Shown: piece after piece, positions 1-64,000 of the stretch
How the letters are laid out: each line of letters begins with the position of its first letter
Numbering within the stretch: position 1 is the first letter of the stretch
NCBI GenBank assembly: GCA_021014945.1
Contig: MU266345.1
Location: 99,714 to 163,713 of the forward strand
Source: Leucogyrophana mollusca
Lineage: Eukaryota > Basidiomycota > Agaricomycetes > Boletales
Reading direction: 5' to 3'
DNA: 64,000 nt
Program-made: the position numbers and the translations under genes
The notes under the pieces: model-generated
The model's database searches: none
Told to the model about the DNA's origin: nothing
Seen by the model: the letters and a program-made list of their open reading frames with translations, nothing else

Positions 1-213
1 TTGCTGCTCTGGATTTGACAGAAGGTAAGTGCCTGGTGCTGACTGGAGCTAGAAGGACACTGACAATGGCCATGGCCTGTTGCTGCTCTGGATTTGACAG
101 AGGGTAAGTGCCTGGTGCTGACTGCAGCTGGAGGGACACTGACAATGGCCATGGGCCATTGCTGCTCTGGATTTGACAGAGGGTAAGTGCCTGGTGCTCA
201 CTGGCGCTGCAAG
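1..213. repeat. 79-bp tandem repeat, about 2.7 copies
   Basis: The segment beginning ttgctgctctggatttgaca recurs at positions 1, 80 and 159, a period of 79 bp. Copies differ by a few substitutions, and the third copy loses similarity after about position 213. Each unit contains agGTAAGTGCC, which looks like a splice donor, so the repeat may lie in a transcribed region. The array runs into the window edge, so its full copy number is unknown. Copies touch with no unique spacers, so it is not a CRISPR array. Confidence 0.85.
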
Positions 214-1049
214 GAATGGCGCACTAACAATGTTAACACTTATTCAATATTGTTTCAATTTTGTTGCTGTTTTTGATAGTTGGTCAGTCCTCCAGCATTT
301 CCCTCAGTGTATTGTCACTTATCCATCTACTACTGTTATTTGTCCTAGTTTGTAAGCTGTTTTTTTTTTAGTTACTTGAACCAGCAATAATTCTTCTGTC
401 ATCTTAGCCTATCCGCCAGGTATGTTTACTGATCCCCCAATCATGTACTTGTCTGGTAAATGCCTTGGCCCTGAGCACACCTACTATTGTCTTCTTCTAT
501 CTAGCCCAAGATGGAAGATGCCCTTAAAGACACAATTGAGCATGTCTTAGTACCTTTTGTGTGTTTTCCTTCCACTCTGTTCTTGTTTCAAGACTTACTG
601 CATGTACTAGATTGATGGGTTCAACAGTGCCTTGGAGAAAGTCCTCCATTTTGGCATAGGTCAGTTTTTCACACTCTAGCACCAGCATACTCAATACAGG
701 GAAATAGCCATCATCATCATTTTGGAATATTCTGCTGTCACTTTACAGCAGGATAGATCTATCAAGGACCACATTGCTTATGCAGCCAAACACTACCTGG
801 AGTCACCCACTGTGGAAGCTGTGAAGAAGGATATGGAGAAAGTTGTGGAAAAGGCTCGAAAAGGTCGAGGTGAAAGAAACAGGAAGGAGTTAGAGGATAT
901 GATCATCAAAGTCATTTTGGAGAATCGCCTGTGTAAGCCTCTATCTCTTTTTATGTTGAACTCTTCATTCAATGCTTCATATACAGCAAAGATCTGAAAA
1001 GTTTCAGCCCTCGCGGCTCTTTGATTTTGCTTCTCCTGGCTAGTACCAT
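214..1049. other. AT-rich stretch without a recognised gene; open frame 722-997
   Basis: This stretch is visibly richer in A and T than the rest of the window. Its one notable frame on the plus strand (722-997, open further upstream from about 689) encodes a charged, helix-prone peptide with a KDMEKVVEKARKGRGER segment. It has no in-frame ATG near its beginning. I do not recognise it. It could be the remnant of a mobile element or an internal exon of a low-GC gene. Confidence 0.3.
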
Positions 1050-1104
1050 CTATGCATTTCGTCTATCTGTTGTCTGTGTACCATTAGAATAGTGAGCCCT
1101 CAGG

Positions 1105-2005
1105 CTAAAGTGTTCGTGCTGGTTGTATGAATATACCTTCGTCAAGATCTTGATACTTACCTCGCCCAGATGTACTAGTGTAGTCGAATTCAGCTGCCAC
1201 TGCTGTGCTGTTCTCGTTTGCGAAGAAGTCCCCCGCCCACTTAATCCATGACCCAAAATCTTGCCACCTGACATGCACCAATCTCCGGATGGAGGAGGAC
1301 GGCGGAGAGCCAGTACTGCAGCTACCGTCTGCGTTTGTCGAGGAATGCGGGTCTGTAGCACGTGAAGGGTGATTTTGAGGGTGAGGGCAGGAATGAAGTG
1401 GTGTTGGTGGCGCTGTGCAGTCGGTGAGTGGTATGGACGCGGGTACATAGGTGGGAAGGGGTGGAGGTGGGGAGGTGGGGATGCGAGGAATGGGTGGACA
1501 TACTAGTAGAGTCCGTCGGAGGTCCTCATATAACTCGACAAATGCGCTACACCGCTTGTGCGCATGCATCGTCGTGCCCTCCTTTGTTCTTATCACACAG
1601 TCATATACTGGCGCCGGCAAGTCAACATCAAGCGAGCAAAGCAAACAACCTACGCACCAGTGTAAGTGCCCCACAAGTTTGTCCCCGATGCTTGTCCAGC
1701 TGCTTATCCTGACATCGCGCCTGAGTTGCCCCCGAGCCATATGTCGCGGGAGAATGTCGAGGGAGGGGCTTTCTGGGAGCGCGGGGCAGGGCGTTGGTGG
1801 TCCTGGTGGGGTTTAGTACTAGTGTGAGGAGATGGAGAAGTTGACGGACATCACAAAGATCGTCGTATAGGCGTGATTCCTCTTCGACGTCGATCTTGTC
1901 TGGGATAACGACGAGGAGACTGGTGGATTTCTTGAATGGGTGGGACGGCGACGGTGACGGGGAGGGTCTTGTAGTTGGCGAGGCCGGTGCTGACGTTGAT
2001 AGCAT
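1105..2005 (-). pseudogene. Broken PX-domain protein gene (YPT35-like)
   Basis: Phosphoinositide-binding PX proteins of the YPT35 type act on endosome and vacuole membranes. On the minus strand the fragments follow family order but in changing frames: FSRDIWLG, then VRISSWTSIGDKLVG, then VYDCVIRTKEGTTMHAHKR with SAFVELYEDLRRTL (PX core), then YRPAFLDKRRR, a TAG stop, LQYWLSAVLLHPEIG and the end of the domain. At least two frame changes are seen, one an apparent extra T in the segment expected to read GHYT, plus the in-frame TAG near 1340. A 50-nt intron precedes the VYDC exon. The start (ATG at 2005) is uncertain. Sequencing error is the alternative explanation, but the neighbouring genes carry lesions too. 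Confidence 0.7.
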
Positions 2006-2073
2006 CCTTGAAGCGTGGTGTGCAAGATGTCCGTTCCGTGACCCTAACCCTCGTTTGATGTCGACCCCACTTT

Positions 2074-3700
2074 CACCATCTCATCCGCCTGCACATCCTA
2101 GTCTACCCTCACATCAACAATAATGGAGACCCTTTCAACGCACGAAAACGCGGTATCCGGGAGCGCACGAAAGCCCTCGAAGATGTTTCGCACTTCTTGA
2201 TGGCCAAGATCCATGGCCAGGATCCTGCCAGACGTATAAATCGCCGCTATTCGCAGCCCAAGGTTCGAACGCAGTGCTGACGCGTTTCTTTTTGAAAGAT
2301 CTACCAGACGTATACGTGTCTGACACCGTCCGACAGAACCATGTTCCGCAGCGCTCTCACGAAGCACCTTGAAACTATGCGACACGAGGCCGTTCGTGGC
2401 TTCGTGGCGCCTCCCGGGACCCTACCCACATGTGGTGGAAAGACGTCGTTGTGCGTAAATAGTTTCTTGAGGAATGTTCTGGTGAACGGTGCGTGTCTCA
2501 TCCCCTCGGGGAGATATCGCTGACGCAGGCATATATGTATGGTGACCAGGTCTAAGCGACTTAAGCGGCTCATACTCTCGCTCTCCACACACCCTTCAGC
2601 CGCGCTCAATCCTACGCCTTTCTCCTCGCCCCCTCTCAAACCGCACAGAGGACGTGGCACCAAGCTGCATCAATTCTCCATCGAGAAGCAGACATTCAAC
2701 CTCTAAAGGTCTGTGCCTCCGTCCGTCTGTCTTTTCCATCTCCCCCGCCTTTCAATTCCTGCGCGCACCTTCGATGAGCACAACCACTAACCCCAATTAC
2801 TACAAACCAGGACCACCTCACAGGAGACCTATACGATGGCCCGACGTCCACCTACGCCCACCTTCCGACTGAAAAGCAATTCGCTCTTTCTAGGCGCAAG
2901 CTTCACGAGCTTCGCGAAGGCCCGTTGGCGGGTGACGACCGCCGTGGAGCGCTCTGATTTCCCCTCGACTTATCAGGCGTGTCTGATTCCGAGTCTTTGG
3001 CTTCGCGGGTTAGCTTCGTCTTGTCATCCAGTGAGGTAAGTTCGATCATCACATTATCATCGTGCAATTCCTGACCGAGTAACAAGGCGCCAGCAACGAC
3101 CCACGAACACGCGCCTCAGCGCCTCGCGGCAGCGGCAGCCCACCATCCTTTGACGCTACGAAGGCGTCGACGATTCTGGGGAAAAGGCCTCCTGTTTCGG
3201 TGCGCATCCCTTAAGAGCCCTTTCCAATGCCCTCAAACACGAGAAAGACGTACAAAGGGACTTGCAAGACGTTTTGTCGAAGCGGAATGCGCGCCGCATT
3301 AAGCATGCAGGCCACGAGCACGAGAGCATCGAACTTAGCTAGGGGCTTAGATCTGTGGGCGAATGCGCGACCACAGAAAGGTGTTGACTTCAATATATGT
3401 AACTCGGTTGTGGCTTGCTCGATTGGCATCTGACGCGCACTATTTTTGACGACGATCGTTCTTTGGCACCCCACGCACGGAAATAGAACACTACCACGTT
3501 CCTACCGGTCGCTCCTACGTATATTGACGCTTGAATCGAAGAGGTACGAGCGGGATTGCGGAATTGCAACGAGTACGTGTGGTTTCCTCTCTGGCTTCAT
3601 CCATGCTCATCAGACGACACCTCGTCCTACAGTCCCTTCCAGCAGACCGGGATTTACGGTTATAGTGCGATTTCTTTGGTGGGAGTAGAAAATTTTTGGA
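2074..3700 (+). pseudogene. Degenerate protein-coding remnant, family not identified
   Basis: Between the PX and CDK7 pseudogenes, plus-strand sequence keeps protein-like segments scattered over three frames and split by stops. Examples are a KALEDVSHFLMAKIHGQDPAR segment near 2160, AVLTRFFLKDLPDVYVSDTV near 2270-2330, THMWWKDVVVRK near 2425, QTAQRTWHQAASILHREADI near 2640-2690, and DHLTGDLYDGPTSTYAHLPT near 2810-2860. A charged helical segment (KHEKDVQRDLQDVLSKRNAR) lies near 3230. The pieces look like one gene that lost its frame. I do not recognise the family; a membrane-trafficking or nuclear-envelope protein is possible but unsupported. Confidence 0.45.
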
Positions 3701-3860
3701 CATTCTGAGTGTTGGCTGACGGACCGCATTTGACTCTAATAAAGCGGGTCATTATTCCCGAGGCCGATAACAAGGGGATTCTTCACGCAAAGTAAGCCGT
3801 GAGCGGCACATATATATAGCGAAGTCATTAATTGGCTGCGATAATACAGTAAATCGGTCG

Positions 3861-5288
3861 GATGCCAGCAAGTCACCGGGCCAGGGCACCGTAAACTCTT
3901 GCTTAGGAGAGGGTACCTATGCGGTCGTGTACAGATGTCTGTCGTATTGTGCCCAGGCTATCTCGCTGCCGGCCCTGGTTTCCGACTCTGAATCGACAGG
4001 ACGAGAATTCGCCACGGGACGGAAGGCGGCTGTCAAGACAATAAAAGTTGGGCAGTTCAAAGATGGTCTTCCATATGCGAGGTCAAGTACCTCTGTGAGC
4101 TGCACCACAGAATGTCATTGAGGTTCGTATGGCTCTCTCTTGCAACAAACCCTCAATTCATTTCACGCAAGCTGCTGGACGTGTTTTCGTCAAAGACAAA
4201 CCTCAACTTGGTACTTCAATTCCTCGATAGCGACCTTGAGATGATCATCAAAGACCGGACACTTGGTTTCCTCCCTGCGGATATCAAAGCGTAGATGGCA
4301 GTGACTTTTCGTGGGCTCGAGTTCTGTCGTCGGGATTTCGTCTTGCATCGAGTTCGTGCTATTCGCGGGGTTTGTTCGTTCTCGTTACTCATGCCCCACT
4401 AGGATCTCAAACCCAATAACTTACTCATTGCCTCGGACGGGCAGCTCAAGATAACAGATTTCCGGACCCAGGGTACAAGATGACATGTCAAGTGATCACT
4501 CGGTAAGCACCCACGTCGCCTTGAAAAGCTCTGACCTCGTGTTTGCGCTTTATACAGCTGGTACTGACCACCCGAGCTCCTCTTTGGCAGTCGATATTAC
4601 AGTACAGCGGTCGACACATGGTCTGTCGGATGGATATTCGCAGATTTAATGCTGCGCACACCCTACCTACCGGCGAAACTGATATGTACCAACTCAAGAC
4701 TATATTCCGGGCGCTCGGCACACCTACTGAGGATTGGCCGGCATGCTCTCCCCTCCTACGCATGTCCATCCTACTCCAGCTCCGTGTGAACAGGGACACA
4801 GAAAACTACCAGACCATGTCCCAGTTGGACAATTCCCCTAGACGCCTCCCCGTGACCTCTTCACTGCTGCTACAACTGAGACATTGAATCTCCTCAGCAA
4901 ATGCCTCATCTACGAACCTCGGAAACACATCGGCGCAAAAGAGGTGTTTCACCTACACCCTCCTTTGTACTTGTTACCACCGCAAAACAACTAATTCTTT
5001 ACCTCTCCACCATCCTTGAAGGATCTTCGCCACGCCTACGTCTTCGCTCTCCCCTACCCCTCCCACCCCTCTAAACTGCCAAAGCCAAGCAACAGCACTT
5101 CCTCACGGCCACTAGAAGAAGTCGATGGTAACGTCGACATGAACGCTTCCGGCCCAGGCGGCAAAGCCTCTGCACCGAACAGGCTAAAACGGAAGCTCTC
5201 CTCGCCAGGAGACGAACTGGGCGGAAGACTCCTCGCACGCAAAGTAGACGTCACTCAAGCGCTCATGATTTCAAGCCAGTACTTGTAA
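3861..5288 (+). pseudogene. Broken CDK7/KIN28-type cyclin-dependent kinase
   Basis: The intact family phosphorylates the RNA polymerase II CTD within TFIIH and activates other CDKs. Recognisable in order are the glycine loop LGEGTYAVVYR (about 3902), a GREFATGRKAAVKTIKVGQF segment with the VAIK-type Lys, LLDVFSSKTNLNLVLQFLDS, the catalytic-loop [40 protein letters not shown] and a C-terminal FALPYPSHPSKLPKP. Lesions: sequence lost after QFKDGL; a one-base loss in the expected RNVIE; TAG instead of Trp at about 4294; loss of most of the DFG-to-DPGY segment with a frame change near 4460; TGA instead of Arg just before PPELL; and a one-base loss in the expected LPGETD near 4672. Because CDK7 is essential in fungi, a working copy presumably lies elsewhere. 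Confidence 0.85.
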
Positions 5289-5495
5289 ACCACCGATATC
5301 CCCTCCCCTCCCTCGCTTTCATTCGTTCGGTTATGTATGTGTAGCTAATGAACTTGTATGAGAAGTGTATGTGTATTGAATAGACCTTCGGGAATGCGCG
5401 TATCCGCGATGACAATGACGATAAAAACAGAGCAGCAAAGAACACAGTGAGAACACTACACCGACAAAATAACGACAGGGATATGTGTGCATAAA

Positions 5496-8276
5496 TCACC
5501 GTGGAGTATCGCAGACGGTACACTTATCCGTCGCGCTGGCCGGGTTAGACAGCATGCACGTTGAACAAGTCCAACTCTCGCCTCCCAGCTTGGAGGGTTG
5601 CTTTATTCCTGCTGCGGACCAATTGAACGCTTGCACAGGTGCGGGAGCAGGTTTAGGCTTTTGCCCCAGCTGCTCGCCCGGGGCTGCCATCCCCGAAGGC
5701 TTGGCACTAGCGGGAGCAGCACCAGGTCGCGGAGCCTCACATACCGTACATTTCTCCTTCGCCTCATCCGAGTTCGTGAGCATACACGTGCCGCACGTCC
5801 AAGTCCCTCCACTGCTCGCTGTTGGAGCTTTCACCCCTGCAGCCGTCCAGTTGAATCCGTTTGTGGTGGACGAGGGCTTAGAGTTGGTGAAGGTGAATGT
5901 AGGCAGCGAGGAAGGAGGCATGGTCGCTGCTTGTTTGCGGGCGTACACGTGGCTGGATCCAGCGGGGTAAGAGGGTTGCTGCGGGAGAGCGAAGGTGTAT
6001 TTGGGGAGCAAGTCGACATCCATGGCGAGTGCGTCGTCTTTGGGGTTCGACACAGGCTTCTTCTGTACAAGTTGTGAGGCGGTGTTGATGGGTAATGCAG
6101 CAGGAGCAGGGCGAGGAGAGGATGGGGCAGGAGGCTCAACGGGGGGTAATTCGGCTTTGTCCAATTGCACACTATATCGAAGTTTCGAGGGCTCCCGAGG
6201 AGCGGAGCTCTTGACACCAAACGCCGGCGGCTTAGGGACTGGAGCGGGCGGCGGCGGCGTGACCGCGCTTCGCCGCGACGAAAACCGCGCCGACTCATCA
6301 CTGGGTTCGATGATTTCTGATGGACGAGTGTACCCGTTCATCGGCATGTCATCGTCGTCGATCTCTTCCACTTGCACTGGTCGAGGGGGCGAACGAGCTG
6401 ACAGGGCGTTCTGGGTCGTTTTGCGTTTTTTGGTGGGACTTTCATCCTCCTCTGCGGGTTTTTCCACCTTTGAGGGTCGATCAACTCGAGACGACTCCGT
6501 GACTCCGTTTATAGAAGGCAGATCTGCGGGTAAAGAGTTCGGGTTCTTGGGGGCGTCGAGTCCTGGGGCTGAGTGGAAGGATTTTTCCATCTCTGCAGGT
6601 GGTCTTGAGCGCTTGCTTCCCTATCATCATACAAATCAGCATCATAACAGAATACTATCAAGCCACCAGTCCAACCTTAGGTACCGTAGCCTCGATTATC
6701 GCCTGCGCTGTCATCTCAGGCTCCTTCTCTTTTTCTTTCTCCTTGTCCCGCCTTGTCGCTCGCGGCTTTTTCGCAACAGGTTTCTTCTGCGGTGGCTTAA
6801 CAGGGCTAGCAGTCTGATACGGGTTCGACACGTCCGCCCTTTTAGGCGGCGTCACCTCCTTGATGAGCTCCGTCATGAAATTTGCGGCTTTCGTGGGCCG
6901 TGGAGGAATTGTCATGGGCTGCGGAGGGGAATCGCTTTGCTTCCAGGCTTGCCTTAGAGGGGAAGGCACTGCCGGAGCTGTCGGCTTCACAGGAAGACCC
7001 GGGGTTCGGAAACGGGGAGTCGAGACGCCATTGGGTTTGGGCGTAGCTGGAGGTGGGATAGCATTCTTCCCATTGACAGCAGGTTCCGCGGCAGGTTGAG
7101 CAGGAGTTTGTGACGAGTTCGAAGCCGCGTGGGGTTTCGAGGGCGAAGAAACCGTTGCTTTCTGAGAGGTAGAACTCTCAGCTTCTTCGCCCACACGCCG
7201 TCGCTTCGTGTCCGTCTGAGGAGTTGGCGGGGGTGAGATTTTGATCCGTGAATACTGGGGACGCTGTCCAAAGCCAGGAGACTGGTAGCGGTTTCGGGGC
7301 CTCGCGCTGCCAGCCCCCTGCCACCGATAAACGCCATTCGGGTTCCTTGAAAGCGTCTTACGAGGCGTCTGAGCAGACACGCCATTTGCCTGCTGCTCTG
7401 AGCTGCCAGGGCTCCCGAAACCATAATTCGGAGAAGGATCACGAGAAGGTGTCGACGATGAGAACCGGAATGGTTCGGGTTTATCTGCACCTAGTTAGTC
7501 GAGTTCTTAGTCTAAACCTATAAAACAGTGGACTAGTCACAACGCCACGTACCATGCACGTTCTTCTGGATATAGTCGACGATGCCTGCAGCCTCGAACT
7601 CGTTCAGCGGTTGTCCGGCCTTCTCGGCAAGGAACCTCGTAACTGGTTCGAGATTTCTGGCGAGAGAGGCGCTCTGGGGTGTATGGGGTGCGGTAGCATT
7701 CTGGGGTGAGGGCGTGTTCAATGGAAATGGTAAAGACGGTCGTGCGGGGGTTCGTGGCGCATGGTTATGGGATTCGCCCTGAGGGTTAGCCGTGTTCTGC
7801 GAACCATAACCTGTCACTACTGGCCGAGAATACCACACGCACACCGCACATACCTGAAATCTCCCGACGACTAGTTCGTGATCGGGAGGTAAAGCTAGTT
7901 CAGGTTCCGTGTTTCCTTGCAGGAGGATCCTTTGAGCCTGGTAAACGGAAGGAGCAGCTGCGTCATCGCGATCCGAGTGGTCTTGCGCATCGTCGTCTGA
8001 TGAAGGGGAGTCAGAACGGTCACGGTGTTCCCGTCGATCCGAACCTCCATTGCCGCCAAAGCGCAAAGGGTTGAGGTAGTTCAGTAAGCCTGTAAAGCTC
8101 CATAACTTCCGCATGAAGGTCAGCCGGAATATCATCTTGAGGGGTTGAGAAGGCTGGCATACCGATTTTTTCTTCTGTGGGGGATTGGAAGTTGGCTTGG
8201 GTTTGGCGGGTCGAGCGTAGGGTGATGCAAGGGCACTGCGAGTCGTACGACGGTCGTTGCGCCTGACTGCGCTCAT
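5496..8276 (-). CDS. Nucleoporin with two RanBP2-type zinc fingers (Nup1/Nup153-like)
   Basis: Probably a nuclear-basket nucleoporin. Exons on the minus strand: 8276-8163, 8105-7854, 7796-7553, 7490-6685 and 6620-5496, with introns of 57, 57, 62 and 64 nt and continuous phases. The basic N-terminus is followed by LWSFTGLLNYLNPLR, a likely amphipathic membrane-binding helix of the kind found in basket nucleoporins, then an acidic Ser/Asp stretch. The middle is long, disordered and rich in Pro, Ser and Lys, with KKRK-type nuclear localisation signals. The C-terminus has two zinc fingers (WTCGTCMLTNSDEAKEKCTVC and a second with WTCSTCML), each preceded by FNW(T/S)AAG(V/I)K. The RanBP2 finger class is certain from the W-x-C-x2-C-x10-C-x2-C spacing; the exact nucleoporin name is inferred. 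It is divergent from the complex I gene. Confidence 0.8.
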
Positions 8277-8579
8277 CTTCGTGAATATTTCTTGCGAGCA
8301 CTGAGGGCGAGATGGCGCCTATGTCAATGATATGTACGATCGCAGCAGCGACCAGGGGAACCGTAGAGCCTTGGGGTTAATAATGAAGGGCAAGAATAAT
8401 GAGCGCGCTCAGCCCAAGACTCTGAAGCCACAAACATAATGCTCGCTTTAGGGCCGGCCCTCAGCAACCTCGTTACATTGTACAAGTCCTTCCACAAGTC
8501 CTTCCAGTTCCGATATTACTACTGACGGCAAAAACAAGAGCTTTCGTGTCTCAAACATAAGCTCTTGTCCGAAACAACG
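8277..8579. other. Shared intergenic promoter region
   Basis: About 300 bp between two divergent start codons (nucleoporin at 8276, complex I subunit at 8580). It must hold both promoters. No convincing TATA box or named operator was seen. Confidence 0.5.
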
Positions 8580-9312
8580 ATGCCTAACAAAGTCGTAACG
8601 ACGCCCTACCCGCTCATCGACGCTGACCCCCATTTTACCCGTGTCGTTCGTTATTTCCGACCCTCCGACTATGGAACTTGGGCTGCCGGAACAGCCGCTT
8701 TCCCCGCTGCGCTGTACTTCTGGAGTGAGAGACAATACTTTAAATCGGTGTGTTTGGTGTGCTTATGTGTCCGTCTGATAGATATGGCCGACCCGGCGAA
8801 AGTTCGCCTGCGCACCAGTCTCCGATTGGGAGGCTTCCTCGGGTTCATAGGTGGATTCCTCATGGCCTACCAGCAGTCAAGCTGTGCGTATAGCTCAGTA
8901 ATTAACCCTCTGTGGCTAACATTTCCTACCTATCAGTCCGTTTCTGGGGCTGGAGAGAAAACAAAAGAGAAGAGGACATGGATTTCGCCGAACTGAGCCA
9001 ACGTGCGCGGGAGGGAAAACCCTTGTATGGCGAGTCTACACAACCCGAGTGGGTACAAAGCGCTGCATACACGAACTCTGCGTGGTCGCAGCTCAAGTTC
9101 CGTATGTGCTGTCCCCGATTGCCACAGCTTATTGTCGCTGAAGATTTCATCCCGTTTTTGCAGACGCTTTTCCGATGTAAACTTCAACCATTACTCTGGG
9201 CGTGACTTTAACTGATGAGCTATACGTCAGGTTTAACTTTGTCAATCACCCTCACCACGGCACGGATCCCGCCAAGTATGGCGTGAAGCCGCAAGAGAAG
9301 GAGCTGGAGTAG
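8580..9312 (+). CDS. NADH-ubiquinone oxidoreductase 21-kDa subunit (complex I, NUXM type)
   Basis: An accessory subunit of mitochondrial complex I. The start ATG at 8580 opens MPNKVVTTPYPLIDADPHFT, the conserved N-terminus of this subunit, followed by RVVRYFRPSDYGTWAAGTAA. Then come a hydrophobic Gly-rich helix (LGGFLGFIGGFLMAYQ) and the C-terminal RFWGWRENKREEDMDF and VNHPHHGTDPAKYG. Exons consistent in frame: 8580-8883, 8937-9101, 9164-9176 (13 nt) and 9231-9312, giving 187 aa, the normal size for the family. The stretch 8748-8781 begins with gtgtgt and ends in ag, but at 34 nt and out of frame it is unlikely to be an intron, so I keep it as coding. Confidence 0.88.
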
Positions 9313-9830
9313 ATAGCCCTGACGTGTATCCCCCTGCCCCCGATCCAGTTACCTCACTTTCAACTTCAACTCGATTTGCCAATAGGTATTGAAATCTAAA
9401 CTCCATCGCATCGATCAACAGGGTATGACCATTATCCCAGTGGATAATTTAGCCATTTTCCCCCCACACAGCTTGTTCACAGCCAGGCGATCGGGGGCGC
9501 GTGGCCTTTGGCTGAGCGCCACCGTAAATTTCTCGAACTAAGTATGCTCTACGTACTCACCGAATCATCGATAGATACAGCATCGAAGTTGAGACTCATT
9601 CACAGTGGCGAAAATGGGCTTGACATGGGCGCCACCGCTGGGGAGATGCCGGACTCGGCAGTCATTTCGTTTCCAGCTACACCAATCATTCACAAGCCCG
9701 GGCGTTACTTGGAAGACGGGCTCGCTGCTAGGGGCACGCTGCTGCCTCCAGGCATCAACTCATGCTGTAGTGCATGAAACTGGGTGGGCCTCATCGATAG
9801 TCCTACGCTCCTTCCTCCAGAACATCGATC
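9313..9830. other. Intergenic, no gene supported
   Basis: About 520 bp between the complex I gene and the G-domain gene, both on the plus strand. Open frames here are short and unlike known proteins. It should contain the 3' UTR of the upstream gene and the promoter of the next. Confidence 0.4.
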
Positions 9831-12576
9831 ATGTCTGAAACCCCACACCACCTCTCTCGTCGTACTCTCCGCATCTTCAGTGAGAACTCTTCCCTTGTGC
9901 GCTGCCACCTGGATGACCTCTCACCACCTTTAGGTATCGACGTCCGCACCACTCAGAATTTTGCCAAGAAACTAGAGTCCTACAAGCTGAAAATCGACAA
10001 TCAACGAGAATTTTGCCCCAACTTTGTCGAATACGGCAGTTTAAGACTTAGCACCACCTTCGATCCCGTCATGTGAGACGCCCAGTTGCAGGTTCTGATT
10101 CTAGTCGTAACTGGTTTTTTCGCCAGAGAGGTTGCGCCCTCCAACCACTTTACTGTGACTGTACACTACAGTTGGGCCCCCTGGGCAGTCTGGAAAAAAC
10201 CCGCCCAACCCGTGGATATATCCTTCGATCCGCAAGAGATATTGGCAGACACCCGCACCACCAGGGAAGGCCTACGAGGTAATATGCCATTTCTCCTTCG
10301 TACCTCGTTACCTGGTATTGATGATGCGATAGAATTTCAGAAGATCTATAAGAAAATTGTTGTCACCGTTGAAGTGTTACCGGTACTGTAACTTTCGGTA
10401 GAATGAAGGGGCTCATGATCATCTCTCGCTTCCAGGACCACTTACCCTCTGTTGGCGGTAACGCTGAGCAATCGCAATCGACCAGTGGCCATGCCGGGCA
10501 GTTGTCTTCGGCTAGTAGCGACGCTGGGCAGTCGCCCCCGACTGTCGGTGGTACTGGCCGGCTGCCTTCGACTAGTAGCGCCGTCCTCCGGGCTTGCCCT
10601 CGGTGAGTCAGAGTCCCCAATGCGCGGTTTTTGAAACAAAATTTCAACCTCGTCTTAAGGTTCCGGTTATTGGTGATAGGAAAGGTGATACTGATTTGGT
10701 CTTGCCTTCATAGGCGGGCAACTCATGATGCCATTTAGACAGGTGTCGGCAAGTCGTCGTTAATCCAGCATGCATTCAACATCGGAGAAGTAGTACGCTA
10801 ATCATATCGAGTATTGCACCGACCACCGTTCTAATTGTACCTCCTAGCACGTTTCAGACACGACGCGGGGAGAAGCACACATCGACCAGGAGTTCATCGC
10901 GCCAGAAAACGAACGATTTGTTCTGCACGACAGTCAAGGTTTCGAAAGTGGCGACCAAGGCAACGTCAAAATCGTGAAAGATTTTATTGCCCGCCGAAGC
11001 AACATGCCGGAGTTAAGGGACAGGCTGCATGCCGTCTGGTGGGTGCTATCGCTGGAACACGCTGTCGTGCTGATAAGCTGGTTTAAGGCTCTGTCTTGCG
11101 ACTCCTCATGCAAACGGACGTTTACTTGAGAGTGGTGTTCGGACTTTCCTCGAGTCGAGACGAGATATTCTTGGCAACAGTATGCGGTACTGATCCAAGT
11201 CGTGTTTCTGCAACTGATTCCCGATCGCAGTACCGATTGTCGTCGTGTTCACCAAACTGGATCTCTTGGCTGCTAGTTTGGATCGCGAGGCTTTTGATTC
11301 CGGCGAAGACATCGATGATGCAACCCTGGAGGGCCGTAAAACTAGCGCCTTAAATGAGTGGTGTGTCAAGCCCCTTCAGGCAGCTGCTGGGAGCGACATA
11401 CTCCAAGCTGCCGTTTCCAGTGAGTGACTGCCACGTTTTGATCTCATATGGCATCGAATAACACCACCTCAGCTGAAGAAGGCTATGAAAACACAATAGC
11501 ACGGCTACTCGAGATTACGACCACCAATGTCGACAAATATATCAATGAAGCAGCCCTGGTGGCCGTCATGGCCCAGCGTCGGAACATCCGCCTCAAGATT
11601 GAAGGGTCGATTGCGTGGGTGTGAACGTGTTATGTGTTTGCTGGTCCCGATCTCACCCATTGTACTCCTTTATAGTTTGGGCAAGAAACGTTAGTCTGGA
11701 TCCACCGGTACACTATTCGACAGTATTTCATGAACGATGTTCTTAGGGTACTGGAGCAGTTTGGCTTCAAGTGCCAATTTCGCGGGCCATACCTTGTGGG
11801 AATGCCTGCATGTCATCCATACCGACATTATCGCTGTTTGGAACTTTGAGGATCCTCACTGCGTAAGAATTATCTCTGGAGCGAGCTTGGTCACAGCCTT
11901 CTGACGCGGCGTTGTAAAAGCGCTTGTCTAGTCAGGAGTTCAGAAAGGAAATGGCTGGGATGGTTGGGAGTCTGGAGGGGAAGCCCACTGCGGATCCAAA
12001 CAGAACATTGTAAGCCACCTCTTCGACGCTCTTGGGAAAGCCATCCGCTTACTCGTGGACCCACAGTAAGTTCGGCCTATCGATGGTGGCTACAATAGCA
12101 GGCATTCTGACACCGCTGGCGGGTCCCGCTTTACCTGTCGTCGTACCCATTACCGCGGGTATTGCTTTGGTTGCGTGGGCATACACCATTTATCAGAAGT
12201 CGTGAGTACAGGTGTGGTCTACCCATTTTGAAACCGCTTAGATGACCACATATTAAGTCACGATGTACTGCGGCAGTTCATGGCGTACATTGTGGACTTG
12301 ATGTGCATCATGCAGATCCTTTTCCTCGTATCACCACAAGGGCCTGTCTCTCCCGAAACCATTCAACTTGCCGTTAGGGCGTACAGCGAATCGGAGGCGG
12401 GGAAAGATCAGGTTCATTCTCTAATTCGGGCTTACGAGCCATCGGCGGCGCTTACTCGTGCTGGACGGGACCACGCACTGGAGAAAATTATCAAGTTGAT
12501 CAACGACCATCGTATCGAGCCTGAAGAAATATCCAGCCTGAGGGCAAAAATCCCAAATTTGGACAAGTTGTCGTGA
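9831..12576 (+). CDS. G-domain (P-loop) GTPase with N-terminal C2-like region and C-terminal hydrophobic segment
   Basis: A TRAFAC-type GTP-binding protein of a group expanded in Agaricomycetes; its cellular role is not known to me. A continuous 15-exon model runs 9831-9879, 9934-10072, 10127-10382, 10436-10602, 10660-10684, 10739-10789, 10848-11038, 11088-11179, 11231-11419, 11473-11614, 11676-11689, 11747-11862, 11932-12009, 12067-12201 and 12258-12576. The N-terminal part (TLRIFSIDVRTTQNFAKKLE onward) looks beta-rich, possibly C2-like. A Ser/Gly-rich linker with AEQS/AGQS repeats follows. Motifs: G1 FRLLVIGKTGVGKSSLIQHA, G3-like LHDSQGFESG, G4 IPIVVVFTKLDLL. The C-terminus has a long hydrophobic stretch (MVATIAGILTPLAGPALPVV and on) and an acidic helical tail. 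Several exons are tiny (25 and 14 nt). The frame is intact throughout. Confidence 0.82.
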
Positions 12577-12739
12577 CTTGACGGTCCGGGTTTGGTTCAT
12601 GTTCCGTAAGTACGTGTTTTGTATCTATGTATCAATGGCCTAATGCAGCGACTGGTTGAAGGAGATACCATGGGCTCCAGCGGGTTTCTGTATGCTCGAG
12701 TATGATCATCTACGTACATCTACGTGACATTGCTATCAT

Positions 12740-12905
12740 CCATACATTCCATCAATCTATGCTTTGTGTATCATCAGAATAGTGAGACCTACAAGTGTTT
12801 GTACTGATCGTATGATTCCATTTTCTGCAGAAAAATTTCCTGACAAGTACATCGGTCGGATGTACTTAGACTAGCATACTCGATTTCGGCTGCCACTCAT
12901 GTACA
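12740..12905. repeat. Diverged copy of the 3' end of the PX pseudogene
   Basis: Plus-strand sequence containing tcagaatagtgagacctac, the agtgtttgtactgatcgtatga stretch, ggatgtactta and ggctgccact matches the same blocks in the same order at about 1078-1205 (tagaatagtgagccctc, agtgttcgtgctggttgtatga, agatgtacta, agctgccact). In the first copy this is the 3' end of the PX-domain pseudogene. Here it lies just downstream of a peptidase gene and has no reading frame. It is probably a remnant of a duplicated segment. Confidence 0.6.
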
Positions 12906-12928
12906 TAGTGCTCCTGAATTTTTCAACA

Positions 12929-13927
12929 TCAATCACCCTTCAAGTAAGCCCCCAGAATCAACATGTATCTCTCCGTCTCCTCTAGATGAGGCACGTGAGC
13001 AGAATCCGCGAATTGTACCCATTTGACATTCGGTATGTGCTTGAAGAACGGAAGCACTACTTTGTCCTGTGCTTCATCGTACTGTCCGTTGATGAGTAGT
13101 GTCGGGACCTTGATCTTATGTAGGTCATCAACCACACTCCATGTCTTCAAAGACCCAGTGATATGGAATTCCGTGGGCCCATTCCTGTGACAGTGCGAAC
13201 GGCGACGTTCCGAGATGAGAAGAGACCAACAAAGTAAGTAGCCAAGGAAAACGTACATAGTTAGATAGACAGTCGAGTCTTTGTCCATCCAGTCGAACGA
13301 ATCCGCTAGAGGTTTCGGCATCGGGTGAATCCGACACAAATGGCGATCATAAAATACTGTCGTCGCATCGATGTACTCCTTGTCATAAATGGTCCCATCA
13401 GCCTCGTGCTTATTCAGAGCATCCTGCACATCCTGGGGGAGTTCCTTCCTCAACTCGTTTGCTACCTCTACCCAGAGCGGCATGCTCGCAGGCGAGTCCG
13501 CGATAATGAGCTTCTTCAAGCCCGCGGGCTGCTGTATTGCGTACGAAGCGGCGAGCATGCCGCCCCACGAATGTCCCAACAGCGCATAGTCGTCATGGAT
13601 CCCAAGATGCGAGAGCAGGTTGTGCAGCTCATCGATGAAGAGCTGCACCGTCCAGAAGGCAGTGTCGCCGTTCTTTTCGCGAAGGTGCGTTGAGCGGCCG
13701 TTGCCGAGTTGGTCGTAGAGGACGACGGGGATGGAGTAGAGGCGGTAGATCTCTGAGAAAATGTCAAGGTATTCGTGAGGAGAGCCTGGGCCTCCGTGCA
13801 GGACGACGAGAGGGCGGTGCGTGCGTGAGGTGAGGTCACCGTATACTTTGTACCAGGTCATGCACGGTTTGCCTGCGGCAGGAACATCAAAGCTCGCTTC
13901 ACCTTCAATAGCCTTGACAGAACACAT
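12929..13927 (-). CDS. Proline iminopeptidase-type alpha/beta hydrolase (S33)
   Basis: Peptidase family S33 enzymes remove N-terminal residues, mainly proline, from small peptides; some fungal members act on L-amino-acid amides. Exons 13927-13257 and 13184-12929 with a 72-nt intron give 308 aa, the usual size. Features: RPLVVLHGGPGSPHEYL (oxyanion region), nucleophile elbow LLGHSWGGM, a cap domain, acid motif LINGQYDEAQD and catalytic His in FADSAHVPHLEE. I chose the ATG at 13927 (MCSVKAIEGEASFDVP) because family similarity begins there; the frame stays open to an ATG at 13993, which adds 22 residues without family resemblance. The protein appears cytosolic. Confidence 0.88.
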   Translation of the reverse strand: MCSVKAIEGEASFDVPAAGKPCMTWYKVYGDLTSRTHRPLVVLHGGPGSPHEYLDIFSEIYRLYSIPVVLYDQLGNGRSTHLREKNGDTAFWTVQLFIDELHNLLSHLGIHDDYALLGHSWGGMLAASYAIQQPAGLKKLIIADSPASMPLWVEVANELRKELPQDVQDALNKHEADGTIYDKEYIDATTVFYDRHLCRIHPMPKPLADSFDWMDKDSTVYLTMYVFLGYLLCWSLLISERRRSHCHRNGPTEFHITGSLKTWSVVDDLHKIKVPTLLINGQYDEAQDKVVLPFFKHIPNVKWVQFADSAHVPHLEETERYMLILGAYLKGD

Positions 13928-14513
13928 ATTGATCAACGCTTTGGTACGAGGAATGTTAGCCGTACTCTGCCTCTTTCGATACCAGTGAAACACACCAGGT
14001 CTGTGTTCGTCTACGTGGAGTCAAACAGGGATGGGAAGCATATAGTATGCTCTTCGCGGATTATTATACTCATGGAAATTGAGATAAGTAAAACGGGGTC
14101 GGATGCGGCACGAGGTCTTGCTGTGAGTATGCACGAAGTCTGTGAGAGTATGAAGATCGACCATGTGCATTCCTTCGATGAAGGGATACGCACTTGCTTG
14201 AAATATCCAAGGCTCTAATATGACCCGCTGGCCCATCGAGCCTCCCAATCAACCAGTGTCGATATCTGCATTATCGGTACACTCCCAGCGATCGTGGTGG
14301 TAGTGAGCAACTCGCGGAACTAGTGAATGTATAATAAATAAATACGTGGATAAGCTTCATACGCGCTCACGTGGCCGCGACCGCGTTTCAATCAATTTTG
14401 GGTTGGTTCGTTTTTCTGCCAAACCGAACAAGTCAACTTCAGCTTCTGCTGAACATAGGCCCTTCCGCTGGAGGAATTGTACTCATTCGCACTGCCCAAG
14501 AGGCTCCCACATA
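13928..14513. other. Intergenic between divergent genes
   Basis: About 590 bp between the divergent peptidase and J-domain genes. It contains AT-rich stretches such as gtataataaataaatac near 14328. No coding frame is convincing. It presumably contains both promoters. Confidence 0.4.
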
Positions 14514-15304
14514 TGACTATAGGTTTGACCTTATACGATGTCCTTGGGATATCCAACACTGCGACCACAGAAGACGGTTCGTGCTTCTTTATGATTCGGT
14601 GTCGATTTGACGTACTAAGGCACGACTGTCGGTGCAGTTCGAAAGGCATATAAACTGAAAGCCCTCGAGACGCACCCGGACAAACTCGAGCCTACTGCGG
14701 ATGAACGCGAACGGAAGGCTGCAGAGGGGAAGTTCCGCAATGTATGGTCGCGTTATTATTATTGAGTTAGGAAGTCAGCTGGCTACGAGGATGCTTATGC
14801 TGAATGCCCACAGGTATGCGACGCTTTTGAGGTCTTGAGTGATCCAAAGAAGCGCAAGGTACGTCGATCGTCTCTGCTACCCATGATTCGATGCGATGAG
14901 TCCTGATCGCGTCCTAGGCATATGATGATCGCATACAGATGGCGAGGATGAACAAGAAGGCTTGGGATGAAGAAAAGGAGAGACGGTCCAAGGAACGCGA
15001 AGAATGGGCTCGCCAGGCTAAGGAAAGAAGTGAAGCCCGAATGAAAGAACGCGCACAGCTCTACGACGATATTCGCAAGGCCAAGGAAGAGAAGGCTCTG
15101 TACGCTGCGGTTGTCGATCGACTATACCAAGAGCTACGCGACAGAAACCCCGAGTGGGAGATACGGAGAAAGCAAGCTTTACAGGTACAGTGTCCAATTA
15201 TCCTAACTCTCGTCGTTGTCTGTTGATCTTGGTCTTGAATCTCGTGTCAGCGCAAGGCGATGTCAGAGAAGGGGCAGATGCCACGACGGGCTCAATCCTA
15301 CTAG
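14514..15304 (+). CDS. J-domain co-chaperone (DnaJ-like, short class C)
   Basis: An Hsp70 co-chaperone. Exons 14514-14577, 14639-14741, 14814-14858, 14918-15184 and 15251-15304 join in frame and give about 177 aa. The N-terminus MTIGLTLYDVLGISNTATTE starts the J domain. The HPD motif is present (KALETHPDKLEP), followed by FEVLSDPKKRKAYDDR. The rest is a highly charged coiled-coil (EEKERRSKEREEWARQAKER) ending in GQMPRRAQSY. There is no Gly/Phe region or zinc finger, so it is a class C J protein. Specific clients cannot be told from the sequence. Confidence 0.85.
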
Positions 15305-15546
15305 GACGATTCATCCTTTTTCTCTTTTCCTTTCTCTTGTTCGGCACTCACTTTTTTTTTTTATCAATTATCTATTTCCCAGCGCCAGGGAGTTTCTTTA
15401 TTCGGGCCAATGTTGTATTTCTTTCCATGTTGTTGTTCACATATTTAACATTTGGATATTCAGCTAATGCATGAGCACGGTGGATTCATGGGTCTGCTTG
15501 GACGATGAATGGCACGTCGGGCATAGTGCGGGAAAGAGAACTTGCA

Positions 15547-16128
15547 TCAAATATGCCCCAAGGCTTTCAATCGACTTCCCGCTATCAGCCCTACATCATT
15601 CACGGCCCTGTTCAGCTCCTGTCTCCAGTATTCATCATCTTCGCTAATCGGGACGAGGGTATCAATGCTAGGGTCGTCAGGTGAGAGCGAGTGTTCGATG
15701 CCCAATTTATCCTCCATCTCTTGGGCGATCGCGGCTCTACTTCTTCCATTGACGAATGTGATGTAGCGCAAGCCGTTGTATTTGCGCTCGTAGCAGGCAT
15801 TGAGGTGGGCTAAACGAAGGAGCACTTCGGGAGGTGTAGCGGTGCCCTGCTCTTTTGAACTGAGTGCTGAAAGGTTCTTCGTCGCCCCGATGCGCGGATG
15901 GGCCTTTATGAACTGGGCGCGTCGGGAGTCGCCGCATTTGTTGAGCGTATCTACGGCGAGCTCGATGAGAGCCGAATAAGAGGTTACCGAGGGAAGAGCG
16001 GTGGAATCGGCGAGCTGAGGGACGACATCGCGGAAGAGGACTTCAGATGGCTCGAATAGCAGTGATAGCGCTTGACCAAGGGAATCCCTGTCGCCAGAGA
16101 GGACGTCTTGGAGTGATGGGAGGGACAT
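15547..16128 (-). CDS. 2-oxo-4-hydroxy-4-carboxy-5-ureidoimidazoline (OHCU) decarboxylase
   Basis: Catalyses the last step of urate oxidation, converting OHCU to S-allantoin, downstream of urate oxidase and HIU hydrolase, often in peroxisomes. It is a single 193-codon exon, a normal size. Family hallmarks: LFEPS near the N-terminus, the HPRIG motif (KAHPRIGATKNLS) with its catalytic His, a LNACYERKYNGLRYITFVNG stretch with GRSRAAI, and a conserved C-terminal ELNRAVNDVGLIAGSRL helix. The C-terminus (ALGHI) lacks an SKL-like peroxisomal signal. Start is the ATG at 16128. Confidence 0.92.
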   Translation of the reverse strand: MSLPSLQDVLSGDRDSLGQALSLLFEPSEVLFRDVVPQLADSTALPSVTSYSALIELAVDTLNKCGDSRRAQFIKAHPRIGATKNLSALSSKEQGTATPPEVLLRLAHLNACYERKYNGLRYITFVNGRSRAAIAQEMEDKLGIEHSLSPDDPSIDTLVPISEDDEYWRQELNRAVNDVGLIAGSRLKALGHI

Positions 16129-16318
16129 GGTTTGATCGCATCGACGAGTGGCGAGGTGGAGTCCATGTGATCTAATCTAATCCAAGACTAGGTCACCATG
16201 CAGCCATACGGTCCGACAAATGCCCGCCCAGCGTATGTTCTCCCTATATAATATGGCAACCTATGAGAACACATTAATTTGCTATCCCTCCTCAAGCTAG
16301 CGTACCCATCTGCAAGAA

Positions 16319-17937
16319 ATGGCATCTGCACAACCTTTCGTCCTTCGTTGGGGGATCATCTCGACTGGCCGTATCGCCAGTTGCTTTGTCAAGGTAAGGG
16401 GCTATCTCCTCCACTCTGCTTCATCAATACATATCTCAACTATCGTCGATTCATCAGGATGCATTGGTAGATCCCAAGACGTGAGTGATATGCCAGTTAC
16501 GATCTAGTGTTTGAGATCGCCTGACGATCCCACAGCCGCGACGTACACGACGTCGTTCATAAAATAACTGCCGTAGGGTCACGCAGCGTAGCCAAGGCAG
16601 ACGAGTTCATCGCCGAGTTCGCTGGTGGCGACAAATCGATCAAGGGGTACGGCAGTTACACTGAAGTGTTTGCAGATAAGGTGCGCATCCTTCGAGAGCT
16701 ATAGGCAACGCAGCCCTAACCCACCCGTGGCGGAACCCAGAACGTAGACGCTGTGTACATCGGTTGGTCGACCCGGTCTACCTATAATTTATCCCATGGT
16801 GCTCATTATGATACGGCGCGAGCGCAGGCACCCCCCACACTTTCCACTACGATAATGCACTCGAGGCTATCAAGGCAAAGAAGCATGTTCTCTGTGAGAA
16901 GCCTGTGACCTGCAACGGAGCGGAGCTCCGATCCCTTCTCGCAGCCGCCAAGGAACACGGCGTCTTTTTCATGGAAGCGCTATGGACGCGTTTTCAACCC
17001 CTGACGAAGGAGGTCAAGAAACTCGCCGAAAGCGGTGTCCTCGGTGACCCCGTCGCGCTGCAAGCCGATTTGTCAGGGGACTTTGGAATCAACAGTATGC
17101 ACCATCGACCAGACTCCGTGGCAATCACAGGGTACTGATGGAGGTCGCAGATCTTCCCAAGTCTCACAGAATCCTCGACCCGGCCCTTGGAGGCGGTGCG
17201 TTGCTCGATCTGTAAGTCTCCAGCAGTTCGAACCATACTGTGAACTAAAATGAACTCTGTCTATCAGCGGCCCCTATCCACTTATCTGGGTGAGTCTCGC
17301 GTGTCGTAAGTGAAAAGAATTCGGCTTACATACCTTCGCACCGTTAGGCTATCCTAGCTCTGTACGAGCACCCCTCCAACAACGGCGCCAATCCCTCTGA
17401 TATTTCCGGCACGATGCTCAAAACACCCCTCACTGGTGTCGACCGTAGCACCTCCTACACCGTCACCTTCTCCCCCACTTCCTCATCCGACAAGAACACC
17501 CTCTCCGCTCAAGCCATCATGAGCTGCAACATCAACGCGCAAGCATACCAGACCGGTGTCATCATCCGTTACGAGCGCGGTACGATCACGATCCCTGCGC
17601 CAATATTCTGCCCCAAGTCGTTCACGGTGCAGTACCTCAACGGGAAGGGCACGGTTGCGAAAGAGGAGACGCGGAAGTTTGAGTATGTCGGGAGTGGGTG
17701 GCACTTCCAGGCGGATGAGGTCGCGAGATGTGTAAGGGATGGGAAGGCGGAGAGTGAGCTTTGGGGACACAATAAAAGCCTGCTTGAGATGGATATATTC
17801 GATGAGGTGAGCAAATGGGCTCCAGACTTCGTGTTGAGATCGAGGGTGGCTCATCACAGGGCTTGGTTCTTAGGTGCGACGCCAAGGGGGATACAAATTC
17901 CCGCCCGGTGTGGAAAAAGTAGTCTAAACTGCGAGTG
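16319..17937 (+). CDS. Gfo/Idh/MocA-family NAD(P)-dependent dehydrogenase (dihydrodiol / D-xylose dehydrogenase-like)
   Basis: Oxidises a sugar or trans-dihydrodiol using NAD(P); the substrate is not decidable here. Exons 16319-16393, 16458-16480, 16536-16680, 16741-16762, 16828-17094, 17151-17211, 17268-17289, 17348-17806 and 17874-17937 join in frame. Family features: RWGIISTGRIASCFVK (Rossmann start, IISTGRIA), GTPHTFHYDNALEAIKAKKH with VLCEKPVTCN (the EKP motif), MEALWTRFQP, and LDPALGGGALLDLGPYPLIW containing the conserved GGGAL-D-GPYP. The C-terminus is HFQADEVARCVRDGK followed by LEMDIFDEVRRQGGYKFPPG. There are nine exons, two of only 22-23 nt. No lesions were found. Confidence 0.88.
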
Positions 17938-18275
17938 CTTCCAGCCGGGAATCCTTCACCACTGTTTTGTTATCTTCAATTATTTTTCTATGTTGTATTA
18001 TATCATTACCCGCAAACATGGATTTCTGTCTATTGAAACTCACCCTTCGCGGTCCTGTCGCCTCCAAACCCAAGTACAACGCCATCTCCAATAGCGTCCA
18101 GCAGACGCCAGCATACCGGCTAAGTACCACTAAAGCTAGCGGTTAAACGTGCTGGTTTGACCCCCGGATTCCAGGAGTCGCGCTACGCAACGGACACGAA
18201 ATAAGGTTATTTATACCCGCTCATCATCCACTTGCTAACATTTCCGATAGTTGTGATACATGGATTTGCCTGCTA

Positions 18276-20509
18276 TCAATCTCGGAGACGCTTAGAAATG
18301 TCAAACAGCGTGTTCATGATCCCTTGGGCGTCTTTCCGAATACCATTATGAACGTTCTGGTTCGTGATGTACTGTTCGGTGTTCGCGATGGCGGCAGCTG
18401 TTTCCTGTGCCAGGTCGAAATCGACATACCTGGCGAGGACGAAATTGAGCTGCAGTATCAGGACGAGAAAAAGAGACGCACATGTCATCATAGTATCTAT
18501 TGAATACGGCCATTCAGCTTGAAGACATCAGCAAAGAAGCGAACAGAGTCACTCACGTGGCAGCGTTAACCTTGACCTTGTTCCGAGCTAACTGCGAGAT
18601 ATCGTACAAGTCCCCCCAGTTGCTGTCGGAGGCTAGCAACTCAGCAGCCCCTCGAAGAGGGCGAAGATTTATGTAGTCGTCGAACATGTCAGGGAATATC
18701 TAAATGCGATGATGAGTTAGTGAACCTATCAAAAACACAAAGTGAACACCAAACCATTTCCCCTGTGAAATACACCGGGGTATCTTCCGCCTGCTTCTTG
18801 GCCTCTTCCCAGCGAAACTGAGGGAATTCTTTCAAAATTCGGCTGGCGGACCAGTTGGCTGCGCGGCTGACCGAAGAACAAATATTGGCCTGTCGTCATC
18901 GACTTGGCAGCCCGAAGCAGAGGTAAAACGCACCCTTGGCAATAAATCGGCTCATGTAGGATAGCATAGATCGGGTTGGTGTCGAAGGCCTGTTTCCCTT
19001 GAACAGCGTCAAGGAGACCGTAAGATAGCGAGCCAGAGGTTTCAAGATCAGTGGCAGCTCGTAGGACAAGCTCTAATTCACCCTTTAGCAGTGGGCGGAA
19101 CGGCCACCAGTGAGAAACTTACGATGAACACGGTCAATACCACCTGGCGACGGCGGGATATGTGAGCACGGGAATAATCATATTGGACTCGAAGCTTGAA
19201 TAGGTACCATGCATCCCAAAGTCAAAACCGAGCTGAAGCCAACGAGACGGAGTTAGCTGGCCACCGTTTGGTAGCTCGACGTGGTTGCCGTCGAGGTGCG
19301 AAAGGATCTTTCGGACCTGCATGGACGATTAGAAGATGCGAGAAGCGATAAGTGGTGGATCGATTACACGCTGGACATCCCGAGGGTACTTCTCATAGTA
19401 TACCACATTTCGCTTTGCGACTCTATCTGATACAAAGTGGCTCAGCAAAGTTCATAGCATGCTTACCCAGGGGCAGCGCGGCTCACTGAACAGTCTTCGA
19501 TAGGCGGGGTCAGGGTGGTCAATGAGCGGTGGCAGCCCGCCGGTCAGGAAGACCTCTTTCAGCCCTTCGCTGTAGAAGGAGAGGTACGTCGTCGCGCAGA
19601 ATCCTCCAAAGCTCTGACCCATAATGGTCCACTTTCGAGCTTCTCCATCCTCTTTGCCGCTAAGAAGCGCCTTCCTGACAACTTCGCAGTCCCTCACTGA
19701 AACGGAAGTCGGGGGTTGAGGTCAATTCGTCGTGCAGGGAGGGGTGACTGCACCCACCGATGTTGTCCGCCCGAAAGTGCTTGAGATAACGCGCGATTTC
19801 TTCGTCGGTTTTTCCAGCGAAAGATGATATCGAAATCGGGGTGCTCAGGCCCGTCCCTCTTTGGTCCAACCAAAGCGTCTACTCGTACACAAGGTCAGAC
19901 TCAGAGGTGGTCCGCTGCCGTTCAGTCGTCCGACCACGACTAACCTGATATCCTTTCTTGTGGATCTACACAAGTAGGATAGAGCTTATGAGCCGCAACA
20001 ACGAAATGCCAAGGAAGAGCGCCGTACGACACCTGCTAGCTCCAGGCTGGAGAATAGATCGACTTCGAATCCGGGGCCCCCTGAAACATCTTGTCAGCAA
20101 CACATAACGCGCGACACGACATAGGTGACCTTGGAGGTACAGGACTGTAAGACCCGGGGGCGCACAATTAATCGCAAGGTTATGGACCGACGCTATGGGG
20201 AAAGACTTACAGTATGGGAGGTCTGCTTCTCCGTGACCTGGAGATTCCTTCACTTCATCCAAAGGAACAAGATTGCGCACAAACACGCGGATCTTCTCGC
20301 CATTTGGTGTTGCATAGTCCAATGGGACGGAGAAGAACCGCTCGATAACCTTGATCGAACCTGCAATGTGAACAAGGCAAGCCCGTTTGTATTAACCGCT
20401 CGAGATCATCTATGGTTGCTTGGAATCCTGATGACCCACCTTTGAGTATGTAGCTTTCCGACGTGTCTGAACTCATACCCTGATAGCTGATATGATCGGT
20501 AGACTCCAT
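18276..20509 (-). CDS. Larger S33 alpha/beta hydrolase (proline iminopeptidase family)
   Basis: A second S33 peptidase, longer than the one at 12.9 kb and interrupted by many short introns. From the N-terminus on the minus strand: SDTSESYILKG, VPLDYATPNGEKIRVFVRNL, GGPGFEVDLFSSLELAG (oxyanion region), LVWLDQRGTGLSTPIS, DCEVVRKALL, WTIMGQSFGGFCATTYLSFY (nucleophile Ser), LTGGLPPLIDHPD, LGFDFGMHG and a C-terminal block. That block is NVHNGIRKDAQGIMNTLFDI, which contains the expected His (VHNGIR). The last intron splits the codon in DDMYVDF. The start may be the ATG at 20509 or at 20476 (MSSDTSESY). Exact exon ends in the middle were not all resolved. No signal peptide is obvious. Confidence 0.82.
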
Positions 20510-20736
20510 AGACCTGGGAAAGCAGCATAGTATCAGATGGGGAACGTCTCGTGAGAAAGGAGCTAGAAGCTCGGGCGCTCAAACTATACTTGGAGTCCCT
20601 ATTGGTCTGCAAATCTCACTTGCGGGGCGAGTATCGAGTTTCATGAAACGACGTGATGTATTGCACGATGACGAATAGTAATGATACAGGCGTGAATTTC
20701 CATTACCGGTGTACAATCTCAGACACCAACAATCCC

Positions 20737-22653
<1,917 letters not shown>

Positions 22654-23774
22654 TCACCTCAAGTTCCTCAGTGCATCCTTCACCGTACTCCTCTCTCCAA
22701 GAAGTGCGAGTATCTGCCACCGTGGATCCTGCACCTCCCTGTCTTTCAGCAATGAAATGTCTTCATCGTCCATGATCTCGTTATCGCCCACGGCAAGGCG
22801 CATGGCTGCCGCAGATTTGTTTGGGAGGACCGCAGGAGATAGTGTGAATAGTGTGTCGAAAGAAGAGGCGGTAAGGACGCGATTGTGTGAGTGTGGCACG
22901 GATGGTGTGATGGAGGTGATGGCATGAGACGTAGAAGTCAGGGTAAGTGCATGGGTAATGAGTTGTTTCAGTTTCGCCTTCATGGAAATAAATGATCAGT
23001 GAACCAAATAATCAGGCATCAGGATATTTACCTGAAATGCAAGCACCATCAGTTGGGAGACAACTCTTGACGGTGCTGCCAGGTTATGTTGAGCCGAGAT
23101 GAGGTTTATTCTGTCGGATATATGTTGTAGTGTTGGAGCTCTGGAAACCGACGCAAGGTGAAGAGGCAGACGGCTGCCCGGTGGATCTGAGGGGGGCGAG
23201 GCAAGCTAGTCATTGATCGCATTCGTGCTGACGAAAGGAAGTTCTAACCTCCGCGTTCGGCTAGTAGGATGACCCCCCTTTCCTGAGCGATCTCGTCAGT
23301 GTCCTTTCGCGGCCGGGGACGCTCAGGTGCAGCAGATGGGAGATTTCTGATGCGATCTCGTTCGCGTTTGCCCACAGCGACTGTCCATCGCTTCAGTCTA
23401 TTTGATCGTAGGGTATCGTCGGTATCATCTGGTCCTTGGTATGGAAGCGTCCGTCGTCGCTTGCGTGGTGGCAGCTTCGGCACTTCTGGTGGAGGTGTTG
23501 GAGGACGGCGGTGCGCCGTGAAGTCGAACAGCGAGATTATCAGAGAGTTGTGTAGCTGTACTGGTGCACAATAAGGGCCGTGTCACAGGTGTATCTGAAG
23601 GGGAGATTTACCGAGGTTCGGGGCGTCAAGGGCTTGCCGGACAGAGTCGTCGAATTCTGACCTGGATATTCGGCCAGATACGAACTGGCTCAGAGTTTCA
23701 AAGTAACCAGGAGCTTTTGGCCCCAAGGCCACCCCAAGCTGCGATTTTATCGTGGATGTCGATGATAGTGACAT
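22654..23774 (-). CDS. SAGA complex subunit Hfi1/Ada1-like
   Basis: Ada1/Hfi1 is a histone-fold-containing core subunit of the SAGA coactivator. The N-terminus IKSQLGVALGPKAPGYFETL then SQFVSGRISRSEFDDSVRQA is the family signature, followed after an intron by LVQLHNSLIISLFDFTA. The middle is basic (LPPRKRRRTLPYQG) and continues with DPPGSRLPLHLASVSRAPTL. After an intron, the C-terminal exon has LKQLITHALT, TLFTLSPAVLPNKSAAAMRL and the end KDALRNLR. Introns of about 54-75 nt join in frame; the start is the ATG at 23774. The protein is about 310-330 aa, shorter than the yeast protein, as expected from less disordered sequence. Confidence 0.75.
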
Positions 23775-23995
23775 GAAGGAGGGATAACAAGCTTATAATA
23801 CAGTCAAGTATTATGACTGGCCAAGAGCTACGCAGTGAAAGGTATACGAGCTTACTAGAGTCATTACCGGGACGAGCGTGAGAACTTGAGAATCGCCTCT
23901 CTTGCTTCCACTCCCTCGTCGCACATCATCCGCTCGATAGTTTTGAGTATCGACCCTTACAATCTCTTGTTGTAGTCCAGGTCGCAGATGGTCTC

Positions 23996-26274
23996 ATGGA
24001 CCGCCCAGTGACGTCCAAACCACGCGGGATCTGTCGGTTTTACAACACTTCCAGGGGCTGCTACGCTGGAGATAATTGCAAGTTCCTCCATGGCGCGGAG
24101 GAGACCCACACCCCATTCGACAAGGCTAAACTATGCAAATACTACCAGCAAGGTAGATTTACGAGCTTACCATCTTGTGCTATATGCTAATAAGTCTCAA
24201 GGGCATTGCAAGAGGGGCGATCAGTGTTGGTTCCGTCACGAGTTGCCGATACGTCGGGGGGAAGGCCCCACCGAGGCGTCGGGAGATGAGACGTGCAATA
24301 TATGTCTGGAGACTCCCGCCACGTATGGTCTACTAAGTGTGTTCTCTCGCTTCTTCGCTGGTGGCAGATCTTCACATCAATCGTCGTCATAGCGGATTGC
24401 AGTCACGTTTTCTGTCATCAGGTAATGTGCTCTTAACGACGGTTATCTGACCATCCGACCGACTTTTGTCATCAGTGTATTCGCCAGTGGAGAGACCCGA
24501 GCAGCAAGTCGTCCGACGTGATCGTCTCCGGTGTTATCAAGAAGTGTCCACTATGCCGTAGCGCCTCTCGCTTCATCACTCCGTCCTCACACTTTTACCG
24601 CGAAGGTGATCCACGCAAGAAGGAGACCATTGATAAATATCGAGAAAGTATGGCGCGTGTTCCTTGCAAGTCAGTCCTCCAGCTTTGCTAGCCATGGATT
24701 TTCCCGAATAACATTGATTTTCTCCAGGTATTTCCAAGAGACTATGGCGCTGGGAAAACCTTGCTGTCCGTTTGGTATGGATTGCTTCTATAAGCATACT
24801 AACTCGGATGGCACACCACACATATTCCGTCACGGCGCCAAGCATTTCATGAGAGTATGTTACACTCCACCCCATCCTCTGCAACGATAAACATTGACGT
24901 GATGAGCAGATCTATAGGAGGAGACGTCAGGGTGGTTTCGCACAGAGTTCATCGCAGATGGACGCCCAAGAACAATTCCTCCGCCTCTTCAGGGCTCCTA
25001 TCAACAACTTGCATGCTACCCTAGATATCATTCGGGCCAACCTACCGGCATTTTTGGAAAGATACGAAGAGGCGATGAATGGCACAACTGTGACGGATCG
25101 CGATTTTCGTGGAGATGTCGAAGCGTACACAGAACCCGCAGCGCCGGCAGGCGACGCTGGCGACATTGACTTGGAGCATCTTGAATTAGTGGTGAGTGTC
25201 GTCTTATCTAGATTTAAAACACCTCTTGGTATGAAGTGCGCTATAGATAAATCTTTGATATTTACCATTGATCGCCATTTTACTCATTATGGCCCGTCCT
25301 TTCGACAGGCAGGACGTGTGCTTGAAAGCCTGATAGTAGTAGAGCAGTCATTGGTAGCTGCCGCTTCTGCGGAATCGGAACACCATACTCGCAACGTCAC
25401 ACCCCAGGCGCCCCTTGCCAACGCAGAAGGAAACATCATTGTCATCGACCGTGTGCACACGCCGCCTGCAAGAGCACGGAGCGCCTCTCCGGGCCTAGCT
25501 GCTGGGTCCTCTTCTGTGGTTCCTACGGCGGGAGTGACTCGATCGTCTTCCTTTACAGAGATATCACCCATCAGGCCTCCCTTCTCCCGGCGCACGTCCG
25601 CTTTGCCGCCTACGAACAGCGAGCCGTTAAGGCAGCACTCGTTGTCTCCATCCCCTCGTTCATCTCCACTACCTGTTGTCCGCCCCAACCCCGTTGTTGC
25701 TACGTCACGCTTCAGCACCGTAGTCACCTCGCGGAGCAGAGAAACCCTCATCATCGACCTTTCTTCCGAAGAAGAAGAAGGCGAAGAATCAGAGAGCCTT
25801 TTCCTTCATCCTTCCAATGTCACCGCCGGAAGCGAGGCCCCTTCTCCCGTGATTTCCCTGGGAGCGCCTACTGAAGAACACGCCGAGATTCTCTTGCCAG
25901 CGCCTGTGTCTCTTCCGGACGCTGACCGGCCCAGCGATGTCCCACCTACGCCGGAAGATTCATCTACGCACGAAGAAGACCATATCCGCGAAACTGTCCG
26001 GAGCCCCGTCCCATGCGAACACGACAGCGACCCGCCGTTTGTCACAGACGGGAGAGGCCGGGTTGTATGGAGCAGTCCGCGCACAGCCCGAAGCGTTCCA
26101 CCTCCAGAGCCTCCGCGCGCAAGGGCTGCCAAAGGCCGACGGCCGAATGCTGAGCCCGCTGGGGGGTTTATGACGGACGGACGGGGTCGCGTTGTCTGGG
26201 CCGGACATTCCGGCGAGGACGGTGGTGAGAAGGCGGGTGAAGATGGAGAGGTTGACGGTGATGCAGAGCAATGA
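23996..26274 (+). CDS. Makorin-type RING E3 ubiquitin ligase with long disordered tail
   Basis: Makorins combine RNA-binding CCCH fingers with a RING E3 domain. Exons 23996-24152, 24202-24336, 24393-24421, 24476-24669, 24728-24854 and 24910-26274 join in frame. Order: CCCH finger CRFYNTSRGCYAGDNCKFLH; second CCCH CKYYQQGHCKRGDQCWFRH; RING CNICLETPATYGLLTDCSHV through CHQCIRQW and KKCPLC; third CCCH CKYFQ...CCPFGMDCFYKH. A helical segment follows (QFLRLFRAPINNLHATLDII), then an acidic, Ser/Pro-rich tail of more than 300 residues. The tail carries two copies of the motif F(V/M)TDGRGRVVW. A gtgagt donor at 25192 with an in-frame acceptor at 25308 could mark a further 117-nt intron. An upstream ATG at 23988 is out of frame. 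Confidence 0.87.
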
Positions 26275-27182
26275 TTTAGGAGATGTTTTCAGAGGAATGA
26301 GTACAATCCTAATTAGTTTTTTTGCAGATTCATGGCTTCAGATGTACCTCCAATGTACCAATATTCATTGCATGACTACGAACGAACTTCTGTCTGGATG
26401 AGTTCCGGGATATTTGTTGACTCGCTCGTGTTAGGCTGTTAGGTGGGCGGTGGTTGCTCACACACACATGCATGCCCACCTCATCTACCGGCAATCATAC
26501 CACTTGTCAAGCTTCAAGAACCACCTCTGCAGCACCAACGAAGCAACTTCGGCAGGTGCATCATGGTTTCCAACCTCTCTACGTTGTCACTCTTGCTCAG
26601 AGGTTGATGCATGGCCCGAATAAGACCTGAGGTCTCCAGATCCCGAGACATTCCCGCGACTCCTCCCAGTCCCTACTTATCACTGAGTCTCGTCGTTGTT
26701 CTGCTTGCATGACAACATGTCAGGACATCAGACTACTTGCGCAACCTCAAGTTAATCTCTTCACTCATCGTGGTCGGTATATACCGGCCCCGCTTAACAA
26801 ACGAATTGTCTAATATATCGCAGAACGCCGGTTCATTCACTATATCACCGACTTATTCCTCACCCGGCTTGTACGCCCAGGGGTGCGGAATTTCACCCAG
26901 AAATTGGGGGAAGGTCACAGGGCCAGAAAAGGCCAGACTTGCCACGATGACTTCGATGCGGGGAAACCACTGATCGCTTTTTGCCCCTGAAGTGCAGAGA
27001 CGCCGTCACAAATATCTCTAATATGCTTATCGGAGACGCCGCTCCGCCAGAGCACATGATGGGGGCACAAGCAGGCACAAGCAGAGTGAATTATATATAG
27101 CTCCCGGCCATATATGACGAGCAGCGCATATCATCCAGACACCTACCGTGACCCTTGACCGATTCACGACTTTGTGCAACCC
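26275..27182. other. Intergenic region, about 900 bp
   Basis: No coding frame is convincing. It contains the 3' flank of the makorin gene and the promoter of the first metallo-hydrolase gene. A cacacacaca tract lies near 26460. Confidence 0.4.
27092..27099 (+). promoter_or_regulatory. TATA-like box upstream of the first metallo-hydrolase
   Basis: The sequence ttatatatag lies about 85 bp upstream of the ATG at 27183, a plausible TATA position in a fungal promoter. Confidence 0.4.
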
Positions 27183-28220
27183 ATGGCCACAGAGATAACG
27201 CTTCCACAGCCAGGACCAGACCAGGCCTACTTGGATGTCTCCGCTCTCGAGGCAGGCCACCTTCGTGTGACTCTTGATACCATCCTGGCAGACGCGCTGC
27301 CTTCGGACGTCCAGATTTTCCCCTCCCTAGCATTTTCCCTTCGTCATTCCAAGTCTGGCTCCCAAGTGGTATTCGATTTGGGAATCAGGCGTGATATTGA
27401 GGGGTACCCACCTGCCGTGCATGACAGGATCGACAGGTTCCAGTTCGAGCCAAGCGTCAAGCAGAGTGTGTCAGAATCCCTGGATAAGGGAGGGATTTCC
27501 CCAGAAGATGTGGACATCGTCGTCTTAAGCCATCTTCACTGGGACCAGTAAGCTCGGGACACCATTGATACATGCAACTAGTTTCTTACCGAGCTTCGAT
27601 AGTGTCGGAGACCCCACGCCTTTCACGAAGGCTACATTCGTGGTGGGGGGAGAGTGCCAAGACATTCTTACCTCTGGTTACCCAATCAACCCTGGATCTC
27701 TAATCTCGTCAAGCTCGGTGCCCATTGACCGCACTCGCTTCATCACGCCGTCTGACTTCAGTACATCCATCGGCCCGTTTCCTGGTGCCTTTGATTACTT
27801 TGGGGATGGAAGCATGTATATCATAGATGCTCCAGGTAGGTCCTGATAATGATAAGCCCCTCTCGCGAATCTGGAAGTGGATACTAAGTATACGACTGTT
27901 GTCTTGCAGGTCACTTACCTGGGCATGTCACCCTCCTCGCACGCACCTCCTCAGATGGGTCATGGATCCTCTTGGGCGGCGATGCAGCTCATGAGTTCCG
28001 GTTGGTGACAGGGGAGAAGGAAATCGCATACCGCGTCGATGCACTGGGGCATGTGATGTGTTCACATGTTAACAAGGAGCAAGCGGCCGAGACCATCCGC
28101 CGAATTGGTCTGCTGTTGAATGTCCCAAAGGTGCAGGTATTGATAGCTCACGATTATGTGTGGTACGAAGCCAACAAGGGCGGTCCTGCGTTTCTTCCTG
28201 GTGCCATTCCTCCTCTTTAA
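27183..28220 (+). CDS. Metallo-beta-lactamase-fold hydrolase (lactonase-like), copy A
   Basis: An MBL-fold metal hydrolase resembling N-acyl-homoserine-lactone lactonase types; the substrate is unknown. Exons 27183-27547, 27603-27835 and 27910-28220 give 302 aa. The metal motif HLHWDH is completed across the first intron (CA|T), followed by VGDPTPFTKATFVVG. Further metal ligands are expected at HLPGHVTLL, LLGGDAAHEF and VLIAHDYVWYE. The N-terminus MATEITLPQPG is immediately followed by the domain, without a signal peptide. It is a close tandem paralogue of the next gene, with identical intron positions and a 253-bp spacer. Confidence 0.87.
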
Positions 28221-28473
28221 ATGTTGATGCGCCGGTCGTTGTTGGCGTTTGTGCTTGTATGAGCTTTATGATAAGGCGGAGTTTGCCAGAACCTGTGAAG
28301 ATATCGTTAATACGATATCGATTTTTGGGAGACCATATGCCCACTGGGGCCATGAAGAGTACGATCCCACGAGGATGTACCGGAAATTAGTTATAGCCCT
28401 CTCTGGCCGTTTCAGGGGAGCAGGGTGGATTGTTCACCCACCGTCGTAGTCGACTGAGTACGCATTGCAGACA

Positions 28474-29503
28474 ATGGCTACCGAGGCGCAGGCAAACACG
28501 CTCCCTCCACCAGCGACAGGCCAAGCCTACATGGACGTCTCTGCTCTCGAAGCAGGCAATCTTCGAGTCCCTCTGGACTTCATCGTTGCGGGAGCGTCCC
28601 CGTCAGATTTCATCACTTGCCCTTCCCTCGCATTCTCGCTTCGCCATTCGAAGAGTAACACTCAAGTTGTCTTCGACATGGGAGTCAGGCGTGACTTGGA
28701 GGCTTATCCGCCCAACGTGCAATCCTTCCTGAACAAGAAAATCTACGTCAACATCAAGCAAAGCGTCGCGGAGTCTCTCTTCAAAGGAGGGATTCATCCC
28801 GAACAAATTGATGCTGTAGTCGTGAGTCACCTTCATTGGGATCAGTGAGTGTCCGCCAAAGAAATTTGAGAGGTCAAAGAACATGACTAACCTAAATCTT
28901 GATAGTGTGGGTGATCCCACTCCTTTCACGAAAGCCACCTTCGTCGTGGGTGAAGGGTGTCGCGACATCCTTACTTCTGGTTACCCGATGAACCCCGAGT
29001 CTACTATTTTGGCTAACTCCATCCCCATGGATCGTGCGCGGTTCGTGACGTCGTCAGAGTTTAGCATTTCAATCGGACCCTTTCCTCATGCCTTGGATTA
29101 TTTTGGAGATGGTAGTATGTACATAGTGGACGCACCTGGTGAGACTTTGATCTATGCCGCGCAGCGGCACTCTGCTAATCGGGTGCTCGTAGGTCATCTA
29201 CCAGGGCATGTCATGATTCTTGCGCGTACCTCAGCAGAGGGATCGTGGATCCTTCTGGGCGGCGATGCCGCACACGACTATCGGCTAATTACGGGGGAGA
29301 AGGAGGTTGCGTACAAGGTTGATGTATTGGGCCATGTGACGTGCGCGCATGCGAACAAGGAACAAGCCGTTGAGACCATTCGCCGAATGGGACTGCTGCT
29401 GAACATCCCGAAGGTGCAGGTGCTAATAGCACACGACTATACGTGGTATGAGGCCAACAAGGACGGCCCGGCGTTTCTTCCTGGAGTTATTCCTCCTCTT
29501 TGA
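28474..29503 (+). CDS. Metallo-beta-lactamase-fold hydrolase (lactonase-like), copy B
   Basis: Tandem paralogue of copy A. Exons 28474-28844, 28906-29138 and 29193-29503 have the same phases, and the last two exons have exactly the same lengths as in copy A (233 and 311 nt), giving 304 aa. HLHWDHVGDPTPFTKATFVV, HLPGHVMIL, LLGGDAAHDYRL and VLIAHDYTWYEANKDGPAF are all kept, so both copies look active. Differences concentrate between the N-terminus and the first metal motif (ITCPSLAFSLRHSKSNTQVV versus IFPSLAFSLRHSKSGSQVV and the following helix). Confidence 0.87.
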
Positions 29504-29897
29504 TTGGCGATCGTGATACGATCACGGTCGATATTTCGTGTATTAGCCATATCCGCTATCCTATGGGTGTAATCTGGTAGGACAGATAGTTGATGCTGAT
29601 GATTTGTTGACGCTTAGCAAATCCGTTCATTGGTTGGAGGGGCTTTACAACAGAAAGCAAAAAGTGACAGTGGCCGTCGAACACTACACCTTCCTTTCTT
29701 GTAATTCCCACGATGTGTAGACCTTTTGGCAGTCACGTTACGGTTTACGACCTCCGATTTGTAGCTTGGACTTCCCCCGACGAAAGGATGCCTCGTGTTT
29801 TCGTACCCGCCGCAACACCAGTCTATCACTCTAAACGCTATCGCCGCGTACAGGTCTCCAAAATCGCTATCTCTGACGTCCTTTCATCCTCGCCACC
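29504..29897. other. Intergenic, about 390 bp
   Basis: No gene is supported. It ends in cctcgccaccATGG, a favourable translation-start context for the next gene. Confidence 0.4.
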
Positions 29898-30803
29898 ATG
29901 GACAACGCCTCTGTTCTGAGTGACGAAGACTATGATGTTATCTCCAACCCCGGTCAAAGGTCACTCGAGTCTAGCATAGCAGACTTTGGCCACATTCCAT
30001 CCCAGAATATCCACGAACCACCACCGTCAGAAGCTGTGAGACAAAAGCTTAACACTGTCTCCTTGTCTGCCACCGATATCCAAACCTATGTGCGGGGCGT
30101 GGTCGATTCTTCGGTGGGCAGGAGCATTAGCTATCCTGTCGAACACAGGACGATGCGCGTATACGTCGACGGCGTTTTCGACACGCTCACTGCAGGGTAG
30201 GCGCTTCCGTGAAATTATATGATGCGCTTAATTTACTGAAATGATATTCTATTGCAAGGCACGTATTACAATTACGCCAAGCGAAACTGTCTTTCCCCTC
30301 CGTCTACCTCGTGGTTGGGGTGTTCTCAGACGAGCTCTGTCAAGAGCACAACAACCCCGCGAGATTCTCGCACGAGGAAAGGTGCGAACTCATAAGGCAC
30401 TGTCGGTGGGTGGATGAAGTGCTCCCAGAGGCTCCCTGGACTGTGGACGACCAGTTTGTCATACACAAACGCATTGACTATGTCGCTTTCGAAGAAGGCT
30501 CATCTGTAAACCCCGAGTTCGATAAGGTCAGGCTGAAGGGGTACGACAATATGAAGAAACTAGGTGCGAACCATGAGTCTGGCATTGTTTTGCGTGCTCA
30601 CTCGGATAATTGCAGGGAGAGTCATACCCACTCGGAGAACGTCTGGACTCACGTCCACGAGACTCGCTGTCCCTCTTGCTACTTCGACAGAGGGCACGCC
30701 TTATCGCAGAGCACCAGAGCTGCCAGTGGTGTCGGAGCCATCAGCGTCACCGGACGACGTTATCCTCGCCCTTAATACGGTTCACCTTGATAACCAAGAG
30801 TAG
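29898..30803 (+). CDS. Choline/ethanolamine-phosphate cytidylyltransferase-like protein with altered HxGH motif
   Basis: The family makes CDP-choline or CDP-ethanolamine in phospholipid synthesis. Exons 29898-30196, 30259-30563 and 30616-30803 give 263 aa in a continuous frame. The fold is clear: MRVYVDGVFDTLTAGHVLQL, QAKLSFPSVYLVVGVFSDEL, RCELIRHCRWVDEVLPEAPW, IDYVAFEEGSS, and RVIPTRRTSGLTST near the RTxG(I/L)ST motif. The nucleotide-binding HxGH motif reads T-A-G-H: the first His is Thr (codon ACT, immediately before the first intron). The acidic N-terminus has no counterpart in the catalytic domain and the C-terminal tail is short. It may be an inactive or regulatory paralogue; a standard enzyme must exist elsewhere. 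Confidence 0.82.
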
Positions 30804-31004
30804 TAACTGTCCATGCAATATGTTTGACATTGAACCCATTAACTTTAACTACCTAGCAGAATCTAGTCTACCAATGGTTGAAACCCTACTCAATTTCAGT
30901 CCCCTGATTGCGAACGGTGATAGATCTGACGGCTTGATACAAGCCCAATATTACGCAAGACACTGTTCTACGCTGATACGGTAATTATATATTCTAACCA
31001 ATAC

Positions 31005-33132
31005 CTAACCAACCGGAGCAGTTCCCCCTTTCTTCCGGTGGACGCTCATATGTCTCGCCAGCTGGTCTGGCCTCGCAAACGACTTCCCACACCCGTCTTC
31101 TACGCAGGAATAAGGCCGTGCTCCTGTATGGGTGCGGAGCTGCGTCCAGTCGAAATTTAGCAATGACTCTAGCAAGTAGCACTGAATCGACTCACGTGCT
31201 TGGATAGATTAGAAGATTCTGCAAAGGCTCTAGAAGAAAGATGACATCAACACGAAGGCATGTGAGAATGTCTAAGGCGCCTTACTTATCGCAGTAGGTG
31301 CATTTGAATGGGCGTAAACCGTTGTGCGTTCGTTTATGGATGGTAAGGGCACCCGTGATCGCAAACGCTTTGCCACAGCCAGGGAAGTCACAAATGTAGG
31401 GTTCTGCGCTTGAAAAGTTAAGTGAATCGCACGGAAGCAAAGGAAGGAAGCACGTACTCTCTTGCGTATGTCGCCGCATGTGTTGTTGTAGAGTTGCCGC
31501 TTCCGAGAAATTCTGCTTGCATACTTTACATTGGAATGGTCTGTGACCCGTGTGACTCTGGTTGCAGCACAAAACTATGAGCACGGTAACGGGAAGATTG
31601 TTGACAGTCCCACCTGCATGTGCCTGGATATTTTTTGCTTGCTAGAGAAGCCACTTTCGCCGTGTCTGGTACACCCTTCCCAGAAGCAGTCATAGTGCGC
31701 CTTACCAGCCCCAACGTGCTCGGACACGATGTGAGCAGTGAGGTCATCGCACGAAGTAAAGGTTCGAGAGCAGTTCTGCCATCGACACGTGTGGGTTCCA
31801 GAGCACTCGTGGGGAGAGGGGCTCGGTGAATGAGGAGGGGGTTCAACGTGAGACGGGGTATCGACGGCATCCACAGGCTGTAGATGGATTTGTGCGGAAT
31901 CCATTGATGATGAAGGGTGATGAGCCGCTTGTACAGAATGCGTTGTTGTATAGCCCAAATGGTCTTGCATCAGATGTGCTGTTAGGACTTCAATCGCTCT
32001 ATCAAGGGTCATTCCTGTCGACGGCCCCGGTATCGATTCAGGAGACGGAAACACCGAACAGTCTCCCCAGTGGCACGAAAGAGAGGCTGGAATTTTGTTT
32101 GCCTGAACGTCTGCAACATGACTTGCTGCCGAAGGAACAGGAAGTCGAAGATGCTCGAGATTAACGTGGCCCACCAGTTCGGAAAGGGATGTGAACGAGG
32201 AGCCGCAGTTACTCCACATACATGACAACATCTGCGGCGGTGGTGGCGGTAACTGTGCGTAACTGGGTTGCTGCTGCCAAACCGGGTTCACTTGGGACAA
32301 TGCGGGTGAGGAGAAAGTAGAGCTGGCAGATGGGGTCGAGCCTTCTGAAGGCACAAAAGCGGATGGGTCGCCGGGATACGAATGGATATGTTGAGTTTGC
32401 TCGGGTAGGTAAGGATGGGTTTCGTCACACCCACATAGAAAATCAGTAAAAGAACTATCCCAAGACATGGGGTTGATGGTGGGCTCCTGCGGCGGTTTTG
32501 GCTCCGCAAAGTAAGAATGGTAATCTGTGCAACACTGAAGCTAATCCAAGAGCCTAAGCACGGAGTACAAACCGCCCAAACGGGTGACGACTCACAAACT
32601 CCTCCAGGCCCGGACAATCGGCACAATCAGTTGCATTGACACAACTGCCATCACAGACGATATCGCCGTGAGCTACTTGGCAGCTCTCTTCCGGATGGGT
32701 TGGATCATCGCAGGCAACGACAACGCATTGATCAGTGCATTGAGAGGTGATCTCTGGGATAGGACACGGGACATCCTTGCACTCTATCGCTGGTTTTGGG
32801 ATGCACTGGGCGCATTGTGAATAAGGAGGCGCCAAAACGGGCCCTCGCCGTGGAGAGCTACTACCCTCAGCCCAGTGCCGGCCGCGAGGCATCAGCGAGC
32901 TTTCGAAATTCATCGACGGTCTACTGCTCGTCCTTAAATCCGAAAACTTGTGGTATGTCCCTGTCGAGAGTGGTGGAGGTGCTGGAGACGCCGTTGGAGA
33001 TCGCTGGGATTTCGCGGAGGGGGGTCGATAAAATTTACGAAAAGAGGATACGGGTGTGCGTGTGGGTGAGTTGGGCTGAACTGGGATTGCGGTATCTGCC
33101 ACCATTACGAACTCTGCAGTGTGTGCATCCAT
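31005..33132 (-). CDS. C2H2 zinc-finger transcription factor, Zap1-like
   Basis: Zap1-type factors activate zinc-uptake genes when zinc is low; zinc sensing here is inferred from similarity. From the N-terminus: a Ser/Pro-rich basic segment, then a Cys-rich region ([20 protein letters not shown], with further Cys pairs to [10 protein letters not shown]). After an intron ending before codons for [11 protein letters not shown], an acidic/Pro-rich part follows. Eight C2H2 fingers can be counted: CMWSNC, CHWGDC, CRWQNC and CFWEGC types, then a typical DNA-binding series CKVC, CDFPGC, CTYC and CVEDGC with TGxRP(F/Y) linkers, for example [20 protein letters not shown]. The end is [15 protein letters not shown]. 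The start at 33132 is the first ATG of the open exon. Confidence 0.82.
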
Positions 33133-33387
33133 GTCAGTGACTGTGGAGGTCCTCCAGAGGCTTAGTCAGCTCTCCTGCTCATCCAATACACACTCGGCAA
33201 TATCCGGCCTTCGCCTCCGCCGCCACCTTATCCAGCTGATAATAATATCGCACTTCTGCAGCGTGATTGCGACCAGGGCAGAAGAATAGGTGTGATTATC
33301 CTGTCAGATGAGAGGCCAAACTTCTTTCGTTGGCTGTTGATTACCCACGACCAGGTTTGTCCGTAGAACTGCCCTCAAACTTGAACT

Positions 33388-35878
33388 ATGCATTCTAGAT
33401 CCGTGAAAGCGGAAGACGACGTGTTGCCAGGCCTAGGATTTCAGGCTCAGGTGCACAGGAGACGCTCGCCGCACCTGCGTGGGCTACTGAGCTGCCTAGC
33501 ACTCCTGTGTCTGCTCCATCTGTCCCAAGGATTACCGTCTTCTTTATGCAGATTTCGTCGCACTTGCAATGATATCGACCCATCCTCTCAGACTGGGCCG
33601 TTGCCTCCCAGCGCGAACTCCAGCGCGTGCCCGCAGTGGGACGCCACATATCCCACCAAGCACGCACGGCTTGACGCAGATCTAGAACTTCTTTACGGTA
33701 CGGACGATTTCAAGTTGAACGCTTACAAGGCACTGGGGGGCGCTGTCCAAATACCGTAATGTGTCCCAGATGCTGCGAATAGACAGTTCACTCATATCTG
33801 TATTCATTGAACAGCTCGGAGTCATATGATGACAATGAGCCTGTCGGACAGGATCCCCGCTGGGAAATCTTTGCCAAGCTCCATGAACACTTGGAGATTA
33901 CCTTCCCCTTAGTGTAAGTGCCGGTCGTTCCCCGTGTACCCCGTGTGTTTGATGCGTAAGCCACGCTGTGTCCTACCCAGTTACGAGAAATTGAAGGTCA
34001 CCAAGGTCAACACGTATGGTCTTGTCTTCCACTGGCAAGGATCAACACAGGCCAAACCAATCCTTATCACTGCTCACCAAGGCGAGTTTCCCCAACGTTA
34101 CTGCTGAACTACTTTACATAACCGTTGTCATACGTCAGATGTTGTACCGGTTGAGCCCTCCACTATCTCACAGTGGGAGCATGATCCGTATTCTGGTTAT
34201 TACGACGGTAAATGGTGCAATGGGTTGTGCGATCTCCCCTATACTAACTGGCAATAATAGGTACCTGGATATGGGGTCGCGGGTCTTGCGATGATAAGGG
34301 TGACCTCATCCAACAACTGTAAGTATTTTCCGATATTGACCTTATGTGCTAGGCTAGATCCTTAAATGATTTAGCTTATCGGTGAATGCTCTGCTTGAGG
34401 GAGGGTTCGCTCCTTCCCGCACCTTGGTCCTAGCGTATGGCTTTGATGAGGAATCCGCGGGCGAGCAGGTAACGGGCCATGCTTTTGATAAACAAAGTGA
34501 TAGCCCTCAGCTGACCGCGTATAGGGCGCAGCGCAGCTGGCCAAGTACCTTGAGGCCACATACGGCCGTGACGGCTTTGCGATGCTCCTCGACGAAGGAG
34601 GTACGCCCTTCCCTGCCCACCATGGAAGAATCGCTCATTCGTGTTTGTTTATTAGGAGGAATCATGGATCTCGGGGAAGGAATGATTGTCGCTTCTCCGT
34701 CTGTGTCTGAGAAGGGCTATCTCGATGTGAAGGTGGAAATCAAAACTCCTGGAGGACATTCGAGTGTTCCCCCTGCCCATACGGTAGGCATTGCATTTAT
34801 GCGATGGTCAACGTAATCACACAGCGACTCACAGAGCATCGGCCTCCTTTCACGTTTCATCACTGTCATCGAGGATAACCCACACGAACCTCAACTTTTG
34901 CGGACCGGCACACAGTTTACTTCTATACAGTGCCTTGCTGCGTACTCTCCCTCTTATCCCGAGGATCTCCGAACGCTTGCGAAGGAAGCAACCTCCGACG
35001 ACTCCGCTCTGCAGAAACTAAAGGAAGGCCTCCTCGCCGTTTACCCATTATTTAAGGCCGAGCTTGGAACCACACAAGCTGTTGATTTAATTCAAGGTGG
35101 CATTAAGGTCAACGCTCTGCCTGAACAGACATCCGCGGTTGTAAACCATCGGATCGCAGAGCACAGGTGCGAAAGGCTTACTTTGGAATTTCAGTTCTCT
35201 GTATTTCATGGCTGACAATGCTCCCAGTTCGGTTAGAGACCTACAACGGCATTTGGCTGATCTTTTATCGCCTGTTGCAGCCAAGTATGATCTGACCCTC
35301 GAAGCGTTTGGTCAGATCGTTGTTACAGGGAGTGCTGGAGAAGTGTCGTTGTCCGATGCATCTTACACTGCATTGGAACCTTCGCCCGTATCACCAACTA
35401 CGTACGGACCCTACTCGTTATTGGGGGGAAGCATTAAGGCAGCACTTGCGAGTTCTACCTTCTATAACACCTCGGGTATAATTGTTGCTCCGTCGCTTTC
35501 GCTTGGTACGCCCTCCCTCTCCTCCGTTCCTAATTGAGATTCTGACGCTTCTGGCTGTCTGTCTTCTGTCTAACCCTTTCGAAGGCAACACGGGTGCGTC
35601 TTCTGCCTATCTCGGGGCACCACCAATATTGACTGTCAATGTTATAGATACAAAATCATACTGGAATCTGACCAAGCACATCTTCCGCTACTCCCCCTTC
35701 CATGAATCGGATATGTACAACGGAGCACACACCGTCAATGAAGGTCAGTTGGTTGTGTTTTGATACCTGACTTCTCACTCATACTGTGCGAGCAGCTAGG
35801 AGGGCAGAGAGCGTGATTGAGGGCATTAGGTTTTACACCAAGTTCATCTTGAACGTTGACGAGTCCGAGCTTCTTTAG
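33388..35878 (+). CDS. Vacuolar-type M20 carboxypeptidase (Cps1-like), copy 1
   Basis: M20 metallo-carboxypeptidases of the yeast Cps1 type enter the vacuole as type II membrane proteins and release C-terminal residues from peptides. The N-terminus has a basic segment followed by a hydrophobic anchor (LLSCLALLCLLHLSQG). Metal and catalytic motifs: ILITAHQDVVPVEP (His, Asp), GRGSCDDKGDLIQQL (bridging Asp), FDEESAGEQ (Glu pair), TPGGHSSVPPAHT, VDLIQGGIKVNALPEQTSAV, and the late TDTKSYWNLTKHIFRYSPF with VHTVNE-like NGAHTVNE. There are about a dozen short introns; all parts found are in family order without stops. Confidence 0.87.
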
Positions 35879-35881
35879 CAT

Positions 35882-36471
35882 CTAGATATCTAAAGACACG
35901 CTAGTCGGAGCAAGAGTCCCGATAATGTAGATATTGCCCTCAACTAGGCAGTGGTTCTCGACCTGTTGACAATGCTCAGTCCACCCCAAATCCTTCCTAC
36001 ATTCGATAATTTCCCTCTGCACCTTCGTCCAATCCTCAGCGACCTGTGCAAAGCTTCCACACGGTCCTTCCACGAGTCGCAGGAGCTGCTCATATTCTTC
36101 TAGCTGTCTATCAAGATCTCGCCCTTCTTCCAACCGGCGCTGGTCCCCGTCCAATTTCGCGGGAGCGGCGGCGAGGGCGTCCACCATGCTTACTCGGGGA
36201 TTGTATGCGACTTAAGACCGTACAGTAATACATTCGCTCGCGCCCGAATGAGGTAAAGTTTCTGGAGTGATGTTTCGATCGTCGCGGCGAGCAAGGCATT
36301 GGATGCAGATCGTGTATTTTCGATCCCCGGAGGGGGATCTTTGAGGGCCTGCACAACCTTCCTGTGCAATTGCGGGCAGAGCTACAAAGAATAGTGCGGG
36401 TGGGTGAAGCCATGTTAGACGAGACCAGCTATGTATCACTTCGCAGATTTGCTGGACAAGTTGCTGGACAT
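35882..36471 (-). CDS. Small coiled-coil protein, unidentified (possibly broken)
   Basis: Reading on the minus strand: ATG at 36471 gives MSSNLSSKSAK, then after an about 86-nt intron KVVQALKDPPPGIENTRSAS and NALLAATIETSLQKLYLIRA, ending in GLKSHTIPE and TAA. A second frame continues with SMVDALAAAPAKLDGDQRRL, LDRQLEEYEQLLRLVEG and WTKVQREIIECRKDLGWT, a clear coiled-coil. The two can be joined either by an 86-nt intron starting at gtaagc (near 36195), which would delete part of the second segment, or they are separated by a frameshift. I do not recognise the family. Confidence 0.4.
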
Positions 36472-37388
36472 TTTCTGATCGGGAAGTCCACAATGGCAGT
36501 TAGTGTCGATTCCAAGGCATTCATTAAGCACCGGATGGCCGTTTCACTTGGCTCGCACAATTTCTTTCATATCTTAACTGTCGGCGAGTTTAACACGCAC
36601 CTGGGTATCCAGAGTCAAAACGAGTCAAATCATTGCTCGAGAACGCACCGTCGAGGGTAAAAGACCCGCGCGCCCAACTCTTGGCTCCAGCACCGCCAAG
36701 AGGCACATGCGAGCCGACAGGCAATGGTCGGTTGCTAGATAACTCTGTAGGCGCTTTTTCCAGCCTCCTGCCATAAGGTCATTTGCCAGGATGGTTCTAA
36801 GATGAAGTCCATTCACCTCAGCTTCGTCATTTGGAAGATAACACAGCACATCATGCAGGTGATCTTGAATTATTGGAGTAAGAAGTACTTGCAAGCGCTT
36901 TGAAGTTGATTAAACACTGTCAGCAGGGTCCTCGTGATCGACATACCGAGCCCGGCACGTCCGAGGACATTGGTTTGGCACAGGTCTTGCTGTGCAGGTA
37001 GCCCTGATAGGTATACTGGAACTGGTGGAGCTGGAAACAGTGCAAATGCACCGCCAATATAGGTAGTCGATATAACTTCGTGGTCGTGGTCGGGAACGGG
37101 GTTGACGTCACGGTCGAGCTACTTAACGGATTTCATCTGCACGTGACCGCGACGCGACGCGTTATCTGCGTTTGGTAAGTTAAACCGTTTGGCCGAAAGT
37201 AAAGGTAGTCTGCTGCTGTATTGAGCATGCCTCACGACATAGATTCATAGAAGTTTTGACATTGCCTTCGCGTAATACATACAGGGAGAGATGTACACGA
37301 TACATGGGTGAATAAATTCATTCGCCTCCAGAAATTCAGTGAATAGTCATACATGTCGCATACGAGCAGCGCGGGGACGAGAATATGC
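36472..37388. other. Intergenic, about 900 bp, no gene supported
   Basis: The minus-strand frame 36625-36894 is open but has no recognisable domain. The region separates the coiled-coil gene start from the alcohol oxidase stop codon. Confidence 0.35.
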
Positions 37389-40300
37389 TCAGCGGAGCAT
37401 CTGGGTGGCGGGAATACCTTTAGGAACGGGGGCGTGAGGCACGGGGGCGTGAGGTGTCCTGACTTTGATGCCTGCAAGAAGAGGTAAGAGCCAGAGCGTC
37501 ATGTATGGAAGAAGATAGGGCATACCAAGGTCCTCGCATAGCAGGTCAGCTCCCTTCTCGCCAACAAGGAGGGCAGAAGAGTAGGTGTTCGTGCCCAAGT
37601 TATCCTTTAGGCAGAAGTCAGGGCACATTCAGCATGGGAGATATCGGGGTCACATACGGGGCAGATACTGAGATCAACACACTTCAAGTTCTGAGTCCCT
37701 GAGACCGAATAGCGTTATTGAAAGATTTCTCGAAGAATAAAGCGAATTTACCGTAGACGTTCAGGCGCTTATCAACGACACCACCCTCTTCACGTGGCTT
37801 CATAGCTGCATGTATTTGTCAGGCCAATGATCGGGAGTCAATCTAAGAAAGGGCAATACCGCAAGTGCCGAGACTGTGCCAGGTGGTCTCGACGTGGTCT
37901 AAGATATGTCATTAACGTGCTGAGAAGTTTGTAATGTGTGAAGATCCACCCACCGGAAATCCAGTTGTCGATGGCTTCGTCATCCTCCTTGGTGTACTTG
38001 ATATCGTCATGGACCTTGCTGGCATTGTATTGTTCGCCAGGTTTGTGCCAGGTACCTGCAACAAAGGTAAGTTAGTAACTATGCCAGCGTCGAGGTCAGC
38101 ACACTTGCCCATGTGGATACCAACAGTGAAGGCATCAGGCATGAGCTGCTTCGCGGTGGTAATGTCGATGTCTTTGGCGGCAGCAGGGGATGCCGGGTGG
38201 AAGTGGGGGTGGTGAGAAGTCAGCTCTCCGCGGAAGGCTTTGCGGTTGAGATTGGGTCAGCGACGGATTCAATGGTGGTGACGTGGGCATACCGTCCATG
38301 CGCCTGGCAACTTCACGTGTCTTCTTGTAACTCCATCTGATGGGGGCAAAGTCTGCCTTGTCGTTCATGAAACCACTGTCGAAGAAAGGCTCGACGTATG
38401 GGTTGGCGGAAGCAATGTGGATCTGGGAGAATAGTAAGCAGCTGTTCGCGGAAGCGGCGTTGCCATCTGACACACCTTGCCGCGACTGGCTGGGTATTCC
38501 TGACGAAAACAAGGTCTCAAAAAGCTGGTTCACCGAGCATTCGTCCACTACTTACGAGGTACTGGAACCTGAATGGACGATGTCAGCGATGATTTACAAT
38601 AGTCAAGATGCGAACCAACATCGTCATGTACTTCCCGGGAGGGAGTAGAGAGTGGTCGGCGTATGCTGTGGGACAGTTGAGACTAGATCAGCATAGAGAA
38701 TCTCTTGAAACTTGCCTCCAGAGACGATAGAGCCGAACCTTGATAGTCAATCAACACCTGATGGTCACAGATATTCAACAAAATCCACGTACATGACTGG
38801 CTTGTCGGGCTTATCCTTGAAGTACTTGTCCCAGAGAGCGTTGAACTCGGGTCCCATTTCCTTAAGTTCTGCCTCGGTTGGACGAATCTGTGGTAGATGA
38901 GTTAGCGAAGAAGGGCACATAGGCGCCATTTACAAACCTTGAAACCAGCATCGATTGCGTTCGAAGACAGACGTGCCTTCTCAGGGCTGACTTCCCACTC
39001 GTCGAACAGCTATACAGGGTTTAGTGTCTGCGATATAAGCATCTTGAGACCACTCTACCTCTTTCCTTGCCTTCGGGTCACCACGAAGGAAGTCGTCCAA
39101 AGTATGACTTTCGTTGGAGACACGGAAAACTATGATAGTGTTTAGCATGCGCAAGTTAAGTCAGGCAATAGGGGCTCACTGGACAACGTCGTGTAGTGGT
39201 CCTGGTATTGTTCACTATCTCGGACATTAATGCTAGAGTTTCGCTGTGGAAGAGTATATACATACCCAACACCTGGGAGGTCGCTGACAACTTTGACGTC
39301 AAGCTGCCTGAGTAGGTCTCCAGAACCAACTCCCGAACGCTCAAGGATCTGAACAACGAGTGCATCAGATGCTTGGTCGGGTATATAGAGCATAAGATCT
39401 CTACCTGAGGAGTACCAAGAGTGCCGCTGCTCAGGACGACACACTTGCGTGCTCTGACCTGTTCCATCGATTAGCAAACTACATGCACAAAGCACTGCAA
39501 ATGCTCACGATAGTCTCCTGAACCGCGGCTCCGTTGGCCCTGTTCCTTGTGGGAACGTAGGCAACACCGACAGCCTTGTTGCCCTCGAAGATGACTCGGG
39601 ACACACGCGCATTGGTGCGCAGGAACAGGTTGTGCTGGGTGTCCATGACACTGTGCACGTAAGCTAGGACGTCCAGCGTCAGAGCTAGCCGGGACTCTAC
39701 GAAAGCGACAAGGATTACCAGTTGCAGCGTCACTTCGGCGACCAGTGTGACGGTTGATGTATTTGGCCCAGATTTCAGCACCGTGCGCGGTGTCCAGGTC
39801 TGTTTTATGTGAGTCGAACGATGTTCACTAAAAGCCTGTTGTAATCACCTTGGATATCATCTGCATACACAATCATCTGAAATCAGCCGACATAATGGAC
39901 TTCATTGCATGAGCACATACCGCTGAATGGCACGCCAATGGCGTCGGAGGCTCTCAAGAAATCTTGAGCAAGTTGAGTTACTGACCCGCCGTTACTGATA
40001 GCGATGGGTCCATCGTATCCGTGAGTGTCGTTGTTGACTGGCTTCTGGTAGTTCTCGAGCTGAAATGGCACTTAGTTAAGTAACTCTCTATCGTGCTTCA
40101 TGAGCGGACAAACCCGTTTCATCAGGGGAAGAAGGTCTGCACATCGCGTCAAAGGTGTTCCAAGTAAGGAGCTGGTGAAGGTACCCACCTTTGGCTGTCC
40201 AGCCTTCTGTCTTGAAGTCATCTATTGCGCAGGCGGATATCAGCATAAATGCAGGGGCTTTCAGAGGAGTGACGGACCCCAGTCGGACGCAGAGGCCTAA

Positions 40301-41115
40301 GTACCGCGTAGTTCGTCAGACCTTGTGTTGAAAGAATATCGCTAACCTTACCCTTGTGTACATCTAGTGTTCGAGAAGCAATAAGAATATGGAAAGTCAT
40401 GGCATGCGAGAGGTCATACCTGGAAGTTGATACTAAAAACCGTCGGCCATCAGCCTGAGGTACAAGAAACCATTTAGGGGCTTACCTGCTACCTCCACCT
40501 AGTTGTGAAAGGACACACAAGATATTGAGAAAGGTCTATTTTCTAAATACAAGGAATCCTTACCAAGGATATTGGCACAGCTGTATGAAGTTATTTAGCA
40601 CTGAGCGAGTGGGATTTACGAAAAGGACGCACGGGACAATACTTTGCCTTCCTCTCAAGTGTGGGGACGCCAAGGAGTCGGTATAGAAAGTAGCTTTGTC
40701 GTTGCTAAACCCTCCCTCAACAAGTTGACACAATTAGCAACGTGCGTGGCTTACATTCCATCCCGCTGCATGTTCTTTACGTAGATACCAGGCCTGTAGA
40801 CCCAAGGATCGTCACGGTTGTTGGCGCCACCTATGGCCGAACACTCATCAGGGATGTCAATACTATCTATCATTCGCCATTGTTACCTTCGATGAGCATG
40901 ACCTTGAGATTGGGATCAGCGTATGCCAATCGGCCGGCGACAACACATCCTGCAACCGCCCAGTATGTCAGTTTGACGATACTGGCAGCACTTCAAAGTA
41001 TTCCGTACCTGCCGGACCACCACTATAATCAGAGCGATCAGAGGTAAACTCGGAACAGGACACAGCGATCAACGTACCCGGCTACAATGACATCGACTTC
41101 TTGCGGATGGACCAT
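37389..41115 (-). CDS. Alcohol (methanol) oxidase, GMC flavoprotein
   Basis: FAD-dependent alcohol oxidases convert methanol and short alcohols to aldehyde plus hydrogen peroxide. In wood-decay fungi this supplies peroxide from lignin-derived methanol (known for the family). MVHPQEVDVIVAGGGPAGCV with VVAGRLAYADPNLKVMLIEG is the FAD-binding N-terminus. Then come ILGGGSSINFQMYTRASASD, NNDTHGYDGPIAISNGG, SSGTLGTPQILERSG, NAIDAGFKIRPTEAELKEMG, SANPYVEPFFDSGFMNDKAD, and catalytic His in HVETTWHSLGTCAMKPR. The end is DNLGTNTYSSALLVGEKGAD and HAPVPHAPVPKGIPATQMLR. The gene is split by more than a dozen introns, far more than its neighbours. No signal peptide and no SKL-type end is seen. Confidence 0.9.
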
Positions 41116-42811
41116 GGTTATTCGAGGACTTCAGGGGGAGAAGAGGGTGAATAACGTTTCGCTATCTCTAGAGGGCTTATATACAATTGGAGACCTTTCG
41201 GGAGAAGGTCTTTCTGGAATGATAAGAGAAGGCCCTATGCGCGAGCAAAGCCCAAGCGATGGGTCAGATGATATTTGTGGCGTAATATTTTGGAGCATAC
41301 GCAGCAGCTGAGAGCACTGTCTCAGCATAGGAAGATAGGGGAATAGGAACCGGTTCCCTAAAATGTGATGTGCTGTGAGCTTGAGAATGGGTCTTACCAT
41401 CACAGGTGAACAAGTTCCGCCGAGTGAGATACTACACGCTTATACATTGATGACGGTGTCCATTCCTTGCGCCCAGGAGGCCCATATGATTTGGACGGCG
41501 TCCCGTTCGCGCATACGTGATTTCACGACCAGAGACTGTCAACCACACATCAGCAGGGCATTATTGCTAGTGTTTGGGTCCTCGAAAGTCACCCAATGAT
41601 AGACAAGCTCGCATCGAGAAGCAAACCTTGTCTACACTGCGACATCACGGAGGCCGGACGAACACCCCACATGCGGGGTAACACTCGACCCTACAATAGT
41701 CAATTCTACTTTCGTCCAGCATATTGCGCCCCCACGAGTTGTGGATCAATGGCCAATCATATTGCCGTTCTTGTGAGCGAAAAGGGGGAGAGCTTGCCTA
41801 TCCTTGTACCCGCGGGCCGCGTCGCCAGGGACTTTGGAAGCTCGATTGTGAAAAGACGAGGGGTACGCTGATTAGAAGGCCACAAGAATACCCTCCAGAG
41901 CCTTGTGACAATATCGCAGGTCCCCGGCTGTACGCTGGCCATCTACAATCCACGGACCACTTGAACGATCCTAGTAAGACCACTGACATTGACAGGCGGA
42001 GGTAGCCGCGGGGTTCTTTCTTGACACCTGTGGTCTCTCAGCGAAGGATCAGCTGCCTCTTTTATTGGACCGGGTAGGATACATATCGTGGGGCCACAGA
42101 GCTGAACTGGACTTCAGAAGGCACGGGCCGCCTTCGATTGATCATCTGTAGTAATTGTTGCACCCGACAGAATCCCCCTTCAAGCGAGTGGGTGATGGTT
42201 CTACACGGCCAATTCAGAGGGTCAGTTGGTGGTAAAGCAAGAAGTCAGGAACCAAAGGATTTCATGAGACCACATGTTCATTCGAGACCAATACGACGAG
42301 AAATGGAGGCTATAAAAAGCCAGAACAAGGGGTCCGGCGGAATTTTGACCATTGGCGGAGGCGCCCAACCAATGGACTTGCGCGATAGAGCGGATGTTAC
42401 ATTTGCCTACGAAAAGTCACGAGGATTCACCGCTGCGAACGTCGCGCCTACAGAGATCCGTGATACAATGTATACGCAGCAGGTAGAGGTGGAGAAAGAA
42501 AGCAGACACGATCCGTCACGACCACGTGAATCATGTCTGTCACGCTATAGTCACACTTTGTCATGGAGTCCCTAGTTGTGGCAATATCATTATGCGACGC
42601 TCGCCGTGTTTCAGCATCCAAGTTGTTGACCGGTCATCTCCCCTTTAATGAACCGCGGGGAAGGTAACCTCACTTTGGGGTGGGCGTAATGAAGAACTAA
42701 CCTCAGGGATCAACTACCATCAGATGGAGTCGAAGCTTACGGCTATTCTCCGCGGTCAGCAAAATAGATGTTTCTGTTTTGGCTCTCTATTCGGAGCCTA
42801 CCTACGTTACG
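41116..42811. other. Long intergenic region, about 1.7 kb
   Basis: No gene is supported. The interval must contain the alcohol oxidase promoter (minus strand) next to 41115 and the 3' flank of the second carboxypeptidase. A tataaaaag element at about 42311 on the plus strand precedes an open frame (to 42575) with GGSVGGKARSQEPKDF and ILTIGGGAQPMDLRD, which I cannot relate to a family. Confidence 0.35.
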
Positions 42812-45247
42812 TTACGGTAGCGCAGATTCATCTACGTTGAGTATCAAGGTGGTGAAGAACCTAATGATCTCAACGAAGTTCCCTATGCTTATGGCTATTG
42901 GTTTGATTCATAATATTCGGGTCAGTGATGAGCCGTTTCAGGAACGATGCAACGGCGGCTCACCCTCATTCACCGTATGCACGCCACTGGGCAGAGCACC
43001 ACCGCTGGCACCTTCCTGGTGACCATAACGGAAAATATGCTCCGTCAGCTTCCAGTAGTACCGAGTGTCTTCGTGATCACGTATTAGCACACCTGGCTCC
43101 AATTTCACCTATACACGTGCCGAGACTTACCGGTGTTCCCGGACATGACACCAGGGCTAATGACGACAGTGTCATCTCCTCGGATATCCCTATGAGAGTT
43201 GTACGTGGCTTTGATAGTACCAGAGAGCAATTGCCAGGGCACGGCGGACTCGTCGGTGGGGGTGACGGGTGCAGGTTCCAACCCGTGCGTGTAAGCTTCT
43301 GACAGCTTCAGAGTACCGTATGCAGGGGCGTCAGTATCTGAAACGCCAACGCCGAAGGCACTATATGACAGGTTGAAGTCGACAGCGAGTGACCTGAGTA
43401 GGTCAGTGTCGCGCGCTTTGGTGGCCTCAATAGAGCTATAATGTCGATGGGACATGAGCCAGTTGCGGTCGCACTGAACGCAGCACTCACCTCTCTGTAG
43501 AGACACGGTGATTGATTACAGCCCAAACTGACTCCGGGAGGGCGTTCACCTTCACGCCTCCTTGAATGAGGTCAATAGCTTGAGTAGTGCCAGCCAAACT
43601 TTTGAGCATCCTGCTTTCGAAGAGTTTCTTCTCTGCGGCGCGCAGAGCGCGATCCGAGTGCTCCGCACGCAAAATATCCTTTCTCAAAGCCGAAGGGAGA
43701 TCAGGAGCATGCTGAGCAAGACATTGTACGGTCTTGTACACCGGTGAGCCCCTTGTCTGATGCACGTTCAGTTGTGTTGTCTCGTCAACAGCGGTCATTA
43801 AGAAGGTCTTACCAAGTGCACCTCAAAGGGGTTCTTCTCATAGTTGACCAGCAACTCTGCCAGGATTCCAATGCTCTGTTGCGGGTGCATGAGTCTGTGG
43901 CAGGTCAAATACAGGGGAAAGAAGGACAGACGGTATGGGGAGGGGGCAAGCTTGAGTGGCCACCAGGAGACGCGACTTCAACAAGGACATCCAGGTAGCC
44001 TTTTTCTCCAATACCAGGAGTTGCGATCACGCGTCCATATTGTTCTCCATACCCAGCTATAACGGTAAATCAGTAATTGCGCTGCGGTCATACTCGCGAC
44101 CTTACAGCCTTCATCGACGAGCATAGCAAACCCGCCTTCACCAAACATTTCCAGAAGTTTGGGAGCTAGAGTTTGAGCGCCCTGACACAGGCATCAGAAA
44201 GGCAATAAATTGACTATAACTTTGGTCTTACATGCAGGCCACTGGTCTCCTCGTCAAACCCAGATGCAATGACGACTGTCCGACGAGGCTGGAAGTTGTT
44301 CTCCAGTAAAGTCTCGATGGAAGACCTAGGTGTAAAGATCAGCAGGTCTTCTCTCTTGCTGTAGGTTAGACTTGCATAATACCGATCAAACCACTTTTAT
44401 CGTCTAAGCTACCGCGCCCCCAGACCTTCTCCCCTGTATTTGTGATTGAGCCAACAACAGGCGGATACAAGTACAGAAAGACCGCTGACCATCGAAATAC
44501 CCTGAGAAAGGAGGATGCAGCCAAGCTTTAGCAGTGGTAGGCTCAACAGGCACAACGTCTAACAGATAAAGGATCATCATCACCCCAGCAATACTACCGG
44601 CTGACTGAAACCATACCTTGGTGCGCAGCCAGTAGGAGAGGTTGAATGGACGTGTCAGAGCCTTTCCAGACGTAGATAAGGCCATACGTATTGACTTTCG
44701 TCAACTCGAGAGTTGAATGGCTTCACAGCAGCAGCTCAGAATGGGCTATACTTGACAGAAGTAGGGGAACTTACACCTGCGGGAACGACGCCAGCAGATA
44801 ATCGTGAAGAGCGCCGAACTTCTCCCAACGCGGATCCGTCCCCACGGGGCCCATGTTATCATACGATTCTGTCCTGCACATAGTCAGCTTCAAACATGTT
44901 CACGGAGTGCGCATTATCCAAACTCACGGAATCCTGACAGCCCCTCCTAGCCAGTTCACTGCCCTCATCTTGAACTTATCCGTACCATAAATACTCCCCA
45001 GGCTCTCCCAGAGTGCGCCATTCTTCTGGGGAACCAACTCGGCTACCTGGGGGCAAACACCGGTGCTGAGCTCACGCCCGCTATCATGGAAATGACTGAA
45101 CCCTTTCGCCAGCGCGGTCGAGAGGATGATTGCGAAACCAACTACAGTGATCTTGAGGGAGAACGACCCAGCTTTCGGCTTAGAGTTTTGGGCTCCTGGG
45201 AGCAGTGGGGATGCCACATCGTCCGATTTCTCCCTTGCACCAGACAT
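42812..45247 (-). CDS. Vacuolar-type M20 carboxypeptidase (Cps1-like), copy 2
   Basis: Diverged paralogue of the gene at 33.4 kb. N-terminus MSGAREKSDDVASPLLPG with a dileucine-like acidic cytosolic tail, then a signal anchor (ITVVGFAIILSTALA), a luminal domain starting near CPQVAELVPQKNGALWESLG. Motifs: DVVPVEPTTAKAWLHPPFSG, Glu pair in VVIASGFDEETSGLH, IDLIQGGVKVNALPESVWAV, and a C-terminal TRYYWKLTEHIFRYGHQEG with GVHTVNE and RFFTTLILNVDESALP. About a dozen short introns; no lesions seen. Unlike copy 1 it is transcribed leftwards, toward the alcohol oxidase gene. Confidence 0.86.
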
Positions 45248-46348
45248 CGTTGTGGAGAGAAGAAGGAACTATAGCCTGACCCAGTGCGGCCGAATAACAG
45301 CCCTTGTGCTGACAAGCGATAAAGTGTGCTCGTGACGTTATTTCCAGGATATATCTCCCAGGCTGATAGCACAATCCACCTTGTCATCAGTAGCTGCATC
45401 ATATCCATCTGATCACGGAACACTTGTGCTCCACGGCGTCGATGATGAGCGTGGATGTAGCGCAAAGCTCTTAAAGGCTCTTCAAAGAGAATAATCGAAG
45501 TTGGCGCCCTAACCAGGATACCAACAGCTACGCGCCGATTATCCCATACTGCTCATGGGCTTTCAGTGCCAGCAACCACCGGCCGCCCACTGAAATCATG
45601 GCGGCGGTCAGTGGTTGATGTGGGAAAGAAGAACCATCCTGCTGTCTGTCTCCCACACTGGACCTAGGTCCACAAATACAGTGTCCCACGTACGTTGGAC
45701 GGATATCAATGCTAGAGACATCCTGAGTCGAATTACTCCACGCTATACCCTGCGATATCAACGTCCCAGCTGAGTCCTAGCCATGTTCATATAGGTCGAC
45801 CGGGATTCCAAGAGACCACGTACTCGTCCAGGTTCTTGTCGCGCCCCCAGTCCGCCTTGGTTTGCATGTCGACGACACCAAATTCAACAGAGATGTGGTG
45901 AATCACACTTGGGCTGCGCAACAGAGGCGGCCCTCTGCTATCCACGGTAAGAGGACTCGACAACACGCACGGAGGTCTTCCTATGCACAGGCGTCATTTT
46001 GACGGGAGACAAACAACCCGCTCGAAGAGCTGCCATAGCTACGGTCGAGGTGGATGCCCAAGATGCCCATTATTTAATGTCGCGGTCCTGTGATATGTAC
46101 TAGAGGAGAGGCCGACTAAATCTGGGTGGCGTAAATTCATAGGGTGGAGGAAAGAGACGTGAACAAACCTGTTCAAGGTTGCTCCCAGTACGTATTGTCA
46201 GCGTTAGACCATAGCTTGATCGCGCGCATCCAAGAGCTGGTAACATCCCACCAATCATCCTACCAGAGGCAGCATACCTTCAACTCAGGAGCCAACCGCA
46301 GCGCAAACCTTCGAAAACAAGGAGTCCAGATTAAGCAGATAAATTGTA
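45248..46348. other. Intergenic, about 1.1 kb, no gene supported
   Basis: Several short frames occur on both strands but none carries a recognisable domain. The region holds the promoter of the M20 gene (copy 2) and the 3' flank of the mL44 gene. Confidence 0.35.
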
Positions 46349-47600
46349 CTATACATCTTCCATCTCCCGCTGCTCCTCCTCTAGTGTAGGTCGCTTCGGC
46401 GCAACAATGTTGCTGCGTCCACCGCTGGCGTACATGATCTCGGCCTCCCCTAGCTCGCCGGGTGAGTACGGTCCCTCTACTCCAGTCTGGTATACGTTGC
46501 CTTGTCGCGGAGGGAACGTTGACGACGGGAGCTGGAGGAGGTGGGAGGGCGTGCGGGTGAGGTAGAGACGATGTAGGGAGTCTTCCGCGGCCTGCAGTAA
46601 AGGATATGCGGTGAGCGGATGTCAGGCTGGATGAGGACGCGCAACATACCCTGTATTCTGCCATTTTCAGGGAACTGCCAAAGCCCTCGCCGAGTTTATC
46701 CGCGCCCGAGTAGATGCCAACGACGAATATTGGCGAATTCGAATAACGACCCGTCTCTTTGAGTAGTCTACGATTCAAAAGTCAGGGCATAAGGGAGGTT
46801 GCTAGAAGAAAGGATGCGCACCGAGATTTTGGACGGTCACGGTTGAATTTAGCCACCGTCTCGGTTAGGGCCCGTTTGGGATCTCGGAATTTTATCATAG
46901 CTCGGAGGTCAATTTCACGGCTCAGGAAAAAAGAGTGTACGAATTTCCTCGCAGATATCAAGGACCTCTCTTGATATATGAGGGCAGTCAATGCTCGCGG
47001 TATTGATGCAAGGGCGTCGGAACGCAGTAGAGCAGGCGACGTCGGCGTCGTTGGCTGTTAGACTTGAGCAAAAACAGGCCTACTGAAAGTGGTTGTATTT
47101 ACCTGTCTGTGCCAACGCAGCAGCGGAACTGCACCCATTTCCTGAGCTACGCTCGCGCATGTTAAAGGACCCACGTGAGCGCTCACAGCGGCCTTGAGAA
47201 CGCGAGTCGGCAGATGCGGATAGGCGGCGTGGATATGTTCAGAGGCGAACAGACCCATCAATGCATTACCCAGTGTTGCTAAATTCGCGTTTGTAGGTGG
47301 TGCGGGGCTTGACGGGTAATACTTCGAATGAAGAGTCAAGAAGGACTTGTGCGTGCAAGCGCGCCGTACGACGTCCGGCGACGCGAGAACTGTCCCGAGG
47401 CCAACCCTGTGCGCGAACGCGGCGAGAGCGGTCGGAGGTGGGGGTTGGAGCGCAGCCCATGACTCCGGGTCGAAAAGATGAGGTTTGGTGGAGTCTGCTG
47501 CTTTAAATACGGCCTCTTTTGGTGGAAACTGCTTCAGGTGAGACGTGGAGACAGCTAGCTTTGAAGCGGTTGAATACAAGCGTTTTGAAGCATGACCCAT
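46349..47600 (-). CDS. Mitochondrial ribosomal protein mL44 (MrpL3-like)
   Basis: A large-subunit mitoribosome protein with an inactive RNase III fold and a double-stranded-RNA-binding region. The start MGHASKRLYSTASKLAVSTS is a typical mitochondrial presequence. Then come LFDPESWAALQPPPPTALAA, VLASPDVVRRACTHKSFLTL, TNANLATLGNALMGLFASEH (the RNase III signature with L-x-x-L-G-N-A replacing the catalytic acidic residues), LTALIYQERSLISARKFVHS, the dsRNA-binding part LLKETGRYSNSPIFVVGIYS with GFGSSLKMAE, and a short tail ending EEEQREMEDV. Short introns separate the parts. Confidence 0.85.
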
Positions 47601-47878
47601 TGGCAGATTATTGAGCGTAACGAAGACTCTTTTCGACGCCCAAACCGTCGTCGTGCTTTGCCGTTCGGTGCAAATCAAAAAATTGGCTCTGGCTGTTATT
47701 ACAGCCGACCACGTGGGATTATCCCCCGACACAGCACTTAGCCGCGAGCGGCTACAAGGACAACACCTACCAACTGAACCCAGTTGGAGCCCAAAACATA
47801 CCAACACGCCTGTAACAGCCCTTCGAGGCTCACACTATCGCTTCTCTTCACGAACGTTCACGTCCTGTATATCCTGTC

Positions 47879-50800
47879 ATGGCAGTCTTGTCTCTGCCGC
47901 TGACATTCACGAACTCATTCTGGACTCAAGACTATCGCAAGGGTCTTGAGGTTCTTTATGGAAAACTTGAGCAGGTTCGTTACTCAAATTTCTTGTTTTT
48001 TGTGGGCACTTAATCTACATGTTTCAGGGAGTCGCGGAGAATGATGAGATTGTAGCTTTCATCAAGGTGTGAACAAGGTCCTGTGGCTGAGTAGATGTCT
48101 CGACGCTTACTCGACTTTAGGCTCGCGCGTACTCAGAGAATCAGCTGGCAGTATCACTGCTTAACCCGCAGCCCATTGGAGCACGAGGCAAGTCGCGGAA
48201 TTGAATATGCGCCGTGGATAATCAAAGTTAACTTCGGACTAGGGTCAGGCTTCAACAAGGATGACGGTGCTTCCCTGCTAATGGCTTTCCGCGGCCTTCA
48301 AGCCGAAGCCGTAGCCCAAGGACAAGCTCACAAAGATATTGCTAACGACTTGCAGGTCTTAGTCGCCGACCCCTTCAACGAGTGGGCCCAAAGCTACAGG
48401 GTAAGGTGGCCATTGACGTGTCAGGTGGCGCAGTCTAATGGTTTTTTCAATAGGAGCGTCTGGCCGCCAGCAAAGCTACAGCGATGCATAATTGGCTGCG
48501 ATCCTACGAAGAGTCTCAACGAGAGGTTTGTGATGACGTACTTCGCTACTATGACGGCCCTTACCGGTCTGCTTCAGGTCATCAAACTGAAGAACTCTTA
48601 CTTGCTCAAGATTCGCCGCGCGGACGAAGCAGAGGACGAGTAAGTTAATCACATCCCTTTCTTGTCAACTGGGACTTATCACTCACCTAGTGCCAAATTT
48701 GCGCCAAACAATGACCTTGGCGACAAGTATACGACATCTCCGCGTCTCCAGCCGCACGACACTCGTAGTGTGCCCCAGCGTTCTGCCAGTGTCTCAGAGC
48801 GCATTGCTCAGCGACTAAAGGAGATCCAGCGCAAGGCTGTCGTCTCCACTAGTTCAAGCTCCGGGTCAGACCTCACAAGCGAGGTGATAGACGAAGGGAA
48901 AGAGTCGCCAAAGGTCGACAAAGGCAAAGGTAGGGCGGTTGAACCGTCTTCCCCGGTCTTTGCTGCCTCTCCTCCGCCGATGTCGCCACCTTTGCCGCCC
49001 GCGAAGCTGGACATTGCTTCTGCCACTTCTCCCGTTCCAGAGGCGCCCATTCTACTAGCTGGTCTTTCCCTACCGCCTTCAGCGATCTCCGGCTTGCTTA
49101 CCCGCGCTGCCGCCGAGCTCCCTCTTCGCCCAGTCCGCTTCCCGTTATTAGGCGAATACCAAGACTGCTTCACAGGCGAAGAATTTGTAACCTGGTTGAA
49201 CACCAACGTTGCGGGTTTCGGAGGGAGTCTCGATACTGCGGAAGATGCTGCTCGTGACTTGACGGAAAGAGAGGGGCTGCTCCGGAGAATTGGCGAGTTC
49301 GGTAACCAGTTCGAGCATTCTGATGAGTCGTACTACCAGTTCCGACCCAAGGTATATATAAATGCAACCTTCAAGGTGTATTCGCTAACCTGCACTCAAG
49401 GCCTTCGAACTGGGTAGCGAGGGAGGCGAACCTACTGTCACCTCTCCGAAGAAGAACCTGGCTCCGCTCGCGGACAACCTCCTCAAGCGGTCCAACAACC
49501 TTGTCAATGTCGTCGCCAAGGCCCTGAATAATAACTCGCAATCCGAGCCTGCCTACGTCAAAGCCCGCGCAGATGCCGAAGCTGCAGACAAGATGTATCG
49601 CGTCGCCGTCAGGAAGCTCGATAGGCAGAGGTTGGGACTCGAGGAGAGGATCGAGGAGGTCCTCAAGACCTTGCAAAGGTGGGAGGTCGAGAGGCTACGG
49701 GCGGTCAAGACTGGTAAACATATTCACCGCCATTATGCATCTGAGAAACGCGTTTAACTGATGCATGGCGGTTTTCAGTTCTCCTCCAATACCAAGGAAC
49801 TCTCGCTAACTTACCCAAAGCTGTCGAGCCATCCCTCGAGCGCTCCGGGACACTCATCGCCGCCTACCAACCAGATTCCGACCTGACGGCTTTGATCGAG
49901 CGTTACCGCACCGGCCCATTCAGACCTGTTCCGCAACTATACGAATCCGTAGCGCATGACGAATCGGACGTCGTCTTCGGCATCGACCTGCGCAAATGGG
50001 CAGAGGGTGGGTGGAATGCGCTTACCACAGGCGACGAAAAGAAGGAGCAAGTCCCGCCTGTCCTCACAGCCCTTTTGAATGGACTCAATGAGGCATATTT
50101 GAGGCTGCCTAATGATGCAGGTATGGCTTATAGCGGCTGTTTGGACGAGGTTAGATCTGATGGGCCTGTGACTTGACAGAGAAAAGGAAAGCATGGATTT
50201 ACGACGTCCCACTTCCGGTTCTGCACCATCTACGGGAGTCCCTTAACGCGGTTCCGCCTGAGCAGCCTTTTGATCCTGAGATGCTGGTCAAGTACGACGC
50301 TCCTGTACTTGCTGGTTGCGTTAAGCTCTGGGCCCTAGAGCTTGACCCACCTCTGGCATTATGGGAAGGATGGGATGACATCAGGAAGCTCTACCCCACA
50401 GGTGGGTCGTTGTCCCTTCACAAAATAGTACATCTAATGGTGACGAATATGTTCAGTTGGCTCTGCTGCCAAAGCAGACAGCGAGGTGTCTGAGCAGCAA
50501 CACATTCAGGACTTACAAGCAACCTTGCAGCGACTTCCAAAGGTCCACCTCTTCGTTCTTGACGCCGTTGTAACACACCTCAGGATGTGTGTTCTTTCTT
50601 CTATGTCACAAACCTGTCGCTCATCCTTTACACAGCTTGATCGAGTCCACGACTGTTGAAGAGAGTGATGATGTGTATAGGACGAAACTTGCTCTCTCCG
50701 TGGGTAGAAGTGAGTGGTCGGGACGCCTGTCCTCCAGACCGAGAACTGACACTCCTGACAGCCATCATCAGGCCCAAGTTCGAGACAGAGCTGTCTATCC

Positions 50801-51910
50801 AAGACCGTCACCCCACTCGTGCGTAATCCTGTTAGCACACCCCTTCTCCAGCTGCTCACCACTTTGTATACAGTACTCTTCATCGACTTGCTGAAGAACT
50901 ACGCTGAGATACTCCCACCAACCATTGCTAGAAAGAAGCGGGAGTCCGAACGTCGAGTTCCTGTAAGGAAACGCACAGCACCTATCGACATGCGCATGAG
51001 CAGGAGTAGGATCTCCGTCGGTGCACCTACAAGGGAGATTCTTGCTGCGCAGCAAACTGCTCAGAAATATGCCAGTGGACAGCTCCCTGAGCTTCCAGCT
51101 GCTGCAGCGCCTCAGTCTGAAATCCCTGTCCACGAACCGTCTCCTGGTGCAGAGTCTATTTTACATGACGAACCAGAGTCGGCGGAGACGAATGAGCAAG
51201 CTGCAGAGGTTCCTCCCCCAACGGAGGTCAAAACACCTCCACCCCCCCCTGCCGCCGTCCCCACCCCCAAGGACTCGGCCCCGCAGCGCCCCTCATTCAA
51301 AGAACCGCCCCCCGAAACCGACGACTTGCCTCCTCGACCGAGCTTCAAGGAGCCCCCGCCTGAGGGCGACGATGAGGCGCCACAACAGCCCAAGTTCGTC
51401 TCCCCGCCTGCTTCCCCACCTCCAGCTGAGGAAAAGAATCCTTCGCCCACGGTGGCAGTTACCCCCGCAACACCACAGAATCCCATCAAGGCTCTTAGGC
51501 GCAACTCGGCTTTGCACTCTGGTAATGCATCACCCGCGCGCAGCCCGTCTCCATCCCAGTCCGCACCTGCACCCACTTCAGAGGATCAGCCGTTGAATGC
51601 TGGGAAGGCTGGTCTCAGTCGTCATGGCTCCGGCCAGGGCGCCGTTCGTGGTCCGCGGTTGTCTCGTGGGCCTAGGGTTCCTGGTGGGAGCAGCGTGAGT
51701 AATATGGTAGCGAACCTGAATAATAGGGGATCTGCATCCCCTCCGCCTTCACCTGGGTATAAGAGGTTGTCGGGCTCGTCGCGACCTGGCTCATTACTGG
51801 GCACTAATGGGCAGGGACAGCAGGAGTCGAAGGGGAGGGGAGTTGGACGCACTGGTGCGTTCTCGAGAAGGACAATGGCTAGTGACGCTGAGGACGAAGT
51901 TGTCAACTGA
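47879..51910 (+). CDS. Rgd2-like F-BAR / DEP / RhoGAP-fold protein
   Basis: A membrane-bending F-BAR protein predicted to act on Rho-family GTPases in polarity or cytokinesis. Start MAVLSLPLTFTNSFWTQDYR, then LEVLYGKLEQGVAENDEI and FRGLQAEAVAQGQAHKDIAN (first F-BAR half). A Ser-rich insert leads to a DEP domain (RPVRFPLLGEYQDCFTGEEF then VTWLNTN). The second F-BAR half follows (YVKARADAEAADKMYRVAVR, LQRWEVERLRAVKTVLLQYQ). The RhoGAP-like region runs from VVFGIDLRKWAEGG to LRPKFETELSIQDRHPTRLF. The usual GIFR arginine finger position reads KRKAWIYDVPLP, without the Arg. The tail is Pro/Ser-rich with a repeated RPSFKEPPPE motif. The DEP domain nested inside the F-BAR matches the Rgd2 architecture. 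Stop is at 51908. Confidence 0.85.
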
Positions 51911-52181
51911 ACAGACGCCTGAATACGTCTTCCAACGAATTTCACTCAGATTTCGGACTCGGAGAATATCTAGCATGCTATATATGCGATCAGGACTATT
52001 GATTTTTGCACCTATGTATCTACTGCTTCGCTATCTATGTTGCTCAATGTCTTGTTCTCAATGCGTTTTTATTGGCAATCGAAGGCCTCTCCAATTCGTG
52101 GATGTCAGGTAGGTGGAAACATACACTAGATTAACCGGCGAGATACAGTGATACAAGTCGAGTATACAAATAGCGAACAGT

Positions 52182-52859
<678 letters not shown>

Positions 52860-53241
52860 GTTTTCAGTTTATATGAACACGAAAGTGTTATGTACGTGCA
52901 GTGGTGGTGGGGGGGATTCAAGAGCAGCTGTTGATCGCACACCGACGCGACCTTTGTATATATCGCGGCAATTCGGACTCCGACCAAAAACGCGTCTACA
53001 CACGTGACCGACGCGACTCTCCCACGACATTTCTGGACACTCACGTTTTTGGACTCAAGTTTCCTTCCAGTACTGCTGCAGCTGACCTTGACCTTGAGGC
53101 ACTACACGAGGGATCCAAAAACACAGGGATCGCGCTACGCAAGCCTTGAGCCGTTCTTTATCGTCTGGTATCCTTCTCCCTTAGAATCTCGCCAATTCTT
53201 CTGCTACTGAGATTTTATATCTGCTAGGCAGGTGCTTCTCC
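52860..53241. other. Intergenic between divergent H2A and M50B-like genes
   Basis: About 380 bp that must hold both promoters. A run of nine Gs (gtggtggtggggggg-like, near 52900) is visible. No H2B partner and no coding frame is supported. Confidence 0.4.
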
Positions 53242-54575
53242 ATGTCTCGGCCTCCCTTAGCTGCCCCAGCGCCACATATCGACCCATTGACCCCTGCATT
53301 CGACCAGGTCTGTGTCCACGCACATGTTATTTGTTTATAGCGCATGGCTTACCTGAACTAACTCCTCCAGGTAGTCGTTTTATATGTTGTACGTATCAAT
53401 CCCCGACTCGGGCGGAACTGCAGCTCACAAAATTATTCCCGACTGCAGACCGTCGTCTACGCTGTCGTGATATTTGGGATCTGGAATATCCCAGGAGTGA
53501 GGACTCTCATCAATCCTCTCAAACTCTTCACCATCGGTTGGCATGAATTTTGCCACATCGTCGCTGTGCGTGCATGATCGCCGCTTTTCTCGTGAACTGT
53601 GGCTGAGAAACGCTTCCTGGTGCTTCGCAGGCTGTACTCACAGGAGGAACGATAATAACCGTCACGATCGATCCGAACCTGGGCGGTGCAACTGTAGTAG
53701 AGGGAGGACATCCCCCAATAATACTGTCTGCTGGATACGTTGGGTCCACCATCTTCGGAGGTGTATTCATCCTCGGTGGTTTCGACTCGCTGGTCGCCAA
53801 GATCCTTAGTTTCGTTCTTGGACTCGGACTTATCACACCTCTGGTTCTGGTTCGGGATAAACTGTGAGCGCAACTTATTGTACCTTATGCACCTGCTGAC
53901 CTTCATAGGACGATATTACTGACGATCATATATGAGGGATTGCTCGTTGGATTTTGGTTCGTTGGGCATGCGTAAGTTCGCATCGCTTTTGCTTTGTACC
54001 GCCATGACGGCTGATCTCCCTCATTCAGCCAGGCGCTGCGGTGGTACTGCCTGTTCATCGGTGTAATGAAGTGAGTATATGTACGCCAGTGCTCTCCACC
54101 TGATACTCAAAGTTGATTGCAGTGTCTTCTACGTTGTTTGTGAGTATATTCTGTGCTATTCCACGTTCCAGTTGCCTTCACTTACCTGGGGCAACATAGG
54201 GGACTTGGCAGACGACAAGTTTTTCCGCAAAGCGAACGATTCAGACTGCACGCAGTTCTTCATCATGTTTCCACGCTTCTCCGCTCACTGTAAGACTCGC
54301 ACCGTCCCCCTCCTCGCGTGACTGAACTCACACGCGCGCACATAGTTTGGGCATTTGTGTGGATATTATTCGAGATTGGCGTGTGCATATCATTCATCTT
54401 CCTTGGTTTAGCTGCATTCAAGGTATGGTGACCGCCTTCCTGTTAAGCCGGAAACTGATGGGTTGCCCTAGCTGTCGCCTCAAGACATGAACACTCAGGC
54501 TGGTAAGTCGCTTCTGCTCCAACTAACAAAGACCCGAAGCTTAACCATTCTGCAGGTAACTTCCTCCCGACGTGA
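53242..54575 (+). CDS. Peptidase M50B-like membrane protein
   Basis: A polytopic membrane protein with a zinc-metallopeptidase-like HExxH motif; its substrate is unknown. Start MSRPPLAAPAPHIDPLTPAF. Hydrophobic segments: VVYAVVIFGIWNIPGVRTLI, then LKLFTIGWHEFCHIVAAVLT (H-E-F-C-H within a helix), IILSAGYVGSTIFGGVFILG, ILSFVLGLGLITPLVLV, LLTIIYEGLLVGFWFVGHA, ALRWYCLFIGVMN, and FWAFVWILFEIGVCISFIFL. Short soluble loops include DLADDKFFRKANDSDCTQFF. It ends AGNFLPT, with stop at 54573. Many tiny exons with 45-70-nt introns. The upstream gene is the divergent histone H2A. Confidence 0.82.
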
Positions 54576-55118
54576 CTTAGGAACTGCGTCGCTACGAAAG
54601 ACGCACCGGTACTGTTTCCGCATTGGCATTCCGTTTCTCGTCCGTGGACCTGTACGATTGGAGAAGGATTTTTTCGCTGTAATTATACCACCCATCGTAA
54701 TATACTGCACAGTCGCATCATCCTACTTTTATATCGTCTGAGACGATCTTGCATTTTTAGTTATTCCGTTGCTTTCATGTAGTATTCTCCATAGACCGGG
54801 ACAAACGCTGTAATTATGGTCCGCTGCCCTTCCGGGTGACTTTCGGTGACGAAGCACAGCAGGGGAACTGAAGACGGCTTGTATTGGCATCAGGACAATT
54901 CACATATTGTTCAAGGAGTTGGCCTATTGGTATACAACACGTCCATGAATATAGTCCACAGATTTCATTGCGGAAGAGGGGATAATGTGAGATATAGAAT
55001 AAGTCAAGGACGTAGTATAACATGTGGGACCAGAGCGATAAACGGGACGTGCGTAGCGAAATTTCGATGCGTGATGCGGGGGCGGAGCAAATCGACGTTA
55101 GTGCAAAATTGATGTGAA
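54576..55118. other. Intergenic between convergent genes
   Basis: About 540 bp between the stop codons of the M50B-like gene (plus) and FIS1 (minus). No gene is supported; it should hold both 3' UTRs. Confidence 0.4.
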
Positions 55119-55793
55119 TCATTTGCGGGTTGCTCGCCGTATGAGACCTGCGACAAGGAGCGTGCCAAGTGCGGCCACACCTCCGGCGAGCGCCATACCC
55201 ACATATCCTTCTGTTGTACAAGAGGTGAGCGTTGTACGCTAGGCAAAAGTTGTCACATAACCGACCTCGTGCGACAGCTTTCTCTATCAACGAAGCTAAA
55301 CTCTGGGCCTGAAGATTTGTTGGTTCCTTTTGGAGGAGGAGGTCTATGATGGCATCAAGACACGTCGAGGGTATGGGGCTTAAGACGGACTCACCGTTGA
55401 ACCTTCTGGCTTCCTCAAAGTTTCCCATCTTGTAGTGCCCGAGTGCGAGATAGTAGAGGCATTCACGACGTCTCGTCGGCTCTGTCCGGAATATTTCTGG
55501 TCGGGCATCAGCAACAAGCCGCACCATGTTGATTTCAAAACATACCTTGAAGTAGTCGGACGCCTTCTACTTGGTGAGTTCTTATTGGGCTTTTAACCAG
55601 GCCCCAACCGTAGTTGAATGTAGTTTGTACAGTGACATGCGATTGGGCGAGCTCTTTCTGGTACTGGAGTCTCAGCACCTATGCGCCAACAATGAGCGTC
55701 ATGATATGTTACAGAAATAGAGAAAATTACCTCGAGCTCATCGTAAGAAAGTGAAACTTCAGCGTCAGCAGCGTATGGGAGATCTGTAGGCAT
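55119..55793 (-). CDS. FIS1: Mitochondrial fission protein Fis1
   Basis: A tail-anchored outer-membrane adaptor in mitochondrial and peroxisomal fission. On the minus strand: [50 protein letters not shown] (family signature), [40 protein letters not shown] (the two TPR-like repeats), [21 protein letters not shown] single C-terminal membrane helix ([20 protein letters not shown]) is followed by the basic tail GLIRRATRK. Introns of about 50-65 nt. Stop at 55119. The shared upstream region with U2AF is only about 160 bp. Confidence 0.93.
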
Positions 55794-55952
55794 GGCAGGA
55801 TGATCGAGGAGGCCAAGAAACTGCGGCTTAGAGCAGGCACTGTAAAGGAAGCCAGGAGTGTCCGGGGTCATCCGGGGTCCTGTCGGGCATGGGCATTTGG
55901 CGCAGTTGCCAGCGTCTCTTCACTCCTCCCACAAAGTACCGCAAAAGCAAAC

Positions 55953-58134
<2,182 letters not shown>

Positions 58135-58739
58135 TTGCTTGGCTAGGATGCGCACAGTATTGTATATAGCTGATTGTTTGCTTTGGCATGTCTATACAGT
58201 GTGATGTATTTGCTGTTATTCTTGATGCGCTGATCCGAGCAATCGCATGGTTGGAGAGCTTGAAATTTGCAGTGCCATAAATCCCCTTGACGTTGTTCAA
58301 TTGTATATTTCCCTTGACATTCTCAGTTGCGGTCGAGGCTTTGTACAGGCTTTAGCTTCAGTGGGTGTTCGACGTATAGCGCGGCACAGCCTCGATGCAC
58401 CTTCTACCGAACAGCGAACTTTCTGGAGCCCCACGTTGGGTCTATTTGTGAACTGGATAGACAATGAACCTGACCCCGAGTCCGCCCGTGCTTACCATGC
58501 GGGGAAAAGCAATGAAGGTACGCGCCGATCGCAAAATCTTTCACAGCGTCTCTGCATGTTATCAGAACTCCTTACCACAGCATTTTCACAGCATTTTATG
58601 ATGACTTCAGGACTCAAGAGCGAGTCAGAGTCCTTGTTACCTCTTCTAATATCATCACCAGGAAAGCATCACGCCGTCAGTGGACATATCGTTTGAGTAT
58701 GTCTGCTCTGAAGGTGCCGATATTCGTTCCCTCTGAACT
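58135..58739. other. Intergenic or 5' exons of the micro-exon gene
   Basis: About 600 bp upstream of the micro-exon gene. Possible additional 5' exons exist: an ATG at 58464 gives MNLTPSPPVLTMRGKAMK followed by a good donor (aag|gtacgc at 58518), and candidate acceptors occur near 58590, 58610 and 58662. I could not connect them to the array without ambiguity. Confidence 0.35.
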
Positions 58740-61508
58740 ATGGCAATTGGAACTCATTTTGAATCTGCCCAGGCCAACACGGGCAAACGTGCCGAAGCCA
58801 AGAACGACAGTGGACCATCCCCTCCCAAGGCGCGAGCGTCTCTGATTGTTCCACGAACCCGCGTTGACTTAGAATCCGTTCAGGCTACGAAATCGCCAAA
58901 GGCGCCGCTAGACAAGCAGTATCATGACATTGACGTAGGTCCCAATGTTCCTTTTCGAGGATCATGGCTCCCAGTCTCAGTGTTGAAACAATGTTACGTA
59001 GGCCCCGAAAGTGCCAAAGACTTTGGAGGCCAGGGATGTTGCTACACCACGTAACTCGGAGGTTTGAGCTCTCTTTTCTAAAATTGAATCGGCACTCAAT
59101 CGACTCCTCTCAGACCAAGAAGCCCACGGGGAAATCAGAGGAAAAAACTGATGCGCCTATGCCTACTCCAAAGGTGCGAGTATCTCGCGCACCAAGCAGC
59201 CGTTTCGTCATCTTATTCCGCCCTTTCACCTACACAGGCCAAGAAAGCACCCAAGATAGCGATACCTACCAGTGAAACCGGTGACGCGGATGTGTCTCCA
59301 GGGGCTCCAAAGATGAAGGTGGGTGTGCTCCTTTCTTAATTGAGTCATGGAATATGTTCTGACCCTTCACGTAGGCTGCGCAGCCAAATCAGACGAAAGA
59401 TGACCATGATTCGCCCGCTTCCAAGGTGCGATCTTCGTTTATCAAGGAGTGTTCCAATTCAGTGCTGATATGCCACTCGCACCCAGTCGACGAAACCAGT
59501 CAAAGGTAAAAATGGCAAGGCGTCCACTCCAAAGGTGCGACTTTTATTTTGTTTCTGGCAGTCGTGACAATCTCACACAATTGCCTCAACATAGGTCCCG
59601 AAAGCACCATCAGTAAAGGAGACCAAGAGTGGTGGCGACTCGTCCCCTTCAAAGGTACGTGGAACCGTTGGTTAAAAGTATCAAGGTGCCGGTCTTTACA
59701 TGCTTTCCTCCAGGCTGAAAAGTTGTCAAAAGTACCCGAGGATAAAACAAATGGTGGTACCCCTCCAAAAGTACAGTCGTTTGCTGACCTCGACGAGGAG
59801 TCCTTGCTCATATCGTATCGCTTCTCCCAGGCAGAGGAACTGTCGAAGGCGGAACGAAAGAAGCCTTCCGGCCCCTCATCTTCGAAGGTATTGGTCTGCG
59901 CTCTTCTTGACAGAAGCTCGCTTCCGACGTTCTTCCACTCAGGCTGCGAAACCATCAAAGCCACTAGATGGCGATAATCCCTCAGGAGTGTCCCTTCCAG
60001 ATGTACGAGTTTCTCGAACCTTGGTATTCAGTGCTGACATACCATTGCCTTGTGCTCACGACACACAGTTAAAGGTGTCGCCTCCATCAGAGGGCGATAA
60101 CTGCGCGGTCACAATTCCTTCAAAGGTTTGTAGTCCTATTAGTTATGGACCTTTTGTCGGAACTAATTTTGATACGGGACTCGAAGACACCACCCGAATC
60201 AGCTCCAGATAAGCTGACAGATGTAAGGGTCTTCGTTCTTTTATCAACCACCGGCGGTAGACATTTAAATATTCCACTCAGGACCAAGAATCGTCAAAGG
60301 CACTGCAGGTTTATAACGGACCCGAAATTACTCCTCATCCAAAGGTCCGATCCATCACCATTCTCGAGATGGTGACAATTAGTGACTTGTCTTGCCCTCA
60401 CATCACCACAGGCGCCGGAAACCAAAAACCACGCCGGCACCGCGCTAGTCGTTGCCATTGAAGTCCTAGATACCACCCGAAAACTAGCCCCACACTCCGC
60501 TGTACAGGCGCTTTTATCAGTTTGTCACGGGATCCTGGTTCTCGTTCAAGTACGTGAGGTCGGAGTATCTTGAATGTATCCCATTCTTATTGGACGCGAT
60601 GGCAGGGCGCGATCAAGAATCAAGATGACTTTGTGGATGTTGCACAGCAGTGTCACGACATAGGAGTGATGGTCTGGCGGAGAACCTCCAAGCTATCTGG
60701 TGGAAATATTGATCCTGACGTCGCAGAGGTTCTCCGTGCGTTCACAAGGTCGTTTTGGGTCTCCACAACTCGTTGCTCGGTTTCGCTTAACTAACATGTC
60801 TAACAGAGCCGTTGGCAATGTCAAAAATAGCATCGATGCCGCGATAAAGGAGAACGAGGGGCGTATTTTTCCCGTTAGGATGTTTTTTGCTTCGGTAGAC
60901 CACAAGAAGATAGCTGCCTGGAAACACGACCTCGAGCGCCGCCGACAGGACTTCATTGCGAGTGCCCTTGTTCGCTCTAGTTACATTGATGTTAACGATT
61001 TTAACCACCAACCATGACAGATCGAGCTCAGTTTACTCGCTCTCATGAAGAGGAACCAAATCATTACTGTTATCAAGCCGACAGCGAAGGCAGTTCAGAA
61101 CAGGAAGATGATTACAAATGGGCGAGTACCTCACCTACCGGCATGTGTGTAGCTAATTGCTAATGAATTATGCAGAAAGGAAGCCGGAAATCCTGGAAGT
61201 CCAGCGACGGCTAAGGGCAGCCCCTGTCCCGAAGGTAAAGGCAAGGGCAAAGGCAAAGATAAAGCTACGGGTATGAAGTATCCCAGTGGCAACGAGGGCA
61301 AGCCATCCCGAGTCCAGCCCTCGGACTCGAAAAAAGGACAGCCTTCGGGGAGTAATGAAAGTGCGCACAAGGGCAAGCACCGGCCGAGTGTATGTCGCCC
61401 ACCCTTTGTCTTGATATGATTGAAACTAAACATATAATAAAGGATACACCACCCCCTCCATTGCAGGCGGCATCGACCAGCAAAGGATGGGCACGCAAGG
61501 TCAAGTAG
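58740..61508 (+). CDS. Micro-exon-array protein with MLKL-N-terminal-like helical domain
   Basis: The function is unknown. The N-terminal half is a Lys/Ser/Pro-rich linker encoded by a series of tiny exons listed in the next entry. From 60412 it continues TALVVAIEVLDTTRKLAPHS, VQALLSVCHGILVLVQNQDD, FVDVAQQCHDIGVMVWRRTS, VKNSIDAAIKENEGRIFPVR and KIAAWKHDLERRRQDF. This is a helical bundle that resembles the MLKL-NTD-like domain common in Agaricomycete proteins (family assignment by recall). Exons 60412-60549, 60618-60748 and 60807 onward join in frame. The tail (61021-61508) is rich in Lys, Gly and Ser and ends STSKGWARKVK. Two splicing solutions exist for the last introns (see findings). The ATG at 58740 is the simplest start; further 5' exons are possible. 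Confidence 0.65.
58773..60344 (+). repeat. Array of symmetric phase-0 micro-exons
   Basis: Exons, all multiples of three and in one frame: 58773-58829 (57 nt), 58884-58934 (51), 59002-59061 (60), 59114-59173 (60), 59238-59318 (81), 59375-59425 (51), 59487-59534 (48), 59595-59654 (60), 59714-59770 (57), 59831-59887 (57), 59943-60002 (60), 60069-60125 (57), 60187-60222 (36) and 60282-60344 (63). Introns are 52-67 nt. The first candidate intron (58830-58883) begins gc rather than gt and is open, so it may be coding. Typical products: AEKLSKVPEDKTNGGTPPK and AEELSKAERKKPSGPSSSK; most exons begin with Ala and end with Ser/Pro-Lys. Introns 59426-59486 and 60003-60068 share attcagtgctga(t/c)at(g/a)cca, so exon and intron appear to have been duplicated together. 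Confidence 0.75.
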
Positions 61509-62358
61509 TTTTCTGAGGGTGGGTGAAATCTTGTCCTTTCTCTATGCAGCTCACTCCTCTCGTTTCGTTCACATAATCCAGGACATCAACTTGTGAATCT
61601 GCGTCACACGAAACGTTCTCCGCCAGGCTCGGCACTCTTAGAGCCAGCAGATGCTTTGGCCTGCGGGCGGCAGTGCATCCTGCACATGCTGTGATGCCCA
61701 AACGCCGCAACCGCGTTTCACGCCATACTGCGCGTATACAAAAGGACCAGAGTTGTCGTGAGCGAAGGCACGCGGTGAAGCGATATTTAGAAACCTCTCG
61801 AAACTCCGAAGTTGGTAGAGGCAGTGCAATACCAGGAGGGGCCGCCCTCTCGTCGACATCCTCTCGCTGACGGGTTACCATCTCCACCCTGAAGGTTGCT
61901 GTGTGTGAATGGACTTGAAGCATTTTCGCGTCAGAATTCAGAGGGTGACGAAACAGATTCTGATGATGGCGGGAAGCACCGCGCAACTTGGTACTCAACC
62001 ACACTCAACGCAAACCACCGCCGATATGGAGTCTCGGAGCGCGTCAGCGTCTCGTCCTTGGTCATTGTCTCGTGCTATTGTATCCCACAAAGCTGGTCAG
62101 ATACCTGAGGAGCCATCCACGATTAGTCCTGAGGCTCAAGGTATCTCCAACGAATATGTCTCCAACCAGCTCCCCACGCATCTGCTATATGTACCATACA
62201 TGAAGCTCATGAGCGCTTGAGCCGAAGCGAGGTAGCGAGGTGAAAAGACACTTTTTAGCATATCTCCGAGGGGGATCGAGCAAACATGTGACAGCATGTG
62301 ACCGTGTACATCCCAGACCTGCGCTGAAACGCGACTACATCCTGGGTTTGGGAAAACA
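61509..62358. other. Region without a confident gene, about 850 bp
   Basis: The plus-strand frame opening with an ATG at 61909 encodes MDLKHFRVRIQRVTKQILMM and continues to 62220, ending HLLYVPYMKLMSA; another frame reads SEGDETDSDDGGKHRATWYS. Neither shows a known domain. They may be parts of a degenerate gene linked to the HET remnant downstream. Confidence 0.3.
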
Positions 62359-63517
62359 ATGATTGAATACGCCATCCTCTCTCATACATGTCTTTGACGA
62401 AGGGGAACCGACATTCAAGAACGCATCAAAGAGAAGGGGGAGGGGGAGATGGAGAAAGTTTTGGGGAGGCGTGGGATACCAGAACCTGAGGGAGTTCTGA
62501 CGGTAAGAAGGGAAAGGAGTATGGGTGCGATCTCGTCTGGTCGGATACGCGTTGCATCAACAAGGCTAGCAGCGCAGAGACGGACGAGGCCATCCGATCG
62601 ATGTTCAACCTTTCAGGTGGTATCGGAACGCCGATTTATGCATCGCCTACCTAGCCAACTCGTTCACTGTCTCCGATTTCGAGAAAGGGTCATGGTTTGG
62701 GAGGGGATGGACGTTCCAGGAAATGCTGGCTCCGAAGAGAATGAGGTGCTATGGCAAGGGATGGATCCCTTCCAACGGAGACGACAACGACAAAGAGCGA
62801 CGGAGTAATATCATGCACACGATATCGAGGATGACGAAGATCCCCATCAGTGGCTTGATATGCTTCGAGTCTGGAACGAAGAGAGTGACAGATACGATGT
62901 CGTGAGCGTCGAACAGACGTACAACTAGGGTCGAGGACTTCGCGTATTCTCTCTTCGGGATATTCAATGTGAGCCTCACAATTGCGTATGGGGAAGAAGC
63001 CAGAGCTTTCTTTAGGCTGCTGAGCGCAATCATGCAGGAATCCAATGGACTCGACGTCTTCTACTGGATAGGCACACCCTCTCCGTACAACGCTGCTTTG
63101 CCGGATTCTCCTGATTGCTATCCCTTGCTCGACAACGACCTCGTCCATCCTAACACACCAGAGTGCCGGGCCCTTGACCGCCCGGCGCATGAGCATGATG
63201 TTTCGTATCCAGTTGGTGACCAATCACGGTTTATGTCTGAATGTCCTGCTGGTGGTTGTCGGTTCGGTAGCCTCCCACTGGGGGCCTCGCTGTAGTGGGC
63301 GAAAACAGACATTTTCCCGTATGTCCATTACGTGCTGGGGATGACCGACTACAAGGACTCGGGCGTGGATGTGTTTGTGGACACCTGCATAACGCACACA
63401 GCCTTTCTGCTCAAGATAAAGGAGAAAGAAGCTGGGCGTTCTGAATCATGGCTCTCGCAGAGCGTTTTCAAGATTTGCCCCGTGAAGGTCTTGCGCGGAC
63501 AACCTACCACCCTATAA
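62359..63517 (+). pseudogene. HET-domain (heterokaryon incompatibility) pseudogene
   Basis: HET-domain proteins trigger cell death after fusion of incompatible fungal individuals. Family segments in order: EYAILSHT (62365), then in another frame EGEPTFKN, LVWSDTRCINKASSAETDEA then IRSMFN, then in another frame WYRNADLCIAYLANSFTVSD, GWTFQEMLAPKRMRCYGKGW, SGTKRVTDTMS, a stop, then ASNRRTTRVEDFAYSLFGIF, NVSLTIAYGEEARAFFRLLS and GTPSPYNAALPDSPDCY. Lesions: frame change near 62390; about 8 extra bases (62610-62617) between MFN and WYRN; TGA at 62903-62905 where family members have Trp (MSW-AS). A C-terminal remnant extends to 63517. I describe the breaks only. Confidence 0.8.
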
Positions 63518-64000
63518 TTATAGGCCATACGTACGAAGGCACCGTACTCAAGACACCCAGGTTCACGATGTACATGTACTAACTGTGCGATTCCTGCCTT
63601 GTCCTGGTCGCGACATCCCTATCAGCGTCTGTGAGTCGTAACTTTGCTATCTCTGCTCACTGGAGGCGCCACACCTAATCATAACAGAGCAACTGGCGCT
63701 TTCAGTAGCACGTCTGCAAAGGGGATTAACACCCCCCCCCTCCTGGTTATTGGTTGCTATCGCATCGCATCTCGTTGATCCATGTAGCTGGTATTCAGTG
63801 ATCCCTCATTGTTAGCGTGCTTAGGACTTCTGGCCCAATCTCTCCAGCACACACTCGTCATCGCCCGTGTTGCAGGTCAACCCGGGTGGCCATCCTGTCG
63901 TTGCTTTAACGCCCGCAGCTCCTAATGCAAGCTTATTTGCTGCTGGTGTTCCATATCGCTACATCATCGATTCTCTACGCAGTACCAGTGAGGGGAAGCG
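63518..64000. other. End of window, no gene supported
   Basis: No convincing coding frame. A run of ten Cs occurs at about 63730-63739. A gene could continue beyond the window edge. Confidence 0.35.

Follow-up and report, generated by a model that had tools for sequence, protein, structure and literature searches.

In the wood-decay fungus Leucogyrophana mollusca (Boletales), a forward-strand gene carries 14 consecutive small symmetric exons, a genuine and unusual single-gene variation on known kinds. It lies near the end of the window, the 64,000-nucleotide stretch of contig MU266345.1 (assembly GCA_021014945.1) that was analyzed. The explanation we favor, with a probability of roughly 0.6, is that the gene is an ATPase-less derived relative of this fungus's NLR-type genes, in which the linker would have been multiplied into 14 exon units and would now work as an adjustable tether.

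The gene was spliced by hand before the public protein BV22DRAFT_155255 (P0001, Leucogyrophana mollusca, 667 aa) was discovered. This protein, which was compared as protein sequence and without its exon table, includes the residues encoded by each of the 14 exons, one after another in gene order. Hand splicing gave array exons of 57, 51, 60, 60, 81, 51, 48, 60, 57, 57, 60, 57, 36, and 63 nt, all 14 of which are multiples of three flanked by phase-0 introns, and the 15 introns between 58714 and 60411 are 52-67 nt long. The splicing confirmed the layout described in the initial annotation, namely fourteen exons of 36-81 nt in multiples of three with phase-0 introns of 52-67 nt, the public protein agrees with it in residues, and its statement that any subset of exons could be removed in frame follows from the same lengths and phases (14/14). 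The whole gene model contains 20 introns and an intact frame (Table 1). The helical part had been placed at 60,412-60,957; this part is indeed helix-coding, but the gene continues to about 61,508 with one more helix exon and a tail.

Table 1. Coding features of the array gene, in window positions.
Feature	Position	Strand	Remarks
Likely first coding exon (MSALK, 15 nt, phase-0 end)	58699..58713	+	start choice inferred
Mini-exon array, 14 symmetric phase-0 exons	58773..60344	+	266 residues, net charge +12
Array exons 1-4	58773-58829, 58884-58934, 59002-59061, 59114-59173	+	
Array exons 5-8	59238-59318, 59375-59425, 59487-59534, 59595-59654	+	
Array exons 9-12	59714-59770, 59831-59887, 59943-60002, 60069-60125	+	
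Array exons 13-14	60187-60222, 60282-60344	+	
Helix-coding exon 1, 138 nt, phase 0-0	60412..60549	+	homologous to paralogues' exon 2 (162-174 nt)
Helix-coding exon 2, 143 nt	60606..60748	+	counterpart is paralogues' exon 3
Helix-coding exon 3	60807..60957	+	end implied by public protein; GC donor gcgagt
Helix-coding exon 4, last	61021..61121	+	ATPase comes next in paralogues
C-terminal tail, Lys/Gly/Ser-rich	61176..61508	+	92 residues, net charge +12, TAG stop included
Tail exons (n = 2)	61176-61389, 61443-61508	+	

ATG 58247 is the start used in the public model, where the MSALK residues are internal. We consider ATG 58699 (MSALK) the likelier start because 12 of the 22 paralogous copies open with a 27-nt phase-0 exon; in the other 10, the template's 27-nt exon did not fit. 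Against this choice stands a helix at residues 99-137 of BV22DRAFT_155255, with block pLDDT values of up to 84 in the structure model. The public N-terminal extension (58247-58698), which begins 113 bases past the upstream gene's stop, may belong to a 5' untranslated region; its coding score under a codon-bias model was -0.031 per nt, lower than that of the array (-0.011). No signal peptide was recognized by eye in the MSALK start. At the other end of the gene, our first model closed helix-coding exon 3 at 60969, and the end implied by the public protein, 60957, was favored by an ungapped alignment with the paralogues across the junction.

GC donors at 58830, 60958, and 61122 (gcgcga, gcgagt, and gcgagt, the second as implied by BV22DRAFT_155255) account for an apparent 3 of 20 introns, seemingly many for one gene. 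The upstream neighbor, at about 57325-58134, encodes a U2AF large-subunit-like splicing factor. Its scanned piece alone scored 211.9 bits against TIGR01642, for which the full-length cut-off is 310.3, and RRM_1 also matched. The presence of a splicing-factor gene beside a micro-exon gene is probably a coincidence.

The array was compared with chance by scanning for chains, that is, runs of short phase-0 exons scored with splice matrices trained on 34 introns, none of them the array's own (10 of the 22 paralogous copies supplied 29, and the part of the gene further down supplied 5). The scan covered both strands of the window and of 20 other loci (227,472 bp), with at most four chains kept per strand. 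The two top-scoring chains of 165 were both within the array (25.4 with 4 exons and 19.1 with 7 exons); the next chain scored 12.2, and the top chain in 200 dinucleotide shuffles of the array region scored 8.4. The scan recovered at most 11 of the 14 array exons, at least two of them with a shifted acceptor (59020 for 59002 and 60300 for 60282). The codon-bias model, trained on long ORFs, was uninformative because it was slightly negative for the array and the helical exons (-0.007 per nt) alike. The 14-exon array is real and stands above shuffled sequence.

The array is the only one of its sequence type found in the 32.3-Mb genome (545 contigs) by DNA, unit-pattern, and protein searches, which detect arrays of similar sequence and would let arrays of unrelated exons escape. 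The unit-start pattern had four matches in the genome, one of them inside the array, and a reversed control pattern had one. Two of the three matches outside the array were inspected by eye over 600 bases each, and no array was seen.

The linker had been described as rich in Lys, Ser, and Pro, and its composition (K 16.5%, P 15.4%, S 11.7%) bears this out. With splice-site bases removed, the mean similarity among the exons lay at z = 9.9 above 100 codon shuffles, and the mutual similarity of the array protein interiors exceeded 200 of 200 shuffles. No pair of exons is outstanding: the top pair scored 3.5, and the best pairs of the shuffled sets averaged -0.74 with a maximum of 9.0. The typical unit, A-x-K-x-[PS]-K ... 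[S/T]P-x-K, spans ~19 residues. An [S/T]P pair is present in 12 of the 14 exons, where 6.7 would be expected and 0.5% of shuffles reach 12; the total count of [S/T]P was not significant (12 vs 8.3, reached in 9.7% of shuffles). The initial annotation had offered mutual similarity of the exons as a check on its proposal of growth by duplication, and the similarity found (z = 9.9) fits growth by duplication of exon-sized units. Multiplication of an exon unit is well supported.

The introns speak less clearly for their own duplication. Whole-intron similarity was equaled in 1 of 200 dinucleotide shuffles. Sequence shared by two introns had been taken as a sign that exons and introns were copied together; the match in question, which pairs 17/19 nt of introns 6 and 11, is genuine (1 of 200 dinucleotide shuffles scored as high), yet it overlies the presumed branch site, and the case for co-duplication of introns is weak. 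The 5' halves of the introns are marginally alike (7 of 200 shuffles were as high), and their best local match was reached by 40 of 200. Comparison with 16 non-redundant of the 34 control introns gave 0.020 for array-array, -0.028 for array-control, and 0.015 for control-control pairs (permutation 0.001). This comparison was discounted because most of the controls come from the NLR genes and are homologous introns, and because the best array pair was equaled locally by a pair of controls (13). A purpose-built gene finder was also dropped, as it over- or under-spliced; a later version yielded 4 control introns, 2 of them of usable length. Duplication of whole exon-plus-intron units is weakly supported.

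The four helix exons of the array gene are clearly homologous to the N-terminal domain that NLR-type (NB-ARC/TPR) genes of this genome encode. At E up to 10, the helical part matched at least 41 further genome segments (45 rows less 4 of its own), with a best non-self E of 2.1e-6 over the whole genome and a best tblastn E per locus of 2e-5 to 4e-14 against 20 fetched loci. The paralogue set consisted of 22 gene copies within these loci, and identity between the bundle of the array gene and the paralogues was 27-34%. When the paralogues' exon 3 is located with a single template (L024), it measures 143 nt in all 22 copies, as in the array gene, and in 21 of them no end had to be shifted; the phase-0 junction between exons 2 and 3 is common to both. 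The order in the paralogues is a 27-nt exon, an intron, exon 2 (a Lys/Ser/Pro stretch, then the first helices), exon 3, two exons, and the ATPase; it is based on two copies read base by base and one copy spliced through, with TPR repeats seen in the latter. The loci L022-L041 make up an expanded NB-ARC/TPR family with at least 22 helical-domain copies, many on short contigs.

All 28 public relatives that were scanned matched NB-ARC, and all 28 matched TPR_12 (E <= 1). A database search with one relative returned 34 proteins at E <= 0.01; L. mollusca contributed 28 and Hygrophoropsis aurantiaca 6, and the array protein was absent from these 34. When the array protein served as query of the protein database, it found only itself at E <= 0.001; the profile search of that database scored the 7990 candidates sharing most words, which were probably of low complexity. 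The array protein formed a very long branch outside the others in a domain tree (3.66 vs a median of 0.077), and because of this branch its age is not readable from the tree.

The array occupies the position of the receptors' intron 1, which in the receptors is followed by a short Lys/Ser/Pro linker, and the beginning of exon 15 corresponds to a point some eight codons inside receptor exon 2. The opening residues of the units (AxKxPK-like) are similar to those that open receptor exon 2 (e.g. AKTSPKSS), with an identity of 0.48 vs 0.36, reached in 0 of 2000 codon shuffles; the 14 unit starts resemble one another, so they do not amount to 14 independent tests. Given this resemblance and the location at intron 1, it would be a segment of the receptor linker that was multiplied. 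The ATPase and TPR parts are absent from the array protein, and a Lys/Gly-rich tail replaces the ATPase of the paralogues. In P0018 from Hygrophoropsis aurantiaca, the N-terminus repeats the first helix segment ahead of a Lys-rich stretch (MVILTNTISALDTAKELVPLD ... MVVLTNAISALDMAKELVPLD), possibly through an exon duplication in a receptor at the same place as the array.

The helical bundle had been likened to the MLKL N-terminal domain. At full length, the array protein matched no Pfam family at E <= 1, and its domain alone matched only Flu_M1_C, SLATT_5, and Tfb2_C, all far below the cut-offs (a weak SLATT_5 match turned up in another scan too); neither the full-length protein nor the domain matched MLKL_N. 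The receptor relatives scored up to 25.1 bits against MLKL_N (cut-off 27) over positions 3-124 of 142. MLKL_N was matched at E <= 1 by 4 of 9 family members, and the relative P0002 at full length scored 17.4 bits. The comparison probably holds by way of the paralogues, but the array protein itself has no MLKL_N match, and the proposal that the array domain is MLKL-like through its paralogues (basidiomycete 'BaMLKL') is partly supported by these profile scores.

An AlphaFold model, the alignment of which took in 28 of the 34 relatives, placed helices at residues 404-422, 426-445, 449-473, 480-508, and 523-573 (BV22DRAFT_155255 numbering). Mean pLDDT in blocks of 10 residues was 61-79 across the helical region, except for 37 at 511-520, and residues 138-403, the array arm, had no secondary structure in the model. 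The 50 rows listed from each of Foldseek and VIA-align were all-helical proteins, among them helical bundles and BAR domains; MLKL was absent among the matches listed, which excludes nothing. A PDB-sequence profile search with the domain gave 12 matches at E <= 10, the best of which (0.001) was a designed helical repeat protein, and MLKL was not among the 12. A structure of P0002 predicted without an alignment had a mean pLDDT of 41 and was left unused. Inspection of the Lys/Gly/Ser-rich tail by eye revealed no amyloid-type pairing motif.

The gene structure, the similarity of the exons, the homology of bundle and receptors, and the place of the array where the receptors have intron 1 were observed directly; the mechanism of duplication, the tether function, the pairing with receptors, and any control by splicing are inferred. 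The bundle (BaMLKL by way of the paralogues) would have been retained and the ATPase lost, and the receptors' short Lys/Ser/Pro linker downstream of intron 1 would have become 14 exon units of ~19 residues each. The product would be a helical bundle on a long disordered basic arm, with a second basic tail behind. The bundle may be a membrane-acting or adaptor module able to pair with related receptors, and the basic arm, most units of which contain an [S/T]P pair, may be an adjustable phosphorylatable tether. Its reach and charge would be set by the accumulated number of exons and, if splicing is used, by the exons included. Since the branch of the bundle is very long, the function of the bundle may have changed. 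An arm of ~270 residues before the bundle is also awkward for an MLKL-type killer because the N-terminal helix of MLKL acts on the membrane.

The explanations that follow are not exclusive of the favored one. A neutral ratchet, to which we give an even chance, shares its anatomy and conflicts with its tuning: the arm need only be long, basic, and disordered, symmetric phase-0 copies are tolerated, and all exons would be constitutive, with no isoform of consequence. Copying one phase-0 unit gives symmetry automatically, and the units are strongly diverged and vary in length (36-81 nt, no outstanding pair). Yet the frame is intact across 14 exons, and the [S/T]P pair in 12 of 14 exons suggests some constraint on content.

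It is doubtful that introns were gained instead, a continuous Lys/Ser/Pro-rich repeat exon having been split by insertions at the AAG|G site of each repeat. Many junctions do read AAG|gt...ag|GC, the context of a typical proto-splice site, and the 5' halves of the introns are barely alike; however, the receptor paralogues already have an intron here and only a short linker, and there is some likeness between whole introns (equaled by 1 of 200 shuffles). A combinatorial splicing device, in which many combinations of skipped exons would give a family of arm lengths as the initial annotation proposed, deserves the same doubt. The frame would be kept by any subset of exons, and truffle NLR genes are reported, in the papers considered below, to have alternatively spliced microexons. 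However, fungal introns this short are usually under intron definition, which favors intron retention over exon skipping, so mostly constitutive inclusion is expected. A splicing-programmable tether, in which 14 frame-neutral units duplicated from the receptor linker would let the fungus tune the arm of a cell-death-type bundle in length, charge, and phosphorylation load, is graded a little lower still, as improbable. Least probable is a decaying gene of receptor type that lost its ATPase and is drifting: the long branch and the lack of any database match at E <= 0.001 other than the protein itself would suit decay, but the model has 20 introns with an intact frame and the public model yields nearly the same protein.

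If the favored explanation, an ATPase-less relative with a multiplied linker, is true, a receptor linker in an immune-type gene of a fungus became an array of exon cassettes that can expand, which would be a PEVK-like solution within an organism having tiny introns. The array gene is a clean test case for combinatorial exon skipping in short-intron fungi. Should every exon prove constitutive, the gene would remain a well-marked exon multiplication, the likely source segment of which is identifiable in the same genome.

The exact layout was not found in the open-access literature that was searched. The claim of the initial annotation that no fungal gene with this layout had been described may hold for the details, although the literature does contain a fungal NLR family with many alternatively spliced microexons. 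Basidiomycete MLKL_NTD-like (BaMLKL) domains are described in NLRs and in single-domain proteins, with hundreds apart from NLRs (PMC9815663). As in that account, the array protein has a helical-bundle domain, which its relatives carry at the N-terminus of NB-ARC/TPR proteins; it differs in the 14-exon basic arm before the domain, the basic tail behind, and a sequence of its own without a Pfam match. The near-cut-off MLKL_N matches of the relatives agree with the class described there. The Pfam scan found no NACHT or ankyrin domain in the array protein, nor the combination of an NB-ARC/NACHT ATPase with a repeat domain by which fungal NLRs are recognized.

The NACHT-ANK (nank) genes of Tuber melanosporum reportedly contain codon-sized, alternatively spliced microexons, as Iotti et al. 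are said to have described in 2012. The microexons of truffle nank genes are given as 3 bp, and alternative splicing is reported to diversify the sensor domains (PMC4986451, PMC3689799, PMC10197012). These genes form a fungal NLR-type family with tens of frame-keeping microexons, as those reports describe them, whereas the exons of the array gene are 36-81 nt, lie in a linker, and are not accompanied by an ATPase. On these accounts the truffle genes are the closest fungal precedent.

Schistosome micro-exon genes had been named as the precedent. Their exons are 6-81 bp and mostly multiples of three, their introns range from 100 to almost 5000 bp, and their products are secreted, with a signal peptide (PMC10526429). 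The array exons fall within that size range and are multiples of three, so the likeness holds for exon size; introns and secretion differ. With introns of 51-67 nt and no homology, the array gene is ruled out as a member of the schistosome class by the intron lengths given in that account, and the truffle NACHT-ANK genes and the PEVK segment of titin are nearer.

The exons of titin PEVK are symmetric. The human gene has 113 annotated PEVK exons, the number of which shifts by duplication and loss, and alternative splicing alters the length of the segment (PMC6469411). Titin is a muscle protein with no homology to the array gene, and the comparison is one of how the two may work. Like the array, PEVK as described there consists of tandem short exons for a Pro/Lys-rich flexible segment, and it is the closest analogue in design.
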